A stretch of 64,000 nucleotides of DNA from Planctomycetota bacterium (GTDB lineage Bacteria > Planctomycetota > B15-G4). The stretch lies in assembly GCA_003644265.1 (NCBI GenBank), contig QNBX01000003.1, positions 1 through 64,000 on the forward strand, in the 5' to 3' direction. Within the stretch, counting starts at the first letter, position 1. Each line of letters starts with the position of its first letter. The notes beneath the pieces were generated by a model that saw only the letters and a program-made list of their open reading frames with translations, was not told where the DNA came from and ran no database searches. Positions 1-64,000 of the stretch are shown one piece after another. Made by a program: the position numbers and the translations under genes.

Positions 1-2
1 AC

Positions 3-476
3 TACGGCGTCCTGCTGCTGGGGCAGCTGGCTCAGGCCCATGGGCAGGAGCAGGAGCAGGAGCTGACCTCAGCATCCGATCTGGCGGCGGCGCTGCATAT
101 GGCCCCGTCGGTGGTGTCCAACCTGCTCAAGTCGTTTCGCGAGCACGGACTGCTGGAGTCCCGCCGCGGCGCCGCCGGCGGCTATCGGCTGTGTCGCCCG
201 CCTGAGCAGATCTCGCTGCTGACCATCCTCGCCGCCATCGATGGCCCGGTGCAGCTCACCGACTGCGCCGCCGTCGAGCTGGCCTCCGCCTGCGAGTACG
301 AGGATGTCTGCACCTCACGCAGCCCGCTGCTGGCGGTGAACCAGCGCATCATCGACATGCTCTCCGACCTCACCCTGGACGAGATCCAGCGTTCGGACAC
401 CGCACATGCCGCGGGCAGTTCCGCGCAACGATCGAACCCACAGCCCGCGGCCCAGCCGCTCGACGCGTCCGACTGA
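3..476 (+). CDS. Rrf2-family transcriptional regulator, IscR-like (5' partial)
   Basis: A winged-helix DNA-binding regulator whose start lies before the window; 157 residues are visible. The open frame runs in from the left edge without a stop, so the internal ATG at 99 is not the start. A helix-turn-helix segment ([19 protein letters not shown]) is followed by the wing ([10 protein letters not shown]) and then three cysteines spaced C-x8-C-x5-C, where IscR and other Rrf2 proteins bind a [2Fe-2S] cluster. IscR has C-x5-C-x5-C, so the first spacing is longer here. It sits 25 bases upstream of iscS on the same strand, which suggests a cluster-sensing regulator of the ISC operon. Fe-S binding is inference from the cysteines. 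Confidence 0.85.
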
Positions 477-501
477 ACGACGCTCCGCACCGGACCCCCA
501 C

Positions 502-1716
502 ATGCCCCACATCTACCTCGACAACAACGCCACGACGCCGCTCGATTCGCGCGTGCTCGACGCCATGATGCCGTACCTCACCGAGCGTTACGGCAACGCG
601 GCCAGCCGCAGCCACGCCTTCGGCTGGGACGCCGAGGCGGCGGTCAAGCACGCGCGCAAGCAGGTGGCCAAGCTGATCGGCGCGGACCCCAAGGAGATCC
701 TGTTCACCAGCGGCGCCACGGAGTCCGACAACCTGGCGCTCAAGGGTGCGGTGGAGATGCTGTCCAAGAAGGGCCGGCACATCATCACGGCCACCACCGA
801 ACACAAGGCCATCCTCGACACGGCCAAGTACCTGGAGTCCACCGGCAAGGCCGACGTGACCTGGCTGGAGGTCGACGCCAACGGCCTGCTGACGGCCGAG
901 CAGGTCAAGGCCGCCATGCGCGAAGACACCATTTTGGTGTCGATCATGATGGCCAACAACGAGATCGGCGTGATCCAGCCCATCGCCGAGATCGGCGCGG
1001 TCTGCCGCGAAGCGGGCGTGTGGTTCCACACCGACGCCACCCAGGCGGTGGGCAAGATCCCCTTCGACGTGAACGAGCTGAACGTCGACATTGTCAGCTT
1101 CTCGGCGCACAAGATCTACGGCCCCAAGGGCGTCGGCGGTCTGTACGTACGGCGCCGCAACCCGCGTGTGCGGCTCACGCCGCAGATGCACGGCGGCGGC
1201 CACGAGCGCGGCATGCGCTCGGGCACGCTCAACGTACCCGGCATCGTGGGCCTGGGCGCCGCCTGCGAGCTGGCAGGGCAGGACATGAGCAAGGACGCCG
1301 AACGCTGCCGGCGCCTGCGCGACCGGCTCGAGTCGCGGCTGCGCGGCGAGCTGGATCACGTGGCGCTCAACGGCGACGAGCAGCACCGGCTGCCCTCCAC
1401 CTTCAACATCTCCTTTGCTTACGTCGAGGGCGAGTCGCTGATCATGGGCATGCCCGAGGTGGCGGTCTCATCCGGCTCGGCCTGCACCAGCGCCAGCCTC
1501 GAGCCCAGCTACGTGCTGCGCGCGCTGGGCGTGGGCGATGACCTCTGCCACAGCTCGATCCGCTTCTCGGTCGGGCGCTTCAGCACCGAAGAAGAGGTCG
1601 ACCGCGCGGCCGAGACCATCATCGCCACCGTGCGGCGCCTGCGGGACATGTCCCCGCTGTACGAGATGGCGCTGGAGGGCATCGACCCCAACTCGGTCGA
1701 CTGGAAATCGCACTGA
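502..1716 (+). CDS. iscS: Cysteine desulfurase IscS
   Basis: A PLP-dependent class V aminotransferase-fold enzyme that takes sulfur from L-cysteine for Fe-S assembly. The ATG at 502 gives 404 residues beginning [15 protein letters not shown], the usual IscS N-terminus and the length of E. coli IscS; an upstream in-frame ATG at 406 would add a non-homologous basic stretch inside the regulator gene. The PLP lysine is K204 in [10 protein letters not shown], and the persulfide cysteine is C328 in [14 protein letters not shown], the mobile loop of group I IscS. Next in the operon is iscU. Identification is secure. Confidence 0.97.
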
Positions 1717-1798
1717 CGCGCACCCAGCCTCCCGCTCCGCAGCTCACAAACCACGCCGCTCCGATCTACCCCCCCCATCCAACCCAGGAAACCTGACC

Positions 1799-2218
1799 AT
1801 GGCCTACAGCGACAAGGTCATCGACCACTACGAGAACCCCCGCAACGTCGGCAGCCTCGACAAGCACGACACCCACGTCGGCACCGGGGTCGTGGGCGCG
1901 CCCGAGTGCGGCGACGTCATGAAGCTGCAGATCCGCGTCAACGACGAGGGCGTGATCGAAGAGGCGCGCTTCAAGACCTTCGGCTGCGGCTCTGCCATCG
2001 CCAGCTCGAGCCTGGCCACCGAGTGGGTCAAGGGCAAGACGGTCAACGAGGCGCTCGAGATCCGCAACACCGACATCGTCGAGGAGCTGGCCCTGCCGCC
2101 GGTCAAGATCCACTGCTCGGTGCTGGCGGAGGACGCCATCCGCGCGGCCCTGGCCGACTACCGCAGCAAGCAGGACCTACCCGCCGATGCGGACACTCAG
2201 CCCGCGACCGACGGCTGA
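1799..2218 (+). CDS. iscU: Fe-S cluster scaffold protein IscU
   Basis: The scaffold on which IscS-derived sulfur and iron are assembled into a [2Fe-2S] cluster. The ATG at 1799 follows an AGGAAA ribosome binding site and gives 139 residues. The three cluster cysteines are C37 (in PECGD), C63 (in FGCGS) and C106 (in IHCSV), with the conserved Asp at position 39. The LPPVK motif recognised by HscA lies just before C106. The C-terminus is about ten residues longer than in E. coli. The iscA frame begins before or right at the end of this gene, so translation is probably coupled. Confidence 0.97.
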   Translation: MAYSDKVIDHYENPRNVGSLDKHDTHVGTGVVGAPECGDVMKLQIRVNDEGVIEEARFKTFGCGSAIASSSLATEWVKGKTVNEALEIRNTDIVEELALPPVKIHCSVLAEDAIRAALADYRSKQDLPADADTQPATDG

Positions 2219-2600
2219 GGTGAACGTGGCCAGCGAGAGCGACGCGGACACCAGCGCCGGCACGGACGAGAGCCTGGCGCTGACCGAGCGGGCGGCCAAG
2301 GAGTTCACGCACATCGTCGCGCAGAAGGGGCTGCCGGACGACACGGCCATGCGGCTCTCGGTCAAGGGCGGCGGCTGCTCCGGCTTCGAGTACCAGATCG
2401 ACATCGAGAAGAACCCGGCCGACGAGTTCGACGTCGAGTCGCGCCAGCACGGCGTGCGCGTCGTGATCGACATGAAGAGCGAGTTCTACATGTCGGGCAC
2501 GACCATCGACTTCAACGACTCGCTGATGGAGCGCGGGTTCACGTTCCGGAACCCCATCGCCAGCGGCACCTGCGGCTGCGGGTCCTCGTTCTCCATCTGA
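2187..2600 (+). CDS. iscA: A-type Fe-S carrier IscA
   Basis: An A-type carrier that receives or delivers Fe-S clusters in the cytoplasm. The protein has up to 137 residues, with the first cysteine in GGGCSGFEY and the C-terminal CGC in TCGCGSSFSI, the three ligands of the family. The start is uncertain: the ATG at 2187 overlaps iscU by 32 bases and has an AGGA about 10 bases upstream; GTG codons at 2220 and 2226 just after the iscU stop would remove a non-conserved leader. A related carrier lies at 14359. Assignment as IscA rather than ErpA rests on operon position. Confidence 0.92.
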   Translation: MRTLSPRPTAEVNVASESDADTSAGTDESLALTERAAKEFTHIVAQKGLPDDTAMRLSVKGGGCSGFEYQIDIEKNPADEFDVESRQHGVRVVIDMKSEFYMSGTTIDFNDSLMERGFTFRNPIASGTCGCGSSFSI

Positions 2601-2637
2601 GCCCGTTCCCATCCGCCCCCCCTGCGTCTGCTGAGTC

Positions 2638-3312
2638 ATGGCCGATCCCTCCGACCTGCCGCCCTGCCCCGCCTGCGGGCTGCCGCTCGTCAGCTGCTTG
2701 GCTTGCCTGGCCTGCGGCGAGGTGCAGGACGAGCCCGCCGGCAGCGACCACTTCCTGCGTCTGGGCCTGCCGCAGGACGAGCTGTATGACCCCGAGCTCG
2801 CCGAGTCCCACTACCTGCGCCTGTCGCGGGCGCTGCACCCTGACTTCATGGGCGCAGCCGACGCCCAGGACCAGTATCGGGCCGTCAGCCACAGCGCCCT
2901 GCTGAACCAGGCCTGGGCCGTGCTGAACGACGAGCAGCTGCGGGCCGAGTACCTGCTGGAGCTGCACCACCCCGGCGCCCTCGCGCGCAACAAGACGCTC
3001 TCGCCGGAGTTCCTGATGGAGGCCATGGAGCTGTCCGAGGAGCTCCAGGAGGCCAAGGGCGAGGGCTGCTCCGACACCATCAGGCGTATCTCCAGCTGCG
3101 CTCGCTCGGCGCTGCACGAGCGCATGAACGGCGTGGCCGGCGTGTGCGGCGCCACCATCGACCGCATCGCCCACGAGGCGGACCCGCCCGCGGTGCCTGT
3201 GCGCGATCGTCGCCTGCACCCGCACCAATGGAACAGCGCGCGCGTCGCCACGCTGCTGCACCAAGCCCGCATCTACCGCCGCATCCTGCGCAACGCCGGA
3301 GAGAAGCATTGA
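2638..3312 (+). CDS. hscB: Fe-S assembly J-domain co-chaperone HscB with N-terminal zinc-ribbon-like cysteines
   Basis: The J-domain partner that brings IscU to the HscA chaperone. The 224-residue protein has the HPD motif at 67-69 and a C-terminal helical domain of the HscB type. Before the J domain are five cysteines (C10, C13, C20, C23, C26) in CxxC-x6-CxxCxxC arrangement, which look like a zinc or metal site. E. coli HscB lacks this; the eukaryotic homologue carries an N-terminal tetracysteine motif. The stop overlaps the TTG start of hscA, so the two are translationally coupled. Metal binding is inference. Confidence 0.93.
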   Translation: MADPSDLPPCPACGLPLVSCLACLACGEVQDEPAGSDHFLRLGLPQDELYDPELAESHYLRLSRALHPDFMGAADAQDQYRAVSHSALLNQAWAVLNDEQLRAEYLLELHHPGALARNKTLSPEFLMEAMELSEELQEAKGEGCSDTIRRISSCARSALHERMNGVAGVCGATIDRIAHEADPPAVPVRDRRLHPHQWNSARVATLLHQARIYRRILRNAGEKH

Positions 3313-5153
3313 GTCAGCCGTCCGAACCACAGCTCGTCATCGGCATCGACCTGGGCACCACCAACTCGCTGGCGGCCATCATGGATGGCGGCAAGCCGCG
3401 CGTGCTGCAGCGCGCCGACGCCGACCCGCTGGTGCCGTCCGTGGTGGGCTTCCTGGACGACGGCGAGCACGTCGTGGGACGCCCCGCGCGCCAGCAGGCC
3501 GTGCTCAACCCCACGCGCACGGTGCACTCGGTCAAGCGGCTCATGGGCCAGGCCTGGTCCGAGGTCTCCCAGAGCGCGTCGCTGCTGCCCTACGCGGTGG
3601 TGGACGACGGCAGCGGTCTGGCCAAGGTGGAGATCGACGGCAAGCTGCTGACGCCTCAGGAGATCTCCGCCCTGGTGCTGGGTGAGGTGCGTCGGGTGGC
3701 CGAGGAGGCCCTGGGGCAGCCGGTCGAGAAGGCGGTCATCACCGTGCCGGCCTACTTCGACGACAGCCAGCGCCAAGCCACGCGCGACGCCGCGCGCATC
3801 GCCGGTCTGCAGGCCCTGCGCATCGTCAACGAGCCCACCGCCGCCGCGCTGGCCTACGGCCTCGACACCAGCCGCGAGGGCACGGTGGTGGTCTACGACC
3901 TGGGCGGCGGCACCTTCGACGTGTCGGTGCTCAAGATCACCCAGAACGTCTTCAAGGTGGTGGCCACCGCCGGCGACACGCACCTGGGCGGCGACGACTT
4001 CGACCACCTGATCATGGACGCCATCCTGGCCCTGGTGAACGCACAGACCGGCAGCGACCTGCGCGCCCAGCCCCAGGCCCTGCAGCAGATCCGGCTGTCC
4101 GCCGAGAGCCTCAAGCAGCAGCTCTCCGAGTCGCAGCAGGCCGTGCTCGAGATCGACCTCGGGGGCGACGCGCCGCTGCACTTCGAGCTCACACGCGACA
4201 CCTTCGAGCAGTGGATCGAGCCGCTGGTCCAGCGCACGCTCGACTGCTGCGCCGCCGCGCTGGCCGACGCCCAGGTCGAGCCGGCCGACGTGCGCGACGT
4301 GGTGCTGGTGGGTGGCAGCACGCGCGTGCCCATGGTGCGCCGCGCGGTGGCCGAGACCTTCGCCACCGAGCCGCACTGCGAGCTGGACCCCGACCGCGTG
4401 GTGGCCCTGGGCGCCGCCATCCAGGCCGACGTGCTGGCCGGCGGCAACCGCGACCTGCTGCTGCTGGACGTGATCCCCCTGGCGCTCGGCATCGAGACCA
4501 TGGGCGGGGCCTTCGCCAAGCTGGTGAGCCGCAACAGCACCGTGCCCGCCCGCGCCACCGAGATGTTCTCCACCTCGGTCGACAACCAGACCGCCATCGA
4601 GATCAACGTCTACCAAGGCGAGCGCGAGCTGGTGCGGGACTGTCGCCTGCTGGGCGCCTTCAAGCTGGCCGACCTGCCGGCCATGCCCGCGGGACTGCCG
4701 CGGGTCGAGCTGACCTTCCTGGTGGACGCAGACGGCGTGCTCAGCGTCGAGGCGCGCGAGCAGCGCAGCGGCAAGCAGGCCGCCATCGACGTGGTGCCCG
4801 GCCACGGCCTCTCGCGCGACCAGGTCAAGTCGATCATCCGCGAGTCCATCTCCCACGCGCACGAGGACTTCAACACGCGCGAGCTGCTCGACCAGCGCAA
4901 CAAGGCCGCCTCGCTGGTGGCCGGCGCCCGGCGCGTGCTGGCCATGAAGGAGTTGACCATGGCCGAGCCGCAGCGCGCCGAGTTGGCCGCGCAGATCGAC
5001 GCGCTGGAGGCCACCGCCGCCGGCCAGGACCTGGGCGTGCTCAAGAGCGCCACCGAGGCATTCGGCGACCGCACCCAGGAGCTGGCCGACGCCGCCGTCA
5101 ACGCCGCCATCGCGGCCGAGTTGAACCGTAGCGCAGGGCGGCTACCCTCCTGA
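3309..5153 (+). CDS. hscA: Fe-S assembly Hsp70-class chaperone HscA
   Basis: An ATP-dependent chaperone that binds the LPPVK segment of IscU and drives cluster release. The TTG at 3309 overlaps the hscB stop (TTGA), has GGAGAG a few bases upstream, and gives 614 residues, close to E. coli HscA (616). The nucleotide-binding domain shows GIDLGTTNS near residue 12 and [14 protein letters not shown] substrate-binding domain and helical lid follow. An upstream in-frame ATG at 3144 lies within hscB and would add a non-homologous leader, so it is rejected. The spacing to iscX leaves no room for the usual ferredoxin gene. Confidence 0.96.
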
Positions 5154-5234
5154 GGCCGCGCCGCGGACCCGGCCGGCACCCGCCCGCCGCGCAGCGCCAC
5201 GCCCGCCCGCAGCGCCACCGATCAAGGAGCCGTC

Positions 5235-5453
5235 ATGGACGAAATCGACTGGACCGACATCGAGGACATCGCCCTGGGCCTGATGGAGTCCAAGCCCGAC
5301 GTGGACGTGCTGCGCGTGCGCTTCACGGACCTGCACACCTGGGTCTGCGAGCTGCCGGGCTTCATCGGCGACCCCAAGCGCAGCGGCGAGCGCCTGCTCG
5401 AGGCCATCCAGGTGGCCTGGCTCGAGGAGCTCAAGGACGCGGCCGAGGGCTGA
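5235..5453 (+). CDS. iscX: ISC-associated small acidic protein IscX
   Basis: A 72-residue acidic protein of the IscX (YfhJ) family, thought to bind IscS and iron and to tune cluster assembly. The sequence has the family signature WTDIEDIA near the start, VRFTDLHTWVCELPGF in the middle, and LEAIQVAWLEEL at the end. The ATG at 5235 follows a good AAGGAG site. In E. coli, iscX follows hscA and fdx; here it follows hscA directly after an 81-base gap with no fdx between. It closes the ISC operon; the next gene starts 3 bases after its stop. Confidence 0.95.
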   Translation: MDEIDWTDIEDIALGLMESKPDVDVLRVRFTDLHTWVCELPGFIGDPKRSGERLLEAIQVAWLEELKDAAEG

Positions 5454-5455
5454 GC

Positions 5456-5872
5456 GTGGCCGCCTACGAGACCACGCTGCCCGTGCGCTTCGGGCAGGTC
5501 GATTACGCCGGGATCATGTTCTACCCGCGCTTCTTCGAGAACTTCCACACGGTCTTCGAGGACATGTTCGGCGAGCGCCTCGGCGTGCCCTACATGGCCC
5601 TGCTGAAAGAGCGCCGCATCGGCCTGCCGACGGTGCACATCGAGACCGACTTCCAGCGCCCGTTCCGCTTTGGCGAGCCCATGCGGCTGCTGCTGGACGT
5701 GACCCGCATCGGCACCAGCTCCGTGGACTTCCGCTATCGGGGCTATCACGGCGCGGCGCAGGAGCCCTCGGTGAGCGCCACGGCGACGGTGGTCGCCATC
5801 GACCTCGACTCCTTCGACAGCATGCCGTTTCCGGACGACATCCTGGCTGTGCTCAGAGACCTGGCTGCGTGA
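5456..5872 (+). CDS. Hotdog-fold acyl-CoA thioesterase (4-hydroxybenzoyl-CoA thioesterase/YbgC type)
   Basis: A 138-residue single hotdog domain that probably hydrolyses an acyl-CoA thioester in the cytoplasm. The N-terminal motif RFGQVDYAGIMFYPRFFE is that of the 4-hydroxybenzoyl-CoA thioesterase/YbgC family, with the catalytic Asp in VDYAG. The GTG start at 5456 lies 3 bases after iscX, so it may be cotranscribed with the ISC operon, although a functional link is not obvious. Its stop overlaps the GTG of the next gene (GTGA). The substrate cannot be told from sequence. Confidence 0.85.
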   Translation: MAAYETTLPVRFGQVDYAGIMFYPRFFENFHTVFEDMFGERLGVPYMALLKERRIGLPTVHIETDFQRPFRFGEPMRLLLDVTRIGTSSVDFRYRGYHGAAQEPSVSATATVVAIDLDSFDSMPFPDDILAVLRDLAA

Positions 5873-7200
5873 GGGGCGCGGCGCTCACCTGCCTGGTGGC
5901 GCTGCTGGCCGCCTGTGGCGACCCCGCCGCAGCCCGCCCCCAACGCGTGCTGCTGGTCGTGCTGGACACGACCCACGCCGCGCAGCTCGGGTGTTACGGC
6001 GGCGAGGGCGACGTGAGCCCCCACGTGGACGCCTTGGCGGCGCGCGGGCGACGCTTCTCCCACGCGCGCAGCAACAACACCTGGACCCTGCCCTCCACCG
6101 TGTCGCTGCTGACCGGGCAGCTGCAGGAGACCCACGGCGTGGTCAGCAATCACCACCGGGCCCCCGAGCACCTGACGCTGCTGCCCGAGCTGTTCGCCCA
6201 GGCCGGCTACCAGACGGCGGGCTTCGTGCAGATGGTCTACGCCTCGGCGGTCTACGGGCTCGAACGCGGCTTCGAGCACTACCGCTACTACTCCATGACC
6301 GCGGGCGATCACCCCTCGCGCATGGGCGCGGACGTGGGCGCCTGGATCGACGCGCACCGCGACGAGCGCTGGTTCGCCTACGTGCACTGGCGCCAGCCGC
6401 ACTCGCCCTACGACGTCAACCCGCAGGCGCAGCGTCGCCTGGCGCCGGACTGCCCGCTGGCCGACGGCCGCCGCGACGCGCAGCTGTCCCAGGCAGACAG
6501 CATTCCGCAGCCGGAATTCACGCCCGACGAGGCGGCCCATGTCCAGCACCTCTACGCCGCCAACATCGCCAACGCCGACCGCTCCCTGGGCGAGCTGCTG
6601 CGGCGCCTCTCGGATGATGACTCGCTGCTGGTGGTGTTGACCTCCGATCACGGCGAGGCGCTCGGACAGCACGGCGTGTGGGGCCACGGCTATCGCCTCG
6701 AGGCCGAGTGCGTGGACATCCCGCTGATCGTGGCCGGCCCCGGCATCGCGCCCGGCGTGGACGGCGGCGCCGCCTGCAGCGTGGACGTGCTGCCCACGCT
6801 GGCGGCCGCCGCGGGCCTGCCGCTGGCACACGGCGTGGACGGGCGCTCGCTGCTGCCGCGGCTGCTGGCCCCGCCACCCGACCCGCGCGAGCCGGCGCCA
6901 GACGACGAGCGCCCGATCGCCATGTCGGGGCGCTACATCGCCGGGCGGGTACCCAACCAGGCCGTGGTGGTGGGCCACTTCAAGCTGATCCTCGACTACC
7001 TTGGTGAGTCGCGGCTGTACGACCTGGAGGCAGACCCAAGCGAGCGCATCGACGTGTCCGCGCAGCACCCCGAGCTGGCGCGGCGCCTGCTGGCTCTGGC
7101 CAGCGCCCGGCGCAGCCAGGGTGCGGGCCTGGCCGAGACCGGCACCAGCGAGATCGACGTGCGCGAGGAGGAGCTGCGCGCCCTGGGCTACCTGCGCTGA
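5869..7200 (+). CDS. Sulfatase-like lipoprotein with Thr in place of the formylglycine residue (1)
   Basis: An alkaline-phosphatase-superfamily hydrolase of the sulfatase-like group, 443 residues, with a GTG start overlapping the preceding stop. A short signal peptide ends in LLAACG, a lipobox, so the protein should be lipid-anchored outside the inner membrane. Metal-binding motifs are visible: LDTTHAAQLGCYG near 32-43 and TSDHGEALGQHG. At the active-site position, canonical C/S-x-P-x-R reads T73-L-P-S-T followed by SLLTG, so both the cysteine that becomes formylglycine and the Arg are missing. It may use Thr as nucleophile, like some phospho-transfer relatives. The C-terminus ELRALGYLR resembles the ends of the other two sulfatase-like proteins here. 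Substrate unknown. Confidence 0.85.
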   Translation: MRGAALTCLVALLAACGDPAAARPQRVLLVVLDTTHAAQLGCYGGEGDVSPHVDALAARGRRFSHARSNNTWTLPSTVSLLTGQLQETHGVVSNHHRAPEHLTLLPELFAQAGYQTAGFVQMVYASAVYGLERGFEHYRYYSMTAGDHPSRMGADVGAWIDAHRDERWFAYVHWRQPHSPYDVNPQAQRRLAPDCPLADGRRDAQLSQADSIPQPEFTPDEAAHVQHLYAANIANADRSLGELLRRLSDDDSLLVVLTSDHGEALGQHGVWGHGYRLEAECVDIPLIVAGPGIAPGVDGGAACSVDVLPTLAAAAGLPLAHGVDGRSLLPRLLAPPPDPREPAPDDERPIAMSGRYIAGRVPNQAVVVGHFKLILDYLGESRLYDLEADPSERIDVSAQHPELARRLLALASARRSQGAGLAETGTSEIDVREEELRALGYLR

Positions 7201-7272
7201 TTCGGCTGCTCGACGAAGCGAGCCCCACGGCCTGCCGGGGCGTCGCGCTGGAGCGTTCCCGTCGTCGGCGCT

Positions 7273-7288
7273 ATGGTCGGCCGACCAT
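7273..7288. promoter_or_regulatory. 16-bp perfect palindrome overlapping the M61 peptidase start codon
   Basis: ATGGTCGGCCGACCAT reads identically on both strands and covers the first two bases of the ATG at 7287. It lies in the short gap between two plus-strand genes. Position and symmetry suit an operator or a hairpin that hides the start, but no regulator is identified. Confidence 0.35.
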
Positions 7289-9194
7289 GGACCTGACCCA
7301 GCCCCTGCTCGCCCTCGCCACCCTGCTGTGCCTGGCCGCGCCCGCGCCCGGGCAGCACGGCCTGCGCCTCCCCGCGCGCGCCTCGGAGCCCCGCATGATC
7401 CGTTACGACGTCTCACTCGCCGAGCACCACGCGCACCGCCTGACGGTGAGCATGTCGCTGCAGGACCTCTCGGGCGACGCGCTCGAGCTGAGCATGCCGG
7501 TCTGGACCCCCGGCAGCTACCTGGTGCGCGAGTACGCACGACACGTCATCGAGCTGAGCGCGGCCACGCCCGATGGACGCGAGCTGGCGGTGGAGAAGAC
7601 CGCCAAGGACAGCTGGCGCGTGGCCACGGACGGCGCGAGCGCGGTGACGGTGAGCTACCTGCTCTACGCCAACGAGGTCAGCGTGCGCACCAGCCACGTG
7701 GACGCCGACCACGCCTACCTGCACCCGGCGGGCAGCTTCCTGCGCCACGGGCCCTCGGCCGACGGCCCGCACCAGGTGCAGATCACGGCCCCCGACGGCT
7801 GGCGCGTGTTCAGCAGCCTGGACGGCGAGGGCGGGACGCTCACGGCCGGCGACTACGACGAGCTGATGGACAGCCCGATCGAGGTGGGCCCACACGACGA
7901 GCTGCGCTTCGAGCTGCGCGGCGTGCCGCACACGATCGTGCTGGCCGGGCGCTCCGACGTGGACCACGACAGCATGCGCGACGATGTGGCCGCCATCTGC
8001 GAGCAGGTCGCCGACGTCTTCGGGCAGATGCCCTTCGAGCGCTACGTGTTCATCATGGCGCTGGTGGACTCAGGCGGCGGCGGGTTGGAGCACAAGGACT
8101 CCAGCGTCTGCATGTACAACCGCTGGAGCATCAGCTCCAAGAGCGGCTGGCGACGCTTCCTGGGGCTGGTGGGCCACGAGTACTTCCACGCCTGGAACGT
8201 GAAGCGCTTCCGGCCCGTGGCCTTGGGGCCCTTCGACTACGCGGTCGAGAACTACACGCCCGACCTGTGGGTGGCCGAGGGCATCACCAGCTACTACGAC
8301 GACCTGTTCGTGCTGCGCGCCGGCTTCGACGAGTCCGTGGGTGCTTACCTCAAGGCGCGCGCGCAGGCCTTCCAGAAGGAGGCCGACCGCCCGGGTGGCG
8401 AGCGCATGAGCCTGGAGCGCGCCTCGTTGGACGCCTGGATCAAGCACTACCGCCCAGACGAGAACTCCAGCAACGTGGCCATCAGCTACTACACCAAGGG
8501 GGCCTTGGTGGCGCTCACGCTCGACCTGGCCATCCGGCGGCTGACGACGGGTGAGGCCTCCCTGGCCGACGCCCTGCGGCTGGGCTGGCGGCGCTACACC
8601 GAGCAGGGCGTGGGCTTCCCGCCCGGCGCCATGCAGGCGCTGGTCGAGGAGGTGACCGGCCACGACCTGAACCCCTACTTCGAGGACTACATCCGCGGCA
8701 CCGCGGACGTCGACCCCAACCCCGACCTGGCCTGGGTCGGGCTCACGCTCGAGGTCTCGCCCCAGTCGACCGAGCGGACCCTGCCCGAGGACGACGACGG
8801 CTTCGCGCTCGAGCCCTGGCTGGGCATCAGCACCCGCCGCAGCGGCGAGCTCACGCTGGTGGACCTGGTGCGCGAGGACGGGCCGGCCTTCGCGGCGGGG
8901 CTCAACCATGACGACGTGCTGCTGGCCGTGGACGATCTTCGCGTGTCCTCGAGCACGCTGCAGGAGCGCCTCGACCGACGCGCCGGCAAAGGACCGATCA
9001 CGCTCACGTTCTTTCGCGGGCAGAGCCTGCGCACGCTGGAGCTGCAGCCTCAGGCGCGGCGGCTCGAGCGCTGGCGACTGGTGTCGGTGGAGCATCCGAG
9101 CGAGCAGCAGCTCGCCGCCTTCAAGCTCTGGACCGGGCACGAGCATCCCGAAGCCGATGAGGGCGCCGCGGACGAGGCACTCGACGGCGACTGA
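7287..9194 (+). CDS. M61-family metallopeptidase with C-terminal PDZ domain, secreted
   Basis: A 635-residue zinc peptidase of the M61 (glycyl aminopeptidase-like) family. The N-terminus has a signal peptide (hydrophobic LLALATLLCLAAPAPG). A beta-rich N-domain comes first, then GGGGLEHKDS, the zinc motif HEYFH at 297-301 and the downstream glutamate in WVAEGITSYYDD. A PDZ domain around residues 510-600 (LVREDGPAFAAGLNHDDVLLAVDD) follows, the usual M61 arrangement. It should act outside the cytoplasmic membrane on peptides or damaged proteins. The ATG at 7287 sits in a palindrome and has no clear ribosome binding site. Confidence 0.9.
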   Translation: MDLTQPLLALATLLCLAAPAPGQHGLRLPARASEPRMIRYDVSLAEHHAHRLTVSMSLQDLSGDALELSMPVWTPGSYLVREYARHVIELSAATPDGRELAVEKTAKDSWRVATDGASAVTVSYLLYANEVSVRTSHVDADHAYLHPAGSFLRHGPSADGPHQVQITAPDGWRVFSSLDGEGGTLTAGDYDELMDSPIEVGPHDELRFELRGVPHTIVLAGRSDVDHDSMRDDVAAICEQVADVFGQMPFERYVFIMALVDSGGGGLEHKDSSVCMYNRWSISSKSGWRRFLGLVGHEYFHAWNVKRFRPVALGPFDYAVENYTPDLWVAEGITSYYDDLFVLRAGFDESVGAYLKARAQAFQKEADRPGGERMSLERASLDAWIKHYRPDENSSNVAISYYTKGALVALTLDLAIRRLTTGEASLADALRLGWRRYTEQGVGFPPGAMQALVEEVTGHDLNPYFEDYIRGTADVDPNPDLAWVGLTLEVSPQSTERTLPEDDDGFALEPWLGISTRRSGELTLVDLVREDGPAFAAGLNHDDVLLAVDDLRVSSSTLQERLDRRAGKGPITLTFFRGQSLRTLELQPQARRLERWRLVSVEHPSEQQLAAFKLWTGHEHPEADEGAADEALDGD

Positions 9195-9210
9195 GCGCCC
9201 GCCGCCCGCC

Positions 9211-10212
9211 TCAACCCGCGCTGTTGATCTCGTCCTTCTGCTGACGCGTCATGAGATCGCGCACGGCCGTCAGCGCGTTCTTGCCCTGGTACAGCACGGC
9301 GTAGATCTGCTCGCAGATGGGCATGTCGATGGACTCCTCGCGCGCCAGCTCGACCACCGCCTTGACGCTCTGCACGCCCTCGGGCACGCCGGGGATGGCC
9401 GTCAACACCTCGTCCAGCGAGCGGCCCTTGCCGATCAGCTCGCCGACCATGCGGTTGCGCCCGTGGGCCGACACGCACGAGACCACCAGATCGCCCATGC
9501 CGGAGAGGCCGTGCAGCGTCTCCGCGCGGCCGCCGAGGGCCGTACCGAGCCGTGACATCTCGGCCTGACCGCGGGTGAGCAGCGCGGCCTTGGTGTTATC
9601 GCCGAAGCCCAGGCCGTCCACCATGCCGCCGGCGATGGAGAGCACGTTCTTGAGCGCCCCGCCAAGCTCGACGCCCAGCAGATCGTCCGAGGTGTAGACC
9701 CGGAAGCGCTCGGTGCTGAAGAGGTCCTGCACGCGCAGGGCCAGCCCCGGGTCCTCGGAGGCGGCCACCACGGTGGTGGGCATGCGCGCCGCCACTTCTT
9801 CGGCGTGCGAGGGGCCGCTGAGCACGGCCATGGGCCGCTCGCCCAGCACCTCGGTGATGATCTGGGTGGCGCGCTTGCGGCTGGGGAACTCGAGGCCCTT
9901 GGTGGCGGAGATGAACGGGCGCCCGCGGGTGAAGGCGCCGCGCATGCCCTCCAGCACCTCGCGCAGGAAGCGGCTGGGGACGGCGCTCACGATCAGGTCG
10001 GCGTTGTCGAAGAACTCCACGCCGTCCGAGATGGTGACGCCCTCGGGGATGGGGTAGCCCGGCAGGTAGCGCCGGTTCTCGCGTGTGAGCGACATCTCCT
10101 GCGCCACGTCCGGCGAGTGGGCCCACTGGATGACGCTGGCGCCATGCTCCACCAGGACCATGGCCAGGGCCGTGCCCCAGGCGCCATCTCCGAGAACTGC
10201 GACCTTCTCCAT
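9211..10212 (-). CDS. gpsA: NAD(P)+-dependent glycerol-3-phosphate dehydrogenase GpsA
   Basis: Makes sn-glycerol 3-phosphate from dihydroxyacetone phosphate for phospholipid synthesis in the cytoplasm. The 333-residue protein begins with a Rossmann motif (VLGDGAWGTALA), has the SATKGLE segment, the catalytic Lys in ELGGALKNVLSIAGG and the C-terminal helical domain with GDNTKAALLTRG. Its ATG overlaps the plsY stop (ATGA), so the two steps that feed lysophosphatidate synthesis are translationally coupled. It converges with the M61 gene. Confidence 0.96.
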   Translation of the reverse strand: MEKVAVLGDGAWGTALAMVLVEHGASVIQWAHSPDVAQEMSLTRENRRYLPGYPIPEGVTISDGVEFFDNADLIVSAVPSRFLREVLEGMRGAFTRGRPFISATKGLEFPSRKRATQIITEVLGERPMAVLSGPSHAEEVAARMPTTVVAASEDPGLALRVQDLFSTERFRVYTSDDLLGVELGGALKNVLSIAGGMVDGLGFGDNTKAALLTRGQAEMSRLGTALGGRAETLHGLSGMGDLVVSCVSAHGRNRMVGELIGKGRSLDEVLTAIPGVPEGVQSVKAVVELAREESIDMPICEQIYAVLYQGKNALTAVRDLMTRQQKDEINSAG

Positions 10213-10859
10213 CAGGGCTTCCGATCCGGCTCGAGGTGGGGTGAGTCGTCATCGTACCGATCCTCGATGCCGGCGCGAACGCGGGCCAGATTGCCGCGGT
10301 GGCGCACGGTCACGACCGCCGCCAGCAAGGCCAGCACGGCCACGCCGTCGGCTGGCGCGCCGCCCGCAGCCGCCACCAACAGACGCAGCGCGGGCACGGC
10401 CCAGACCAGGATCAGGCTGGCCACGGACACAAAGCCCAGGGCGCGCTTCATCAACAGATGCAGCAGCACGGCCCCAAGCGCCGAGAAGGGCTCCAGCGCC
10501 AGGCAGCCTCCCAGCATGGTGGCCACGCCCTTGCCTCCGGCAAAGCGCGCGCTGATGGGATACACGTGGCCCAGCGTGGCGGCCGCCAGCAGCAGCACCC
10601 CGCCCTCGGGATCGATCAGCGCCGCGGGCAGGCCGTCCATGGGCGCGCTCAGCAGCCACACCGGCAGGGCCCCCTTGGCCAGGTCGAGCAGCAGCACCAG
10701 CGCGCCCCAGCGCGGCCCCAGCACGCGGCCCACGTTGGTAGCGCCCGGGTTGCCGGAACCCAAGGCGCGCACGTCCACGCCCCGGCAGCGGCCCACGATC
10801 GAGGCAAACGAGACGCAGCCGGCGGCGTAAGCGATGGAGAGCGCGATCCAGGGATTCAC
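10212..10859 (-). CDS. plsY: Acyl-phosphate:glycerol-3-phosphate acyltransferase PlsY
   Basis: An integral inner-membrane acyltransferase using acyl-phosphate to make lysophosphatidate. The 215-residue protein has several membrane segments and the family motifs SFASIVGR, the GSGNPGATNV phosphate loop and GGKGVATMLG. It lies directly upstream of gpsA with a 1-base coding overlap, so the substrate-making and substrate-using enzymes form one operon. The divergent gene at 10980 shares the 120-base promoter region. Confidence 0.95.
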   Translation of the reverse strand: MNPWIALSIAYAAGCVSFASIVGRCRGVDVRALGSGNPGATNVGRVLGPRWGALVLLLDLAKGALPVWLLSAPMDGLPAALIDPEGGVLLLAAATLGHVYPISARFAGGKGVATMLGGCLALEPFSALGAVLLHLLMKRALGFVSVASLILVWAVPALRLLVAAAGGAPADGVAVLALLAAVVTVRHRGNLARVRAGIEDRYDDDSPHLEPDRKP

Positions 10860-10979
10860 GGCGCCATCTTGCCAGGGTGGTAGCCGGCCTGTCAGGTCTC
10901 GCTCGTCTTGAGCTATCCTTCGCTCCCCACGCGTTCAGCCTGCCCTTTGAACACAGCCCCCCCCGCGAGCCATCGTCCC

Positions 10980-11774
10980 ATGCGCCCCTCGCTCGTCCTG
11001 GCCCTGCTGCTCCTCGCCCCTGCGGTGTCTGCGCTGCAGGAGACCTTCGTCGACGAGGACTTCGGCTTCTCGATGCTCGTGCCCGAGGGCATGCTCCCGG
11101 TCCCGGATGAAGACATCCGCAGCGCCTTGAGCGTGCCCGACGACACGCCCTTCAACCTCCCCGCGGCCGAGATGCCCGACGGTAAGGCCATGCACGTCGC
11201 GTTCTGGTCCGATCCCACGGGCCGCAACCGGCAGATGCGCCTGGTCCTGCTCGACGGGCCGCTGCCCTTCACCAAGGCCGAAGAACTGGCCGACGCCACG
11301 GTCACGGAGATGTCGCAACAGGGCCGGATCGACATCATCGATCAGACCAACCTCGAACCGCCGTCCTACAAGGGTGGGCTCATGATCGAGGTACGCATCA
11401 CGGCCGACGACGGCGCCGAGTTCGGCAACATCGGGGCCTACTTCGTCATGGGTCCCGAGCGCTACGCGACGCTGTCGTACCGTGCTCCACGCGACAACTG
11501 GTCGGTCGAGCGGCCCGACATCATGAACAGCCTGCAGACGGTGGAGTTCACCAGCCAGCGCAACGCCCAGGGCCCCTCCGACGCGGGCGGCGCGCGCCAG
11601 AGCCCGACGGCTGGCCGCCCACAGGGCCCGGGGGCGCCCCCCGGTCAGGGCCGGCGCCAGGGTCAGCCCGCGTCACCAGCAGCGGAGACGTGGTCGTCGC
11701 TGGAGGTGACCGGCAGCCTGGTGCTGGCCGTTCTGCTGGTCATGGGCCTGTTCATGGGTGGACGCGACGCTTGA
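10980..11774 (+). CDS. Hypothetical membrane-anchored exported protein
   Basis: I do not recognise a family. The ATG at 10980 gives 264 residues with an N-terminal signal peptide (SLVLALLLLAPAVSA), a roughly 180-residue globular part rich in acidic residues, a Pro/Gly/Gln-rich linker at about 195-235, and a final hydrophobic segment (SLVLAVLLVMGLFMGG). The fold of the middle part (DEDFGFSMLVPEGMLP, later DNWSVERPDIMNSLQTVEF) is reminiscent of small lipoprotein-type domains that bind surface partners, but this is weak. Its stop overlaps the TTG of the next gene, so they are likely cotranslated. Confidence 0.7.
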   Translation: MRPSLVLALLLLAPAVSALQETFVDEDFGFSMLVPEGMLPVPDEDIRSALSVPDDTPFNLPAAEMPDGKAMHVAFWSDPTGRNRQMRLVLLDGPLPFTKAEELADATVTEMSQQGRIDIIDQTNLEPPSYKGGLMIEVRITADDGAEFGNIGAYFVMGPERYATLSYRAPRDNWSVERPDIMNSLQTVEFTSQRNAQGPSDAGGARQSPTAGRPQGPGAPPGQGRRQGQPASPAAETWSSLEVTGSLVLAVLLVMGLFMGGRDA

Positions 11775-13306
11775 GGCGCGCCGCTCCGCTGGCCCTGCTG
11801 CTGCTCGCGTGCCTGGCCTGCGAAGGCGACCACAACCCGGCTTCGGATTGGGGCGACAGCCAGGCCCTCTCGTTCCGGGGCGCGCACCTGCTGCTGGTGT
11901 CGGTGGACACGCTGCGCGCTGATCGCCTGGGCTGCTACGGCTACGAGCGCGGCACGACCCCTGTGCTCGACGCCCTGGCCGCCGAAGCGGTGCTCTTCGA
12001 GCAGGCCTACAGCCACTCGCCCAAGACGGCCAGCGCGCACATGAGCCTGTTCACCTCGCTGCTGCCCACGGTGCACAAGGTGCGCAACTTCTCGGCGCGG
12101 CTGGGGCTGGAGCTCACGGCCCTGCCCCGGAACCGCCTGACCCTGCCCCAGGTGCTCAATCAGTCGGGCTACGAGAACGCGGCCGTCACCGGCGGCGGCA
12201 ACCTGCGCTCCGACATGGGCTTTCAGCGCGGCTTCAAGCGGCGCTTCGAGTCCGTCATGGACGACGTGTCCTGGCATGTCTCGCGCACGCTTGAGCGCTG
12301 GGACGAGCTGATCGCCCTCGGCGCCCCCAGCTTCGTGTTCATGCACACGTATCAGGTGCACGGGCCCTACGTTCCGCCGGCGGAGTACATGGACCGGTTT
12401 GCGCCCGAGCCCAAGGGCGTGGTCGCCCCACGCGTCGCCGCGCTCAAGGGCCTGCCCTTCCGCGCTCAGTGGGGCGCGATGAACAAGCCCCAGGGCGGCA
12501 TGCCCGCCTTCTGGGAGGGGGTCGAGGACTTCGGCGCCGACGAGGCCAGCTACCTGTCCGATCTCTACGATGGCGAGGTGGCCTACACCGACGCCCAGCT
12601 GGGCCGGCTGCTGGACGGGCTGCGCGAGCGCGGCATCCTGGACCAGACCATCGTGGTCGTGCTGAGCGACCACGGTGAGGAGTTCTTCGAGCACGGGCGC
12701 TTCGAGCACGACCAGCTCTTCCGGGAGCACCTGCACGTGCCCCTGATCGTGCGGCTACCTGGCGGGCGCTTCGGCGGCACGCGCGTCAGCGGCCTGGCCG
12801 GCCTGATCGATGTCATGCCCACGCTGCTCGAGCTGCTGGACCTGCCGCCCTCCCCGACCATGACCGGCGAGTCGCTGGTGCCATCCATCCGCTCAGGGCG
12901 CAGCGCCAATCGCCCGGTGGTGGCTGAGCGCGTCATGTTCCTGCCGGCGGAATACGGCGCCACGCTGCGCTCGCCGCAGCAGACCGTGACCTTCCTGATC
13001 GACGGCCCCGAGGGCCCCGGGCGGCTGACGGCCCATGACCTGAGCCATGACCCCGGCGAGCTGGACGATGTGAGCGGCAGCGCGGCCTTCGCGCCCCCCG
13101 CCGCAGCCGCCCTGCGGCACGAGCTGGAGCGCGCCATCGCGGCGCGGGACGACCTCGATCGGATCGACTCGGGCGAGGTCATCCGGCTCAGCGACCCGGC
13201 CGCGGTGGCCGAGCTCAAGAGCCTGGGCTACGTCGGCGGCGGCGAGCTGCCCGAGGGGACTGCGCTGCAGGGCACCCCGCTCGAGCGCTGGCCTCAGGGG
13301 CCGTAG
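11771..13306 (+). CDS. Sulfatase-like lipoprotein with Thr in place of the formylglycine residue (2)
   Basis: Second alkaline-phosphatase-superfamily sulfatase-like protein, 511 residues from the TTG at 11771. That start overlaps the previous stop (TTGA) and gives a clean lipoprotein signal (RRAAPLALLLLACLAC); the upstream in-frame ATG at 11690 reads through the preceding gene and is rejected. VSVDTLRADRLGCYGYERG and LSDHGEEFFEHG carry metal ligands. The nucleophile region reads T86-A-S-A-H-M-S-L-F-T, with Thr, Ser and His at the canonical Cys, Pro and Arg positions, even further from the sulfatase consensus than the copy at 5869. The C-terminus LKSLGYVGGG is shared with the group. Substrate unknown. 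Confidence 0.84.
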   Translation: MRRAAPLALLLLACLACEGDHNPASDWGDSQALSFRGAHLLLVSVDTLRADRLGCYGYERGTTPVLDALAAEAVLFEQAYSHSPKTASAHMSLFTSLLPTVHKVRNFSARLGLELTALPRNRLTLPQVLNQSGYENAAVTGGGNLRSDMGFQRGFKRRFESVMDDVSWHVSRTLERWDELIALGAPSFVFMHTYQVHGPYVPPAEYMDRFAPEPKGVVAPRVAALKGLPFRAQWGAMNKPQGGMPAFWEGVEDFGADEASYLSDLYDGEVAYTDAQLGRLLDGLRERGILDQTIVVVLSDHGEEFFEHGRFEHDQLFREHLHVPLIVRLPGGRFGGTRVSGLAGLIDVMPTLLELLDLPPSPTMTGESLVPSIRSGRSANRPVVAERVMFLPAEYGATLRSPQQTVTFLIDGPEGPGRLTAHDLSHDPGELDDVSGSAAFAPPAAAALRHELERAIAARDDLDRIDSGEVIRLSDPAAVAELKSLGYVGGGELPEGTALQGTPLERWPQGP

Positions 13307-13692
13307 TACTCCACGAAGTTGGAGGCCGACTCGAACAGGCGCACGCGCTGTAGCCGGCCCTCCAACTCGGGCGCCAAGCGCTCCCAGATCACGGCGGCCA
13401 CGTTCTCGGCCGTGGTGATGGTGCCCGCCAGCCAGGGCACGTCCTGCTCCAGGTTGCGGTGATCCAGTTCGTCGAAGACGCGCGCCCGCATGAGCCCCGC
13501 CAGCACGTTCAGGTCCATGACCATGCCCGTGGTCGGGTCGATGGGTCCCCGGACCGTGACATCCAGCACGTAGTTGTGGCCGTGGAGCCGGTTGCAGGGA
13601 CCATAGAGCCGGGCGTTCTCTTCGTCGGAGAGCGACTCGGCGTGCAGCCGGTGGGCCGCGGAGAACTCCAATCGATGGGTCAACTCGAACAT
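13294..13692 (-). CDS. queD: 6-pyruvoyl-tetrahydropterin synthase/QueD family protein
   Basis: A 132-residue T-fold enzyme, probably 6-carboxy-tetrahydropterin synthase of the queuosine/7-deazapurine pathway. Zinc ligands H14, H37 and H39 and the catalytic cysteine C33 form the QueD-type C-x3-HGH motif (GPCNRLHGHNY). The DELDHRNL and TAENVA segments are also family features. The ATG at 13692 is chosen because GGAGG lies 6 bases upstream; the longer frame to 13797 has no homology. The last 13 bases overlap the convergent sulfatase-like gene. No other queuosine gene is in the window, so a pterin-related role is still possible. Confidence 0.88.
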   Translation of the reverse strand: MFELTHRLEFSAAHRLHAESLSDEENARLYGPCNRLHGHNYVLDVTVRGPIDPTTGMVMDLNVLAGLMRARVFDELDHRNLEQDVPWLAGTITTAENVAAVIWERLAPELEGRLQRVRLFESASNFVEYYGP

Positions 13693-14094
13693 CCGATCCT
13701 CCTCGGTGCAAAGCGCGGGCGCCGCTTGAGGCCAGCCGACGCGCGTCTCAAGACGGGGCGAGTCCCTTGGTGTCGCAGGGTGGCGCCGGGCGTGCAAGCC
13801 TGGCGCGCCGGCGGGGCCGGCGCATCAGCGCGTGTCGGAATTGAGCTGGCAGAACGCCCGCTCCGCACATATGCAATTACGCCGTCCTATTCGTCGGTCC
13901 GAAGCCGCAACGGAGACCCGCATCGGATGCAAGCGACGGCGCAGCCGCTCCCAAAAAGTTCCCAGACTTCGGAAACCAAGCACGACTGGCAGGCTACCAA
14001 AGGGGTGGTATGCTCGCAGTCTTCGTCCCCAGGGCGAAGATTGTAAAGAGCGCGCAGCCCGCGCGCCTGCCAAATAGAGAAGGACATGAGATCC
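13693..14094. other. Intergenic region between divergent queD and small-protein genes
   Basis: About 400 bases with lower GC than the surroundings around 13850-14015, and no convincing ORF. It must hold promoters for both directions. A possible -10 element TATGCT lies at 14009-14014 for the rightward genes, without a convincing -35. A 9-bp hairpin with a 6-base loop lies at 13783-13806. I see no known riboswitch. Confidence 0.5.
13783..13806 (+). other. GC-rich hairpin in the queD leader region
   Basis: GCGCCGGGC, loop GTGCAA, GCCTGGCGC pairs over nine base pairs with one G-U pair when read as plus-strand RNA. It is not followed by a T-run, so it is not a typical terminator. It lies about 90 bases upstream of the queD start. 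Function unknown. Confidence 0.3.
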
Positions 14095-14295
14095 ATGACG
14101 ACCCTCGAACTCTGCGCCAAGCTCGACAGCATCGACGCTGGAGACGTGGCCACGCTGTTCTTCAAGGACGGTGAGATCATCCGCGGCGGGATGCTCTACA
14201 ACTCCACCCAGCAGCGCGGCGTGATCATCAACCCCGATAGCGAGACCCAGAGGCGCTTCGAGGCCAATGAGGTCTCCAAAGTCTGGCGTCAATGA
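14095..14295 (+). CDS. Small beta-rich protein, possible Sm-like fold
   Basis: A 66-residue protein of unknown function. The ATG at 14095 is preferred because AGGA ends 10 bases upstream; the ATG at 14086 would be only 1 base from it and adds three residues. The sequence alternates predicted strands: VATLFFKDGEIIRGGML, RGVIINPDSE, RRFEANEVSKVWRQ. This pattern resembles an Sm/Hfq-like or SH3-like barrel and looks like the N-terminal part of the DUF481 proteins at 20336 and 21290. It precedes the A-type carrier gene by 63 bases on the same strand. Fold assignment is inference. Confidence 0.7.
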   Translation: MTTLELCAKLDSIDAGDVATLFFKDGEIIRGGMLYNSTQQRGVIINPDSETQRRFEANEVSKVWRQ

Positions 14296-14358
14296 GCCCC
14301 AGGGCCCCCAGCGGGCCCCTGCTCGCCGCGTCGACTCCCCCAGCGTGAGCCGCCAACG

Positions 14359-14682
14359 ATGTTCAGCCTGACTCCCTCAGCCGTGACCGAGGTCAAGCGC
14401 ATCCTGTCCGAACAGGGCGTGGACGACATGTCCCTGCGCTTGGGCGTGTCCGGAGGCGGATGCAGCGGTTTCTCGTACGTGATGACGTTCGAGAAGGACG
14501 TCTCCGAGGACGACCAGACCGTCGGGTACGACGGGCTCCAGGTCGTCATGGCACCCTCAGCGGTGCCCTACGTCGGCAACATCGTCCTGGATTTCCGGGA
14601 CGAGGTGTCCAAGCGCGGGTTTGAGTTCCACAACCCGGACGCCACCGACAACTGCGGCTGCGGCAACTCGTTCTCGGTCTGA
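14359..14682 (+). CDS. A-type Fe-S carrier, ErpA-like
   Basis: A second HesB/IscA-type carrier, 107 residues, with cysteines in GGGCSGFSY and in NCGCGNSFSV. It lacks the N-terminal extension of the copy at 2187 and is encoded far from the ISC operon, which fits an ErpA-type carrier that delivers clusters to targets such as LipA. A bacterial genome with iscA plus a separate erpA is common. ErpA versus SufA identity cannot be settled without a tree. Confidence 0.9.
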   Translation: MFSLTPSAVTEVKRILSEQGVDDMSLRLGVSGGGCSGFSYVMTFEKDVSEDDQTVGYDGLQVVMAPSAVPYVGNIVLDFRDEVSKRGFEFHNPDATDNCGCGNSFSV

Positions 14683-14964
14683 ACCGGTCGCTGCGCCGCG
14701 GCGGCTGAGGCCGCCGACCCACCTCGCCCCGGGTCAGGGTCCGTCGCAGCTCCGCTCCGCCATGGCGTCCGCTCCGGACCCTGCCTGGCGCGCAGCGGGC
14801 AGCTGCCTGGCCGGCCAAACAGCCGTCCGCGGCGGATAGCGACCGATTCCCGCCGGAGGCGCGTTGCCGATCTGCAACGAAGCGCTGAATCGCCTGCAGA
14901 TCGTCGCACGGCTCCCCATAGAATCGACGCACCACCGGCAGCGGTGCACTCCTGCCAGACGCTG

Positions 14965-17319
14965 CTAACGGGCCGGTGCATCCCCAGGGCGACGCGGGCC
15001 TTGGCGACCGGCACCCGCTCCAGCGCGCGCCCCGCCGGGGCCACCACGGCCGCCGCCGGGACCACCACGGCCGCCGCCGGGACCACCACGGCCGCCGCCG
15101 GGGCCACCACGGCCACCGCCAGGGCCACCACGGCCACCGCGATCTCCGCGGTCGCCGCGTCGGTGGCCGCCCAGCTTGTCGTGCAAGCTGAGCAGACCCG
15201 CGTCACGGGGAGCGGCCCGCAGGCCCTCCTCGACGGCGGACAGGGCCTCGCGCTTCTTGCCCAGGGACGACAGGCAGCGCGCCCGGTTGGCCTGCACCAG
15301 CGCGTTGTGGTCCTTCTCGTGCTGATCCTCGGGCCGGCGCCAGAGCGCCTGACCGAACGCGGCCAGGGCCGGCTTCCAGCGCTGGAAGTCCGCCTCGGAG
15401 CGCCCGCGGTCGAACCAGAACAGCAGGTCGGTGCGAGCGGCGTGCTCGCCGGCCTCGAAGAACGAGCCCAGGGTCAGGGGCGGCAGCGGGCCGGTGCGCA
15501 AGGCGCGGATCAGCTCGCTCGGCGCGTGGAAGGCGGTGGTGTGCTCCGTCGTCGCACCTGAGAGAGTGCGCAGCAGTTCGATCGCCATGGCGTGGCGGTC
15601 GGCCTCCTCGGGCGCCAGGACATCCACCAGCGCCGCCGCCACCACCGGGTGAGGTGTACGCAACGCGCCCTCGCCCGCAGGCACCAGCATGGGAGCGCCG
15701 GCGTCCACCACCTGGGCCTGCAGAGCGTCCGCGCCCAGGCCCAGCAGCTTGGCCAGCTGGTCCAAGGCCAAGCTCATGCTGAACTGGTGCACGAAGGCCG
15801 TGGCCAGCAGGGCCCGCCGGACCACGTCCTGCTCCCCGAGGCCGGCCGCGAATGCGGCGCAGGAATCACTCACGCTGACGCCGCGGGTGGCCCGGCTCAC
15901 GCCGTCCAGCACGGTCTGCCCCTCCGCCGCCAGGGTGCTGACTGCGCTCTTTGCCGACTGCCCGTCGGCCAGACGGCCCTGCTCGGACAGCTTGGCCGAC
16001 ATCGAGCCGGCCTCGTCGCCATCCAGGCCCGCGAAGGACACCTCGGTCACCTCGGCGTGCTGCCGCACGCGGTGGCCGAGCCCTGAGCGTTCCCAGCGGT
16101 CGGCATCCGCCGCCACCGCCAGGCAGACCTTGCCTGCGCCGTCCTGCGCCAGCTGGTGCAGCAGGGCCGGAAGGCCCGCGAGCTGCTCGCCGTCATCCAT
16201 GACGAAGACCGCCCGGGCCCCATCGGCCTCGGCCGGCAGGTACCGATCGGGAGCCGCCACACCCGGCTCGCGCCAGAAGACGCGCGGTCCGGTGCCGGCC
16301 AGATCCCAGGCCAGGCGCCGCAGGAACGTCGTCTTGCCCTCGCCACCCTTGCCCGTCATGAGCACCAGCGGCACGCGCCCCTCGGGGGCCTGCGCGACCA
16401 CGGCAGCGGACACGACGCTCGCCGCGCTGCGGGCCGAGTCGAGGCCGTCCTTGATGGGCGACCAGGAGCGACCGTAGCCGGCGGCAAAGCGCTGTCGCTC
16501 GGCGTCATCGCAGGCCGGGACAGAGGCCTGGAAGGCATCGTCGAGTTCGGTGTAGCCCCTGGGCGGGTTGCCCGTGGCCGGCTTGGGCACCTCGAGCTCA
16601 TCCAGGATCCTGGAAAGCTGCGCCAGGGCCTCGGAGGGGGCCATGGCCTGGGGAAACTCGACCACAGTGGTGCCGTAGTACATCGAGGCCCGCAGCGCCG
16701 AGGCCGGATCCGCCGAGCCCTCGGGGATCAGGGCGATGTTGGGCGGCATGTGTCCGTTGAACACACGCCCCACGTCGTCCAACAGCTCCACCAGATCGGG
16801 ATCGTCCAGCAGAAAGCCGCTGAACAGCACCGTGCGACCGAAGGTGGCGCGCAGGAACGACTGGTAGCGGCTGTCCGCCGCCGTCAGCTGCTTGCGGTTC
16901 TTGTTGGTCAGCACCAGCGTGTCGGGCTCGGCAGCCAGACCGCACAGATGCATCACGAAGGGCTCCTTGCGAGCGTAGGCCGACACCAGGCCCTTGCCGT
17001 CCGGCCCGAACACGCGCGGCGTAGCGTCCAGATCGGCCGGGGCGGAGGCCTCGAGCGCGTCGCTCACCTGGGTCGTGATGAGACCCGGCTGACGCAGCAT
17101 CCAGGTGGCGGCAAGGCCCTCGTCGGCGGCGCTCTTCAAACGCGCGTCGTCGGCCAGAGAGGCTCGATCGCCGTCACCGAGGGCGTCCTTCAACGCCGCA
17201 CGAGTGGCGAGTTCCGCCGTCCCGTGTGCCGGTCCGAGAATCACCGAGAGGGTCCGCTTACGAGTGGCAGTACGGAGGGTGCGGAAGATCCCTCCGTCGA
17301 TCCAGAGGGGCTTACTCAT
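14965..17319 (-). CDS. SIR2-like/STAND-type P-loop NTPase/TPR protein with GGRGGP-repeat tail
   Basis: A 784-residue protein with the layout of STAND-type signalling NTPases. Residues about 20-240 look like a SIR2-like domain: TLSVILGPAHGT at the nucleotide loop, LITTQVSDALEAS, FVMHLCGLAAEPDTLVLT, then TVLFSGFLLDDPDLVELL. The canonical catalytic Asn of TTN(Y/F)D is Gln84 and the His of HG is Cys126, so NADase activity may be lost. A P-loop follows (GKGGEGKT, 323-330) with a Walker B-like VFVMDD at 371-376. TPR-like helices lie at about 650-720 and a Gly/Arg-rich tail from about 733. SIR2-STAND proteins are known in antiphage defence. It stands alone here and its role is unproven. Confidence 0.75.
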   Translation of the reverse strand: MSKPLWIDGGIFRTLRTATRKRTLSVILGPAHGTAELATRAALKDALGDGDRASLADDARLKSAADEGLAATWMLRQPGLITTQVSDALEASAPADLDATPRVFGPDGKGLVSAYARKEPFVMHLCGLAAEPDTLVLTNKNRKQLTAADSRYQSFLRATFGRTVLFSGFLLDDPDLVELLDDVGRVFNGHMPPNIALIPEGSADPASALRASMYYGTTVVEFPQAMAPSEALAQLSRILDELEVPKPATGNPPRGYTELDDAFQASVPACDDAERQRFAAGYGRSWSPIKDGLDSARSAASVVSAAVVAQAPEGRVPLVLMTGKGGEGKTTFLRRLAWDLAGTGPRVFWREPGVAAPDRYLPAEADGARAVFVMDDGEQLAGLPALLHQLAQDGAGKVCLAVAADADRWERSGLGHRVRQHAEVTEVSFAGLDGDEAGSMSAKLSEQGRLADGQSAKSAVSTLAAEGQTVLDGVSRATRGVSVSDSCAAFAAGLGEQDVVRRALLATAFVHQFSMSLALDQLAKLLGLGADALQAQVVDAGAPMLVPAGEGALRTPHPVVAAALVDVLAPEEADRHAMAIELLRTLSGATTEHTTAFHAPSELIRALRTGPLPPLTLGSFFEAGEHAARTDLLFWFDRGRSEADFQRWKPALAAFGQALWRRPEDQHEKDHNALVQANRARCLSSLGKKREALSAVEEGLRAAPRDAGLLSLHDKLGGHRRGDRGDRGGRGGPGGGRGGPGGGRGGPGGGRGGPGGGRGGPGGARAGAGAGRQGPRRPGDAPAR
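15041..15145 (-). repeat. 21-bp tandem repeat encoding GGRGGPG units
   Basis: Five consecutive 21-base units begin at 15041, 15062, 15083, 15104 and 15125 (each starting CCACCACGG on the plus strand). They encode the Gly/Arg/Pro repeat at the C-terminus of the SIR2-like NTPase. The first units are nearly identical, which suggests recent expansion; the last two have diverged. Confidence 0.85.
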
Positions 17320-17495
17320 GTAAGGATGCTCGGGGAGACTGCCTCGAGGGCGTCTCCCATGCCGGCCCTGTTTTCGGGGTTTGGTGAAGTCATCCCAAGC
17401 TAAACATGGCGCGCCAAGCTGTCAAACCGCGTCGCCCACATTGCGGGCGGCGCTGGACTTGGAGGGGCGCCGCGCATATCACGTCCCGGACATTG

Positions 17496-17507
17496 CCCCC
17501 CCCCCCC
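17496..17507 (+). repeat. Run of 12 cytosines upstream of the phosphofructokinase start
   Basis: A 12-base C homopolymer ends 14 bases before the ATG at 17522 and lies between the SIR2-like gene and the PFK gene. Such tracts can vary in length by slippage and alter promoter or leader spacing. They are also prone to sequencing error. Confidence 0.7.
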
Positions 17508-17521
17508 GCAAGGACCGCCTC

Positions 17522-18808
17522 ATGGCCGCCAAGCCCAGCTCCAGCCGTCCCACCCGCGGTTCCGGCAGCCCCAGCAGCGGCGCCGGTCGCCCTCGCCGGG
17601 GCCCCGCCAGCCGGGGCGGGCCCCAGGGATCGGCCATCATCGGTCAATCGGGCGGCCCCACGGCGGTCATCAACCAGTCGCTGGTGGGCCTGATCGAGGC
17701 GGCGCGGGACTGCCCGTCCATCGATCGCGTCTGGGGGGCCCGCCACGGCGTGGTGGGCATCCTGGCCGACGACCTGGTCCGGCTCGACAACCAGAGCCAG
17801 CGCACGCTCGAGCGGGTGGCCCTCACCCCGGCGGCCGCCCTGGGCTCGGTGCGCATGAAGCCCACGCGCGAGCAGTGCCTCGCCATGTTCGAGACCTTCC
17901 GCAAGCGCGACGTGCGCTACCTGTTCTACATCGGAGGCAACGACTCGGCCGAGACCGCCCACATCGTGCTGGAGTGCGCGCGCGCGGAGCGCTATCCGAT
18001 CCGCGTGTTCCACGTGCCCAAGACCATCGACAACGACCTCAAGGTCACTGATCACTGCCCCGGCTTTGGCAGCGCCGCCAAGTTCGTGGCCCAGGCGTTC
18101 ATGGGCGACAACCTGGACAACCGCTCGCTGAAGGGCGTCAAGATCAACGTGGTCATGGGACGCCACGCGGGGTTCCTCACCGCGGCGTCCGTGCTCGGCC
18201 GGCGCGCCGACGATGACGGGCCGCACCTGGTCTATGTGCCCGAGGTGTCCTTCAACCCGCGCCGCTTCGTGGCCGACGTCAAGCGCGTCATCGAGCGCCT
18301 GGGCCGCTGCGTCGTGGCCGTCAGCGAGGGCGTGCACGACGCCAGGGGCGTGACCCTGGCGCAGAAGCTGGCGACCGACGCCGAGCGCGACAGCCACGGC
18401 AACGTGCAGCTGTCCGGCTCCGGAGTGCTGGGCGATCACCTGGCGGGGCTGGTGCGCGCAGCCCTGCCCGGCATGCGCGTGCGCGCCGATACGTTCGGCT
18501 ACCTGCAGCGCTCATTCGCGGGCTGCTGGTCCGAGACCGACGCGGCGGAGGCCCGCGCCGTAGGCCGCGACGCGGTGGGCTTCGCCATGAAGTCCAAGGG
18601 CGGCACGGTGGTGCTCAAGCGGCGGCCGGGCAAGCGCTACGGTTGCAGCACCGCGCTGGCGCCGCTCAGCAAAGTGGCCCGGCACACCAAGGACATGAAC
18701 CCGCGCTTCATCACGGCGGCCGGCAACGACATCACCCAGGCCTTCGTCGATTACGCCGCGCCGTTGGCGGGGCCGCTGCACCCGCTCGGCCGCCTGCGCG
18801 GCATGTAA
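17522..18808 (+). CDS. 6-phosphofructokinase, probably diphosphate-dependent
   Basis: Phosphorylates fructose 6-phosphate in glycolysis. From the ATG at 17522 (AAGGA 8 bases upstream) the protein has 428 residues, with a Ser/Arg/Gly-rich N-terminal tail of about 36 residues before SAIIGQSGGPTAVINQS. The motif PKTIDND (166-172) has Lys where ATP enzymes have Gly, the mark of pyrophosphate-dependent forms. The donor-site motif reads GGNDS (138-142), differing from both ATP-type GGDGS and usual PPi-type GGDDS. The donor should therefore be treated as PPi-likely, not certain. Confidence 0.88.
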   Translation: MAAKPSSSRPTRGSGSPSSGAGRPRRGPASRGGPQGSAIIGQSGGPTAVINQSLVGLIEAARDCPSIDRVWGARHGVVGILADDLVRLDNQSQRTLERVALTPAAALGSVRMKPTREQCLAMFETFRKRDVRYLFYIGGNDSAETAHIVLECARAERYPIRVFHVPKTIDNDLKVTDHCPGFGSAAKFVAQAFMGDNLDNRSLKGVKINVVMGRHAGFLTAASVLGRRADDDGPHLVYVPEVSFNPRRFVADVKRVIERLGRCVVAVSEGVHDARGVTLAQKLATDAERDSHGNVQLSGSGVLGDHLAGLVRAALPGMRVRADTFGYLQRSFAGCWSETDAAEARAVGRDAVGFAMKSKGGTVVLKRRPGKRYGCSTALAPLSKVARHTKDMNPRFITAAGNDITQAFVDYAAPLAGPLHPLGRLRGM

Positions 18809-18841
18809 CGGCGAGCGCCGCGGCGGCGCGCCCTGCTGGCG

Positions 18842-19264
18842 TCAGCGCAGGGTGTTGGCCGTGAACACCTGCGGGTTGAGCGGATAGCGCGCCGAGCGAC
18901 CCGAGGCCGCCATGATGGTGGCCGCCAGCGTGGCCACGACGTGCAGCACGACCACCAACAGCACAAGCGGCACGCCGATCAACAGCGGCACCAGCAGCAG
19001 GCTGCCCAGGTAGAGCGCCGCGCAGATCAGCTGGAAGTTGATGGCCAGGAGGCCCTGCCGCTGCTCGAAGGCGCTCTCGTCACGGCGCACCAGCCACAGC
19101 ACCAAGGGCGCGACGATGCCGGCGCCAGGAACGGGCGCCAGGTAGCTCGCCAGCCCGGCCACATGCATCAGCGCGGACCAGCTGCGGGCCTCGGTCGATG
19201 GCTGCTCAGCGCTCGATGGCTGCGGAGCATCGGAGGCCTGCGGCGGCGAATGCCAGCTGAACAT
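18842..19264 (-). CDS. DUF4870 family membrane protein
   Basis: A 140-residue protein of the DUF4870 (Tic20-like) type. The ATG at 19264 is chosen because GGAG lies about 7 bases upstream; the longer frame has no homology. A polar N-terminal third (Ser/Pro/Gln-rich) is followed by hydrophobic helices: MHVAGLASYLAPVPGAGIVAP, then the family segment ESAFEQRQGLLAINFQL, then a long hydrophobic stretch. Function of the family is unknown. It converges with the PFK gene and lies downstream of the CBS gene on the same strand. Confidence 0.8.
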   Translation of the reverse strand: MFSWHSPPQASDAPQPSSAEQPSTEARSWSALMHVAGLASYLAPVPGAGIVAPLVLWLVRRDESAFEQRQGLLAINFQLICAALYLGSLLLVPLLIGVPLVLLVVVLHVVATLAATIMAASGRSARYPLNPQVFTANTLR

Positions 19265-19335
19265 GAAGAACTCCGATGGGGTGCTGAGACCCCCCTTGGT
19301 GGGAGAGCCGCCCAGCGCCTTGCAGGCCCGCCGCT

Positions 19336-20175
19336 TCAGGCCACGCTGGCGTAGTGCTCCAGGATGTCGGTGCGCGTCACGATACCCAGCAACATGTCGT
19401 CCAGACTGACGGGCAGGGCCGAGACGCGGTGTCCCAGCATGAGCGGCACGCACTCGCTGAGCATGTCGGTGGGCTCAATGGTGATCACGTCCTTGGACAT
19501 GATGTCGCCTACGGTGGTGGCCTCCACAAAGACGCTGCCTGCTTGCTGCGCCGAGGCGTCCGCCACCAGGGCTCGGCCCACGGCCAGACGCACGTCCCGA
19601 TCGGAGACGATGCCAACCAGGTCCTCGCCCCGCAGCACGGGCACGTGGCGGATGCGCCAGTCGTGGCATTGGGTCACGGCCTCGTCCAGGCCGTCCTCCG
19701 GCGTGAGCGTCACCACCAGCGAGTGCATGACCTCCTCGACCGTGGCGTCGAGGCGGTCGGACACGGCCGGATCGCGGCACAGATCGCGGAAAGCCGATAC
19801 CAGGTTGGTCTCGGTCACGATGCCCGTGAGGCGCCCCCCGCTCAGCACCGGCAGGGCCCCCACGCGCTGCTCGATCATGCGCGCGGCGGCCAGGGGGCCG
19901 CGCTCGGCCGTCTCCACGCAGAGCACCGGGGCGCGCATGAGGTCGCGCACCAGATGGGGCAGGTTCTCGTCGTCCCCCAGGCCCAGCTTGTCGAGCGACA
20001 TGCCGCCCGTGCCAAGCTTGACGTCGCGGTCGGACAGGATGCCCACCAGTTCGCCCCCCCGCTCCACCGGCAGATGCCTGAAGCCGTGCTTCTCCATGAG
20101 CAGAATCGCCTCCTCCAGCGGTGCATCGGGAGAGACGGTGACGGGGTTCCTGGTCATGAACCGGGAGACCTGCAT
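19336..20175 (-). CDS. Protein with four CBS domains
   Basis: A 279-residue cytosolic protein made almost wholly of four CBS motifs (two Bateman modules), which bind adenine nucleotides and sense energy or metabolite state. The repeats begin at VSRFMTRNPVTVSPDAPLEE, RDLMRAPVLCVETAERG, EEVMHSLVVTLTPEDGLDE and GDIMSKDVITIEPTDMLSE, each ending in a GI-(L/V)-(S/T)-(D/E)-R/T-like strand. The ATG at 20175 has GGAGG 9 bases upstream; the longer frame to 20676 is not supported. No catalytic domain is attached, so it is probably a regulator of a partner not identified here. Confidence 0.9.
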   Translation of the reverse strand: MQVSRFMTRNPVTVSPDAPLEEAILLMEKHGFRHLPVERGGELVGILSDRDVKLGTGGMSLDKLGLGDDENLPHLVRDLMRAPVLCVETAERGPLAAARMIEQRVGALPVLSGGRLTGIVTETNLVSAFRDLCRDPAVSDRLDATVEEVMHSLVVTLTPEDGLDEAVTQCHDWRIRHVPVLRGEDLVGIVSDRDVRLAVGRALVADASAQQAGSVFVEATTVGDIMSKDVITIEPTDMLSECVPLMLGHRVSALPVSLDDMLLGIVTRTDILEHYASVA

Positions 20176-20335
20176 GGTGAGGTGCCTCCTGTGTACGAGA
20201 GGCCGCCCCTGAGGCGGCCACCCCATGGTACCCACCCGGCGCTTCTGGGGGCAGGTCGGCGTTGACGCGCCCGAGCCGCGGACCCTACTCTCCTCCGTTC
20301 GGTCCACGTCACACCCAGAACACCGGAGCAACCCG

Positions 20336-21286
20336 ATGCACCCGTTACTTCGCCTTCTCCTCTGCACCGCCCTCGCCCTGACGGCGCTTGCATCCGGCAT
20401 CGCGGCCCAGGACCTGGACGCCGCGGGCGCGCTAGGCAGTGACGTCACGCTCAAGCTCACCAACGGCGACACGATCTCAGGCCGACTGATCTCCAACCAG
20501 GGCCTGGACATCGTGATCGAGCACGACCTGCTGGGCCGCATCGTCATCCCGCGCACCACCATCGTGCTGCAGGGACGCGAGCCCGAGCCCGAGGAGGAAG
20601 TGGTCGAACTCGTCTCGCCCTGGTCCGGCAGCTTCGATGTCCGTCTGAGCGGCTCCTCAGGCAACACCAGGGACAAGGACTACGGCGGTGAGCTGAACGT
20701 ACGACACGAGACCGAGTCGGACATCGACACCGTTCTGATCACCTACACGAAGGAGACAGCCTCGCGCAAGCCGGGCAAGAACACCACGAAGAACGAGTCA
20801 TTCAGCCGCTACCGGCACGAGTGGAAGATCGCGGAGTCACGCTGGCGGCCCTTTGCACAGACGGGCGTTGAGACCGACCAGTTCAAGAACTGGGACTACC
20901 GGGTCGAGGCTGCGGGTGGCTGGGGTTACCTCTTGGTGGATGAGGACAGCGAGCGCTTGCTGGGCCGGTTCGGTGGTGGCGCCAACAAGAGGATCGGCGC
21001 GACAGATGACAATGAGGACGTGAACTACGAGGCGCTCCTCGGCCTGGACTACTCCATCGACTTCTCGGCCAGCAAGCACTTCTTCGTCGAGGCGACGTAC
21101 TTCCCCAGCGTCAGCAACAGCGGCGATTACCGCACGTTCAGCAAGGGCGAGTTGCGCTTCGATCTGGCTGACGACTCGAGCTGGTACTTCAAGGTGGGCG
21201 CCGACCACAAGTACGACAACACGCCAGACCCCGGCGACGACCAGAACGACTTCAACTACTACGCCGGCGTGGGCTCTCGCTTCTGA
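20336..21286 (+). CDS. DUF481 outer-membrane protein (first of a tandem pair)
   Basis: A 316-residue protein with a signal peptide (LLRLLLCTALALTALASGIAAQ), a small beta-rich N-domain (LTNGDTISGRLISNQG, IVIPRTTIVLQGRE) and a DUF481 beta-barrel from about residue 95. It ends in aromatic Phe (GVGSRF), the usual outer-membrane insertion signal. Salt-induced YdiY-like proteins belong to the family, but the transported or bound substrate is unknown. It is a close relative of the next gene, only 4 bases downstream. The ATG at 20336 is the first codon before the signal sequence. Confidence 0.88.
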   Translation: MHPLLRLLLCTALALTALASGIAAQDLDAAGALGSDVTLKLTNGDTISGRLISNQGLDIVIEHDLLGRIVIPRTTIVLQGREPEPEEEVVELVSPWSGSFDVRLSGSSGNTRDKDYGGELNVRHETESDIDTVLITYTKETASRKPGKNTTKNESFSRYRHEWKIAESRWRPFAQTGVETDQFKNWDYRVEAAGGWGYLLVDEDSERLLGRFGGGANKRIGATDDNEDVNYEALLGLDYSIDFSASKHFFVEATYFPSVSNSGDYRTFSKGELRFDLADDSSWYFKVGADHKYDNTPDPGDDQNDFNYYAGVGSRF

Positions 21287-21289
21287 CCT

Positions 21290-22345
21290 GTGCCTGCTCC
21301 CAGTGCCTGCGCCCGGAGGCTTGGCGTCGTGGCAGCACACCGTGCTGCACTCGACGTGACCCCCGCTGACCGCGTCTCATCGCGCCGCAGCCCCGGCTGC
21401 TCGCTGCATCCGCCGGGCGCCTGCCTGATCGTGCTGCTGCTGATCTCGGCGCTGGGCGCCCGGGCAATCGGCCAGACCGTCCCGCGCGAGTTCAGCCGGG
21501 GCGAACAGGTCGTTGTGACCCTGCCCAACGGCGACGTGCTGCAGGGCGTGGTGCGCTCGGACAACGGCCTGGAATTGGTCCTGCAGCACGACCTGCTGGG
21601 GCTGTTGGTGCTGCCCTTGGCCTCGATCGAGATCACGCGGGACGACCCGCTCACGATGCCCCGCGATGAATCGGTCACGTGGTCGGGGAACTTGGCGATG
21701 ACGGCCGATGGCTCGCTGGGCAATACGGAGGACGCCAGGTTCTACACTCGCGCCGACATCGTGCGCCGAGCCCAGGACACGCGCGACACGTTCAGCGTCG
21801 ATTACGCGCGCGAGAAGGAGTCCAACGACACGGGCAAGCGCGAGACCTCCAAGGACCAGCTCATGCTCCAGTGGCAGCGGGAGTTGATCACGCAGGGCTC
21901 TCCCTGGCTACCGACCCTGATCGTAAGCGAAGAGATCGACAAGCAGAAGAACTACGACCACCGCGGCTCGGCGCGGGCTGGCCTGGGCTACGCACTGATC
22001 GACACCGAGACCGAGCGCCTGGTCCCGCGTTTCGGCGCCGGCCTCAGCAAGAAGTTCGGCGCCGAGGAGGAGGACGACATCCTGTACGAGGGCTTCGCCG
22101 GGGTCGATTACCAACTCGACATGACCTCGCATAGCCACTTCACGATCACCTCGTACTTCATTCCCGCGATCAGTGAGAGCCGCCAGTACCGCACCTTGAG
22201 CAGGGGTGAGCTGCGCTACGACCTGGACGACGAGTCGCGCTGGTACCTGCTGTTGGCCTTCGACCACGAGTACGACAACACGCCGGACACGGGCGATGAC
22301 CGCAACGACTTCGACTACTGGGCGGGCCTCGGCCTGCGCTTCTGA
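21290..22345 (+). CDS. DUF481 outer-membrane protein (second of a tandem pair)
   Basis: Paralogue of the preceding gene: the same small N-domain (LPNGDVLQGVVRSDNG, LLGLLVLPLASIEI), the same barrel motifs and the same ending (GLGLRF). Tandem duplication followed by divergence is evident. The start is uncertain. The GTG at 21290 lies just after the upstream stop and gives 351 residues, but the hydrophobic signal (CLIVLLLISALGARA) then begins only at residue 45. A GTG at 21329 shortens the leader. An internal start closer to the signal is possible. Confidence 0.86.
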   Translation: MPAPSACARRLGVVAAHRAALDVTPADRVSSRRSPGCSLHPPGACLIVLLLISALGARAIGQTVPREFSRGEQVVVTLPNGDVLQGVVRSDNGLELVLQHDLLGLLVLPLASIEITRDDPLTMPRDESVTWSGNLAMTADGSLGNTEDARFYTRADIVRRAQDTRDTFSVDYAREKESNDTGKRETSKDQLMLQWQRELITQGSPWLPTLIVSEEIDKQKNYDHRGSARAGLGYALIDTETERLVPRFGAGLSKKFGAEEEDDILYEGFAGVDYQLDMTSHSHFTITSYFIPAISESRQYRTLSRGELRYDLDDESRWYLLLAFDHEYDNTPDTGDDRNDFDYWAGLGLRF

Positions 22346-22378
22346 CGGGGCGGGCGGACACCACGCCGGACCCGGCGC

Positions 22379-23164
22379 CTACTCCCCGCGGAAGACGGGC
22401 GGCCGCTTCTCGCGGAACGCCGCCAGGGCCTCGAGGCGGTCAGCGCTAGGCAGCACGCGCTCCAGATACAGCTCGCGCTCCGCCACCAGGCCATCCTCCA
22501 GTGACGCCCCCGAGGCGGCCACGTCCAGCGCCGCCTTGGCGGCGGCCACCGCCAGCGGGCCGTTGGCGGCGATGGCGCCGGCCAACTGCTGAGCGGCGGT
22601 GCGCAGGCCCTCGCGCGGCGCCACCCTGTCCACCAGGCCCATGGCCAGGGCGTCGTCCGCGGCCACACGCCTGGCACTCAGGATCAGGTCCTTGGCGCGC
22701 GACAGCCCCACCACCCGAGGCAGCCGCTGCGTGCCGCCCGCGCCCGGGATGATGGCCAGCGAGGTCTCGGTCAGACCCAGCTTCACGTCCGCGGCCGCCA
22801 CGCGCAGATCGCACGCCAGGGCCAGCTCCAGCCCGCCGCCGTAGGCCACCCCGTTGAGCACCGCGATGGTCGGCTGGGGCAGGGCAGCCACAGCGCTGAA
22901 CGTGTCGCCGATTCGCGCCACGAAGTCCCGCGTCTGCTGCTCGCTGAAGCCCTTGCGCTCCTTGAGGTCGGCGCCGGCACAGAAGGCCCGCTCACCGCGG
23001 CCGGTGATGAGCACCACGCGCGCCGAGCGATCGACCGAGAGCTGCTGCACCAGCTCGCCCAGCCGGGCCAGGGTCGGGTACGACAGCGCGTTCATCACGT
23101 CGGGCCGGTCGAGCACCAGCCAGGCCAGGGCGCCATCGCGCTCGAGGGTCACGAGATCCGTCAT
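22379..23164 (-). CDS. Enoyl-CoA hydratase/isomerase family protein, methylglutaconyl-CoA hydratase-like
   Basis: A 261-residue crotonase-fold enzyme that adds water to, or isomerises, an enoyl-CoA. The oxyanion-hole segments AFCAGADLKE and GVAYGGGLELALACD carry one catalytic Glu (in GLELA), and the second Glu lies in LTETSLAIIPGAGGTQRLPR. That last segment and AKDLILSARRV closely resemble AUH, the 3-methylglutaconyl-CoA hydratase of leucine breakdown, so this role is suggested but not proven. The ATG at 23164 is chosen by homology (MTDLVTLERDG); the longer frame to 23554 is an artefact. It diverges from the membrane protein gene. Confidence 0.88.
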   Translation of the reverse strand: MTDLVTLERDGALAWLVLDRPDVMNALSYPTLARLGELVQQLSVDRSARVVLITGRGERAFCAGADLKERKGFSEQQTRDFVARIGDTFSAVAALPQPTIAVLNGVAYGGGLELALACDLRVAAADVKLGLTETSLAIIPGAGGTQRLPRVVGLSRAKDLILSARRVAADDALAMGLVDRVAPREGLRTAAQQLAGAIAANGPLAVAAAKAALDVAASGASLEDGLVAERELYLERVLPSADRLEALAAFREKRPPVFRGE

Positions 23165-23297
23165 GTTCCGGGGCTCCGCACGGTGGGCGTGGGAGCGTAC
23201 CAGGAGCGCCAGGCGCCCACGCGAGCCCACCGGGGTGGTGCAAGCGCAGGTAACGAACGCACGCGCTGCCACGTTGATCGCACCGGATGGCGGGTCC

Positions 23298-24005
23298 ATG
23301 CTGACGTCGGCGCTGTCGCCACATCCCCGCCCGCCGCCGGAGGCCTTGGTGGAGTCCCTGCTCGACGCCGGAACCCTCGTGCGCTGGCTGCACCTCGTGT
23401 CAGCCGCCGCCTTCGTGGGCCTCGCCGCTGCGCTGGACTGGGTCCTGGGGCCGGCGCTGCTAGGCCCCCGCGGCCGCGGGTTGCTGGGCCGCGTGGGCCC
23501 CATGCTCATGCTGGCCCTGCGTTGGACGGGCGCCACGGCCTGGGTCACCGGCATGGTCTACGGCCTGGGCTGGCTGGCCCGGCAGGACCCGGCGGGCCCG
23601 CTGAGCTGGCTCAGCAGCAATCAGCGTGGACAGTGGATCGCCCTGGCCGCAGGGCTGGCCAGCGTGGCGGTGTTCCTGAGCTGGTTCCTGGTGAGCCCGT
23701 GTTGGGAGCAGCTCGCCGCCGCGTCCGCTGCCGACGCACAGGGGGCGAGCCAGCGCGCGGGCCCAGATCCCCGTCGCTGGAGGCAGGGAGCGGCTCTCGG
23801 CGCGCGGCTCACCAGCGCGCTCAGCCTTCCGTTGCTGTTTGCCATGGGCGCCGCGCGCCACCTGGGCGAAACCGGCGCCGACCCGCCGGCCTCATTCGGT
23901 CCCGCGGCGACCCTGGTGGTCGTTGGGGGGCTGGCGGCCGGCTTGGTGCTCGGCTCAGCGGCCAACGCGCTGGCGCGCCGGAGCCTGGACGCCGGGCCGG
24001 GCTGA
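23298..24005 (+). CDS. Multi-pass membrane protein
   Basis: A 235-residue integral membrane protein. About five hydrophobic stretches can be seen, starting VRWLHLVSAAAFVGLAAALDWV and ending LVVVGGLAAGLVLGSA. The first two segments (RWLHLV, then LALRWTGATAWVTGMVYGL) resemble the membrane domain of PuuD-type urate hydroxylases and related heme-type domains, but no cytochrome c motif follows and the match is weak. The ATG at 23298 gives a short polar start. It lies in the divergent region of the enoyl-CoA hydratase gene and converges with the cupredoxin-like gene. Function unknown. Confidence 0.65.
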   Translation: MLTSALSPHPRPPPEALVESLLDAGTLVRWLHLVSAAAFVGLAAALDWVLGPALLGPRGRGLLGRVGPMLMLALRWTGATAWVTGMVYGLGWLARQDPAGPLSWLSSNQRGQWIALAAGLASVAVFLSWFLVSPCWEQLAAASAADAQGASQRAGPDPRRWRQGAALGARLTSALSLPLLFAMGAARHLGETGADPPASFGPAATLVVVGGLAAGLVLGSAANALARRSLDAGPG

Positions 24006-24107
24006 CGCGGGGGCGTAGCAACGAACGCTGCGTTCGCCGGGCACCCTCGCAAGTCGGGCCGCCGGGCTCGCGGGCCCGGAGCGCACGAGCGTCGCGACGG
24101 GTGAGCC

Positions 24108-24950
24108 TCAGAGCGTCAGCGTGACGTCGCCGGTGTCCGTCTGCTCGCCCACGCTGACGTCCACGCTGAGCGCTCGCGTCCCGAGTCGCTCGTGCCAGAC
24201 GCCGAGCTCGTAGCTCCCCGGCGGCAGGCCCTCGAGGGACCAGCGCCCCTCCTCATCGGTGACGCAGAAGAAGGGGTGCTCCACGACCCCGATCCAGCCC
24301 TTCATCCAGGCGTGGATGTCGCACGCCAGCTCGATCATGACCTCCTCGCGCTTGAACTGCAGCTCGCGCTGGAGCACCTCGCCGGGCATGGCCAGGTTTC
24401 GGGCGCGGTTGCGTTTGGGCTTGGTGTGCACGTTGTGCAGCACGCCGTCGCTGTTGAGCACGCGCAGGGTCTGGCCGGTGACCACACCCACCACACGCGG
24501 GCGGTACATGCAGCCGCGTTGGTCCAGCTCCACCACGCCTTTGGGCTCAGGCAGCTCCCAGCCGTCAAGCCCGCTCCGGACCCACACGAAGGCCCCGGCC
24601 AGCGCGCCGTCGCGCACGCGCAGCGACTCGTCAACGTAGCCGCCGGCCTCGCTCGCGGCGCCCACGCAATAGCTGTCACCGGTGATGAGCAGGGGCTCGG
24701 GCGCGGGGGCCGGACTGCCCAGCACGACACGCCCACGCAGCCCGCCGGTGTGCTCCGGGTCGATGGGCTTGTCCGGGTCAGGGACGACCGCGGACATGCC
24801 GCCGCGGCCACTGGCCGCCCCTGCCTCGCCGGGCTGTGCCGCGGGCGCCATCGATCCCGCCTGCTCGCCTCCGCAGCTCGCACACCACAGCGCGCACAGC
24901 AAGGCCCATGCGACGCCGGCGCCGCGCGCCGATGCTATCGTGCTCGCCAT
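24108..24950 (-). CDS. Cupredoxin-like lipoprotein
   Basis: A lipoprotein of 280 residues from the ATG at 24950. The signal AWALLCALWCASC ends in a lipobox cysteine. The central part is like the plastocyanin/methylamine-utilisation protein type: LHNVHTKPKRN followed by IELACDIHAWMKGWIGVVEHPFF, giving likely type-1 copper ligands His, Cys, His and Met. A C-terminal beta domain (LPPGSYELGVWHERLG) resembles carboxypeptidase-regulatory-like folds. It probably works in electron transfer or copper binding outside the cytoplasm. The start codon shares the CCATGG with the divergent AhpD-like gene; upstream in-frame starts at 24959 and 24998 would overlap that gene. Confidence 0.78.
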   Translation of the reverse strand: MASTIASARGAGVAWALLCALWCASCGGEQAGSMAPAAQPGEAGAASGRGGMSAVVPDPDKPIDPEHTGGLRGRVVLGSPAPAPEPLLITGDSYCVGAASEAGGYVDESLRVRDGALAGAFVWVRSGLDGWELPEPKGVVELDQRGCMYRPRVVGVVTGQTLRVLNSDGVLHNVHTKPKRNRARNLAMPGEVLQRELQFKREEVMIELACDIHAWMKGWIGVVEHPFFCVTDEEGRWSLEGLPPGSYELGVWHERLGTRALSVDVSVGEQTDTGDVTLTL

Positions 24951-24951
24951 G
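24948..24951. promoter_or_regulatory. Overlapping divergent start codons
   Basis: The four bases CATG carry the minus-strand start (ATG read from 24950) and the plus-strand start (ATG from 24949) at once, in the palindrome GCCATGGC. Each gene's promoter and ribosome binding site must then lie inside the other's coding region, unless the cupredoxin-like gene starts further upstream. Confidence 0.5.
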
Positions 24952-25542
24952 GCCTTCATCGACACGACTCCTCCCGCCCAGGCCGAGGGCCGGCTCAAAT
25001 CGATCTACGATCAGGCCGTCACCCGCGCAGGCCGAGTCTACAAGATCGTCGAGATCCAGGGCGCCAACCCGCCTGTGCTGGCCGCGTCCATGGGGCTCTA
25101 CCGGGCGGTCATGCTCGGCGACTCGCCGCTCACGCGCATCGAGCGCGAGGCCATCGCCGTCGTGGTGAGTCGCGCCAACGACTGCTACTACTGAGTTGCC
25201 GCGCACCAGGAGGACCTCCGTGCCGAGGTCCACAAACAGCTCAGCAGTGATGACCTGCTCGCCGACGACGGCCAGCGCCGCCGGCGCGCCGACGCCTTCG
25301 CGACCGACATGGCCTCCCAGGGCAGCGACGCGGCGCCCGACGAGCGCCTGCGCGCGCTGCTGCGCTACGCCGAGCGCCTGGCCCTCTCCCCGGGTGACGT
25401 GAGCGCCGACCACGTGCAGCAGCTGCGCGAGGTGGGCTACGACGACCGGGCCATCCACGACGCGGCCCAGACGGTGGCGTACTTCAGCTACATCAACCGC
25501 GTGGCGGACGGCCTGGGCGTCGATCCAGAACCCGGCGCCTGA
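24949..25542 (+). CDS. AhpD-like peroxidase-related protein, predicted selenoprotein with CxxU motif
   Basis: A carboxymuconolactone decarboxylase/AhpD-fold protein of 197 residues if the in-frame TGA at 25192 is read as selenocysteine (residue 82). Before the TGA: the family segments SPLTRIEREAIAVVVSRAND and C79-Y-Y. After it, in the same frame with no gap: VAAHQEDLRAEV, and then YAERLAL, LREVGYDDRAIHDAAQ, FSYINRVADGLGV, all typical of the C-terminal half. AhpD has Cys-x-x-Cys-x3-His; here it is C79-Y-Y-U82-x3-H86, so TGA falls at the second catalytic cysteine. A candidate SECIS hairpin lies at 25212-25231. AhpD-like selenoproteins are known. The alternative is a Cys-to-stop mutation or read error, in which case this is a pseudogene. 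Confidence 0.78.
25212..25231 (+). promoter_or_regulatory. Candidate bacterial SECIS hairpin
   Basis: GGACCTC, loop CGTGCC, GAGGTCC forms a perfect 7-bp stem with a 6-base loop. The loop begins 24 bases after the TGA at 25192-25194, within the distance typical of bacterial SECIS elements, and has G as its second base followed by U, as in known elements. It is wholly inside the coding frame, as bacterial SECIS elements are. SelB binding is inference. Confidence 0.65.
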
Positions 25543-25610
25543 GCGGCGGCCGCTGCGAGCGTTGGCGCCGCAGCAGCTCCGGGCGCAGCGACGCCACCGC
25601 CCCAGCGCGC

Positions 25611-26219
25611 CTACGGCGGCGGCCCCGAGTGCATGCGCGGCGCGAAGGGCAGGCCCGCGATGAGCCGCCCCTCCAGCGCCGCCAGCTCGTCCCAGCGTGC
25701 GGCCACGCAGCGCTCGTCGGTGGACTCGCGGGCCAGTTGCAGGAAGAGGGAGCCGTGACGGGCCTCGGCTTCGCACAGCGAGCGATAGAGCGGGGCCAGC
25801 GACGCCAGGGCCTCGCAGTCGGCCAGGGCCGCCATGCGCTCGTGGCTGCGCAGCTCGATCAGCGCGGACACCAGCAGCGAGTCCAGGAACACGACGTCCG
25901 GCGGCCCCCCCCTGCGCGCGGCCGAGAGCAACCCGCGGGCGTAGGGGCTGGGCAGGTCCTCGCCCAGGCCGGCGCCGCGGGCGTCCAGCTCGCGCAGCAC
26001 GCGCTGCAGGTGCTCGGTCTCCTCGCGCACCAACGGCATCAGGCGCAGGGCCAGACCCGGCCGGTCCGAGCTGCGCTTGATCAGGGTCATGGCCGACGCG
26101 GCGGCCTTCAGCTCACAGTGGGCGTGGTCGGAGAGCAGGGCCAGGGGCTGGCGGGCCACCGCGTCCGCCCAGCCCGGCGGCGTGGCCCAGTCCAGTTCAT
26201 ACGAGACGGCGCACGTCAC
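25611..26219 (-). CDS. miaE: tRNA-(ms2io6A)-hydroxylase MiaE-like diiron enzyme
   Basis: A 202-residue ferritin-like diiron protein like MiaE, which hydroxylates the isopentenyl group of modified A37 in tRNA. Iron-binding motifs are visible: DHAHCELKAA with E36, REETEH (E67-x2-H70), ELRSHERM near 122-129 and EARH (E152-x2-H155). The GTG at 26219 overlaps the stop of the Rieske gene (GTGA). The long frame to 26600 has no homology before this point. The overlap with a ferredoxin gene suggests that ferredoxin is its electron donor. Assignment by motif and length is strong. Confidence 0.85.
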   Translation of the reverse strand: MTCAVSYELDWATPPGWADAVARQPLALLSDHAHCELKAAASAMTLIKRSSDRPGLALRLMPLVREETEHLQRVLRELDARGAGLGEDLPSPYARGLLSAARRGGPPDVVFLDSLLVSALIELRSHERMAALADCEALASLAPLYRSLCEAEARHGSLFLQLARESTDERCVAARWDELAALEGRLIAGLPFAPRMHSGPPP

Positions 26220-26524
26220 GGCAGCATCAGCTCTAGCTGGCCATCGCGCTCGCGCACCTCGAACAGTTCGATGGCGTAGTCGGGCACCATGGTGCAGGCG
26301 CCGTTGCGCAAATCGAAGTGCCACAGGTGCTGCGGACAGTCCACGCCCCCATCGGCCAGCACGCCCTCGGTCAGGTCGGCGTGCACGTGGGGGCAGCGCG
26401 CGTCGAAGCCCACCAGCCGGCCCTCCAGGCGACACACGCCGTACAGGCGGCCGTCCAGCTCGAGCCTCAGCATGGCGCCCTCGACCAGCTCGTGGGCGGC
26501 GCCGACCGGGACCGCAGGTGTCAT
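26216..26524 (-). CDS. Rieske-type [2Fe-2S] ferredoxin
   Basis: A 102-residue soluble Rieske protein. The cluster ligands are C44-x-H46 and C63-x2-H66 (CPHVHAD and CPQHLWHFD). It has no membrane segment, unlike Rieske subunits of the bc1 complex, and looks like the ferredoxin component of oxygenase systems. Its coding region overlaps miaE by four bases downstream and overlaps the end of the sulfatase-like gene by four bases (ATGA) upstream, so all three are one transcript. The most likely partner is the adjacent diiron hydroxylase; this is inference. Confidence 0.9.
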   Translation of the reverse strand: MTPAVPVGAAHELVEGAMLRLELDGRLYGVCRLEGRLVGFDARCPHVHADLTEGVLADGGVDCPQHLWHFDLRNGACTMVPDYAIELFEVRERDGQLELMLP

Positions 26525-28551
26525 CGCTCGTCTCCGTCGGCGCCGATGTAGCCGTTGGCGCGCAGGGCCGCCTCGTTGTCCGTGAGCGGCTGCACGTCAC
26601 CGGGGCGCGCTGCCGCAGAGCTCACGTACCAATCCAGGGCCGCGGCCTCCAGCGCACGATAGGCAGCGTGCTGCGCCGCGTCCATGTCGCCCGGCAGCAG
26701 CGACTCCTGCTCGCCCTGCGGCCGGGTGAGATCGTAGCGCAGCACCGACAGCGGCGCGGGCCGCTCCTGCCCGGGGCCGTCGCCGCCCAGCTCGAGCACG
26801 ACCTTGCGGCGCTGCGGATCCTGCGCCGACACCAGGATGCGTTGCGGACCGAAGAGGTGCGTGCGCGTGAGCGAGAACACCGGCCGACCCTGCTCTGAGC
26901 GCGGCAGCAGCGCCCGCGCGCCGCCCGCCACCGGCGGCGCGCCTCCCAGGCGCAAGAGCGTGTTGGCGAGTGACGCGGACGTCACCGGCTGCGTCACCTC
27001 CCCCACTGGAACCCCAGGCCCCACCAGCACCAGCGGCACATGCAGCATGGGCTCGTTGAGCGCGTAGCCGTGACCGAGGTGGCCCAGCTCGAACAGCTCC
27101 TCGCCGTGGTCAGCGGTGATCACAACCAGCGTGCGGTCGTCGAGCCCGCGCAGCTCCAGGGCCTCGCGCAGGCGCTGCAGCTGGCCGTCGAGGTAGGCCA
27201 CCTCGCCGTCATAGAGGTCGATCACATGGGCCTGCTCGGCGGGCGTGAGTGGCGGCTCGTCCTGGCTGTGCAGGCGCTGCGGCAGGTGCCCCGAGAGGTC
27301 GCGCGCGGGCACCGGCCCCCGGGCGAAGCGCAGGCGCGCGTCGCCCGGCGCGCCGTAGGGTGCGTGCGGGTCCATCAGATGCAGGTAGGCAAACCAGCGC
27401 GCGTCCGCGAGCTGTCCATCGACCCAGCCCAGCAGCTGATCCAGCATCTCGGAGGCGTCGGCGCCGCCGGGCTCCGTGGGTCCGTCCCGGTTGACCCAGG
27501 TCGAGAAGCCCTGATCGAAGTTGTTGGCCCGTGCCAGCAGCGGGTTGGCCACGAACGCGCCGCCCACCAGGCCCTGGGCGGTCAGGCCCTCGGCCCAGGT
27601 GTCGAGCGCATCCATGAGGTAGCTGCGCGCGTCACCCAGTACGCCGTGGGTGTTGGGCGGCAGCCCCGTGAAGAGCGAGGCCGTGGCAGGCAGGGTCCAC
27701 GACGAGGGCGAGATGGCGCGGGTGAAGCGCAGTCCCTCTGCAGCCCAGGCGTCCAGCTGCGGCGAGGTGGGCCGCGGGTTGCCCCAGGCCGACAGGCGCC
27801 CGGCGGCCAGCGTGTCCACGCAGACCACCAACAGGTGCGGACGGGCGGACGAGGCGCGCTGCCGCGGGACCGCGCGCTGTTGCCGCAGGCTCAGGTGCCA
27901 CCACACCGGCTCGGCCTGAGGCTCCCCCGGCGCAGGCCCCGTCGCGCCCGCGCGCGTGGTCTCCAGGCGCAGCGTCAGCGCGCGCCCCTGCTCCGCCGAG
28001 AGATCAACCTCGAGCGTGCGCATGAGCCGGTCGAAGGGATGCTCGCGGTCCATCTCGCGCACGTACGCGCTGGACAGGGCGGCCCGCTCCTCACCGTCCA
28101 CCAGCACCCGGAACGTGACCGGGAACGGATCGGCCCGGGACGGATCCTGACGATCGACGGGATACACGAAGGTGCGCGCCAGCAGGCGCGCGCCCGGTCC
28201 CAGGATCGGTGTGTCCACCTCGAAGGCGCTCTCGGCCCGGGCGTGCAACACGCTGGAGGACGCGTCCGACGCCAGCTGCCCGAGGGCCTCCTGCTTGTCG
28301 AGCCAGGCCGCGGGGTAGCTGCGCAGCGGCCGCTCGGCGTCCTGCCTGAGCACCCGGGCGCGCCCCGCGCTGAAGGCCTGCTCGAGATCGAGCAGCAGCT
28401 CATCGGAGATCACGGGTGGAAGTTCGCTGTGCGCGGGCCCTGACCCGGACGCCGGATCGGGCGCCGGATCGGGGCCGCAGCCCAGCGCGCACAGGACGCA
28501 GCCCAGCGAGCACAGCGTCAGGGCGAGCAGCCGGTGGCGAAACGGTCGGAT
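26521..28551 (-). CDS. Sulfatase-like lipoprotein with Thr in place of the formylglycine residue (3), non-canonical start
   Basis: Third sulfatase-like protein. A GTG at 28413 gives 630 residues but no signal peptide. The frame stays open upstream to a TAA and encodes RPFRHRLLALTLCSLGC-VLCALGC-GPDPAPDP, a strong lipoprotein signal, yet contains no ATG, GTG or TTG. An ATC at 28551 has GGAGAG five bases before it and is the best-placed start (676 residues), so I use it. The other two copies here are also lipoproteins. The active site reads T286-L-P-A-T-A-S-L-F-T-G (T240 from the GTG), so the Cys and Arg of the sulfatase consensus are missing. A roughly 170-residue N-domain precedes the catalytic domain. 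CVDTLAAGRLSAWG and TADHGEELFELG are metal motifs. Confidence 0.78.
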   Translation of the reverse strand: MRPFRHRLLALTLCSLGCVLCALGCGPDPAPDPASGSGPAHSELPPVISDELLLDLEQAFSAGRARVLRQDAERPLRSYPAAWLDKQEALGQLASDASSSVLHARAESAFEVDTPILGPGARLLARTFVYPVDRQDPSRADPFPVTFRVLVDGEERAALSSAYVREMDREHPFDRLMRTLEVDLSAEQGRALTLRLETTRAGATGPAPGEPQAEPVWWHLSLRQQRAVPRQRASSARPHLLVVCVDTLAAGRLSAWGNPRPTSPQLDAWAAEGLRFTRAISPSSWTLPATASLFTGLPPNTHGVLGDARSYLMDALDTWAEGLTAQGLVGGAFVANPLLARANNFDQGFSTWVNRDGPTEPGGADASEMLDQLLGWVDGQLADARWFAYLHLMDPHAPYGAPGDARLRFARGPVPARDLSGHLPQRLHSQDEPPLTPAEQAHVIDLYDGEVAYLDGQLQRLREALELRGLDDRTLVVITADHGEELFELGHLGHGYALNEPMLHVPLVLVGPGVPVGEVTQPVTSASLANTLLRLGGAPPVAGGARALLPRSEQGRPVFSLTRTHLFGPQRILVSAQDPQRRKVVLELGGDGPGQERPAPLSVLRYDLTRPQGEQESLLPGDMDAAQHAAYRALEAAALDWYVSSAAARPGDVQPLTDNEAALRANGYIGADGDER

Positions 28552-28733
28552 CGGGACTCTCCAGCGGTCAGGCGATGGCTGCGCGGCGCCCCCCGGCGAG
28601 CCCTGGCGGCGTTCAGACGGAATCGAGCGAGCCCCAGGTTAGCCCCCGCCCTCGCGCCCTGCCATGGCGGCCCGGTCGCCTGCTCCGGCCGGAGGACTCG
28701 GCCGCGACCCGGCTAGCAGGTACACTGCCCGCC

Positions 28734-29339
28734 ATGGTCCACTCCATGCCCACCCCCGACGCCCCCGACCCCGCAGCCCTCGCCGACATGGCACGACGTC
28801 AGAGCTTCGCCGGCGAACGCCGGGTCTTCGTGTTCGGCGACATCAACAGCCGCGTGGCCGAGCGGGTCGTGAGGCAGCTGCTCGACTACTCCGCGTCCAA
28901 CCCGGTCGAGCCCATCGACCTGCTGATCAACAGCACCGGCGGCGACGTGGAGGCGGCCTGCGCCATCATCAACGCCATGCACGGCGTCCCCTGCCGGGTC
29001 AACACGGTCTGCATGGGCTTTGCCCAGAGCGCGGCCTGCATCATCCTCATGGCCGGAACCGGCGTGCGCACCGCCTTCGAGAACTCCGTGCTGCTGATCC
29101 ATCGCATGGTCTGGGACGACCCGGGCGAGGTCGAGGATGAGCACGGCAACTACCTGCCTCCGCCGGATGAGAAGTACGTGGCCCTCTGCCGCCGGCTGGA
29201 GAACACCTACCTGGGGCGCTTCCTGAAGCACGACGCCCTGTGGGCCGAGAAGCAGATCCCCACGGCGATGGACCTGTCCACCGATGACGCTCTGCGCGCC
29301 GGGGTCATCGACGGCGTGATCTTCCTCGACCGCGGGTAG
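28734..29339 (+). CDS. ClpP-like serine protease
   Basis: A 201-residue protein of the ClpP fold, the proteolytic chamber subunit of Clp proteases. The catalytic Ser is S99 in MGFAQSAACIIL and the His is H123 in NSVLLIHRM; the end ALRAGVIDGVIF matches the family. The oxyanion segment reads NSTGGDVEAA rather than NSPGGSV, and an insertion around 130-142 (VEDEHGNYLPPPD) is unusual, so it may be a divergent paralogue rather than the housekeeping ClpP. The ATG at 28734 is chosen from homology. ClpS and its DUF2017 partner are encoded 4 kb away. Confidence 0.87.
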   Translation: MVHSMPTPDAPDPAALADMARRQSFAGERRVFVFGDINSRVAERVVRQLLDYSASNPVEPIDLLINSTGGDVEAACAIINAMHGVPCRVNTVCMGFAQSAACIILMAGTGVRTAFENSVLLIHRMVWDDPGEVEDEHGNYLPPPDEKYVALCRRLENTYLGRFLKHDALWAEKQIPTAMDLSTDDALRAGVIDGVIFLDRG

Positions 29340-29530
29340 TCGGCCGCCGCAGCTCGCGACTTGGCCTCGCGCCCGCGCGGCCCCGCGGAGCGCCCGTCCC
29401 CAGCGAGACTCCAGCCACATCGGCTCGTTTCCGATCATGGGTTAGACTGCTCTGTTCGAGCTCCCCTCCAGACGCTCTCCCCCCGGGCGCCTCGCTTGAG
29501 ACCTGACCACCACCCGGAACGCACATCGCC

Positions 29531-30619
29531 ATGATCCGCAAGGCCATCAAGCAGTTCATGCTGGGCGTGAAGAGCCCCGCCCAGGCCACCCGCATCCTGG
29601 CATCCGAAGCCAAGATGCGCGCCGGCATCCGGACCCTGCGCTCGCTCGAGCTGGCGGTCACCTGGGTCTGCAACCTCGACTGCGACTTCTGCTACGCCGA
29701 AGACCTCATGAAGGCGCAGAACAAGCCGCCGCACATGCCGGTGGACGAGGTGGCGCGCATCACCCGCGAGGCCCACGACCTGGGCCTGATCCACGTCAAC
29801 GTCACCGGCGGCGAGCCGCTGGTGCGCAAGGACATCTTCGACGTGGTGGACGCCATCCCCAAGGACGTGGTGGTCTCGCTGGTGACCAACTCCACGCTGC
29901 TCACCAAGGAGAAGGTCGACGGCCTCAAGCGGGCCGGGCTGTCCACCATCCAGATGTCGTACGGCAGCTACTATCACAAGAGCTTCAAGCGCGACCTGGC
30001 GCGCTACTGCGTCGAGCAAGGCATCAGCGTCACGCTCTCGGTGGTCAACATCCGCAGCGAACGCGAGAACATCGAGCAGGCCTTCAAGATGTCCGAGGAG
30101 GACAACTTCTCGGTGCTGTTCAACTACCCGATGATCTACAAGAACGTCGGGCTCGACAGCGAGTACTACTGGAAGATGCGCTACCACCCGCGCTGCCGCG
30201 AGGACAACCTCTTCTGGTCGGGCAAGGACCGCTGCCCCGCGGGCACGCACAAGCTCTACGTCACCAACGACGGCGACGTCATGACCTGCGACCGCATCCA
30301 CGCCATCTACGGCAACGTGCACAAGGAGCCCCTCGCGGTCATCCACAAGCGCATGTACGAGCAGTTCATCACGCACAAGAGCTTCTGCCTGCTGGAGACC
30401 TGCAAGGACCAGTGGCAGGAGAACAACCAGCGCGCCGCTCGCAACTACTCCCTCGATCTGCTGGGCACCACCGCCGATCCCTTCAACGTGTTCGAGGGCA
30501 CGCCGCTGATGGACACCACGGTGGTGGGCTCCACCGTGGCGCAGGAGATGCACGCCGCGCGCCGCTCCGCCCGCGACCAGGAGACGGCGGCGGACGAGAA
30601 GCAGCCCGCCTCGAGCTGA
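29531..30619 (+). CDS. Radical SAM/SPASM domain protein of unknown substrate
   Basis: A 362-residue enzyme that should reductively cleave S-adenosylmethionine. The [4Fe-4S] motif is C47-x3-C51-x2-C54 (WVCNLDCDFCYAE) followed by VTGGEPLVRKD. A C-terminal cysteine set (DRCPAGTHKLYVTNDGDVMTCD, later CLLETC) looks like a SPASM or shortened auxiliary cluster domain. Relatives act in peptide or cofactor maturation and in lipid (HpnH-like) chemistry. No precursor peptide or obvious partner is nearby, so I name no substrate. The last 40 residues are polar and not conserved. Confidence 0.85.
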   Translation: MIRKAIKQFMLGVKSPAQATRILASEAKMRAGIRTLRSLELAVTWVCNLDCDFCYAEDLMKAQNKPPHMPVDEVARITREAHDLGLIHVNVTGGEPLVRKDIFDVVDAIPKDVVVSLVTNSTLLTKEKVDGLKRAGLSTIQMSYGSYYHKSFKRDLARYCVEQGISVTLSVVNIRSERENIEQAFKMSEEDNFSVLFNYPMIYKNVGLDSEYYWKMRYHPRCREDNLFWSGKDRCPAGTHKLYVTNDGDVMTCDRIHAIYGNVHKEPLAVIHKRMYEQFITHKSFCLLETCKDQWQENNQRAARNYSLDLLGTTADPFNVFEGTPLMDTTVVGSTVAQEMHAARRSARDQETAADEKQPASS

Positions 30620-30644
30620 GCGAGCCCCGCGCCCGCGGACGCGC

Positions 30645-31379
30645 TCAGTGTTCCGCGGGATCGCGCCCCACCCGGCGCAGCTCCCAGAGCAGGTCGTCGA
30701 TGCGCGTCCGGAAGCGCTCCACGCGCTCGGGGTCGCTGGCCGTGCGCTCCCACCAGCGGTGCCAGCTGTCGAGCACCTTCAAGCGGGTAGGCACCATGGC
30801 GCGCAGATCCTGGCTGCGCGACTCCGGCAGCACCACCTGCTTGAAGCGCAGCTGGCGCACGTACCAGTCCGAGGTCAGGGCGGCGGCCAGCTCGACGTCT
30901 GACGCCAGGGCCATGTCCAGCCCCACCGTGAGGTCGAGGTAGACGGGCGTCAGCTCGACGACGTGCACATCGGACAGCTCGCGCTCGATGCTCGCCAGCT
31001 GCGCCTCGTCGGGCTGGCCGTAGAAGCGCTCCGCCACCAGCGCCGCCCAGGCGTCGTAGTCGGCACGAGCCGTCCCGGGCGCGGGCCCGAGCAGCGCATA
31101 GGCCACCATCGACTCCGGTCGCAGCGAGGGCGGCGGCAGGCTGCGCCCCGAAGGCAGCAGCTGAGGGTCGGACGACGAGCCGGCCCCGATCGCCGCGCCG
31201 CCGACGGCGTCCACATCAGCAGCGCTGTCGCCCTGCGCCGCCGCGGCGTCTCGCGCCTCGCTCGCGCTGAGCGCCTCGGCGCCGCGCTCGGAGCCGCCGC
31301 GCGCTGCGTCCGCCTGTGCGGACGGCGAAGCACATGCGGGCAGCAGCAAGGCAACGAACAACACACCGAGGCGGATCAT
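30645..31379 (-). CDS. Hypothetical lipoprotein
   Basis: No family recognised. The ATG at 31379 gives 244 residues with a lipoprotein signal (LGVLFVALLLPAC). An Ala/Ser/Asp-rich linker runs to about residue 80. The rest looks helical (AALVAERFYGQPDEAQLASIERELSDVHV, and RTASDPERVERFRTRIDDLLWELRR). It ends 26 bases after the convergent radical SAM gene. Probably an exported, membrane-attached protein; role unknown. Confidence 0.65.
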   Translation of the reverse strand: MIRLGVLFVALLLPACASPSAQADAARGGSERGAEALSASEARDAAAAQGDSAADVDAVGGAAIGAGSSSDPQLLPSGRSLPPPSLRPESMVAYALLGPAPGTARADYDAWAALVAERFYGQPDEAQLASIERELSDVHVVELTPVYLDLTVGLDMALASDVELAAALTSDWYVRQLRFKQVVLPESRSQDLRAMVPTRLKVLDSWHRWWERTASDPERVERFRTRIDDLLWELRRVGRDPAEH

Positions 31380-31462
31380 GAGGCGCTCCGGAACGCAGAG
31401 GGGCGAACGATCCACGAACTTAGCACACGCGCGCGAGTCGGCCCGGCGCGGCGCGGAGCGGC

Positions 31463-32803
31463 TCAGCCGCCCGTCGTCAGCAGCAGCTCCGAGCGCCGAG
31501 CCGGCAGCATGTGCTCGCGGGCAAACGCCTGCAGGAACTCAGCGGACAAGCCCGAGTAGGCGCCGGGCAGTTCACTGTGGGAGAGCCCCATGTTGATCTG
31601 GGCGTAGAGCAGGAACAGCGTCTGCATGGCCTCGATCCACTCCACGCCCGGCTGACTCGCGAGCGACTCGCGCAGCAGACGGAAGTCAGGCCACTCGCCC
31701 AGTTGGCTGCTCATCTGGCCGACCACCAGCCCCGCCTCGGGCAGGGCGTCCAGGCCACCCACGATCTCGCCCAGCACGCGTCGCACCAGCGCCTCGTCCT
31801 CTGGCTTGGGCAGAGACGCGGTCAGCAGCATCCAGCGCCCCTCCGGCGTGATCAGGTCGGCCACCGCCGTGGCCTGCACGCCGGCCTGTGTCAGGCTGCC
31901 GCGCTGCGCGATGCGGTGGTTGATGATGGCCGACAGGGCGTCGGCCGCCACGCGATCGAGCGGCCCCTCGTCCGGCATGAGGTACCACTCCATGTAGTGG
32001 CCGAGGGGCAGATCCCAGGTGGCCTCGCGGGCGGAGACCTCGCGCACCTGCTCGGGCGACAGGCCCGAGACGGCGTGCCGGGGCGCCTTGGCGGGGAGCT
32101 TCCCCAGGCGCTCCTGCATGGCCTCCAGCACCTCGGCCTGCGGCACCGGCCCCACCGACACGAAGAACACATCCGGACCGGGCACCACGCGCGCGGCCAG
32201 TTCGGACGCCAGCACCTCGCGCGACACGTCGTTGACCGCGCCCAGCACCTCCACGTGGGTGGCGCCGTGACGCAGCACTTGATTCCAGGCCGCCAGCGCC
32301 CACTTGTGCGTGAAGCTGGAGCGCGTGGAGAGCTCGACCTCGGTGACGACCTGAGCGCGCTCCCGCGGCAAGCCCAGCCGCAGCGCCTCCTCCGAGAGCG
32401 CGCGCCCGGCCAGCCAGTCCGCGTGCCAGCCCAGCGCCTTGCGCCAGCGATCCGGAGGCGCGTAGGTCTCCAGCCGCAGGGTCAGCGCCATGGTCTCGCC
32501 CTGGACCATGATGCCGTCCACCATCAGGTCATCCATGGCGGGGTCCACCGAGCGCACCAGCACATGCTCGGCCAGGTGCGCGAGCTGCGTCTGGCCGGCG
32601 CCGTCATCCAGCAGCCCCCAGGGCAACAGGGTGAACAGCACCTGCTGGCTCATGAGCGGGGCGTCCACCAGCACATACGACAGGCCATTGGACAAGCTGC
32701 CCTCCAACCAGGGACCGGGCTCGTCCTGCAGCGGGTCGGGGGCCGCGGCCGCCTGCAATCCAGGGGCCAGCAGAACGAGCAGCGCGACCAACAACGTGGG
32801 CAT
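31463..32803 (-). CDS. M16-family zinc peptidase-like protein, exported
   Basis: A 446-residue protein of the M16 (pitrilysin/processing peptidase) fold. The zinc motif HxxEH is H76-L-A-E-H80, with the downstream glutamate in VVTEVELSTR near 155-157, so the site is likely active. An N-terminal signal peptide (TLLVALLVLLAPGLQAAAAP) exports it. M16 peptidases cleave small peptides and often occur as pairs; only one is seen here. It is followed by the unknown lipoprotein gene after about 80 bases. Confidence 0.85.
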   Translation of the reverse strand: MPTLLVALLVLLAPGLQAAAAPDPLQDEPGPWLEGSLSNGLSYVLVDAPLMSQQVLFTLLPWGLLDDGAGQTQLAHLAEHVLVRSVDPAMDDLMVDGIMVQGETMALTLRLETYAPPDRWRKALGWHADWLAGRALSEEALRLGLPRERAQVVTEVELSTRSSFTHKWALAAWNQVLRHGATHVEVLGAVNDVSREVLASELAARVVPGPDVFFVSVGPVPQAEVLEAMQERLGKLPAKAPRHAVSGLSPEQVREVSAREATWDLPLGHYMEWYLMPDEGPLDRVAADALSAIINHRIAQRGSLTQAGVQATAVADLITPEGRWMLLTASLPKPEDEALVRRVLGEIVGGLDALPEAGLVVGQMSSQLGEWPDFRLLRESLASQPGVEWIEAMQTLFLLYAQINMGLSHSELPGAYSGLSAEFLQAFAREHMLPARRSELLLTTGG

Positions 32804-32896
32804 GGAGAGTCTCCGGACCGGCGAGCGGCAGATGCTAGCAGCCCGCGGGACGCGGCGGCCCCCCAGGATCTGCGGACCCGCCTCGACGCTCCGCGC

Positions 32897-33466
32897 TCAC
32901 AGCTCGCGCGAGATGGCGTCCACCAGGATGGCCTCCAGGCCGCCCAGGTACTCCAACAGGGCCTGCTTGGGGGCGTCGGGATCTCCGGGGTCCAACGCGG
33001 CGGCCTGGCTCAGGTTGCCCTCGATGCCAAGATCGGTGGCCAGCACCAGGCGCACGTCGTTCAGGAAACGCAGCAGCAGGTCGAGGGAGCCGGCCTCCAG
33101 GATCAGGTCCAGGCCGGGGGCCGCAGTGGACGCCCCGGCTGCGGCGTCGACGCCGGCCGCGCCCCCTGCCCCCCCCGCGGGGGTCGTGCCAGCCAGTAGG
33201 GATCGGACCTCCACCAGCATGTCGCGCCGCTCACCCAGCAGGCCGTCTCCCAGCAGCCGGCGATGCTCGCGCTCCTCGGTGGGGTCGGCGTAGCTGGGCG
33301 GGAAGAGCCGGTCGATCACCCGTCGGTTGCTGCCGGGGTCGGCCAGCAGGGCCTCGAGCTGCGCGGGCAGGCCCTTGAGGATGGCCCCCTCCAGCGGCAG
33401 CAGCACCAGCTTCCAGCGCGGACGGCCGGAGTCTGGGGCCGGCCCGAGCCGCTCCAGGTGCGTCAT
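32897..33466 (-). CDS. DUF2017-like protein next to clpS
   Basis: A 189-residue protein from the ATG at 33466, 16 bases after the clpS stop. It has segments ERLFPPSYAD-like (DRLFPPSYADPTEEREHRR) and FLNDVRLVLATDLGI, characteristic of DUF2017, a family that sits next to ClpS in Actinobacteria. A Gly/Ala-rich linker interrupts the middle. The context suggests work with Clp-dependent protein degradation. The upstream frame to 33658 overlaps clpS and is rejected. Family assignment is by pattern and neighbour. Confidence 0.72.
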   Translation of the reverse strand: MTHLERLGPAPDSGRPRWKLVLLPLEGAILKGLPAQLEALLADPGSNRRVIDRLFPPSYADPTEEREHRRLLGDGLLGERRDMLVEVRSLLAGTTPAGGAGGAAGVDAAAGASTAAPGLDLILEAGSLDLLLRFLNDVRLVLATDLGIEGNLSQAAALDPGDPDAPKQALLEYLGGLEAILVDAISREL

Positions 33467-33482
33467 GCCCGGCGCCCGCGGA

Positions 33483-33812
33483 TCACGACTCGACCTTCTC
33501 GAGCGTGGCCTGCAGCCCGTAGGCGTGCAGCCGCGACACGAAGAACTCCGCCCGCTCGCGCGCCTCGGTGGCCACGACCGAGCTGCCCTCCTCGTGCACC
33601 TCCCGCATCTTGCGGTTGGCCACCTCGGCGCTGAAACCGAACAGGCGCTGGAAGACATAGGCCACGTAGCTCATCAGGTTGATGGGGTCGTCCCAGACCA
33701 CCACCTTCCAGGGCCGGTCGAGGCGCGTGCTGCCCTCGGCCTGGGGCGCCGGCAGAGTGCGCGTCTCCCCAGGCAGGTCGGCGGCGTGCGCGGGCGTGAG
33801 CGGGGCTGCCAT
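33483..33812 (-). CDS. clpS: ATP-dependent Clp protease adaptor ClpS
   Basis: A 109-residue adaptor that delivers N-degron substrates to ClpA/ClpC. The family core runs from WKVVVWDDPINLMSYVAYVF through MREVHEEGSSVVATEARERAE to LHAYGLQATLE. The N-terminal 35 residues are a flexible polar extension. It is followed by the DUF2017-like gene as in Actinobacteria. The ATG at 33812 lies in a 220-base divergent region shared with the next plus-strand gene. Confidence 0.94.
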   Translation of the reverse strand: MAAPLTPAHAADLPGETRTLPAPQAEGSTRLDRPWKVVVWDDPINLMSYVAYVFQRLFGFSAEVANRKMREVHEEGSSVVATEARERAEFFVSRLHAYGLQATLEKVES

Positions 33813-34034
33813 GGGCGTCTGGAGCGGGGTCCGGTCGGTGCCCGCCGTGCGGCGACGGGGCAGATCAGGGCGGTCGGAAGCTCGGACGGGGGGCGCTCAG
33901 GCTCAGCAGCTTCGCGCCCGGGTCGTCACTCGGCCAACACTGGTCCGCGATTGTATCGGTCAGGCGGGACGGGCGAGCCCCCCCTGCCCGTCGGTATGAT
34001 GGCGCCGACCCCACGAATCACCCACGGACTCGCC

Positions 34035-35447
34035 ATGCCCCAGCATCCTCCACGCACGCTCAAGCCCTGGCTCGCCCTGGTTCTCGGCCTCGTCGCCGTG
34101 GCCGCCCTGCTATGGGGCCTCCAGATCTTTGATCAGGCCTCGGAGTTCGAGGGCGCCGGCGAACCCGTGCGCGTGGGCGAGACCACCGACGGTCGCACGC
34201 AGCTCCCCGGCCGCGGACCCGACGGCGACGCCCAGGCCGCAGCGCCGGTCGAGCGACTGAGCGCGCGCCCAGCGGCGCTCGAAGCCGTCGATCTGGGCTA
34301 CGGCTCCGACACCGACCTGGCGGTCATCGTGGGCCGGGTCGTTGACAGCAGCGAGGCCCCCCTGCCCGACATCGAGGTCAACCTCTATGACGAGAGCGGC
34401 GAGTACCTTGACTCGGCGCTCTCCGAGGACGACGGCACCTTCCTGCTCGAGTGGGACGAGCCCCTGCTGGCCGGCTGGGCCCTGGGCACCGAGCCCGACG
34501 CCGCGGCGGACCCCGACGACCCCGCTTCGCTGGGCCCCGCCACCTACGTGCACCCGGTGGACCTGCTGCCCGGCGCCAAGCCCGCCGAGTGCCTGCTGGT
34601 GCTGCTGACCGCGCCGCGCATCGAAGGTGTGGTGTTCGCGGCCGACACGCGCGAGCCGTGCGCCTGGGCAGACATCGAGCTGGTCTCGACGCACCCGGCC
34701 TGGATCGACGAGTTCCAGGACACGTTCACCGAGGAGGACGGCAGCTTCGGCCTCTCCGTGGTCGACCTGCCCAGCACGAAGCTGCTGCTGCGCGTGCTCG
34801 ACGAGGACGACCGGGTGTCGTTGATCGGCCCGTTCGATCTCTCGCCGGGTGAGGTGCGCTGGCTGGAGATCCCGCTGCGCGATCCGCGCATCATCACCGG
34901 GCGCCTGCTGGACGCCCGCACCGGCGCCGGTCTCGAGAACGGCGAGGTGGTCGTGCTGCCCCTGCACGAGGCCTTCGAGACGGGCGACTCGTGGGACCTG
35001 AGCTTCGACGACGGCAGCTTCACGCTGGAGTCGATCGAGAGCCCGCCCGAGATCACCTGGATCTACGCCGAAGCCGAGGACCACGGCCCCGCCCTGGTGC
35101 AGGTCCCGCGCGGGCGCAGCGAGGTGGACATCCGTCTCAGCCCCGTGGCCTCGCTGCTGGGCCGGGTGCTGGATGACGAGGACGCGCCGGTCGAGGGCGC
35201 CATGGTGCGGGCCCTGCTGGCCGGGCCCGACGGACGGCTCTACGAAGACTACGAGGACGTGGCCTTCACCGATGAGGACGGCAGCTTCGAGCTCGACCTG
35301 GAGCTGGTCCCGGTGGACGCGGCCGTGCTCATCATCGAAGGCGACGACCACGTGCGCCTGCGCCGCGCGCTCTCCGAGCTGACCCCGGTGGGCATGGGCG
35401 GCGAGACCCGCTTCGAGATCACCATCGAGCGCCTGCCCAGCTCTTGA
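34035..35447 (+). CDS. Membrane-anchored protein with carboxypeptidase-regulatory-like repeats
   Basis: A 470-residue protein with an N-terminal membrane anchor (LALVLGLVAVAALLWGLQIF) and then several carboxypeptidase-regulatory-like (Ig/CNA-B-type) beta repeats: VVDSSEAPLPDIEVNLYD with DDGTFLL; FAADTREPCAWADIELVS with EDGSFGL; LLDARTGAGLENGEVVVLP with DDGSFTL; VLDDEDAPVEGAMVRALL with EDGSFEL. These stalk-like domains are non-catalytic and are common in Planctomycetota surface proteins. It is followed 58 bases later by the M1 peptidase gene. The ATG at 34035 is chosen for the anchor; earlier in-frame ATGs add only a short leader. Confidence 0.78.
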   Translation: MPQHPPRTLKPWLALVLGLVAVAALLWGLQIFDQASEFEGAGEPVRVGETTDGRTQLPGRGPDGDAQAAAPVERLSARPAALEAVDLGYGSDTDLAVIVGRVVDSSEAPLPDIEVNLYDESGEYLDSALSEDDGTFLLEWDEPLLAGWALGTEPDAAADPDDPASLGPATYVHPVDLLPGAKPAECLLVLLTAPRIEGVVFAADTREPCAWADIELVSTHPAWIDEFQDTFTEEDGSFGLSVVDLPSTKLLLRVLDEDDRVSLIGPFDLSPGEVRWLEIPLRDPRIITGRLLDARTGAGLENGEVVVLPLHEAFETGDSWDLSFDDGSFTLESIESPPEITWIYAEAEDHGPALVQVPRGRSEVDIRLSPVASLLGRVLDDEDAPVEGAMVRALLAGPDGRLYEDYEDVAFTDEDGSFELDLELVPVDAAVLIIEGDDHVRLRRALSELTPVGMGGETRFEITIERLPSS

Positions 35448-35505
35448 GGCCGCGGCCCGCAGCCGAAAGCACCAGCCGCAGCGCACGCTCCAGAGGACAG
35501 CCCCC

Positions 35506-37941
35506 ATGTCACCGTCCGTCCCGCGCCTGGCCCTGCTGGCCGCCCTGCTCGCCTGCGCCTGCTCCACGCCGCTGCAGCGGCCCTGGTCCCCCGACGTGCG
35601 CCGGCCGAGGGACCTCGACGTCGAGCACGTGGAGCTGCGGCTCGCCATCGACCACCTCGCGGGCCACGTGTCGGGCGAGGTCGAGCTCACGCTCAGCGCC
35701 GTGGACGCGCCCCTGCGCCAGGTGCTGCTCGATGCCGTCGAACTCGACGTGAGCGAAGTCAGCGACGCGGACGGCACGCCGCTGCCGTTTCACCTGGGCC
35801 CCGAGACCCTCGTGATCGATCTACCCGCGCCTTTGCCCCCCGGGCAGAGCGCCCGCGTGCAGGTGCGCTGGTCGGCCTTCCCGCGCAACGGCCTGTACTT
35901 CGAGGGGCCCTCCAGCAGCGACCCCAGCCGCCCCTGGCATGTGTGGAGCCAGGGCCAGAACCACGAGGCGCGGCACTGGATGCCCTGCTGGGATCAGCCC
36001 ACCGACCGCGCCAGTGTGCGCCTGGAGCTCGAGGTCAACGAAGACCTGGACACCCTCTGCGCCGGCGTGCTCGAGCACAGCGAGCTGCTGCCAGCCCTGG
36101 GGCGCCGGCGCGACACCTGGTCCCTCGACAACACCCACCCCACCTATCTGATCACGATCGTGGTGGGAGACCTGGCCGAGGGCCGGCTGCCCGGTCCGCT
36201 GCCCCTGCCGGTGCACGCCCGCGCGCGCGACCTGGACGCGGCGCTCTACGCCACACGCCACACCGCCAAGATGCTCGAGCTGTTCGCCGAGGTCACGGGC
36301 CGCGACTACCCCTTCCCCAAGTACGCCCAGGTCTTTGTCGACGACTTCACGGCCGGCGGCATGGAGAACATCTCCGCCACGACCATGTATGACGAGGGCC
36401 TGCACCACCCCACCGACGAGCCCCAGGTGGACATCAGCGGCCTGGTGGCGCACGAGCTCGCGCACCAGTGGTTCGGTGACCTGATCACCTGCGATGGCTG
36501 GGGCGAGCTGTGGCTCAACGAGGGTTTCTCCGACTGGATGGAGCTGCTCTGGACCGAGCAGCAGCTCGGGCGCGAAGAGGCCGAGCTGCAGGCGCGCGAC
36601 TACCAACACGGCGGCATGCGCGCCGAGGATCGACACAGCCGCCCGCTGGTCTGGCCGCAGTACGACCAACCCGACGACATGTTCGACGGACACAGCTACG
36701 CGGGCGCCGCGGCCCGCATCCGCCTGCTGCGCAGCGAACTGGGCGCCGAGCTGTTTCAGCGCTGCCTGGCCAGCTACGTCGAGCGCCATGCCGAGACCAT
36801 GGTCAGCACCCCCGAGCTCATGGCCGTGTTCAGCGAGGTCGCCGGCCGCGACCTCACGCGCTTCTTCGACGAGTGGTTCTACGGCACCGGCTATCCGACC
36901 CTGGAAGCCACCGTCGAGGCGGACGGGCGCACGCTCAAGCTGACCCAGACCCAGGCTGAGCGGGGCGGACGCGAGGTCTTCCACTTCGGCATCGACGTGG
37001 CCTGGTCCCGGGGCGGCGTGGAGTCGAGCGCCCGGGTGCTGTTCGACTCAGCCCAGCAGAGCCTGCCGCTGTCAGGGCAGGGCTCGCTCGACTGGGTCTA
37101 CCTGGACGTGGGCTCGGTGCTGCCCGGCGCGCGCCAGCTGCTGCAGGACGAGGCGGCCTGGGCGCGCCAGCTCAGCGGTGCCGACGACGCCGTGGCGCGG
37201 CTGATCGCGGCGCGCTGGTTCGAGGGCGACCGCAGCGTGCGCAGCGACGGCGCGGGCGCCGCGAGCGAGGCCGGCACGCGCGCGCTGCACGCCGCCTGCA
37301 CGGACAGCTTCCGGGCCGTGCGCGAGAGCGCCGCCCGGGCCCTGGCGCTCGAGCTGGACGAGGCCGCCGTCATGACCCTGCTGAACCTGAGCGAGGACGA
37401 CGACCCGCGCGTGCGCGTCGCGGCCATCGAGGGGCTTGCCGAGGCCCTCGATGGCGACGCCTTGCGAGTGGTGCGCGCCGCCGCCGCCGACCCCAACGGC
37501 GCGGTGGCCGTGGCCGCCGTGCGCGCGCTGGTGGACGCCGATCGCCCGGAGGCCTGGTCGACGCTCACGCGCCTGCTGGCCGCCGAGCAGCGGGGCGCCG
37601 GCCGCATCCGCGTGGCCCGCGACCTGGTGCAGATGCTGCCGCGCATGGACGCGCCCGAGGCCCTGCCGCTGCTGGTGGCCACGGCCTCCAAGCACCCCGA
37701 GCGCTGGGTGCGCAGCGCCGCCGTGAGCGCCCTGGCCCAGATGGACGAGACCCGCGGACAGGTGGTCTTCCGCCAGCTCTGCCGCTCGCTGCGCGACGAG
37801 TCCCACAGCGTGCGTCAGGCCGCCGTGCGAGGTCTGGCCCTCGACGGCGTGGACGCCCGCGAGCGAGCGCACCTGCGCGCCCTGTACGACCTGGAGGTGC
37901 ACTCCGGCGTGATGGCCTCGCTCGAAGCGCTGCTGCCATGA
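35506..37941 (+). CDS. M1-family aminopeptidase lipoprotein with HEAT-like repeats
   Basis: An 811-residue zinc aminopeptidase. The lipoprotein signal (LALLAALLACAC) is followed by an N-domain, the substrate motif GGMEN near 285, and the zinc site H316-E-L-A-H320 with the third ligand in LWLNEG at about E339. The C-terminal third (about 560-811) has HEAT-like helical pairs (DDDPRVRVAAIEGLAEAL, KHPERWVRSAAVSALAQMDE, DESHSVRQAAVRGLAL) like those of ERAP-type C-domains or PBS-type repeats. It should trim peptides outside the membrane. Its stop overlaps the ATG of the next gene. Confidence 0.93.
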   Translation: MSPSVPRLALLAALLACACSTPLQRPWSPDVRRPRDLDVEHVELRLAIDHLAGHVSGEVELTLSAVDAPLRQVLLDAVELDVSEVSDADGTPLPFHLGPETLVIDLPAPLPPGQSARVQVRWSAFPRNGLYFEGPSSSDPSRPWHVWSQGQNHEARHWMPCWDQPTDRASVRLELEVNEDLDTLCAGVLEHSELLPALGRRRDTWSLDNTHPTYLITIVVGDLAEGRLPGPLPLPVHARARDLDAALYATRHTAKMLELFAEVTGRDYPFPKYAQVFVDDFTAGGMENISATTMYDEGLHHPTDEPQVDISGLVAHELAHQWFGDLITCDGWGELWLNEGFSDWMELLWTEQQLGREEAELQARDYQHGGMRAEDRHSRPLVWPQYDQPDDMFDGHSYAGAAARIRLLRSELGAELFQRCLASYVERHAETMVSTPELMAVFSEVAGRDLTRFFDEWFYGTGYPTLEATVEADGRTLKLTQTQAERGGREVFHFGIDVAWSRGGVESSARVLFDSAQQSLPLSGQGSLDWVYLDVGSVLPGARQLLQDEAAWARQLSGADDAVARLIAARWFEGDRSVRSDGAGAASEAGTRALHAACTDSFRAVRESAARALALELDEAAVMTLLNLSEDDDPRVRVAAIEGLAEALDGDALRVVRAAAADPNGAVAVAAVRALVDADRPEAWSTLTRLLAAEQRGAGRIRVARDLVQMLPRMDAPEALPLLVATASKHPERWVRSAAVSALAQMDETRGQVVFRQLCRSLRDESHSVRQAAVRGLALDGVDARERAHLRALYDLEVHSGVMASLEALLP

Positions 37942-38750
37942 GGCGCCCCAGCGCGCCGGTTCCCGCCGCCGCCCGTCTGCGGCGCTACCTGTTCCCGGCC
38001 TTGGCGCTGGTCATCAGCCTGGTGCTGATGGAGCGCAAGCCCTGGCAGAGCGGCTTCGACGCCGGGGCGCTGCGGTCCCTGCTCAGCGCCGGCCGAGTGG
38101 ACGCCGCGCTCTCGTCCCTGGCTCAGGCCCCTCAGGGCGCGCTGCTGCCCGAACTGGCCGGCGTGAACTGGTGGCCGGCCGAGGCCCGCTCCCGACGGCT
38201 CGCCAGCCTGGAGGCCGACGTGGCGTCCCTGCCCAGCGCCCCCGGCCCCGAGCTGCTGCTGCCAGCCGGCCGACTGCGCGAGGCCCCGCGCGGCGCGCGG
38301 CTCTCGCGCCCCGCCGAGGGCCCCCTGCGCCTGGAGCTGCACGCCAGCGCCCTGGGCCTGGAGGCGGCCCAGGTCGAGATCGAGGCCGGCCAGCTCGACG
38401 TGCCCCTGGGCGCGCCGGTGCTGATAGGCACCAGCTACGACGTGGTCTTGACCCGGCCGGACGGCGCCCTGCTCTCGATCCTGCACTTCGAGGTGCTGCC
38501 CAGCGCCAGCGCACGCGACGTCGGCGTCGTCATGGCCAGCGCCCACGAGCTGGGCGGCGGCGGCGCCCCGGGCGAGCTGCTGGCCGCCATCGTCTGCCTG
38601 CACTTCGGCCTGTACCAGGAGGCCCTCACGCGGCTCGACACCCTGATGGACGACCCCGCCCTGGGCCCCGTGGCGCGCGAGCTGTCCGCCGTGGCGCTCT
38701 CGCGCCTGAGTCGCCCAGCCGAAGCCATGGCCCTGCTGGGACCGGGCTGA
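37938..38750 (+). CDS. Hypothetical membrane-anchored protein coupled to the M1 peptidase gene
   Basis: No family recognised. The 270-residue protein begins with a basic stretch and one membrane segment (YLFPALALVISLVLM). A later part (PLRLELHASALGLEAAQVEIEAGQLDVPL) looks beta-rich, and the end (LLAAIVCLHFGLYQEALTRLDTLMDDP, AVALSRLSRPAEAMALLG) looks TPR-like. The ATG overlaps the stop of the M1 gene, so the two are probably made together. Partner function is inference from position. Confidence 0.68.
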   Translation: MRRPSAPVPAAARLRRYLFPALALVISLVLMERKPWQSGFDAGALRSLLSAGRVDAALSSLAQAPQGALLPELAGVNWWPAEARSRRLASLEADVASLPSAPGPELLLPAGRLREAPRGARLSRPAEGPLRLELHASALGLEAAQVEIEAGQLDVPLGAPVLIGTSYDVVLTRPDGALLSILHFEVLPSASARDVGVVMASAHELGGGGAPGELLAAIVCLHFGLYQEALTRLDTLMDDPALGPVARELSAVALSRLSRPAEAMALLGPG

Positions 38751-38867
38751 CACACGCTCGAGGCCGCCCACTGGGCTCGCGGCCGGGCGCGCACGCCCGA
38801 GCGCCCGTACGCTGCCAGGCCTCAACACGCTCACAGCCGCGGACGCTCGCGACCTCGCCTCAGCGAC

Positions 38868-40916
38868 TCAGCGACTCGGCAGGCTCTCCACCACGCCCAG
38901 GATGTCGCCCTGGGTCACGATGGCCGAGCGCACGTGCGGCGCCGACGGCTCGTCGCCCGGAAAGATCGCCAGGAACGGCACGGCCGAGCCACCCAGGCCC
39001 TGCATGAGCCGCTTGAGCATGGACGTGTATCCATCGTGGCGGGTGATGTCGGCCTTCATGCGCACCACGCTCTTGGCGGCCATGGCAGCGACCACCTCGT
39101 CCGCGTTGTAGACGGCGTTCTCGTTGTACTTGCAGTTGAAGCACCAGTCGGCCGTGAAGTCCACCAGTACGTTGTCGCCCGCCGCGAGGTGCGCCGCGAA
39201 GGCGTCGGGCTCGAAGGCCACCCAGTCGTGCTCCACGGCCGTGAACACGCCGCGGATCTCGACGAACGCGAGCCGCCCGGCGCCCGCGGCCATGAGCAGC
39301 GCCAGCGCCAGGTGCACCCGTCGCTTGCCGCGCGTCTTGTCAAAACCGGCGAAGCGTCCGTACCACCAGCACGCGAAGGCCACGCCCGTCAGGAACATGA
39401 TCGTGTACAGCAGCAGCTCCTGGCTCAGGCTGATCATCAAGAACAGCACCGTGGCCAGCAGCACGAAGCCCATGGCGTGCTTGAAGGTGTCCATCCACGG
39501 CCCGGGCTTGGGCACGATCCTCAGCAGGGCCGGGTTGGCCGTGAGGATCACGTAGGGCAGCGCCATGCCCAGCCCCAGGCTCAGGAAGATGGCGAAGATC
39601 GTGACGGCCGGCTGGGACAGGGTCCAGGTCAGCGTGCTGCCCAGGAAGGGGCCGCTGCAGGGCGTGGCCAGCACGGTGGCCAGCATGCCCTTGAAGTAGG
39701 CGTCCACCAGCCCTTCACGGGCGGGCCCCGCCGCCAGACCGCCCACGCCCGCCGGCACGCCCAGCTCAAACACACCGAAGAGCGAGAGCGCGAACGCGAA
39801 CACGACGCCGATCATGACGATCAGGAAGGCCGGGCTCTGGAACTGCTCACCCCAGGACAGACCGATGGTCGCGGCCAGCACCGCCAGCACCAGGAAGATG
39901 GTCACGATGCCCGCCGCGAACGACAGGCCCAAGGCCAGGATGCGCTTGCGATCCTCGCCCGCCTGCTGCACGAACGAGAGCACCTTGATGGAGATCACCG
40001 GCAGCACGCAGGGCATGACGTTGAGGATCATGCCGGCCAGAAAGGCCAGCAGTAGCCAGCCCATGAGCCCGCGTGTGTCCGCGCCTGTGTCCGTCTCGCG
40101 CGCCGAGAAGTCGGGAAAGCTGACCGCGTCCCACTCGGCCTCGCTGCGTGCGGCGGCGGGGTCGGCGACCGCTTCGGCGCGCGCGGCGGAACCAGAGCCG
40201 GCTGCTTGCACGGACGCCGGCGCGCCCGCGCTCCCGGTCTGCGCCGCGTCCGTCGTGAGGTCGCTGGGGAAGGCGGCGAAGAGCGCGTCGGACCCCGGGC
40301 CGTCGCTGCTGAGCTGCTCAAAATAAAGCACACACAGCCCCATGTCCTCGCAGGTGAGGCCCTCCAACTCGGCGCTCAGCTCGCCCAGGGTCGCGCCGTC
40401 CTCCAGCACGCCCAGGGCGTAGAGCAGCAGCTCGTGTTCGTGGCCCCAGATCCAGCTGTCGAGCCCAGGCTGATCCAGGGTCAGCGGCTCGGGAAAGCGC
40501 ACCGGACCGAAGCGCGCGCCCTCGGCGCTGAGCGAGACCTTGGTCGGATTGCCGATGGGATCGTTGCCGTCGAGCTTGCCCAGCTTGTCGTGGTAGAGGT
40601 GCCAGCCGGCGTCGATCTCGACGGCGATGACGACCTGCACGCTCTGGCCGTCCAGGCGGTGATGCAGCGTGGCGTGGGCGTGCCCTGCATCCGAACCGGG
40701 CAGCCCGAAGCCCTGGGCTCGCAGCGGCGCCATGCAGGCCAGCAGCGCCAGCAGCGCCAGCCCGAGCGGACGCCCGAGAAGCCCCAGCGACACGCCGAGC
40801 GGCAGCCCGGACGACGGGCCGCGGCGTCGACACGGCGGAGCGACGGAGGACGAACGCACGAGCGACGAGCGCGGCGTGGCAGGGTCGGGGGTGCCGAGCG
40901 AGCGAGGGGTGGTCAT
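38868..40916 (-). CDS. DsbD-like thiol:disulfide interchange protein
   Basis: Carries electrons from cytoplasmic thioredoxin to periplasmic thiol proteins. The 682-residue protein (ATG 40916) has an N-terminal periplasmic domain (CEDMGLCVLYF near the cysteine pair), a central multi-helix membrane domain with the paired cysteines in LNVMPCVLPVISIKVL and LATPCSGPFLG, and a C-terminal thioredoxin domain with the WCFNC active site in DFTADWCFNCKYNE. This is the full DsbD layout. No c-type cytochrome gene is adjacent. A TTG at 40931 is a possible earlier start. Whether it acts in cytochrome biogenesis or oxidative repair is open. Confidence 0.9.
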   Translation of the reverse strand: MTTPRSLGTPDPATPRSSLVRSSSVAPPCRRRGPSSGLPLGVSLGLLGRPLGLALLALLACMAPLRAQGFGLPGSDAGHAHATLHHRLDGQSVQVVIAVEIDAGWHLYHDKLGKLDGNDPIGNPTKVSLSAEGARFGPVRFPEPLTLDQPGLDSWIWGHEHELLLYALGVLEDGATLGELSAELEGLTCEDMGLCVLYFEQLSSDGPGSDALFAAFPSDLTTDAAQTGSAGAPASVQAAGSGSAARAEAVADPAAARSEAEWDAVSFPDFSARETDTGADTRGLMGWLLLAFLAGMILNVMPCVLPVISIKVLSFVQQAGEDRKRILALGLSFAAGIVTIFLVLAVLAATIGLSWGEQFQSPAFLIVMIGVVFAFALSLFGVFELGVPAGVGGLAAGPAREGLVDAYFKGMLATVLATPCSGPFLGSTLTWTLSQPAVTIFAIFLSLGLGMALPYVILTANPALLRIVPKPGPWMDTFKHAMGFVLLATVLFLMISLSQELLLYTIMFLTGVAFACWWYGRFAGFDKTRGKRRVHLALALLMAAGAGRLAFVEIRGVFTAVEHDWVAFEPDAFAAHLAAGDNVLVDFTADWCFNCKYNENAVYNADEVVAAMAAKSVVRMKADITRHDGYTSMLKRLMQGLGGSAVPFLAIFPGDEPSAPHVRSAIVTQGDILGVVESLPSR

Positions 40917-40953
40917 GGTCGGTGTACGCAACGGGACGGGGAGCGTGTGGGTT

Positions 40954-41799
40954 TCAGGCGCTGAGGCGGGGCAGAAACGCGTCCAGCAGCAGGGCGGCGC
41001 GTTCGAGTTGTGGAGTCCAGCCAGCCCAGGGATGGCGCGCGCCGAAGACGTGGTCGGCGCCCGCGACGATCTCGAGCCGGGACTCGGGCAGCCACTCGGC
41101 GAGCTTGCGGCCCTGCTCGGGATCGACGACGGTGTCCGCGCCGCCGACGATCACCAGCGCGGGCGCGGAGACGCGCGCGGCGGCGGCGGGCAGGTCGAGC
41201 GCCTCCAGGTCAGCCAGCCAGTCGCGGCCCAGGGGCATCTGCTGGCCGGTGCGACCGTTGTGCACGTGGTAGCGACCGTGCGCGGCCAACTCGGCGCGCT
41301 GCTCGGCGCTCACACGCACCGGCGAGGCCACGCCGTTGAGCGTCGCCAGGGCGCAGACGCGCGGGTCGTCCCCAGCCAGGGGCACGGCGGCCAGGGCGCC
41401 CATGGAGTGGGCCACCAGGGCCGCCCCGGCGGTCGTGTCCACGCCGTACTCCTCGGCAAAGGGAGCGCCCAGCAGCTCGTCCATGGCCTGGGCCAGGTCG
41501 GCGGCGTGGCGCGTCACGGTCTGGCGCTCAAACAGATCGAGGCGCGTGAACTCGTCCTCGCTGCCGGCGGCCGTGCCGTTGAGCGCGTAGTCGACGCTGG
41601 CCACGACGCGGCCGGAGGCGGCCAGACGCTCGGCCAGGAACGGAAACATGCCCCAGCGCCGGAAGCCCTTGAAGCCGTGGCCGATCAACGTCAGCGGCAG
41701 GGGACGCTCGCCGCCGGGGCGGTACACGTCGAGCCCCACCGACAGCCCGTCGCTGCACGCGAGCCGCAGCACGCGGCGCCTGACTCGAGCTGGACTCAT
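40954..41799 (-). CDS. Alpha/beta hydrolase
   Basis: A 281-residue alpha/beta-fold hydrolase. The nucleophile elbow is AHSMGALA, the acid likely lies in GGADTVVD and the His in VAGADHVFGARH. The oxyanion segment is LIGHGFKGFRR. A function such as an esterase or dienelactone-type hydrolase is possible, but the substrate is unknown. The ATG at 41799 overlaps the stop of the methyltransferase gene (ATGA), so the pair is coupled; the longer frame to 41964 is inside that gene. Confidence 0.86.
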   Translation of the reverse strand: MSPARVRRRVLRLACSDGLSVGLDVYRPGGERPLPLTLIGHGFKGFRRWGMFPFLAERLAASGRVVASVDYALNGTAAGSEDEFTRLDLFERQTVTRHAADLAQAMDELLGAPFAEEYGVDTTAGAALVAHSMGALAAVPLAGDDPRVCALATLNGVASPVRVSAEQRAELAAHGRYHVHNGRTGQQMPLGRDWLADLEALDLPAAAARVSAPALVIVGGADTVVDPEQGRKLAEWLPESRLEIVAGADHVFGARHPWAGWTPQLERAALLLDAFLPRLSA

Positions 41800-42542
41800 C
41801 GCGGCTTCCTCAGCACCACCAGCCGGCGCGTCGTCCCGCGCACGTAGGCGCGCCCGTCGTAGTCGCCCAGCGTCTGCAACAGCTCGAGCTGCGCGCCGTC
41901 GATCAGCCGCTCCAACTCGGCGCCGCTGAACAGGCGCACGGACTCGATCCAGGACTTCTCGCAACGATCACCGCGCACCAGCCGGATGGCCTTCTCCACC
42001 CGTCGGCCGTCGCTGGTCATGCTGCGCTCCACCTCCACCACCAAGTCGCCGATCATGTCGACGCCCTGGGGCACCAGCGTGGTGGCGACCGTGTCGGGGT
42101 CCATCAGGTCGAGCAGCACGCGGCCGCCGGGGCTGAGCACCCGCGCGATCTCACGCAGCGTGTCCGCGTGCTCGTGCTCGGCACGGAAGTAGCCGAAGGA
42201 GCTGAACAGGCAGGTCACGGCGTCGAAGCCCCAGTCGCGGAAGGGCAGCCGGCGCATGTCGCCGCGCACCGTGCTCAGGCCGGCCGCGCGAGCCCGGCGC
42301 GTGAGGTCCGACGAGAGGTCGAAGCAGGTGACGCGGCAGCGCTCCGCGGTGAACGCCAGGGCGTGACGGCCGGCGCCCGAGGCCAGATCGAGCAGGCGCT
42401 CACGCTCACGCGAGAAGCGCAGCAGCGACAGGGCGCCCTTGGCCTCGCGCGCCGCCGCCGCCCCGTCGCGGTGGGCGTAGACGTCGAGGTAGTCCGCCGT
42501 GAAGGCGTCGACGTACCAGGGCTGGGTGGTCATGCAAGTCAT
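41796..42542 (-). CDS. Class I SAM-dependent methyltransferase
   Basis: A 248-residue methyltransferase. SAM-binding motif I reads LLDLASGAGRHALAFT, with VTCFDLSSDLTRRA as motif II, RGDMRRLPF as the acidic loop and LSPGGRVLLDLM as the post-core strand. The start DAFTADYLDVYAHRD is typical of small-molecule methyltransferases acting on unknown substrates. The ATG at 42533 could be used instead (3 residues shorter). It precedes the coupled hydrolase gene. Target not deducible. Confidence 0.86.
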   Translation of the reverse strand: MTCMTTQPWYVDAFTADYLDVYAHRDGAAAAREAKGALSLLRFSRERERLLDLASGAGRHALAFTAERCRVTCFDLSSDLTRRARAAGLSTVRGDMRRLPFRDWGFDAVTCLFSSFGYFRAEHEHADTLREIARVLSPGGRVLLDLMDPDTVATTLVPQGVDMIGDLVVEVERSMTSDGRRVEKAIRLVRGDRCEKSWIESVRLFSGAELERLIDGAQLELLQTLGDYDGRAYVRGTTRRLVVLRKPR

Positions 42543-42633
42543 CGTATCGCGGCGGGTCGGCGTGGCGCCTGGGCAGGCTGGAATGGTCTCGCGCGCGGCG
42601 GGCTGGAGACCGGCCTCCGTCCCGCCAGCAAGC

Positions 42634-43680
42634 TCATGTCGTGGGAGGGTCAGTCTGTTGCGCTGCCTGTGGCGGCGAGCCGCCCGCGGGGTCGGGGCCA
42701 GCGTCGGGGCCAGCGTCGGGACCCGGACCCGGACCCGGACCCGGACCCGGACCCGGACCAGAGCCAGGGCCGCGCGGCGTGCCCTCGTCGCAGGCGGGAT
42801 CGCGGGCCTCGGAAGCGGCGGCGGAAGCGACCTCGGCCCGGGCGGCCTGGCGCCAGAGGCGCTCCATCTCGTCCAGCGGGGCGTGCTTCAGGCGCTCGCC
42901 GAGCGTCTGCTCCAGGTGAGCAAAGCGCCGGCGGAAGCGCTGCATGCAGCGACCCAACGCCAGCTCAGGGTCGAGCCCCGTCTTGCGCGCGACGTTCACC
43001 GCCGAGAAGAGCACGTCGCCCAGCTCGTGCTGCATGGCGGCGGCGTCGCCATCGGCCACGGCCTCGTGCAGCTCATCGACCTCCTCGCGCAGCTTGTCGA
43101 GGGCGCCCGTGGCGTCGGGCCAGTCAAAGCCGGCGGCGGCGGCCTTGCGGCCCAGGGCGTCGCTGGCAGCCAGCGCCGGCAGACCGCTGGGCACGCCCTC
43201 CAGCGCGGACGAGCGACCGCCCTGCTGGGCACGCTCGGCGCGCTTGGAGGCGTCCCACGAGGCCAGAGCGGCGTCGGCGTCCTCGGCCGACACGTCCCCG
43301 AACACGTGCGGGTGACGACGCACCAGCTTGGTGGCGATGCCCGCGGCCACGTCGCTCAGCGAGAAGCGCCCCTGGTCCTGACCGATGCGCGCCATCAGCA
43401 GCACGTTCATGAGCACATCGCCCAGCTCCTCGGCCACGTGGGCGGCGTCCTGCTCGGCGATGGCCTCCAGCGTCTCGGCCGCCTCCTCCATCAGGTGGCG
43501 CGCCATGGAGTCCAGGGTCTGCTTGCGGTCCCAAGGGCAGCCGTTCTCGTCGCGCAGACGGAAGACCACGCCCAGCAGCTCGGCCAGGCGGGCTCGGGCC
43601 TCGGGCTCGGCGGCGACACGGACTGCTCCGAGCTGCCGCGCCATGGCGGCGTGATCCTGCCGCTCCCAGGGATTGCTCAT
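42634..43680 (-). CDS. mazG: Nucleoside triphosphate pyrophosphohydrolase MazG
   Basis: Removes pyrophosphate from non-canonical NTPs and affects ppGpp. The 348-residue protein contains the two MazG domains: LAELLGVVFRLRDENGCPWD, with EEAAETLEAI and EELGDVLMNVL motifs, and then REEVDELHEAV and HELGDVLFSAV. A low-complexity C-terminal tail of about 45 residues (Gly-Pro repeats) is encoded by the hexanucleotide tract at 42721-42756 and is not part of the family. It is the last gene of the lipB/PDH strand block, with a separate start. Confidence 0.94.
   Translation of the reverse strand: MSNPWERQDHAAMARQLGAVRVAAEPEARARLAELLGVVFRLRDENGCPWDRKQTLDSMARHLMEEAAETLEAIAEQDAAHVAEELGDVLMNVLLMARIGQDQGRFSLSDVAAGIATKLVRRHPHVFGDVSAEDADAALASWDASKRAERAQQGGRSSALEGVPSGLPALAASDALGRKAAAAGFDWPDATGALDKLREEVDELHEAVADGDAAAMQHELGDVLFSAVNVARKTGLDPELALGRCMQRFRRRFAHLEQTLGERLKHAPLDEMERLWRQAARAEVASAAASEARDPACDEGTPRGPGSGPGPGPGPGPGPGPDAGPDAGPDPAGGSPPQAAQQTDPPTT
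42691..42756 (-). repeat. Tandem repeats in the mazG 3' end (12-bp pair and six hexamers)
   Basis: Two and a half copies of GTCGGGGCCAGC (from 42691) are followed by six copies of ACCCGG (42721-42756). They encode the Asp-Ala/Gly-Pro repeat tail. Slippage expansion is likely; a change of one hexamer keeps the frame. Confidence 0.85.
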
Positions 43681-43714
43681 GTCGGGGTTCCTTTTGAGAC
43701 GCAGGCCGGGTCGC

Positions 43715-44428
43715 TCATGCCCGCGTGCCTTCCGGCTGGTGCGGCAGCGCGCCGCCAGGTGCCGGCGCCCGCAGCGGCGCCAGGCGCGCGTTCAGGGCGC
43801 GGCCCAGCGCGTCCACCAGCGCGGCGCGCGTCGGGCAGGCGTGGCCCAGCTCCCGCCGCAGCGAGGTCATGATGGAGGCCTCGTAGCCGCAGGGAGCGAT
43901 GGCTTCGAAGTGCGACAGGTCGGTCTCGTGGTTGAGGGCCAGGCCGTGCCAGGTGATCCAGCGTCGCGCGGCCACACCGATCGAGGCCAGCTTGCGCGCG
44001 CCATCGACCCAGAGCCCGGTGGCGCCGTCCAAGACGCCCGCGTCCAGGCCCAGGGGCCGCACCACGTCCACCAGCGCCAGCTCGAGCGCGCGCAGGTAGC
44101 GGCGCAGATCGCGCGCGCCGGGCGCCAGCGCCACGATGGGGTAGATCACGATCTGCCCGGGGCCGTGGTAGGTGGCCTCTCCGCCGCGCTCGACGGCCAG
44201 CACCTCGAAGCGCTGCTCGCGCAGGAAGTCGTCGGCCGTGCCGCGCCCGGTGGTGATCACGGGCTCGTGTTCGCACACCAGCGCCAGGTCGCCCACGCTG
44301 CCCGCCGCGCGCTGCTCCAGCAGCTGCTGCTGCAGCTCCCAGGCCTCGCGGTAGCCCACCCGCCCGAGGTCGCGCAGCGGCAACGCGTCGGCCGGGTCCG
44401 GCAGCAGGGTCTCGCCAGGCGCGCTCAT
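43715..44428 (-). CDS. lipB: Octanoyl transferase LipB
   Basis: Transfers octanoate from acyl carrier protein to lipoyl domains, the step before LipA. The 237-residue protein (ATG 44428) has RGGEATYHGPGQ, the catalytic Lys K146 in RKLASIGVA and the Cys C180 in APCGYEASIMTSL. It is on the same strand and close to lpd, E2 and lipA, fitting a lipoylation/2-oxoacid dehydrogenase operon. The longer frame to 44536 overlaps lpd and is rejected. Confidence 0.95.
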   Translation of the reverse strand: MSAPGETLLPDPADALPLRDLGRVGYREAWELQQQLLEQRAAGSVGDLALVCEHEPVITTGRGTADDFLREQRFEVLAVERGGEATYHGPGQIVIYPIVALAPGARDLRRYLRALELALVDVVRPLGLDAGVLDGATGLWVDGARKLASIGVAARRWITWHGLALNHETDLSHFEAIAPCGYEASIMTSLRRELGHACPTRAALVDALGRALNARLAPLRAPAPGGALPHQPEGTRA

Positions 44429-44444
44429 GGCAGGCTCCCCCACC

Positions 44445-45905
44445 TCAGCGCGCGCGGGCCCGCGGCTTGGCGGCGGGCCCGGGCCCAGACCCGGCCTTGG
44501 CGCCCGCCTGGGGCGGCACGAAGATGTGGATGGCATGACCCTCCACCACGTGCGCGGCCTCCATCAGCGTCTCGCTCAGGGTCGGGTGCGGGTGGATGGT
44601 GAGCCCGATGTCGGAGACGGTGCCGCCCATCTCGATGCACAGGGCCGCCTCGGCGATCAGGTCGGAGGCCTCGTGGCCGCAGATGTGCACGCCCAGCAGG
44701 GTGTCGTCGCGCGCGTCGGCCACGAACTTGACCATGCCTTCGGGGTGCTTGGTGGAGAGCGCCCGGCCGTTGGCGGCGAAGGGGAAGCTGCCCGTCTTGA
44801 CGTCGTGGCCGGCCGCCCTGGCTTGCTCCTCTGTCAGCCCCACCGTGGCGATCTCGGGATCGGTGAAGATGGCGGCGGGCATGGCCTTCACGTCCAACGT
44901 GACGTCCTTGCCGGCCATGACCTCGGCCGCCACCAGCCCCTCCTTGGAGGCCTTGTGCGCCAGGTAGGGCGGGCCGATCACGTCGCCGATGGCGAACACC
45001 GCCGGGTTGCTGCTGCACAGGCGGTCGTCCACCTTGATGTGCCCGCGGTCGTCCATTGCCACGCCGACCTTGTCGAGGCCCAGGCCCTTCGTGTTGGGCG
45101 AGAAGCCCACGGCCACCAGCACCTTGGCAGCGGGCGCGGTCTTGTTGCCCTTGGCGGTCTCGATGCTGGCCACGCCGTCCTGGACGGCGCTGACTCTGGC
45201 GCCCGTGAGCACCTTGATCTTGCGCTTCTTCATGCCGCGCTGAACGACCTTCACCAGCTCGGGATCGGTGCCGGCCAGGATGGCGTCAGCCATCTCGACG
45301 ATGGTCACGGCGCAGCCCAGCTTGGCCAGGTAGGTGCCGATCTCGCAGCCCACCACGCCGCCCCCGATGACCACCAGGCTCTCTGGCACCTCGGTCAGGT
45401 CGAGGGCCTCGCGCGCGGACAGGTAGGTCTCGCCGTCGATGGCCATGCCCGGCAGCTGCACCACGCTGGCGCCGGTGGCTACCAGCACCTTGCCAGCCTT
45501 GATGGCGTGCTCGCCGTCCGCGTTCTTGACCGACAACGCGCCCTGGCCCGTGAAGCGCGCCTCGCCCATGAGCAGCTCGACGCCGTTGCGCTTGAACAGA
45601 TCGGCGATGCCGCCCGTGAGGCGCGTGACGATGGAGTCCTTCCAGGTCTTCATCTTGGCCATGTCGACGGCCAGGCCCGAGACCGAGATGCCCATGTCGT
45701 CGGCCTTCTGGATCGACTCCACCAGGGAGCTGGCGGCGATCATGGCCTTGGACGGGATGCAGCCCCAGTTGAGGCACACGCCGCCCACGCGCTCGCGGTC
45801 GATGCAGAGCGTGGAGAGGCCCTGCTGCGCCAGGCGGATGGCGGCCACGTAGCCCCCGGGTCCCGCGCCGATGACGACGGCGTCGTAGCTCTTGGGCGAG
45901 GTCAT
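44445..45905 (-). CDS. lpdA: Dihydrolipoyl dehydrogenase (E3)
   Basis: FAD enzyme that re-oxidises dihydrolipoyl groups on E2 and makes NADH. The 486-residue protein starts with VIGAGPGGYVAA; the redox disulfide is C44-C49 (GVCLNWGCIPSK); the NAD motif is VVIGGGVVGCEIG; the active-site His lies in HPHPTLSETL. The C-terminal 25 residues are a Gly/Pro/Arg-rich extension. lipB starts 16 bases further on, so lpd and lipB are probably cotranscribed. A 173-base gap separates it from the upstream E1 alpha gene. Confidence 0.96.
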   Translation of the reverse strand: MTSPKSYDAVVIGAGPGGYVAAIRLAQQGLSTLCIDRERVGGVCLNWGCIPSKAMIAASSLVESIQKADDMGISVSGLAVDMAKMKTWKDSIVTRLTGGIADLFKRNGVELLMGEARFTGQGALSVKNADGEHAIKAGKVLVATGASVVQLPGMAIDGETYLSAREALDLTEVPESLVVIGGGVVGCEIGTYLAKLGCAVTIVEMADAILAGTDPELVKVVQRGMKKRKIKVLTGARVSAVQDGVASIETAKGNKTAPAAKVLVAVGFSPNTKGLGLDKVGVAMDDRGHIKVDDRLCSSNPAVFAIGDVIGPPYLAHKASKEGLVAAEVMAGKDVTLDVKAMPAAIFTDPEIATVGLTEEQARAAGHDVKTGSFPFAANGRALSTKHPEGMVKFVADARDDTLLGVHICGHEASDLIAEAALCIEMGGTVSDIGLTIHPHPTLSETLMEAAHVVEGHAIHIFVPPQAGAKAGSGPGPAAKPRARAR

Positions 45906-46078
45906 GTCGGCGCTCCTGGAGTGCGGGTGGCTGGACCCGAGGGTGAGGATCGGATGGGCCGGCGGAGGGCAGCGAGCAGCGCGCGCCCTGCCGCTTGTGG
46001 TCGGCGGTCTACGTCAGTGTCTGGTGAGATCGGTCGGCGGTCGGTCGCGATTGTCAGGGGGGGGCGTGCTGCGGCTGC

Positions 46079-47182
46079 TCAGAGCGGGAAGGCGCCCTCG
46101 GCGCTGCCGCCGGTGTCCGTGCCCAACACGGCGTCACGCTGCCACACGATGTGGGGCGGCGCCTCGGCGTACACGTCGCTGAACAGGGTCTCGACGGCAG
46201 GCGGCGGGCTGGCCTCGGCCACGGCGATGGCCTCGTTCACGGCATCCTTGGCCCAGGCGTCGATCTCGGCGTCGATCGACGGGTCGATCAGCTGCTCGAG
46301 CAACAGGTACTTGCGGAAGCGATCGATGGGGTCCTTGGCCATCCACTCGTCGTGGGCCGCCGCGTCGCGGTAGCGCGTGGGGTCATCGCTGGAGCTGTGT
46401 CCCTCCTGGCGGTAGGTGACCGCCTCCACCAGCGTGGGGCCGTCGCCCGCGCGGGCGCGCTGCACGGCCTCGCGGCAGACGCGGTACACCGCCAGCACGT
46501 CGTTGCCGTCCACGCGCACGCCCGGCATGCCATAGGCACGGGCCTTGATCGCGATGCTCTCGCTGGCGGTCTGCTTGGCGAACGGGACGCTGATGGCGAA
46601 CTGGTTGTTTTGACACACGAAGACGCAGGGCACCTTGTGCACGGCGGCGATGTTGAGCGCCGCGTGGAAGTCCGTGCTCGAGGTGGCGCCGTCGCCCATG
46701 TAGCCCATGCTGACCACGTCGTCGCCCTTGATGCGCGCGGCCCAGCCGGCGCCCATGGCGTGCAGGATCTGCGTACCGATGACCGAGCTCAGGCTCAGGT
46801 AGTTGTGCTCGTCGCTGGAGAAGTGGCACGGCATCTGGCGCCCGTGGGTCGGGTCCAGTGCGCAGCCCACCAGCTGGCCCATGTACTTCTCGAGCGAGTA
46901 GCCGCGCATGAGCAGCACCGCGCCCTCGCGCAGGGCCGGAAAGACCCAGTCGCGCGGCTCCAGCGCCGCGCCGCTGCCCACCGTGGACGCCTCCTGGCCG
47001 CGGCAGGTGCCGTAGAAGCCGATGCGTCCCTGACGCTGCAGCGCCAGCATGCGCGTGTCGATGGCGCGCGTGCGCACCATGTGCCGATACAGCGCCACCA
47101 TCTGCTCGCCGTCAAGCTCCGGCATCAGCTCCGCGTGGACCTCGCCGCTGGGCGAGAGCACCTGAAACAGCTCCTTGGCCAT
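46079..47182 (-). CDS. 2-oxoacid dehydrogenase E1 alpha subunit (second copy)
   Basis: TPP-dependent decarboxylase alpha subunit, 367 residues. The thiamine diphosphate motif is GYMGDGATSSTDFHAALN, followed by VCQNNQFAISVP and the phosphorylation-loop-like HSSSDDPTRYRD. It is clearly related to the copy at 50161, including QRQGRIGFY and YGMPGVRVDGNDVLAVYR. It follows E2 after a 6-base gap. Two E1 alpha genes share one E1 beta and one E2, so this may be a branched-chain or alternative-substrate subunit. PDH versus BCKDH cannot be set from sequence alone. Confidence 0.93.
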   Translation of the reverse strand: MAKELFQVLSPSGEVHAELMPELDGEQMVALYRHMVRTRAIDTRMLALQRQGRIGFYGTCRGQEASTVGSGAALEPRDWVFPALREGAVLLMRGYSLEKYMGQLVGCALDPTHGRQMPCHFSSDEHNYLSLSSVIGTQILHAMGAGWAARIKGDDVVSMGYMGDGATSSTDFHAALNIAAVHKVPCVFVCQNNQFAISVPFAKQTASESIAIKARAYGMPGVRVDGNDVLAVYRVCREAVQRARAGDGPTLVEAVTYRQEGHSSSDDPTRYRDAAAHDEWMAKDPIDRFRKYLLLEQLIDPSIDAEIDAWAKDAVNEAIAVAEASPPPAVETLFSDVYAEAPPHIVWQRDAVLGTDTGGSAEGAFPL

Positions 47183-47188
47183 GGCGTC

Positions 47189-48976
47189 TCAGGCCTCCAG
47201 CAGCATGAGCGCGGGGTTCTCGAGCAGCTGCTCGACCACGTTCATGGCGCGGGCGCCCACGGCGCCGTCCACCACGCGATGATCGAGGCTGAGCGACAGG
47301 TACATGATGTCGCGGATCACGATCTCGTCGTTGACCACCCACGGCTTCCTGCGGATGGCGTGCACACCCAGGATGGCCACCTCGGGCACGTTGATGATGG
47401 GCGTGGCCAGCAGCCCGCCGATGTTGCCGGCGTTGGTGATGGTGAAGGTGCCGCCGCCCACGTCGTCGGGGCGCGTCTTGCCCGCGCGCGCGCGGTCGGC
47501 CAGCTCCAGCATCTCGGTGCTGAGCGTGAGCATGGACTTGCTGTCGGCGTCGCGGATGACCGGCACGATCAGCCCGTTGTCGGAGTCGACCGCGATGCCC
47601 ATGTTGATGGCGCCGTGGTAGACCAGCTCACTGGCCTGCTCGTCCAGCGAGGCGTTCATGATCGGGAACTCGCGCAGCGCCGCGCACATGGCCTTGATGA
47701 TGAAGGGCATGTACGTGAGCTTGGCGCCCTTGGCGGCGGCCGCGGTCTTCAGGCTCGTGCGCAGCGTGACCAGCTCGGTGACATCGATCTCCTCGATGTA
47801 CGCAAAGTGCGCCGCGGTCTGCTTGGCGACGCGCATCTGCTTGGCGATGCGCTTGCGCAGGCCACGCAGGGGCACGCGCTCGTCGCCTTGAATGGGCGCG
47901 GGACGCGGGGCCTGCACGAAGGCGGGGGTAGCGGCCGCAGCGGGCGCGGTGGCGCGTGTACTCGCGGGGGCGGGCGCGGCGCCGGGAGCCGCCGTGTGGG
48001 TGGCGGCGCGCACGTCAGCCATGGTCACGCGGCCGTGCTTGCCGCTGCCCTCGAGGCCCGAGATGTCGACCGAGAGTTCGCGGGCCAGGCGCCGCACGGC
48101 GGGCGCAGCGCGCACGCGGCGGGTGCCGTCTGCGCGGCTGGGCAGCCCCGTGTCGCTCAGGGTGCTGGCCCGGGGCGCGGAGGCCAGGGCCGCCCCAGCG
48201 TCACCGCCGGTTCCGGGCGCGGCGGCGGGCGTGGACGCGGCGGCGGGCGTCGCGGCCGGAGCGGGCGCAGGCTTTGCCGCCGGCGTGTGCCCGCCGTGGC
48301 TGCGGATACTGGGCGCACCCGAGCGCGTGCCGAGCACCAGCAACACCTCCCCCACCGGCACCGTGGTGCCCTCGGGGTGCAGCAGCGAGAGCACTTCGCC
48401 GTCCACCGGCGAGCCGATCTCGACCGTGGCCTTGTCGGTCATGACCTCGAGCATGGGCTGGTCTTCGGTGACGGGGTCGCCCTCGCCCACCAGCCACTTG
48501 GTGATCTCGCCCTCGGCCACGCCCTCGCCGATGTCGGGCAGCTTGAAGTCGACCTCCTCGAGCTGCCCCGTGCCGCTCGCGGGGACGCTGGCCGCGGGGG
48601 CCTTCGCCGCGGAGGCGGGTGAGGGGGCGGCCGTCGCGGCGGCCGAAGCGCTGCCAGCCGACGCGTTGCTGGCCGGAGCCGTCGCCGCGCTCGAGCCGCC
48701 GCCGTGCCCGTGGAGCTGCTGCACGGGCGCGTCGTGTTCCGAGGACAGCACGACGAGCACGTCACCGACCGGCACCGTGTCGCCCTCGGCCGCCCGGATC
48801 TCCACGATGTTGCCGGTGACGGGCGAGCCGATCTCGACCGTGGCCTTGTCGGTCATGACCTCGACCATGATCTGGTCTTCGGTCACGGCCTCGCCTGCCA
48901 CGACCTTCCAGGACGTGATCTCACCTTCGGCGACGCCTTCGCCGATGTCGGGCAGCTTGAACTCGATGGTCGCCAT
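47189..48976 (-). CDS. 2-oxoacid dehydrogenase E2 (dihydrolipoamide acyltransferase) with two lipoyl domains
   Basis: The 595-residue core acyltransferase. Two lipoyl domains carry lysines K44 and K182, each in MTDKATVEI. Ala/Pro-rich linkers separate them from a peripheral subunit-binding domain (AAPAVRRLARELSVDISGLEGSGKHGRV) and the catalytic domain, with active-site DHRVVDG in SLSLDHRVVDG. The ATG at 48976 gives the expected MATIEFKLPDIGEG; the upstream frame to 49063 contains a His/Arg/Asn-rich tandem-like stretch and is rejected. The lipoyl lysines are the targets of LipB and LipA encoded in the same block. Confidence 0.96.
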   Translation of the reverse strand: MATIEFKLPDIGEGVAEGEITSWKVVAGEAVTEDQIMVEVMTDKATVEIGSPVTGNIVEIRAAEGDTVPVGDVLVVLSSEHDAPVQQLHGHGGGSSAATAPASNASAGSASAAATAAPSPASAAKAPAASVPASGTGQLEEVDFKLPDIGEGVAEGEITKWLVGEGDPVTEDQPMLEVMTDKATVEIGSPVDGEVLSLLHPEGTTVPVGEVLLVLGTRSGAPSIRSHGGHTPAAKPAPAPAATPAAASTPAAAPGTGGDAGAALASAPRASTLSDTGLPSRADGTRRVRAAPAVRRLARELSVDISGLEGSGKHGRVTMADVRAATHTAAPGAAPAPASTRATAPAAAATPAFVQAPRPAPIQGDERVPLRGLRKRIAKQMRVAKQTAAHFAYIEEIDVTELVTLRTSLKTAAAAKGAKLTYMPFIIKAMCAALREFPIMNASLDEQASELVYHGAINMGIAVDSDNGLIVPVIRDADSKSMLTLSTEMLELADRARAGKTRPDDVGGGTFTITNAGNIGGLLATPIINVPEVAILGVHAIRRKPWVVNDEIVIRDIMYLSLSLDHRVVDGAVGARAMNVVEQLLENPALMLLEA

Positions 48977-49093
48977 CTGGCTCGGTTCCGTGTTGTGACT
49001 GGGGCTGTGTCTGGGGTTGTGTCTGCGGTCGTGACGGGTGTTGCGTCTGCGTCGGGCGCCCATGCGGGGTCGAGCGCGCCGGGGCGGCGGGCC

Positions 49094-50071
49094 TCAGTAG
49101 GCCATGACGTCCTCGATGGCCTTGAGCACGCGCTCGGCGTGGGGCATGTACACGTGCTCCAACGTGAACGGGAAGGGCGTGTCGAAGCCCGCCACTCGCC
49201 GCACCGGCGCCTCGAGCACGTCGATGGCCTTCTCCGCCACGATGGCCGAGAGTTCGCTGGAGAAGCCACAGAAGCGCGGCGCCTCTTGCAGCGTGACCAT
49301 GCGGCCGGTCTTGGTGACCGACGCCAGCAGGGCCTCCTCGTCCAACGGCAGCAGGGTGCGCAGGTCGAGCACCTCGACGGACCAGCCGCGCTCGGCGGCC
49401 AGCTCCGCGGCCTGTTCGGCGATGCCCACCATGGAGCCGTAGCAGGTCAGGGTCACGTCGTCGCCCTCGCGCGCCACAGCGGCCTTGCCGAGCGGCACCA
49501 GGTAGTCATCGTCGTCGGGCACCTCCATCTTGGGCGCCCGGTAGATGCGCTTGGGCTCCAGGAAGATGACCGGGTCCGGGCTGCGGATGGCCGCCTTCAG
49601 CAGCCCCTTGCAGTCGTACGGGTTGCTGGGAATCACCACCACCAGGCCGGGCGTGTGGGTGAAGTAGGCCTCGGGGCTCTGGGAGTGATAGAGGCCGCCG
49701 CGGATGCCGCCGCCGTAGGGCGTGCGCACCACCATGGGGCAGGTGAACTGCGCCCCCGAGCGGTAGCGCATCTTGGCCATCTCGCTGGTGATCTGGTCGA
49801 AGGCCGGCCAGATGAAGTCGGAGAACTGGATCTCGGGCACGGGCTTGAGGCCGTACAGCGCCATGCCGATGGCCGAGCCGATGATGCCCGACTCAGAGAG
49901 CGGCGTGTCGATCACGCGCTCCTCGCCGTACTTCTGCACGAGGCCGTCGGTGCAACGGAACACGCCCCCGTTGATGCCCACGTCCTCGCCCAGCACGACC
50001 ACGTCGTCGTCGGCGGCCATCTCCTCGTGCAGCGCGTCGTTGACGGCCTGCACCATGGTGATATTGCTCAT
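49094..50071 (-). CDS. 2-oxoacid dehydrogenase E1 beta subunit
   Basis: A 325-residue transketolase-like beta subunit. The ATG at 50071 has AGGA 6 bases upstream. Typical motifs are VQAVNDALHEEMAADDDVVVLGEDVG, DTPLSESGIIGSAIGMALYG and the C-domain PFPFTLEHVYMPHAERVL. It is the only E1 beta in the window, beside two E1 alpha genes, so both probably pair with it. The longer frame to 50704 lies over the next gene and is rejected. Confidence 0.95.
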   Translation of the reverse strand: MSNITMVQAVNDALHEEMAADDDVVVLGEDVGINGGVFRCTDGLVQKYGEERVIDTPLSESGIIGSAIGMALYGLKPVPEIQFSDFIWPAFDQITSEMAKMRYRSGAQFTCPMVVRTPYGGGIRGGLYHSQSPEAYFTHTPGLVVVIPSNPYDCKGLLKAAIRSPDPVIFLEPKRIYRAPKMEVPDDDDYLVPLGKAAVAREGDDVTLTCYGSMVGIAEQAAELAAERGWSVEVLDLRTLLPLDEEALLASVTKTGRMVTLQEAPRFCGFSSELSAIVAEKAIDVLEAPVRRVAGFDTPFPFTLEHVYMPHAERVLKAIEDVMAY

Positions 50072-50160
50072 CGTTCCTCGTCTTCTCTCGTCGTCACGGC
50101 GGGTTGTCCCGGTATGCGTCGCGGCGCGCGGGGAGCAGGATGGTGTTGCGCGGGGTCGCT

Positions 50161-51270
50161 CTAGAGCGGGAAGGCCGCGTCGGGGTCGGGCTCGTGGCCC
50201 TCGCCTTCGTCGGCCACGACCCGCTCGTACTGCTCGCGCAGGTGCGGCGGGACCTGGGCCCACACGTCGGTGAACAGGCTGTCGGTACCGGGCATGGGCG
50301 CCTTCTCGGCGATCTTCACCGAGGCGTTGATGTCGTCCTTGGCCTGGCGCTGGAAGGCGTCCTCTTGCGCTTGGCTCCAGAGGTAGGCGCGCTCGAGGTA
50401 GGTGCGGAAGCGCACGATCGGGTCGCGGTCCATCCACTCGTCGGCCTGGTTGCCGCGGTAGCGCGTGGGGTCGTCGCTGCTGCTGTGAGGGCCGCGGCGA
50501 TAGCTCAGCAGCTCGATCAGGGTGGGGCCGTCGCCGGCGCGCGCGCGGTCGTAGGCGTCCTTGCAGGCGCGGTACACGGCCAGCACGTCGTTGCCGTCCA
50601 CGCGCACGCCGGGCATGCCGTAGGCCTGGGCCTTGACGGCCACGTTCTCGGACGCGGTCTGCTTGTGGAACGGGACGCTGATGGCCCACTGGTTGTTGGT
50701 GCACAGGAACACGCAGGGCGCCTTCCAGACGCCGGCGAAGTTGAGGCCGGAGTGGAAGTCGTTGCTGCTGGTGCCGCCGTCGCCGAACATGGCCACGCTC
50801 ACGCCGCCGTCGGCCTTCAGCTTCTGGGCGTAGGCGCAGCCCGCGGCCTGCACCAGGTGCGTGCCGATGGGGCTGGAGATGGACACCAGGCGCAGGTCAC
50901 CGAAGCCGTAGTGCACCGGCATCTGGCGGCCCTTGGCCAGGTCGGCCTCGTTGCCGAAGCAGTTGGCCACCATGTCCTCGACCCGCGCGCCGCGCACCAG
51001 GAACAGCCCGGGCACGCGGTAGCTGGGGAAGACCCAGTCGCCGTCGTCCAGCGCCATGGCCGCGCCCACCTGGCAGGCCTCCTCGCCCGTGGACGGGACG
51101 TAGAAGCCGATGCGCCCCTGGCGCTGCAGGTTGATCATGCGCTCGTCGAGCGCGCGCGTGCGCACCATGGCCCGATACATGTCGACCATGATCTCGGGCT
51201 CCAGTCCCGGATCGGCGTCGTCGGACTGCCCGCCCTCACCGATGATCTGGAGCAAGTCGCTGCTGGTCAT
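50161..51270 (-). CDS. 2-oxoacid dehydrogenase E1 alpha subunit (first copy)
   Basis: TPP-dependent E1 alpha subunit of 369 residues. The TPP motif is MFGDGGTSSNDFHSGLN, then LCTNNQWAISVP and HSSSDDPTRYRG. Its ATG overlaps the lipA stop (ATGA), so lipoyl synthase and E1 alpha are translationally coupled. It has an about 28-residue polar N-terminus before the core. Relation to the copy at 46079 is close but not recent: the cores align while the ends differ. Confidence 0.94.
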   Translation of the reverse strand: MTSSDLLQIIGEGGQSDDADPGLEPEIMVDMYRAMVRTRALDERMINLQRQGRIGFYVPSTGEEACQVGAAMALDDGDWVFPSYRVPGLFLVRGARVEDMVANCFGNEADLAKGRQMPVHYGFGDLRLVSISSPIGTHLVQAAGCAYAQKLKADGGVSVAMFGDGGTSSNDFHSGLNFAGVWKAPCVFLCTNNQWAISVPFHKQTASENVAVKAQAYGMPGVRVDGNDVLAVYRACKDAYDRARAGDGPTLIELLSYRRGPHSSSDDPTRYRGNQADEWMDRDPIVRFRTYLERAYLWSQAQEDAFQRQAKDDINASVKIAEKAPMPGTDSLFTDVWAQVPPHLREQYERVVADEGEGHEPDPDAAFPL

Positions 51271-52241
51271 GCGGTCCTCCGCGTGTGTGTCTGCTGGCGG
51301 CGCTGGTCGAACACGGCCCGGATGGCGAACTCGCCGGCGCGATAGCTGCTGCGCACGAGCGGTCCGCTGGCCACGTAGCGGAAGCCCATGGCCTCCCCTT
51401 CGTCTCGCCAGTCATCGAACTCATCCGGGCTCACGTAGCGCGTCACCGGGCGGTGACGACCGCTGGGCGCCAGGTACTGTCCCAAGGTCAGGAAGTCGAC
51501 GCCGGCGCCGCGCAGGTCGGCCATGGCCGCGCGCAGCTCATCCGGCCGCTCGCCCAGCCCCAGCATGATCGACGACTTGGTCAGCGCGTCGGGCTGCAGC
51601 CGCTTGGCGCGCGCCAGCAGCTCCAGCGTGGTCTGGTAGCCGGCGCGCGGGTCGCGCACCGGGTGGGTCAGGCGCTCGACGGTCTCGAGGTTCTGGGCCA
51701 GCACGTCGGGGCGGCTGGCCATGAGCGTGGCCAGGGCCTGCTCGCTGCCGCCGAAGTCAGGGATCAGCACCTCGACCAACGTGTCGGGGTTGCGCTCGCG
51801 CACGGCGCGGACGGTGGCGGCAAAGTGCGCCGCGCCGCCGTCAGGCAGATCGTCGCGATCGACCGACGTGAGCACCACGTACTCGAGCTGCATCAGCGCC
51901 ACGCTCTGTGCGGCGCGGCCGGGCTCCTCGGGCTCGAGGGCAGCAGGCAGGCGCGCCGTCTTGACCGCGCAGAAGCTGCAGCCCCGGGTGCAGGTGTCGC
52001 CCATGATCATCAGCGTGGCCGTGCCCCCCGACCAGCACTCCTCGACGTTGGGGCAGCGGGCCTGCTCGCAGACGGTGTGCAGACCGCGCTCCCGCAGCTG
52101 CGTCTTGAGCTCAGCGTAGCGCTCGCCCCCCGGCGGCCGGATCTTGAGCCACTCGGGCTTCTTGCCAGGGCCAGCGCGGGCAGCACGCGGCTTCCCCGAC
52201 CGGTCGGGCTCAGCGATGGTGGGGTCTGGAGAGCTCAGCAG
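51267..52241 (-). CDS. lipA: Lipoyl synthase LipA, non-AUG start
   Basis: Radical SAM enzyme inserting two sulfurs into octanoyl groups. The first ATG (52010) begins after the auxiliary-cluster cysteines, so it cannot be the start. The frame is open upstream to a TGA at 52248-52250 and encodes KKPEWLKIRPPGGERY and then C58-x4-C63-x5-C69 (CEQARCPNVEEC), essential for the second [4Fe-4S] cluster. No ATG, GTG or TTG lies in that stretch. Two CTG codons at 52241 and 52238 follow GAGG by 4 to 7 bases; I take 52241 (324 residues, normal for LipA). The SAM-cluster motif is C84-x3-C88-x2-C91, and RSSY with the serine ligand is near the C-terminus. It is coupled to E1 alpha. Confidence 0.93.
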   Translation of the reverse strand: MLSSPDPTIAEPDRSGKPRAARAGPGKKPEWLKIRPPGGERYAELKTQLRERGLHTVCEQARCPNVEECWSGGTATLMIMGDTCTRGCSFCAVKTARLPAALEPEEPGRAAQSVALMQLEYVVLTSVDRDDLPDGGAAHFAATVRAVRERNPDTLVEVLIPDFGGSEQALATLMASRPDVLAQNLETVERLTHPVRDPRAGYQTTLELLARAKRLQPDALTKSSIMLGLGERPDELRAAMADLRGAGVDFLTLGQYLAPSGRHRPVTRYVSPDEFDDWRDEGEAMGFRYVASGPLVRSSYRAGEFAIRAVFDQRRQQTHTRRTA

Positions 52242-52408
52242 AGGGCCTCAACGGGGCGATCGCGGGCCCCGAGGGGCTCGGTGAGGGCCCTTCCGGCGGG
52301 CGCTCGACGGCCCCACGTTATACCCCAGCGGAGCCCCCGGGATCACCCGTGCAGGCCGCGGCATGAGGCCTCCGGCGAGGGCGCCATCCGACCGGAATCA
52401 GCTCCTGA

Positions 52409-53068
52409 TCAGCGGGTCAAGCGGGGCACGGACAGGCCGCGTACCAGGTCCTGCTCGTCGGGCGCGTACTGCGCCACGAGCGTGGCGGAGAAAGCGCCTA
52501 GCTCACCGCGGTCGGGAAACAGCAGCGGCTCGACGTCCGCGTCACCCAAGCGCGAGACGGGCAGACCAGCAGCTTGGGCACGGGCCAACTCGGCGGCGGC
52601 CATGCGCGCGTCGATCTGCTCGGGCAGTGCCGGCTGACCCAGAAAGGCCAGCCGCTCGCTGCCCGCGGCGGCGACGCCCCCATCCGCGCGCGTGACGCTG
52701 GGCAGCAGGGCCACCACGTGACCGCTGATGCGGCCGTCGTTGATGCGCTCGACCGGCATGGCGCCCACGTACAGCACGGGCTCAGCCACCTGACGCCGCA
52801 CCAGCAGCTCGCTGTCGTCAACGGCCAGCACCAGCAGCAACCCCGCGTCGTACTGCAGCTGCTCGGCGGACCAGGCGTGAATGGCGGGCTGCTGCAAGCG
52901 GAAGGGCGTGGCGGAGACCACGCGCGCCGCGGCCAGCACGCCGCTGTCGGGCAGGACCGGCGGCGCGCTGTCGTCCTCGGCGGGCCGTGGAGAGGTGACG
53001 CCCAGGGCCACACCCGTGACCAGCAGACCGGCGGCGAGCAGCGACAGGATGGTGGTGCTTGAGTTCAT
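52409..53068 (-). CDS. Hypothetical membrane-anchored or exported protein
   Basis: No family recognised. The 219-residue protein begins with a hydrophobic segment (LLAAGLLVTGVALGVT) that may be a signal or anchor. The rest is mixed alpha/beta (VVSATPFRLQQPAIHAWSAEQL, LLLVLAVDDSELLVRRQVAEPVLYVGAMPVERI) with no motif I can name. It is 14 bases downstream of the secreted hydrolase gene on the same strand, and they may be cotranscribed. Confidence 0.68.
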   Translation of the reverse strand: MNSSTTILSLLAAGLLVTGVALGVTSPRPAEDDSAPPVLPDSGVLAAARVVSATPFRLQQPAIHAWSAEQLQYDAGLLLVLAVDDSELLVRRQVAEPVLYVGAMPVERINDGRISGHVVALLPSVTRADGGVAAAGSERLAFLGQPALPEQIDARMAAAELARAQAAGLPVSRLGDADVEPLLFPDRGELGAFSATLVAQYAPDEQDLVRGLSVPRLTR

Positions 53069-53082
53069 CGTGGTGCTCCCGT

Positions 53083-55395
53083 TCAGCGCTGGACGAGCTG
53101 GAGGTCGTCGAGGCCCAGGCGGCCGAAGAGGCTGCCGGCGCCGGGACCGAAGGACAAGCGGATGCTGGCGAGGTTGCCGAGGTCAAAGCCCGAGCCGTCC
53201 GCCTCGAAGGCATCCAGGCTCACCGAGATGGTCTCGAACTCGTTGCCCCAGCCCACGCCCGTGCCGCAGCTCGAGCGCTGATAGGGCTCCTCGACGCCGC
53301 CGCCGAGGGTCTCGATGGACACCGTGGCCGACTGCCCCATGTGGTCCGTGAGGGTCACGTCGAAGTGCAGGTCGGCCAGCTCGCCGGTGGTCAGCGGATG
53401 CCGCGTCGCCTGACAGGCTCGCAGGGAGAGCTCGTCCCAGATGCGGGCGTTGCGCGCCGCGGGCGCCACCTCCCAGGTGATGGACGCGGGCGCGTTGTCC
53501 CACTCGAACACCGCGCCGCGCTCGCTGTCGCTGGCGCGACAGTAGGTCATGCCGTTGAAGGGCTGGCTGGCATTGTGGGTGAAGTTGCTGTTCTCGTCAT
53601 CCAGCAGCCCCTCCACCAGCGCGGTCACGCTGCTGGTCACGCTCTGCCCGGAGCTGGAGCTGCCCACGTCGCCGGCGCCGTCCTGATAGTCCTCGATCAC
53701 GAAGCGGCCGTCGGCCTCGCCCTCACGCAGCTGCAGGTCGACCACCAGGCATGGATCGGCGATGGGTGCCCCGAGCGGGTGAAAACTCTCATACTGCCGC
53801 CAGAGGAAGTCCTCGGCCGGGATGTTGCCGCGCTGGTGATGCATGACCAGCGGCAGCAGATAGCCCCGCATGACCGCGTGCGTGTCGTTGCGACCCAGCT
53901 TGCAGGGGCCGGACGCCACGGACGACCCGCCGCCGTCGTGGAAGTCGCCGTGACCCACGCCGTGCAGCGAGATGCCCAGGCGCCGCTGCTCGGCCCGGGC
54001 CAGCAGGTGGAAGCTGGCCGCGATATTGCTGCTGGCGCAGCCCGTGACGTCGGCGTCGGCGCCGCCCACCCACAGGTGATAGGGCTTGTCGTGCGGGTCG
54101 CTCTGGTTGGGGCCCAGGAAGTCGGTGGGCGCGATGCTCGAGATGAGCACGATGTCCTCGGGCACAAAGTGCAACGCAGGATAGCCCTCGTCGACCAGGC
54201 GGTCGTAGGCCTTGGCCACGCCCTCGCCGCCCCGGCTGTGCCCGATCCAGGCGATGTTGTCCTGGTCGACCTTGCCCAGCAGCGCGCCGCCCGCGATGGT
54301 GTGGAGGTTGCCCAACAGATAGTCGGTGTTGGTCAGCGTGGTCGTGCTCGCGCTCTGGATGCCCGGGCCGGTGTTATTGCTGTGGCTCATGACGATGAAG
54401 CCGTAGCTGGCCAGGTGCATGCCGATGTGGTCGTACCACTGGTAGTTGTGGCCGTTGCCGTGACTCACGATGACCAGCGGACGCTTGGTCATGGCAGCGA
54501 TGTCAGCCGGGTAGTAGAGGTCCTGGTTGAGCCAGGAGCCGCCCGAGTAGAGCGTCTCCACCACGACGTGCGGTCCTCTGTTCACGATGTCGTGCACCAC
54601 GTAGAGCCCCGCCTGCTTGCTGAAGCCGTCGATCAGATCGCCGGCGTCGAGCAAGCCGTCCTGGTTCAGGTCGACCACCACGTCGTACGGGTGGCCCATG
54701 CCGTCGCCCGCGCTGCCGGACAAGCTGCCGCCATCGACCTCGACGATGTTGTCGAGCAAGGCGCCGCCGAACGTGACCGTGTTGACGCCGTCGCCGCTGA
54801 CGTCGGTCAGGCTCGGGTCGGCGTTCCACTCAGCGCCGGTCTTGCTCTCGACCACGTAGATGTCGCCGGCCTGCCCCACCACCTGCGGATAACGGCCCGG
54901 GTCGACGGCCACGTCCAAGGCCTCGGTCATGTTGAAGGCCGAGACGTACTGAAAGAACGGGAAGGCGCTCAGGGGCTCGCCCGCCAGCGGCACCGAGCGC
55001 TCCACGAAGGTCAGGATGGCGTCGGAGAGCTGCATGTCCTGACCGGCGCCCACCACCGCGGTGAGGTAGATGCTCAGGTCGGCCAGGTCCGGGTTGCCGT
55101 CCGGCGTCACGGACAGGTCGAGTTGGCCCAACGCCGGCATGGCGCCCAGGCTCACCAGGGCCAGGCCGGCCGAGCCCCCCACTCCCAGCGTCTTGTTGCC
55201 CAGCTGCAGCGGCCCGGGGGCCACGTCCGCCAGCAAGATGACCGGCGCACCGGGCATGCCCGAGATGGAGACCACGATCGACTGTCCGGGCCGCGCGTAG
55301 GCGTGGGAGACGCCGTCGATGGTCAGCTCGGCGGCGGCCGCGCTGGTGCCGAGAGCAGCCAAGAACAGGATTGTGGAGAGCAGTCGCTGTGACAC
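53083..55395 (-). CDS. Secreted alpha/beta hydrolase with C-terminal beta domain
   Basis: A 770-residue exported protein (signal LLSTILFLAALGTSAAAA). An N-terminal beta region (about 25-190) is followed by a calcium-loop-like DLNQDGLLDAGDLIDGF segment and then a hydrolase core: LVIVSHGNGHNYQWYDHIG, nucleophile elbow IGHSRGGEGV, VGGADADVTG, with a likely catalytic His in GVGHGDFHDGG. The C-terminal 180 residues look like a jelly-roll or similar beta domain with cysteines. Esterase or polyester-type activity is plausible; the substrate is unknown. Confidence 0.82.
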   Translation of the reverse strand: MSQRLLSTILFLAALGTSAAAAELTIDGVSHAYARPGQSIVVSISGMPGAPVILLADVAPGPLQLGNKTLGVGGSAGLALVSLGAMPALGQLDLSVTPDGNPDLADLSIYLTAVVGAGQDMQLSDAILTFVERSVPLAGEPLSAFPFFQYVSAFNMTEALDVAVDPGRYPQVVGQAGDIYVVESKTGAEWNADPSLTDVSGDGVNTVTFGGALLDNIVEVDGGSLSGSAGDGMGHPYDVVVDLNQDGLLDAGDLIDGFSKQAGLYVVHDIVNRGPHVVVETLYSGGSWLNQDLYYPADIAAMTKRPLVIVSHGNGHNYQWYDHIGMHLASYGFIVMSHSNNTGPGIQSASTTTLTNTDYLLGNLHTIAGGALLGKVDQDNIAWIGHSRGGEGVAKAYDRLVDEGYPALHFVPEDIVLISSIAPTDFLGPNQSDPHDKPYHLWVGGADADVTGCASSNIAASFHLLARAEQRRLGISLHGVGHGDFHDGGGSSVASGPCKLGRNDTHAVMRGYLLPLVMHHQRGNIPAEDFLWRQYESFHPLGAPIADPCLVVDLQLREGEADGRFVIEDYQDGAGDVGSSSSGQSVTSSVTALVEGLLDDENSNFTHNASQPFNGMTYCRASDSERGAVFEWDNAPASITWEVAPAARNARIWDELSLRACQATRHPLTTGELADLHFDVTLTDHMGQSATVSIETLGGGVEEPYQRSSCGTGVGWGNEFETISVSLDAFEADGSGFDLGNLASIRLSFGPGAGSLFGRLGLDDLQLVQR

Positions 55396-55600
55396 AGGGT
55401 GTTCTCCTCAAGGGGCGAGCCGTCCGAACACAGTACCTCGAAAACGGGCGCTCGTCTGCGGCTCGGTCGACCTCCGCCAGAGCCCGCGGCGCGCGCTGCG
55501 TCCCGGCCAACTGACGCCCGCGAGCCCGGCCGCCTGACGTCAGCGAGGCCCTGAGCCCGGCGCCCTTGGCCGGCCAGCTCCACGGTGGCACCATGCCCGC

Positions 55601-58093
55601 ATGGATGCTGCGCACCGCCTCGCCGAGGCACCTGAGCTCCCGGGCTTCACGATCCTGCGCGAGCTGGGGCGGGGCGGCAGCTCGCAGGTGTGGTTGGCTG
55701 AGCCCGACGACGCGCACCTGCCGCGGCGTGTGGCGCTCAAGCAGCTGCGCGCGCGCGCGGCGGACGACGCCGAGCGCCTCTCGCGGCTGAAGCGCGAGGG
55801 CCAACTGGGCAGACGCCTGGTCCACGCGCACATCCTGCCGGTGCTGGACGTGCTCACGCTGGCGGGCAGCCCGCTGCTGGTGCTGCCATTTGTCGACGGC
55901 GGACCCATCGACCGCTGGCGGCCGCTGGACGACCACGGGCAGGCGCTCACGGGCCCCGACCTGCTGACGGCGCGCCTGCACACCCTGAGCGACGCGGCGC
56001 TTGCGCTGCACCACGCCCACAGCGCAGGCGTGGTGCACCGCGACGTCAAGCCGAGCAACCTGCTGGTCGACGGCGACGGCCACGCCTGGCTGATCGACTT
56101 TGGCCTGGCCACGGACCCCACGGCGGAGCAGCAGCTCACGGCCAGCGAGGCCATCATGGGCACGCCCTCGGCCATGGCACCGGAGGTGGTGGCCGGGCAC
56201 GCGCGCCAAGCCAGCCCCGCCACCGACGTCTACGCCCTGGGCGTGCTGGCCTACAGCCTGGCCGCGGGTCGCCCGCCGTTCACAGGCGCCACGCGCGAGG
56301 AGCTCTGGCAGCGCATCCTGCACGCTGAGCCGCCGCGACTGTCCGGGCGCGTGGACGACCTGCCGCCGGGGCTGGAGGCGCTGGTGTTGCGGGCGCTCGA
56401 CAAAGACCCGGCCCAACGCCCCGCCAGCGCCCTGCTGTTTGCCGAGGAGCTGCAGCGCGTGCTGGCAGGCCGCGCCGCGCGCGCCACGGCGGCCGGCCCC
56501 CTGGCCCGACGTGGCTGGCGCCAGCTGCTGGCCCGCCGCGCGCGCGTGCTGAGCCTGGCGGCGTTGGTGCTGGCGGCGGCCGTGATCTGGCTCACCCAGC
56601 GCACCGGCGAGCAGAGCGCCGAGCTCGACCTGCGCGCGCTGCTGACCCGCGGGAACACCACCCTGGCCAACGGCGACCTGATGGGAGCGCTCGCGCAGTA
56701 CGAACTGGCGACCTCACGACACCCACAGGACCCACGCCCGCACCTGGCCAGCGCCCACGCCTACGCCAACTTCGAGCTGTCGGCGCGGGCCTCGCAGGCC
56801 GTGGACGCCGCCCGCGCGCTGGGCTGGGACGACGGCCTCACGGGCGCGCCGGGCGCTGCTCGGGCGCGCTCGCCCGAGCAGCTCTACTTCGACGGGCTGC
56901 GCTCCATGATCTCCGACGCACCGCGCGCCGTGGAGCAGCTGCAGGCGGCGCTGGCTGCTGACCCGACGCGCGAGGGTGGTCGCGGCGTGCTGTACGAGCT
57001 GCAGTCGGGGTTGGAGCGCCGCGACGAGGCCCGCGCCACGCTCGACGCCTGGGCGGCCGACCTCAAGCCGCGCGACCCGCGCTCGGTCCTGGTGCGCGCG
57101 CTGCAGCTCGAGGCCGACGGGCAGGTGCAGCCGGCCGTCGAGCTGCTGCTGGCCGTCCAGGACGGCGCACCCGACAGCGTGGCCCCCACCTTCTGGCGCC
57201 ACCGCAACCTGGGCCGCATGCTGCTGAGGCTCGGACGCCTCGACGCGGCCGAGCAACAGCTCAAGCTGGCGCTGGGCGTGGTGCCCTCCGACGCCACCAG
57301 CCTGTGCAACCTGGGCGTCGTGGCCTGGCGGCGCGCCGACCTGGAAGGCGCCGAGCGCTACGCCAATCAGGCCCTCGCCAACGAGCCGGACATGGCGGCG
57401 GCGCTGCTGCTGCGGGCTCAGTGCGCCCTCGACCGGCAAGACCCGGAGCAGGCTCTGCGCCTGGCCACCGAGCATGAGGCCCGGGGGGTCGGCGCCGCGC
57501 GCCTGCAGCGCGTGGCCGGGGACGCCCTCTTTCGCATGGCGCTGTCGGCCGACGCCAACCAGGATCACTCCGGCGCCACGGACCTGCTGGCACGCAGCGT
57601 CGCGCGCCACCCGCAACGCTTCGACGCCTGGTTCAGCCTGGCCTACCATCGCTGGGTGTGGACGGGCGAGATGAGCGCGGCGGCCGAGGCCTTCGAGCGG
57701 GCGCGGTCGCTGTGGCTGGACCCTCCTTCGCTCCAGCCCGGCAGCGCCCCGGAGCCCTGGCACGAGGCCTACGGCAACCCCGACGACATGACCGACGTGC
57801 TGGTGGGTCTGTTTGCCACGCGCGCCAGCAGCGGCGACGGCCCCGGCGCAGGCCAGGCCCTGACAGAGCTCGACCAGCACCTGGGGGGCGCGCCCCCCGC
57901 ACGCGTAAGCACGTCACTCAACCTGGCCGAGGCCCTGGCCACCTGCCCCGTGCACGACCTGCGCGACCTCGCCCGCGCTCAGGCGCTCTTGGAGCAGCCG
58001 GATGTGCTCGCCCTCGTGGCCGCCCACCAAGAAGCCGCCAAGGCGGAGGCGCTCATCCGAACAGCCATTGCAGCAGGCGAGCCAACAAACTGA
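55601..58093 (+). CDS. Transmembrane Ser/Thr protein kinase with TPR repeats
   Basis: An 830-residue PknB-like kinase. The nucleotide loop is LGRGGSSQV, the catalytic Lys is K47 (VALKQL), the loop motif HRDVKPSN has D148 and the metal motif DFG has D166. A membrane segment (LSLAALVLAAAVIWL) lies near 315-333. The extracytoplasmic C-terminal half has TPR-type repeats such as ATSLCNLGVVAWRRADLEGAERYANQAL. This layout is common in Planctomycetota and Myxococcota. Phosphorylation targets are unknown. Its last 41 bases overlap the convergent gene. Confidence 0.92.
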   Translation: MDAAHRLAEAPELPGFTILRELGRGGSSQVWLAEPDDAHLPRRVALKQLRARAADDAERLSRLKREGQLGRRLVHAHILPVLDVLTLAGSPLLVLPFVDGGPIDRWRPLDDHGQALTGPDLLTARLHTLSDAALALHHAHSAGVVHRDVKPSNLLVDGDGHAWLIDFGLATDPTAEQQLTASEAIMGTPSAMAPEVVAGHARQASPATDVYALGVLAYSLAAGRPPFTGATREELWQRILHAEPPRLSGRVDDLPPGLEALVLRALDKDPAQRPASALLFAEELQRVLAGRAARATAAGPLARRGWRQLLARRARVLSLAALVLAAAVIWLTQRTGEQSAELDLRALLTRGNTTLANGDLMGALAQYELATSRHPQDPRPHLASAHAYANFELSARASQAVDAARALGWDDGLTGAPGAARARSPEQLYFDGLRSMISDAPRAVEQLQAALAADPTREGGRGVLYELQSGLERRDEARATLDAWAADLKPRDPRSVLVRALQLEADGQVQPAVELLLAVQDGAPDSVAPTFWRHRNLGRMLLRLGRLDAAEQQLKLALGVVPSDATSLCNLGVVAWRRADLEGAERYANQALANEPDMAAALLLRAQCALDRQDPEQALRLATEHEARGVGAARLQRVAGDALFRMALSADANQDHSGATDLLARSVARHPQRFDAWFSLAYHRWVWTGEMSAAAEAFERARSLWLDPPSLQPGSAPEPWHEAYGNPDDMTDVLVGLFATRASSGDGPGAGQALTELDQHLGGAPPARVSTSLNLAEALATCPVHDLRDLARAQALLEQPDVLALVAAHQEAAKAEALIRTAIAAGEPTN

Positions 58094-58652
58094 GCGACCG
58101 GCGCTCGCAGGCCAGGTACATGGAGTGAGACGCCAGCGCGTCCGGCGGCAGCTGCCCCGGGCGACACAGGAAACCCGTGACGACCTGATCGCCCTCGCCC
58201 GGCACGCAGGCCAGATCGAACAGCGCGCTGCCCCACACCGCGGTGAGCGTGGACCAGCTGGACGGGCTCAGTTCCACCTTGGAGAACGTCAGCCGCGTCA
58301 GGCCCGTGGCGGCGTCGCTGTCCAGGCTGGTGCCCGGCGGCTGGTTGACGAGCGTCAGGCCGCCAGTGGTCCAGACCAGATGCACGTCGGCAAACAGGCG
58401 CTGGTCCGCGTCGGCAAGCAGGTTGTCCTCGAAGAAGTCGTGGCTCGCCACCACCGCCTGGCCGTCCTCGACGCTGACGGGCTCGCTGCCCTGCGGCGCC
58501 ACGGGTTCGCGCCCCTCATCGCCGCCTCCGAGCTCGCGCTCCCCAGCGAGACCGCCCGCGATGCGCTCCGAGACGCCCGTCGCGATGACGATGTAGCTGG
58601 TCTGTACGCCGCCCTCGGCCGGGCTGCCCGAGCTCCTCACCATGATCGGCAT
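58053..58652 (-). CDS. Hypothetical protein overlapping the kinase gene
   Basis: No family recognised. The ATG at 58652 (GGAGG about 6 bases upstream) gives 199 residues. No signal peptide is obvious. The sequence includes TSYIVIATGVSERI, VVASHDFFEDNLLADADQRLFADVHLVWTT and TFSKVELSPSSWSTLTAVWGSALFDLACVPG. It is reminiscent of beta-rich phage or secretion-associated domains, but this is weak. The gene converges on and overlaps the kinase gene by 41 bases. Confidence 0.6.
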   Translation of the reverse strand: MPIMVRSSGSPAEGGVQTSYIVIATGVSERIAGGLAGERELGGGDEGREPVAPQGSEPVSVEDGQAVVASHDFFEDNLLADADQRLFADVHLVWTTGGLTLVNQPPGTSLDSDAATGLTRLTFSKVELSPSSWSTLTAVWGSALFDLACVPGEGDQVVTGFLCRPGQLPPDALASHSMYLACERRSLSLLARLLQWLFG

Positions 58653-58766
58653 GCGTCTCCTCCCTGGATGGCCGGGGGCGCCCGCTGCCGCTGCCCCCCC
58701 GCGCGTGCCCCATGTTGGACTCGGGCCCGGCCGCAAGGCAAGCGCGGCCCGGGAGCGGAAGCCGAA

Positions 58767-59399
58767 TCAGTCCGCCGGGTCGAAGCGCAGGGCCGCTGAG
58801 TTGACGCAGTAGCGCAGGCCGGTGGGCTGTGGACCGTCGTTGAAGACGTGACCCAGGTGGCCGTCGCAGCGCGCGCAGAGCACCTCGGTGCGCCGTGAGA
58901 AGAACGACGAGTCGTCGCGCTCGGCCACGTGCCCCAGCGCCGCGGGCTGCCAGAAGCTGGGCCAGCCCGTGCCCGACTTGTACTTGGTCTCGCTGGCGAA
59001 CAGCTCCAGGTCGCAGCCGGCGCAGTGGTAGCGACCCAGCGCCTTGTGGTCCCAATAGGCGCCACTGAACGAGCGCTCGGTGCCCGCCTCGCGCAACACC
59101 TCGAACTGCTGCTCGGTGAGCCGCGCGCGCCAGCCGGCCGCGTCCAGGAGGAAGCGCCCGACGCCGCCGTCGTCCCCGTCCCCGTCCCCGTCCCCGTCCC
59201 CGTCCCCGTCCTGGGCGAGCGCGGCGCGGCCGGCCTCGGCCGCCAACGCGGCCGCTACAGCGGGCGTCGCGGCGGCCCCCGGCCCGCGGCCGACCGCTCC
59301 GGCAGCGGCGGCGTTCGAGCTATCGGGCTCACCTGAGCTGCAGGCGGCCAGCGCGAGCAGAAGTGCCGGGATCAGTGGCTTCGGAAGAGCGCAGGTCAT
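58767..59399 (-). CDS. msrB: Peptide-methionine (R)-S-oxide reductase MsrB, lipoprotein
   Basis: Repairs methionine-R-sulfoxide in proteins. The ATG at 59399 gives 210 residues with a lipoprotein signal (LIPALLLALAAC, lipid Cys C20), so the enzyme acts outside the cytoplasm. After a linker with an Asp-Gly repeat (64-77) comes the MsrB domain: zinc cysteines C126, C129, C175 and C178, YKSGTGWPSFW, HLGHVFNDGP and the catalytic C198 in RYCVNSAAL. The DsbD-like protein at 38868 could supply electrons, but this is inference. A longer frame to 59471 has no signal sequence. Confidence 0.94.
   Translation of the reverse strand: MTCALPKPLIPALLLALAACSSGEPDSSNAAAAGAVGRGPGAAATPAVAAALAAEAGRAALAQDGDGDGDGDGDGDDGGVGRFLLDAAGWRARLTEQQFEVLREAGTERSFSGAYWDHKALGRYHCAGCDLELFASETKYKSGTGWPSFWQPAALGHVAERDDSSFFSRRTEVLCARCDGHLGHVFNDGPQPTGLRYCVNSAALRFDPAD
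59172..59207 (-). repeat. Hexanucleotide repeat in msrB encoding Asp-Gly units
   Basis: Six copies of GTCCCC on the plus strand code for a (Gly-Asp)n stretch in the linker of the MsrB lipoprotein. The tract is in frame with a multiple of three, so length changes would vary the linker without a frameshift. Confidence 0.85.
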
Positions 59400-59513
59400 G
59401 CTGGGGCTCCGGCACGAGGGGACATCACTCGGCAAGGCAATGTACTCGGGGCGCCCGGATGTTGCGCCCAACCCAGCATGACGCGACCGGTGGCTCGCGG
59501 TCGACCCAGGCCC

Positions 59514-59590
59514 AGCCCGCAGTCAGCCCGCAGTCAGCCCGCAGTCAGCCCGCAGTCAGCCCGCAGTCAGCCCGCAGTCAGCCCGCGCTC
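59514..59590. repeat. 11-bp tandem repeat between msrB and the dehydratase gene
   Basis: Six exact copies of AGCCCGCAGTC (59514-59579) and a degenerate seventh. The array is in the short gap upstream of msrB and downstream of the threonine dehydratase-like gene. The period is not a multiple of three and no gene is seen across it. Function unknown; it may affect msrB expression or simply reflect slippage. Confidence 0.85.
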
Positions 59591-59621
59591 AGCACACGCG
59601 TGGCGCTCGCTCAGCACGCGC

Positions 59622-60611
59622 TCAGCCCCGGCGCGTCTCGCCCTCCGCCGCGAAGGGCAGCCGGTCCAGGTCGACGTTGCCGCCGCTCAGGATCAGGCCC
59701 ACCCGCTCGCAGCCGGCCAGGCAGCGTGTCGGGTCGTTCAGGATGGCCGCCAGCACCGTGGCGGCGCTGGGCTCCACCAGCAGCTTGGCGCGTTCCCAGA
59801 GCGAGCGCATGGCCCCGATGATCTGGGCGTCGCTGACGGTGATGACGCGCTCTGCGTGGGCCGACAGGATGGGCCAGGTGAGCTCCCCGAGGCCCGTGAG
59901 CAGGCCATCGGCCAGGGTCCGCGGCGCGTCGGGAGCCAGCCTCCGCCCGGCGGCGAAGGAGCGCGCCGCGTCGTCGGCGCCGGCCGGCTCGGCCAGGATC
60001 ACGCGCGTGCCGGGCGAGAGGCCCTGCACCGCCAGGCACGAGCCCGCGGCCAGCCCGCCGCCCCCCACCGGCACGACCAGGGCGTCGAGCGGACCGGCCT
60101 GGCTCAGCAGCTCGAGCGCCGCCGTGCCCTGCCCCGCGATGACGTGCGCGTCGTCGTAGGGGTGCACGAACGTCGCCCCCGTGCGGGCCTGCACGGCGGC
60201 CGCCGCCTGCTCGCGGGCTGCCAGGGTCGGCTCGCACAGGGTGATCTGAGCGCCGTACTCCTGCACCGCGCGCAGCTTCACGGGCGAGCTATTGGCGGGC
60301 ATGACGATCTGGGCGCTCAGGCCCGCGTCGCGCGCCGCGCGCGCCAGGGCCTGGGCGTGGTTGCCCGAGCTGTGGGTCAGCACGCCCGCCGCGCGTTGCT
60401 CGGGCGAGAGCCTGCTCAGCGCGTGGCTGGCGCCGCGGAACTTGAAGGCGCCCACGCGTTGCAGCTGCTCGCACTTGAAGAACAGCCGCGCGCCGGCGAG
60501 GGCGTCCAGGGCAGCGCAGGTGACCACCGGCGTGCGGTGCACCAGCCCCTCGATGCGCGCCGCCGCCGCGCGCACGTCGTCGAACGACACGGCCAGCGGC
60601 ACGCCGCCCAC
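59622..60611 (-). CDS. Threonine/serine dehydratase-like PLP enzyme
   Basis: A 329-residue fold-type II PLP enzyme. The PLP lysine is K57 in GAFKFRGASHAL, SSGNHAQALA binds the substrate and PVGGGGLAAG the cofactor phosphate. There is no C-terminal regulatory domain, so it is of the catabolic threonine dehydratase, serine dehydratase or serine racemase group rather than biosynthetic IlvA. Exact substrate is not known. It is 5 bases downstream of pgm on the same strand. Confidence 0.88.
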   Translation of the reverse strand: MGGVPLAVSFDDVRAAAARIEGLVHRTPVVTCAALDALAGARLFFKCEQLQRVGAFKFRGASHALSRLSPEQRAAGVLTHSSGNHAQALARAARDAGLSAQIVMPANSSPVKLRAVQEYGAQITLCEPTLAAREQAAAAVQARTGATFVHPYDDAHVIAGQGTAALELLSQAGPLDALVVPVGGGGLAAGSCLAVQGLSPGTRVILAEPAGADDAARSFAAGRRLAPDAPRTLADGLLTGLGELTWPILSAHAERVITVSDAQIIGAMRSLWERAKLLVEPSAATVLAAILNDPTRCLAGCERVGLILSGGNVDLDRLPFAAEGETRRG

Positions 60612-60616
60612 CGCGC

Positions 60617-62266
60617 TCAGCCGGACACGGCCACGGCCGCGGACACCAGGGCTTGGGCCTCGGCCTGCAACGCAGCCAGGTGCTCGGCCCCCAGGAAGCT
60701 CTCCGCGTAGATCTTGGACACGTCCTCGGTGCCCGACGGCCGCGCCGCGAACCAGCCGTTCTCGGTGCAGACCTTGAGCCCGCCGATGGGCGCGCCGTTG
60801 CCCGGCGCCTCGGTCAGGATGGCCGTGATGGGCTCCCCCGCCAGTTGGGTGGCGGTGACCTGATCGGCGCTGAGCCGACTGAGCGCGGCCTTCTGCGCGG
60901 GCGCGCAGGGCGCATCGAGGCGCTGATAGAGGGGCTCGCCGTGCTCGGCCACCAGCGCCTGGTAACGCGCGTGGGGGTCCTGGCCTGTGACGGCCGTGAT
61001 CTCCGCCGCCAGCAGCGCCAGGATCAGGCCGTCCTTGTCGGTGGTCCAGCAGCGGCCGTCCTGGCGCAGGAACGACGCGCCCGCCGACTCCTCACCTCCG
61101 AAACCGAGGCCGCCGTCGGCCAGCCCCTGCACGAACCACTTGAAGCCCACCGGCACCTCGATCAGGCGACGCGCGAGGCGCGCGGCCACGCGGTCGATCA
61201 GCGAGGAGCTCACCAGGGTCTTGCCCACCGCGCACTGCGCCGACCAGCCGGGGCGATGAGTGAACAGGTAGTCGATGCACACCGCCAAGTAGTGGTTGGG
61301 GTTCATGAGCCCATGGGCGGGCGTCACGATGCCGTGGCGGTCGGCGTCGGCGTCGTTACCGAAGGCCAGGTCGAAGCGGTCGCCGAGCTGCACCAGCCCC
61401 GCCATGACGTAGGGCGAGCTGCAGTCCATGCGGATGCGCCCGTCCTTGTCGAGCGGCACCATCGAGAAGCTCGGGTCCAGCTCGCCGTTGACCAGCGTCA
61501 GGTCCAGGCCCCAGCGATCCGCGATGGCGGACCAGCAGGTCAGCGCCGTGCCGCCCAGCGGATCGGCGCCCAGGCGCAGCCCGGAGTCGCGCATGGCCGC
61601 CATGTCGAGCACGTCCCCCAGCTCGGCTACGTAGCTGCTGACGAAGTCGTAGCGGCGGGTGCCGGCGGCGGCGCGCGCGACCGTGGCGCTGACCCGGCGC
61701 GCCGCGCGGTTCTTGCCGACCAGCAGCTCGTTGGCGCGGGTCTCGATGGCGCCGGCTTCGGCCGAACCCGCGGGCCCGCCGTGGGGCGGGTTGTACTTGA
61801 AGCCGCCGTCCTCCGGCGGGTTGTGGCTGGGCGTGATGACGATGCCGTCGGCCGTGCCGCCCTCGCCGCGGGCGTTGTGCGCGCGGATGGCGTGGGACAG
61901 CAGCGGCGTGGGCACGGGCCGGTCGTGACTGTCCAGCATGAGCGTGACGTCGTTGGCGGCCAGCACCTCGATGGCCGTCTCCAACGCTGGCTCCGAGAGG
62001 GCGTGGGTGTCGTGGGCCACGAACAGCGGGCCGTCGATGCCCTGGGCGCCACGGTGCTCCGCCAGCGCCTGGCAGATGGCCACGATGTGGGCCTCGTTGA
62101 AGGCGCCCTTGAGCGACGAACCGCGATGGCCCGAGGTGCCGAAGGCCACGCGCTGGGTCGGGTCGCCCGGCTCCGGCACGCGCTCGGCATAGGCAGCGAG
62201 CAGCGCCGGGATGTCCGCCAGCAGCGAGTCAGGCGCCCGCTGGCCGGCCAGCGCGTGGGTGCTCAT
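60617..62266 (-). CDS. pgm: Phosphoglucomutase (alpha-D-glucose phosphate-specific)
   Basis: Interconverts glucose 1- and 6-phosphate. The 549-residue protein is the length of E. coli Pgm. [11 protein letters not shown], the phosphoserine motif [11 protein letters not shown] (S147) and [11 protein letters not shown] (sugar specificity) are clear, and the magnesium loop is [11 protein letters not shown]. The start ATG overlaps the stop of the efflux gene (ATGA), coupling them, although no functional link is evident. Confidence 0.96.
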
Positions 62267-63822
62267 GCGTCCTCGGGCGGCTGCTCGTTCGTCTCGCTCA
62301 TGGACCCGTCGGCGTCGGCGGCCGCGCCCTCATCCCGGGGCTCAACCAGCAGCTCGTCGGACGCCTCGCCGTCGAGACGCTGCTCCTCGGGCAGGACCGG
62401 GTCGTCCGGATCCCAGCCGCCGCCCAGGGCGCGGTACAGGCTCACCATGTTGCGCACCACGAAGCCCTCGCTCTCCGCCAGCTGATCCTGCTGGTCCGTG
62501 AGGGCGCGCTCGGCGTCGAGCACGTTCTGGAAGTCGACCACGCCGTTGTCGTAGAGCGTCTTGACCAGGGTCACGGTGCGCTCGCTGGCGTCCACAGAGC
62601 GCTCCAGCGCGGCGCGCCGATCGCTCTCGAGGTGATAACTCACCAGCGAGTTCTCCACCTCTTCGAGCGCCTCCAGCACGGCCTGTTCGTAGCTCGCCAT
62701 GGCCTGCAGCAGCCGCTCGTCGGCCACGTCGATGCTGCCCTGCACCTGCCCGCCGTCGAACAGGTTCCAGCTCATGTCCGGGCCGAAGAACCAGCTACGG
62801 CTCTCTGAGTCCGTCCAGGTGTCCGAGCTGTTGGACACGTGGCGGTAGCTGCCCGAGATGCTGAAGACCGGGTACTCGGCGGCGGTGGCCACGCCCACCC
62901 GGGCGCTCTGCGCGGCGAGCTGGCGCTCGGCGCGGCGCACGTCGGGGCGCTGGCGCAACAGGTCGGCGGGCAGGTTCACCGTCAGCACGTCGGGCGCCTC
63001 GGGGATGGGACCCAACGGCTCCAACAGCTCCTGCAACGCGGCGGGGTGCTCACCCATCAGCACGCCCAGGCGGTGGATGGCGCGCTGCACCCCCTCCAGC
63101 AAAGGCGGGATGGAGGCCTCGGTGATGGCCAGGTTGCGCTCGGCCTGGGCCACGTCGAGGCCCGGCACCAAGCCTGCGTTGAAGCGGTCGCGCGTCAACT
63201 TGAGCGTGGCCTTCTGGTCGCGCACGTTGCGCTCGGCGTAGCTGGCGCGCTGCTGCAGCGCCCGCATCTCGACGTAGATCTCCGCCACGTCGCCCAGCAG
63301 CACCACCAGCACGTCGCGGTAGTCCTCGACCGACGCCGCGAGGTCGGCGTCGGCGGCCTCGACGTTGCGCCGCACGCGACCGAACACGTCCACCTCCCAG
63401 GTGGCGTCGACGCCGCCCGAGCCACTGTCGTTGGTGCCGGTGTTGGTGCCCAGCTGGGTCTCACTGAACTTGCGGCGTTGCAGGTTCGCGCCCGCGTTCA
63501 GGTCGGGCGCACGATCACCCGCGGCGATGGAGTAGAAGGCCCGGCTCTCCAACACGCGGTGGTAGGCCACCTCCAGCGTCAGGCTGTTGGCCTGGGTGCG
63601 CGCGATGACCTGCTCCAGGATCGGATCGTTCAGCACCGTCCACCAGGTCTGCAAGGGAGCCTCGCCCGACGCGATGCCGTCCACCATCTCGGCGTGCCAG
63701 CTGCCCGGGAGCAGGGTCTCGGGGGCCTCATAGTCGGGCCCCACGGCGTTGCAGGCCGAGAGGGCCAGAAGCGCCAGGAGCGCCAGGGGCGGCCAGCACA
63801 TGCGGGAAAGAAGTCGCTTCAT
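62263..63822 (-). CDS. Efflux system outer-membrane lipoprotein, NodT/OprM type
   Basis: TolC-like channel of a tripartite efflux pump. The ATG at 63822 (519 residues) follows a lipoprotein signal ([12 protein letters not shown]). The family start [18 protein letters not shown] is followed by two repeats of the coiled-coil-rich domain ([40 protein letters not shown]) and [16 protein letters not shown]. The C-terminus has an acidic extension. The pump partners (RND transporter, adaptor) would be expected upstream on the minus strand, beyond the right edge. A partial frame lies there. Confidence 0.92.
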
Positions 63823-63957
63823 CGTGGGCACTCCATCACATCGACGCAGGTGGAGCGGCCATCATCGACGCTGGCGGGCCTGGTTGCCAGCGCGAGGTCG
63901 GCGCAGCGGCTCTCAGCCGGCCCCAGACCGGGCCCTGCCGCAGCCCCCGAGCCCGCT

Positions 63958-64000
63958 TCAGCAGGAATCGCGGCGCGACAGCTCGGCGGCCAGATCCGTC
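63958..64000 (-). CDS. C-terminal end of an unidentified gene (partial)
   Basis: The last 43 bases read on the minus strand give TDLAAELSRRDSC and a TGA, in an open frame reaching the right edge. If real, it is the end of the gene upstream of the efflux lipoprotein, probably its transporter or adaptor. Only 13 residues are visible, so this is weak. Confidence 0.25.
   Translation of the reverse strand, partial: TDLAAELSRRDSC

Follow-up and report, generated by a model that had tools for sequence, protein, structure and literature searches.

AhpD-like selenoproteins with a CxxU motif, including those of the family TIGR01926, have already been catalogued, and the gene described here most likely adds a further member. 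An "AhpD-like protein, TIGR01926, CxxU" stands among the predicted prokaryotic selenoproteins in Table 1 of a 2026 review (PMC13188914), the family list of which is the same as that in PMC9312934; AhpD-like CxxU selenoproteins were represented by 27 sequences in the Sargasso Sea data (PMC1088965) and, as AhpD-like 1 (COG2128), by 299 in GOS (PMC2398784), and we infer that both of the latter sets are of the TIGR01926 kind. As to planctomycetes, selenoproteins were reported in two of them in a paper whose main text contains neither AhpD nor CMD (PMC4807772), and the phylum to which the present analysis adds selenium dependence goes unmentioned, under the string "Planctomycet", in the main text of the review (PMC13188914). 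Of the literature found to name TIGR01926, only PMC13188914 is about selenoproteins by its title, and no title among the matches listed concerns TIGR01926 selenoproteins in Planctomycetota. The dominance of selenocysteine (Sec) in this phylum and the rubredoxin-like fusions discussed below may be the less known part of the picture. The protein considered here resembles the AhpD-like entry of Table 1 (PMC13188914) in belonging to the same NCBIfam family over the cut-off, in its CxxU motif and in having Sec at the second position of the latter, a likeness of family and motif to an entry represented there by MCB9421940.1.

The gene lies in a stretch of DNA of 64,000 nucleotides, which was analysed as a whole and is referred to as the window. 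Its features are as follows.

24949..25542, plus strand: gene of a predicted AhpD-like (peroxidase-related, TIGR01926) selenoprotein of 197 residues with Sec at residue 82 (frame, family profile, start residue)
25147..25149, plus strand: codon of E67, 12 residues before C79 (Glu in 57 of 58 distinct TGA loci)
25183..25185, plus strand: codon of C79, presumed selenenylsulfide partner of U82 (Cys in 58 of 58 distinct TGA loci)
25192..25194, plus strand: in-frame TGA, interpreted as the selenocysteine codon for U82 in C79-Y-Y-U82 (59 of the 68 loci, counting the window, have TGA here)
25204..25206, plus strand: codon of H86, the conserved active-site histidine (His in 58 of 58 distinct TGA loci)
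25212..25231, plus strand: hairpin of the bacterial SECIS type, 7 bp under an apical loop of 6 nt (CGUGCC), which lies 24 nt downstream of the TGA (folding, codon bias)

The TGA at codon 82 is the sole internal one in the frame 24949-25542, which ends with another TGA (25540-25542), and it occupies the place of the second cysteine within S-R-A-N-D-C79-Y-Y-U82-V-A-A-H86, just as the initial annotation had described it (C79-Y-Y-TGA-x3-H86). Family sequence had also been noted on both sides of this codon, and relatives do match both upstream and downstream of it, which makes the TGA more than a chance observation. The translation start residue of the gene is common to the relatives.

The assignment to AhpD/peroxidase-related proteins is borne out by both profile and fold. 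Read through the TGA, the protein is a member of the peroxidase-related enzymes TIGR01926 (122.4 bits against the curated cut-off of 81.8). It scores below the curated cut-off of the AhpD subfamily TIGR00777 (21.3 bits, cut-off 191.95), and its matches to two NCBIfam "(seleno)protein" families are weak, so that it belongs to neither of them: NF041238, the AhpD-related (seleno)protein CFYUT (48.1 bits, far below 175), and the YciW-related NF053654 (17.5 bits, far below 310). The AhpD-core fold with its set of E, C-x-x-C/U and H is present, and the fold matches that of Mycobacterium tuberculosis AhpD (1knc, 1gu9), which we take to work with CxxC and a relay of Glu and His; E67, 12 residues before C79, is presumably placed as in this Glu/Cys/Cys/His relay. 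The solved peroxidase-related and AhpD structures 2prr, 2pfx, 2oyo, 3c1l and 6k40 have Cys where the protein of the window has Sec. In comparison with the solved relatives it also carries an insert, roughly at residues 90-120, and its D-L-R-x-E-V stretch is absent from them in the two alignments examined. We consider it highly probable that the gene encodes a full-length AhpD-like selenoprotein of TIGR01926 with the CMD-fold.

The codon at the site was read in the DNA of 68 loci and is TGA in 59 of them (the window included), TGC in six, TGT in two and TTG (Leu) in one distant copy; since these loci are a non-random sample, 59 to 9 is not a frequency. The set comprises the window, the 30 best genome matches, three relatives in named genomes, 20 additional TGA sites and another five (in G064, G152, G240 and G341, which are genomes without selB, and in G358, with an extra TAG), the no-stop copies of seven genomes, one such copy of G349 and a paralogue of G001. 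Neither TAA nor TAG, either of which had been named beforehand as the mark of a pseudogene, occurs at the site in any of the 68 loci. What characterizes a bacterial selenoprotein, a TGA that is aligned with Cys of homologues and recurs in homologues from other organisms, is found here. The relatives in named genomes, titled Phycisphaerales, Anaerolineales and Acidobacteria, have one in-frame TGA each. Two TGA codons fall within the match of G366, and one TAG besides the TGA within that of G358 (L072), where it is perhaps the gene's own terminal stop.

An ordinary Cys codon could have become a stop on one occasion, either in this genome or in its assembly, and the Cys form does occur in relatives (8 of the 68 loci), a single base change separating TGC or TGT from TGA. 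However, 57 other distinct loci carry the same TGA, some of them as second copies within one genome (G106, G138 and G358), and match on both sides, and coding constraint persists downstream of it. C79, Y81 and H86 are retained in all 58 distinct TGA loci and E67 in 57 of them, and when the window is compared in turn with its five closest relatives, the third codon position is the most variable one on both sides of the TGA. We regard a pseudogene or sequencing error as very improbable for this gene; as a general account it is refuted by the conserved TGA.

Protein databases convey another picture. Among the 120 relatives listed of 124 found, 96 are C-terminal pieces matching only from residue 78 on, three are N-terminal pieces ending at residue 81, and 21 run across the site. 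One of the N-terminal pieces is the window's own protein, in agreement with the split that the initial annotation had expected of standard gene calling. The match begins at query residues 83-88, within the first five residues of the piece itself, in 60 of the 96 C-terminal pieces; P0116, also among the 96, is longer and has a different family ahead of the match. Taken at face value, such records would mean that the TGA is a real stop, so that the cell would make an N-terminal piece of 81 residues, perhaps also a 3' piece on its own, and insert no Sec. Many of the C-terminal pieces start with M or V at about residues 83-85, so that a start can be called there (codon 83 of the window is GTT). 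The split, however, would fall between C79 and H86, both conserved, and a real stop leaves unexplained the occurrence of TGA without TAA or TAG, the biased codons of the hairpin and the link to selB (both described below), whereas the pieces themselves are explained by gene callers stopping at the in-frame TGA. We hold a genuine stop to be hardly credible.

The 21 relatives running across the site, among the matches listed, have Trp in nine (P0008, P0017, P0018, P0019, P0024, P0033, P0036, P0057 and P0067), Cys in eight, a gap in two, Gly in one (P0007) and Ser in one. The Trp and Gly entries would be expected if this lineage used genetic code 4 or 25, with TGA as a sense codon for either residue. 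Against this, no TGG or Gly codon was seen at the site in the 68 loci, the window's own gene terminates with TGA, and selB goes with the TGA form. The contigs behind the entries in question measure 1374 bases at most, and the entries look like gene calls by table 4 or 25; they are probably due to gene callers choosing these codes where contigs are short, and are likely to be a systematic error in the databases. Reassignment of TGA is the least probable of all the readings, to the point of being negligible. With the TGA read as Sec, 99 of the 120 database proteins listed turn out to be pieces cut at the active site, nine more carry a probably false Trp, and the enzyme is restored in roughly one in three of the Planctomycetota genomes sampled (131 of 392, at E 1e-12). 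No member of the family was found in viral contigs scanned with the relative P0002.

The perfect 7-bp hairpin that had been pointed out at 25212-25231, with its loop 24 nt after the TGA, is there, with the arms GGACCTC (25212-25218) and GAGGTCC (25225-25231) enclosing CGTGCC (25219-25224). It is included in the predicted fold of the segment 25186-25245, whose free energy is -23.8 kcal/mol against a mean of -14.8 for dinucleotide shuffles (z -3.2, none of 200 as stable). According to the published bSECIS model, the loop has 3-9 nt with a G within its first two positions, the upper stem 4-16 bp, and UGA lies 16-37 nt from the loop (PMC13188914); the hairpin of the window, with a loop of 6 nt, 7 bp, G second and a distance of 24 nt, agrees with this model in all respects (PMC13188914). 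The prediction of a SECIS at this site stands in so far as the published model is concerned (PMC13188914), but not by Rfam, which gave no match of any kind at gathering scores in the 64-kb window and none to a SECIS with relaxed scores around the site.

Shuffling of synonymous codons in the window gene alone gave no significant result for the hairpin (fraction 0.19). Of the 59 TGA loci, five reached 0.05 or better in such per-gene tests (mean z -0.79), as compared with none of the nine other loci (mean z 0.00); since the tests are weak gene by gene, the claim of selection on the RNA rests on the set of loci. Codons that build the hairpin are over-used in the D-L-R-x-E-V stretch, and it takes the loci together for the RNA signal to reach significance. 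In this stretch, with the remainder of these genes as the reference, Leu is CTC in 47/54 vs 423/940, Arg is CGT or CGG in 49/54 vs 255/824 (CGC, the commonest elsewhere with 472, is used merely five times), Glu is GAG in 45/47 vs 455/613 and Val is GTC in 25/31 vs 320/731, while the fifth hairpin codon tested, GAC for Asp, shows no bias (36/49 vs 484/678, p 0.45); because the genomes are related and many of them fragmented, Fisher p-values, both for this bias and for the link to selB, overstate the evidence. Standard pairs fill 80% of the cells of the TGA loci in register and 33-53% with the 3' arm slid; the corresponding values for the nine non-TGA loci are 54% and 35-48%. Of the 58 distinct TGA loci, 42 have a run of at least five pairs in the hairpin register and 16 do not; among the nine non-TGA loci, three have one. 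Three of the 16 TGA loci without it (L072, L095 and L096), a more distant TGA-type subgroup lacking the D-L-R-x-E-V stretch, display by eye another G+C-rich hairpin at a shorter distance from the TGA, GGCGC/GCGCC with GGUC as its loop, which is perhaps an independently built SECIS.

The machinery for Sec insertion was sought across 392 genomes from the phylum to which the Phycisphaerales relative belongs. Among the 131 with a match at E 1e-12, 112 have a TGA-bearing copy, seven have a no-stop copy only, and 12 stayed untyped, as none of their listed rows spans the site; TGA-bearing copies are accordingly found in 112 of the 119 typed matching genomes. SelB was scored by an E-value standing in for the cut-off (158 genomes fall below it, and 157 below the profile's own cut-off; 2 of 14 control genomes are over the cut-off) and is present in 104 of the 112 TGA genomes, 3 of the 7 no-stop genomes, 11 of the 12 untyped genomes and 116 of the 261 genomes without a match. 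In all eight TGA genomes without selB, tRNA-Sec scores above the Rfam cut-off (marginally so in G064), although this cut-off (RF01852) is not strictly specific, as second matches of 47-50 bits occur in several genomes and 5 of the 14 controls exceed it. The no-stop genomes without selB include three with no tRNA-Sec over the cut-off (G020, G219 and G387) and one, G285, with two. G285 combines a Cys-type copy (L064) and no selB over the cut-off with tRNA-Sec matches of 75.8 and 75.4 bits; its assembly may simply lack the selB gene. In the five closest genomes, at 62-67% identity, selB exceeds the cut-off and tRNA-Sec scores 70.9-75.5 bits. No tRNA-Sec lies in the 64-kb window.

The reading frame, family, fold, conservation of the TGA, SECIS-like codon bias and co-occurrence of selB and tRNA-Sec in relatives were all obtained by computation; insertion of Sec by SelB in this very organism is what selB and tRNA-Sec in the genomes of relatives suggest. 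At UGA codon 82, SelB with Sec-tRNA-Sec would avert termination, binding the hairpin 24 nt downstream, within the coding sequence of the D-L-R-x-E-V stretch, and the resulting Sec82 would replace the second cysteine of the CxxC motif. The substrates, to judge from the family, are most likely organic or hydrogen peroxides. Sec82 would attack the peroxide and C79 resolve the product to a selenenylsulfide, with E67 and H86 presumably helping in proton transfer, and a thiol or an electron-carrier protein would reduce the Sec82/C79 pair again, as family analogy suggests. By the same analogy, we consider a peroxidase role rather probable. A selenoprotein acting as a thiol-disulfide or dehalogenase-type enzyme of the CMD-fold is an appreciably less likely alternative, against which stand the names of the closest solved relatives (AhpD or peroxidase-related) and the completeness of the E-C-x-x-U-x3-H set.

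In several relatives the putative peroxidase might be supplied with electrons from within. The C-terminal pieces P0070, P0071, P0079, P0083 and P0087 match DUF7130 over its cut-off and also have a rubredoxin-like match, which exceeds its cut-off in one of the five. The DNA of L028 encodes such an extension, the two CxxC pairs of which lie some 143-163 residues past the TGA; among the 59 TGA loci, L028 is the only one with CxxC pairs after the site. The rubredoxin-like extension is possibly a built-in electron donor. The chances are roughly even that all of the following holds together: a large TIGR01926 branch in Planctomycetota in which Sec, and not Cys, is the normal state, with the SECIS built into the conserved D-L-R-x-E-V stretch and some members being rubredoxin-fed seleno-peroxidases.

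The window itself most likely derives from a planctomycete, as its neighbourhood is common to the five closest genomes and the nearest named relatives of its radical SAM protein are from Planctomycetota. At the E-value used, the clpP and radical SAM genes occur in all five of these genomes, the divergent CarboxypepD_reg gene and MiaE in four each, and the sulfatase in three. Among the 120 radical SAM relatives listed, those with more than 80% identity and a named organism (P0134, P0136 and P0137) are all from Planctomycetota; more distant named ones are from Oligoflexia (P0207) and Thaumarchaeota (P0227). At 28638-30619 of the window, a gene for a ClpP-like protease precedes one for a radical SAM/SPASM protein, and the two adjoin in all five closest genomes. 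In the five closest relatives (L017-L021) a -10-like hexamer ends exactly 7 nt before the ATG (TATACT in three, TACACT and TAAACT in the others), which suggests a leaderless mRNA; the window has TATCGT at this place (region 24936-24951). In the window, an ATG of the divergent gene could overlap that of the selenoprotein gene head to head at 24948-24951.
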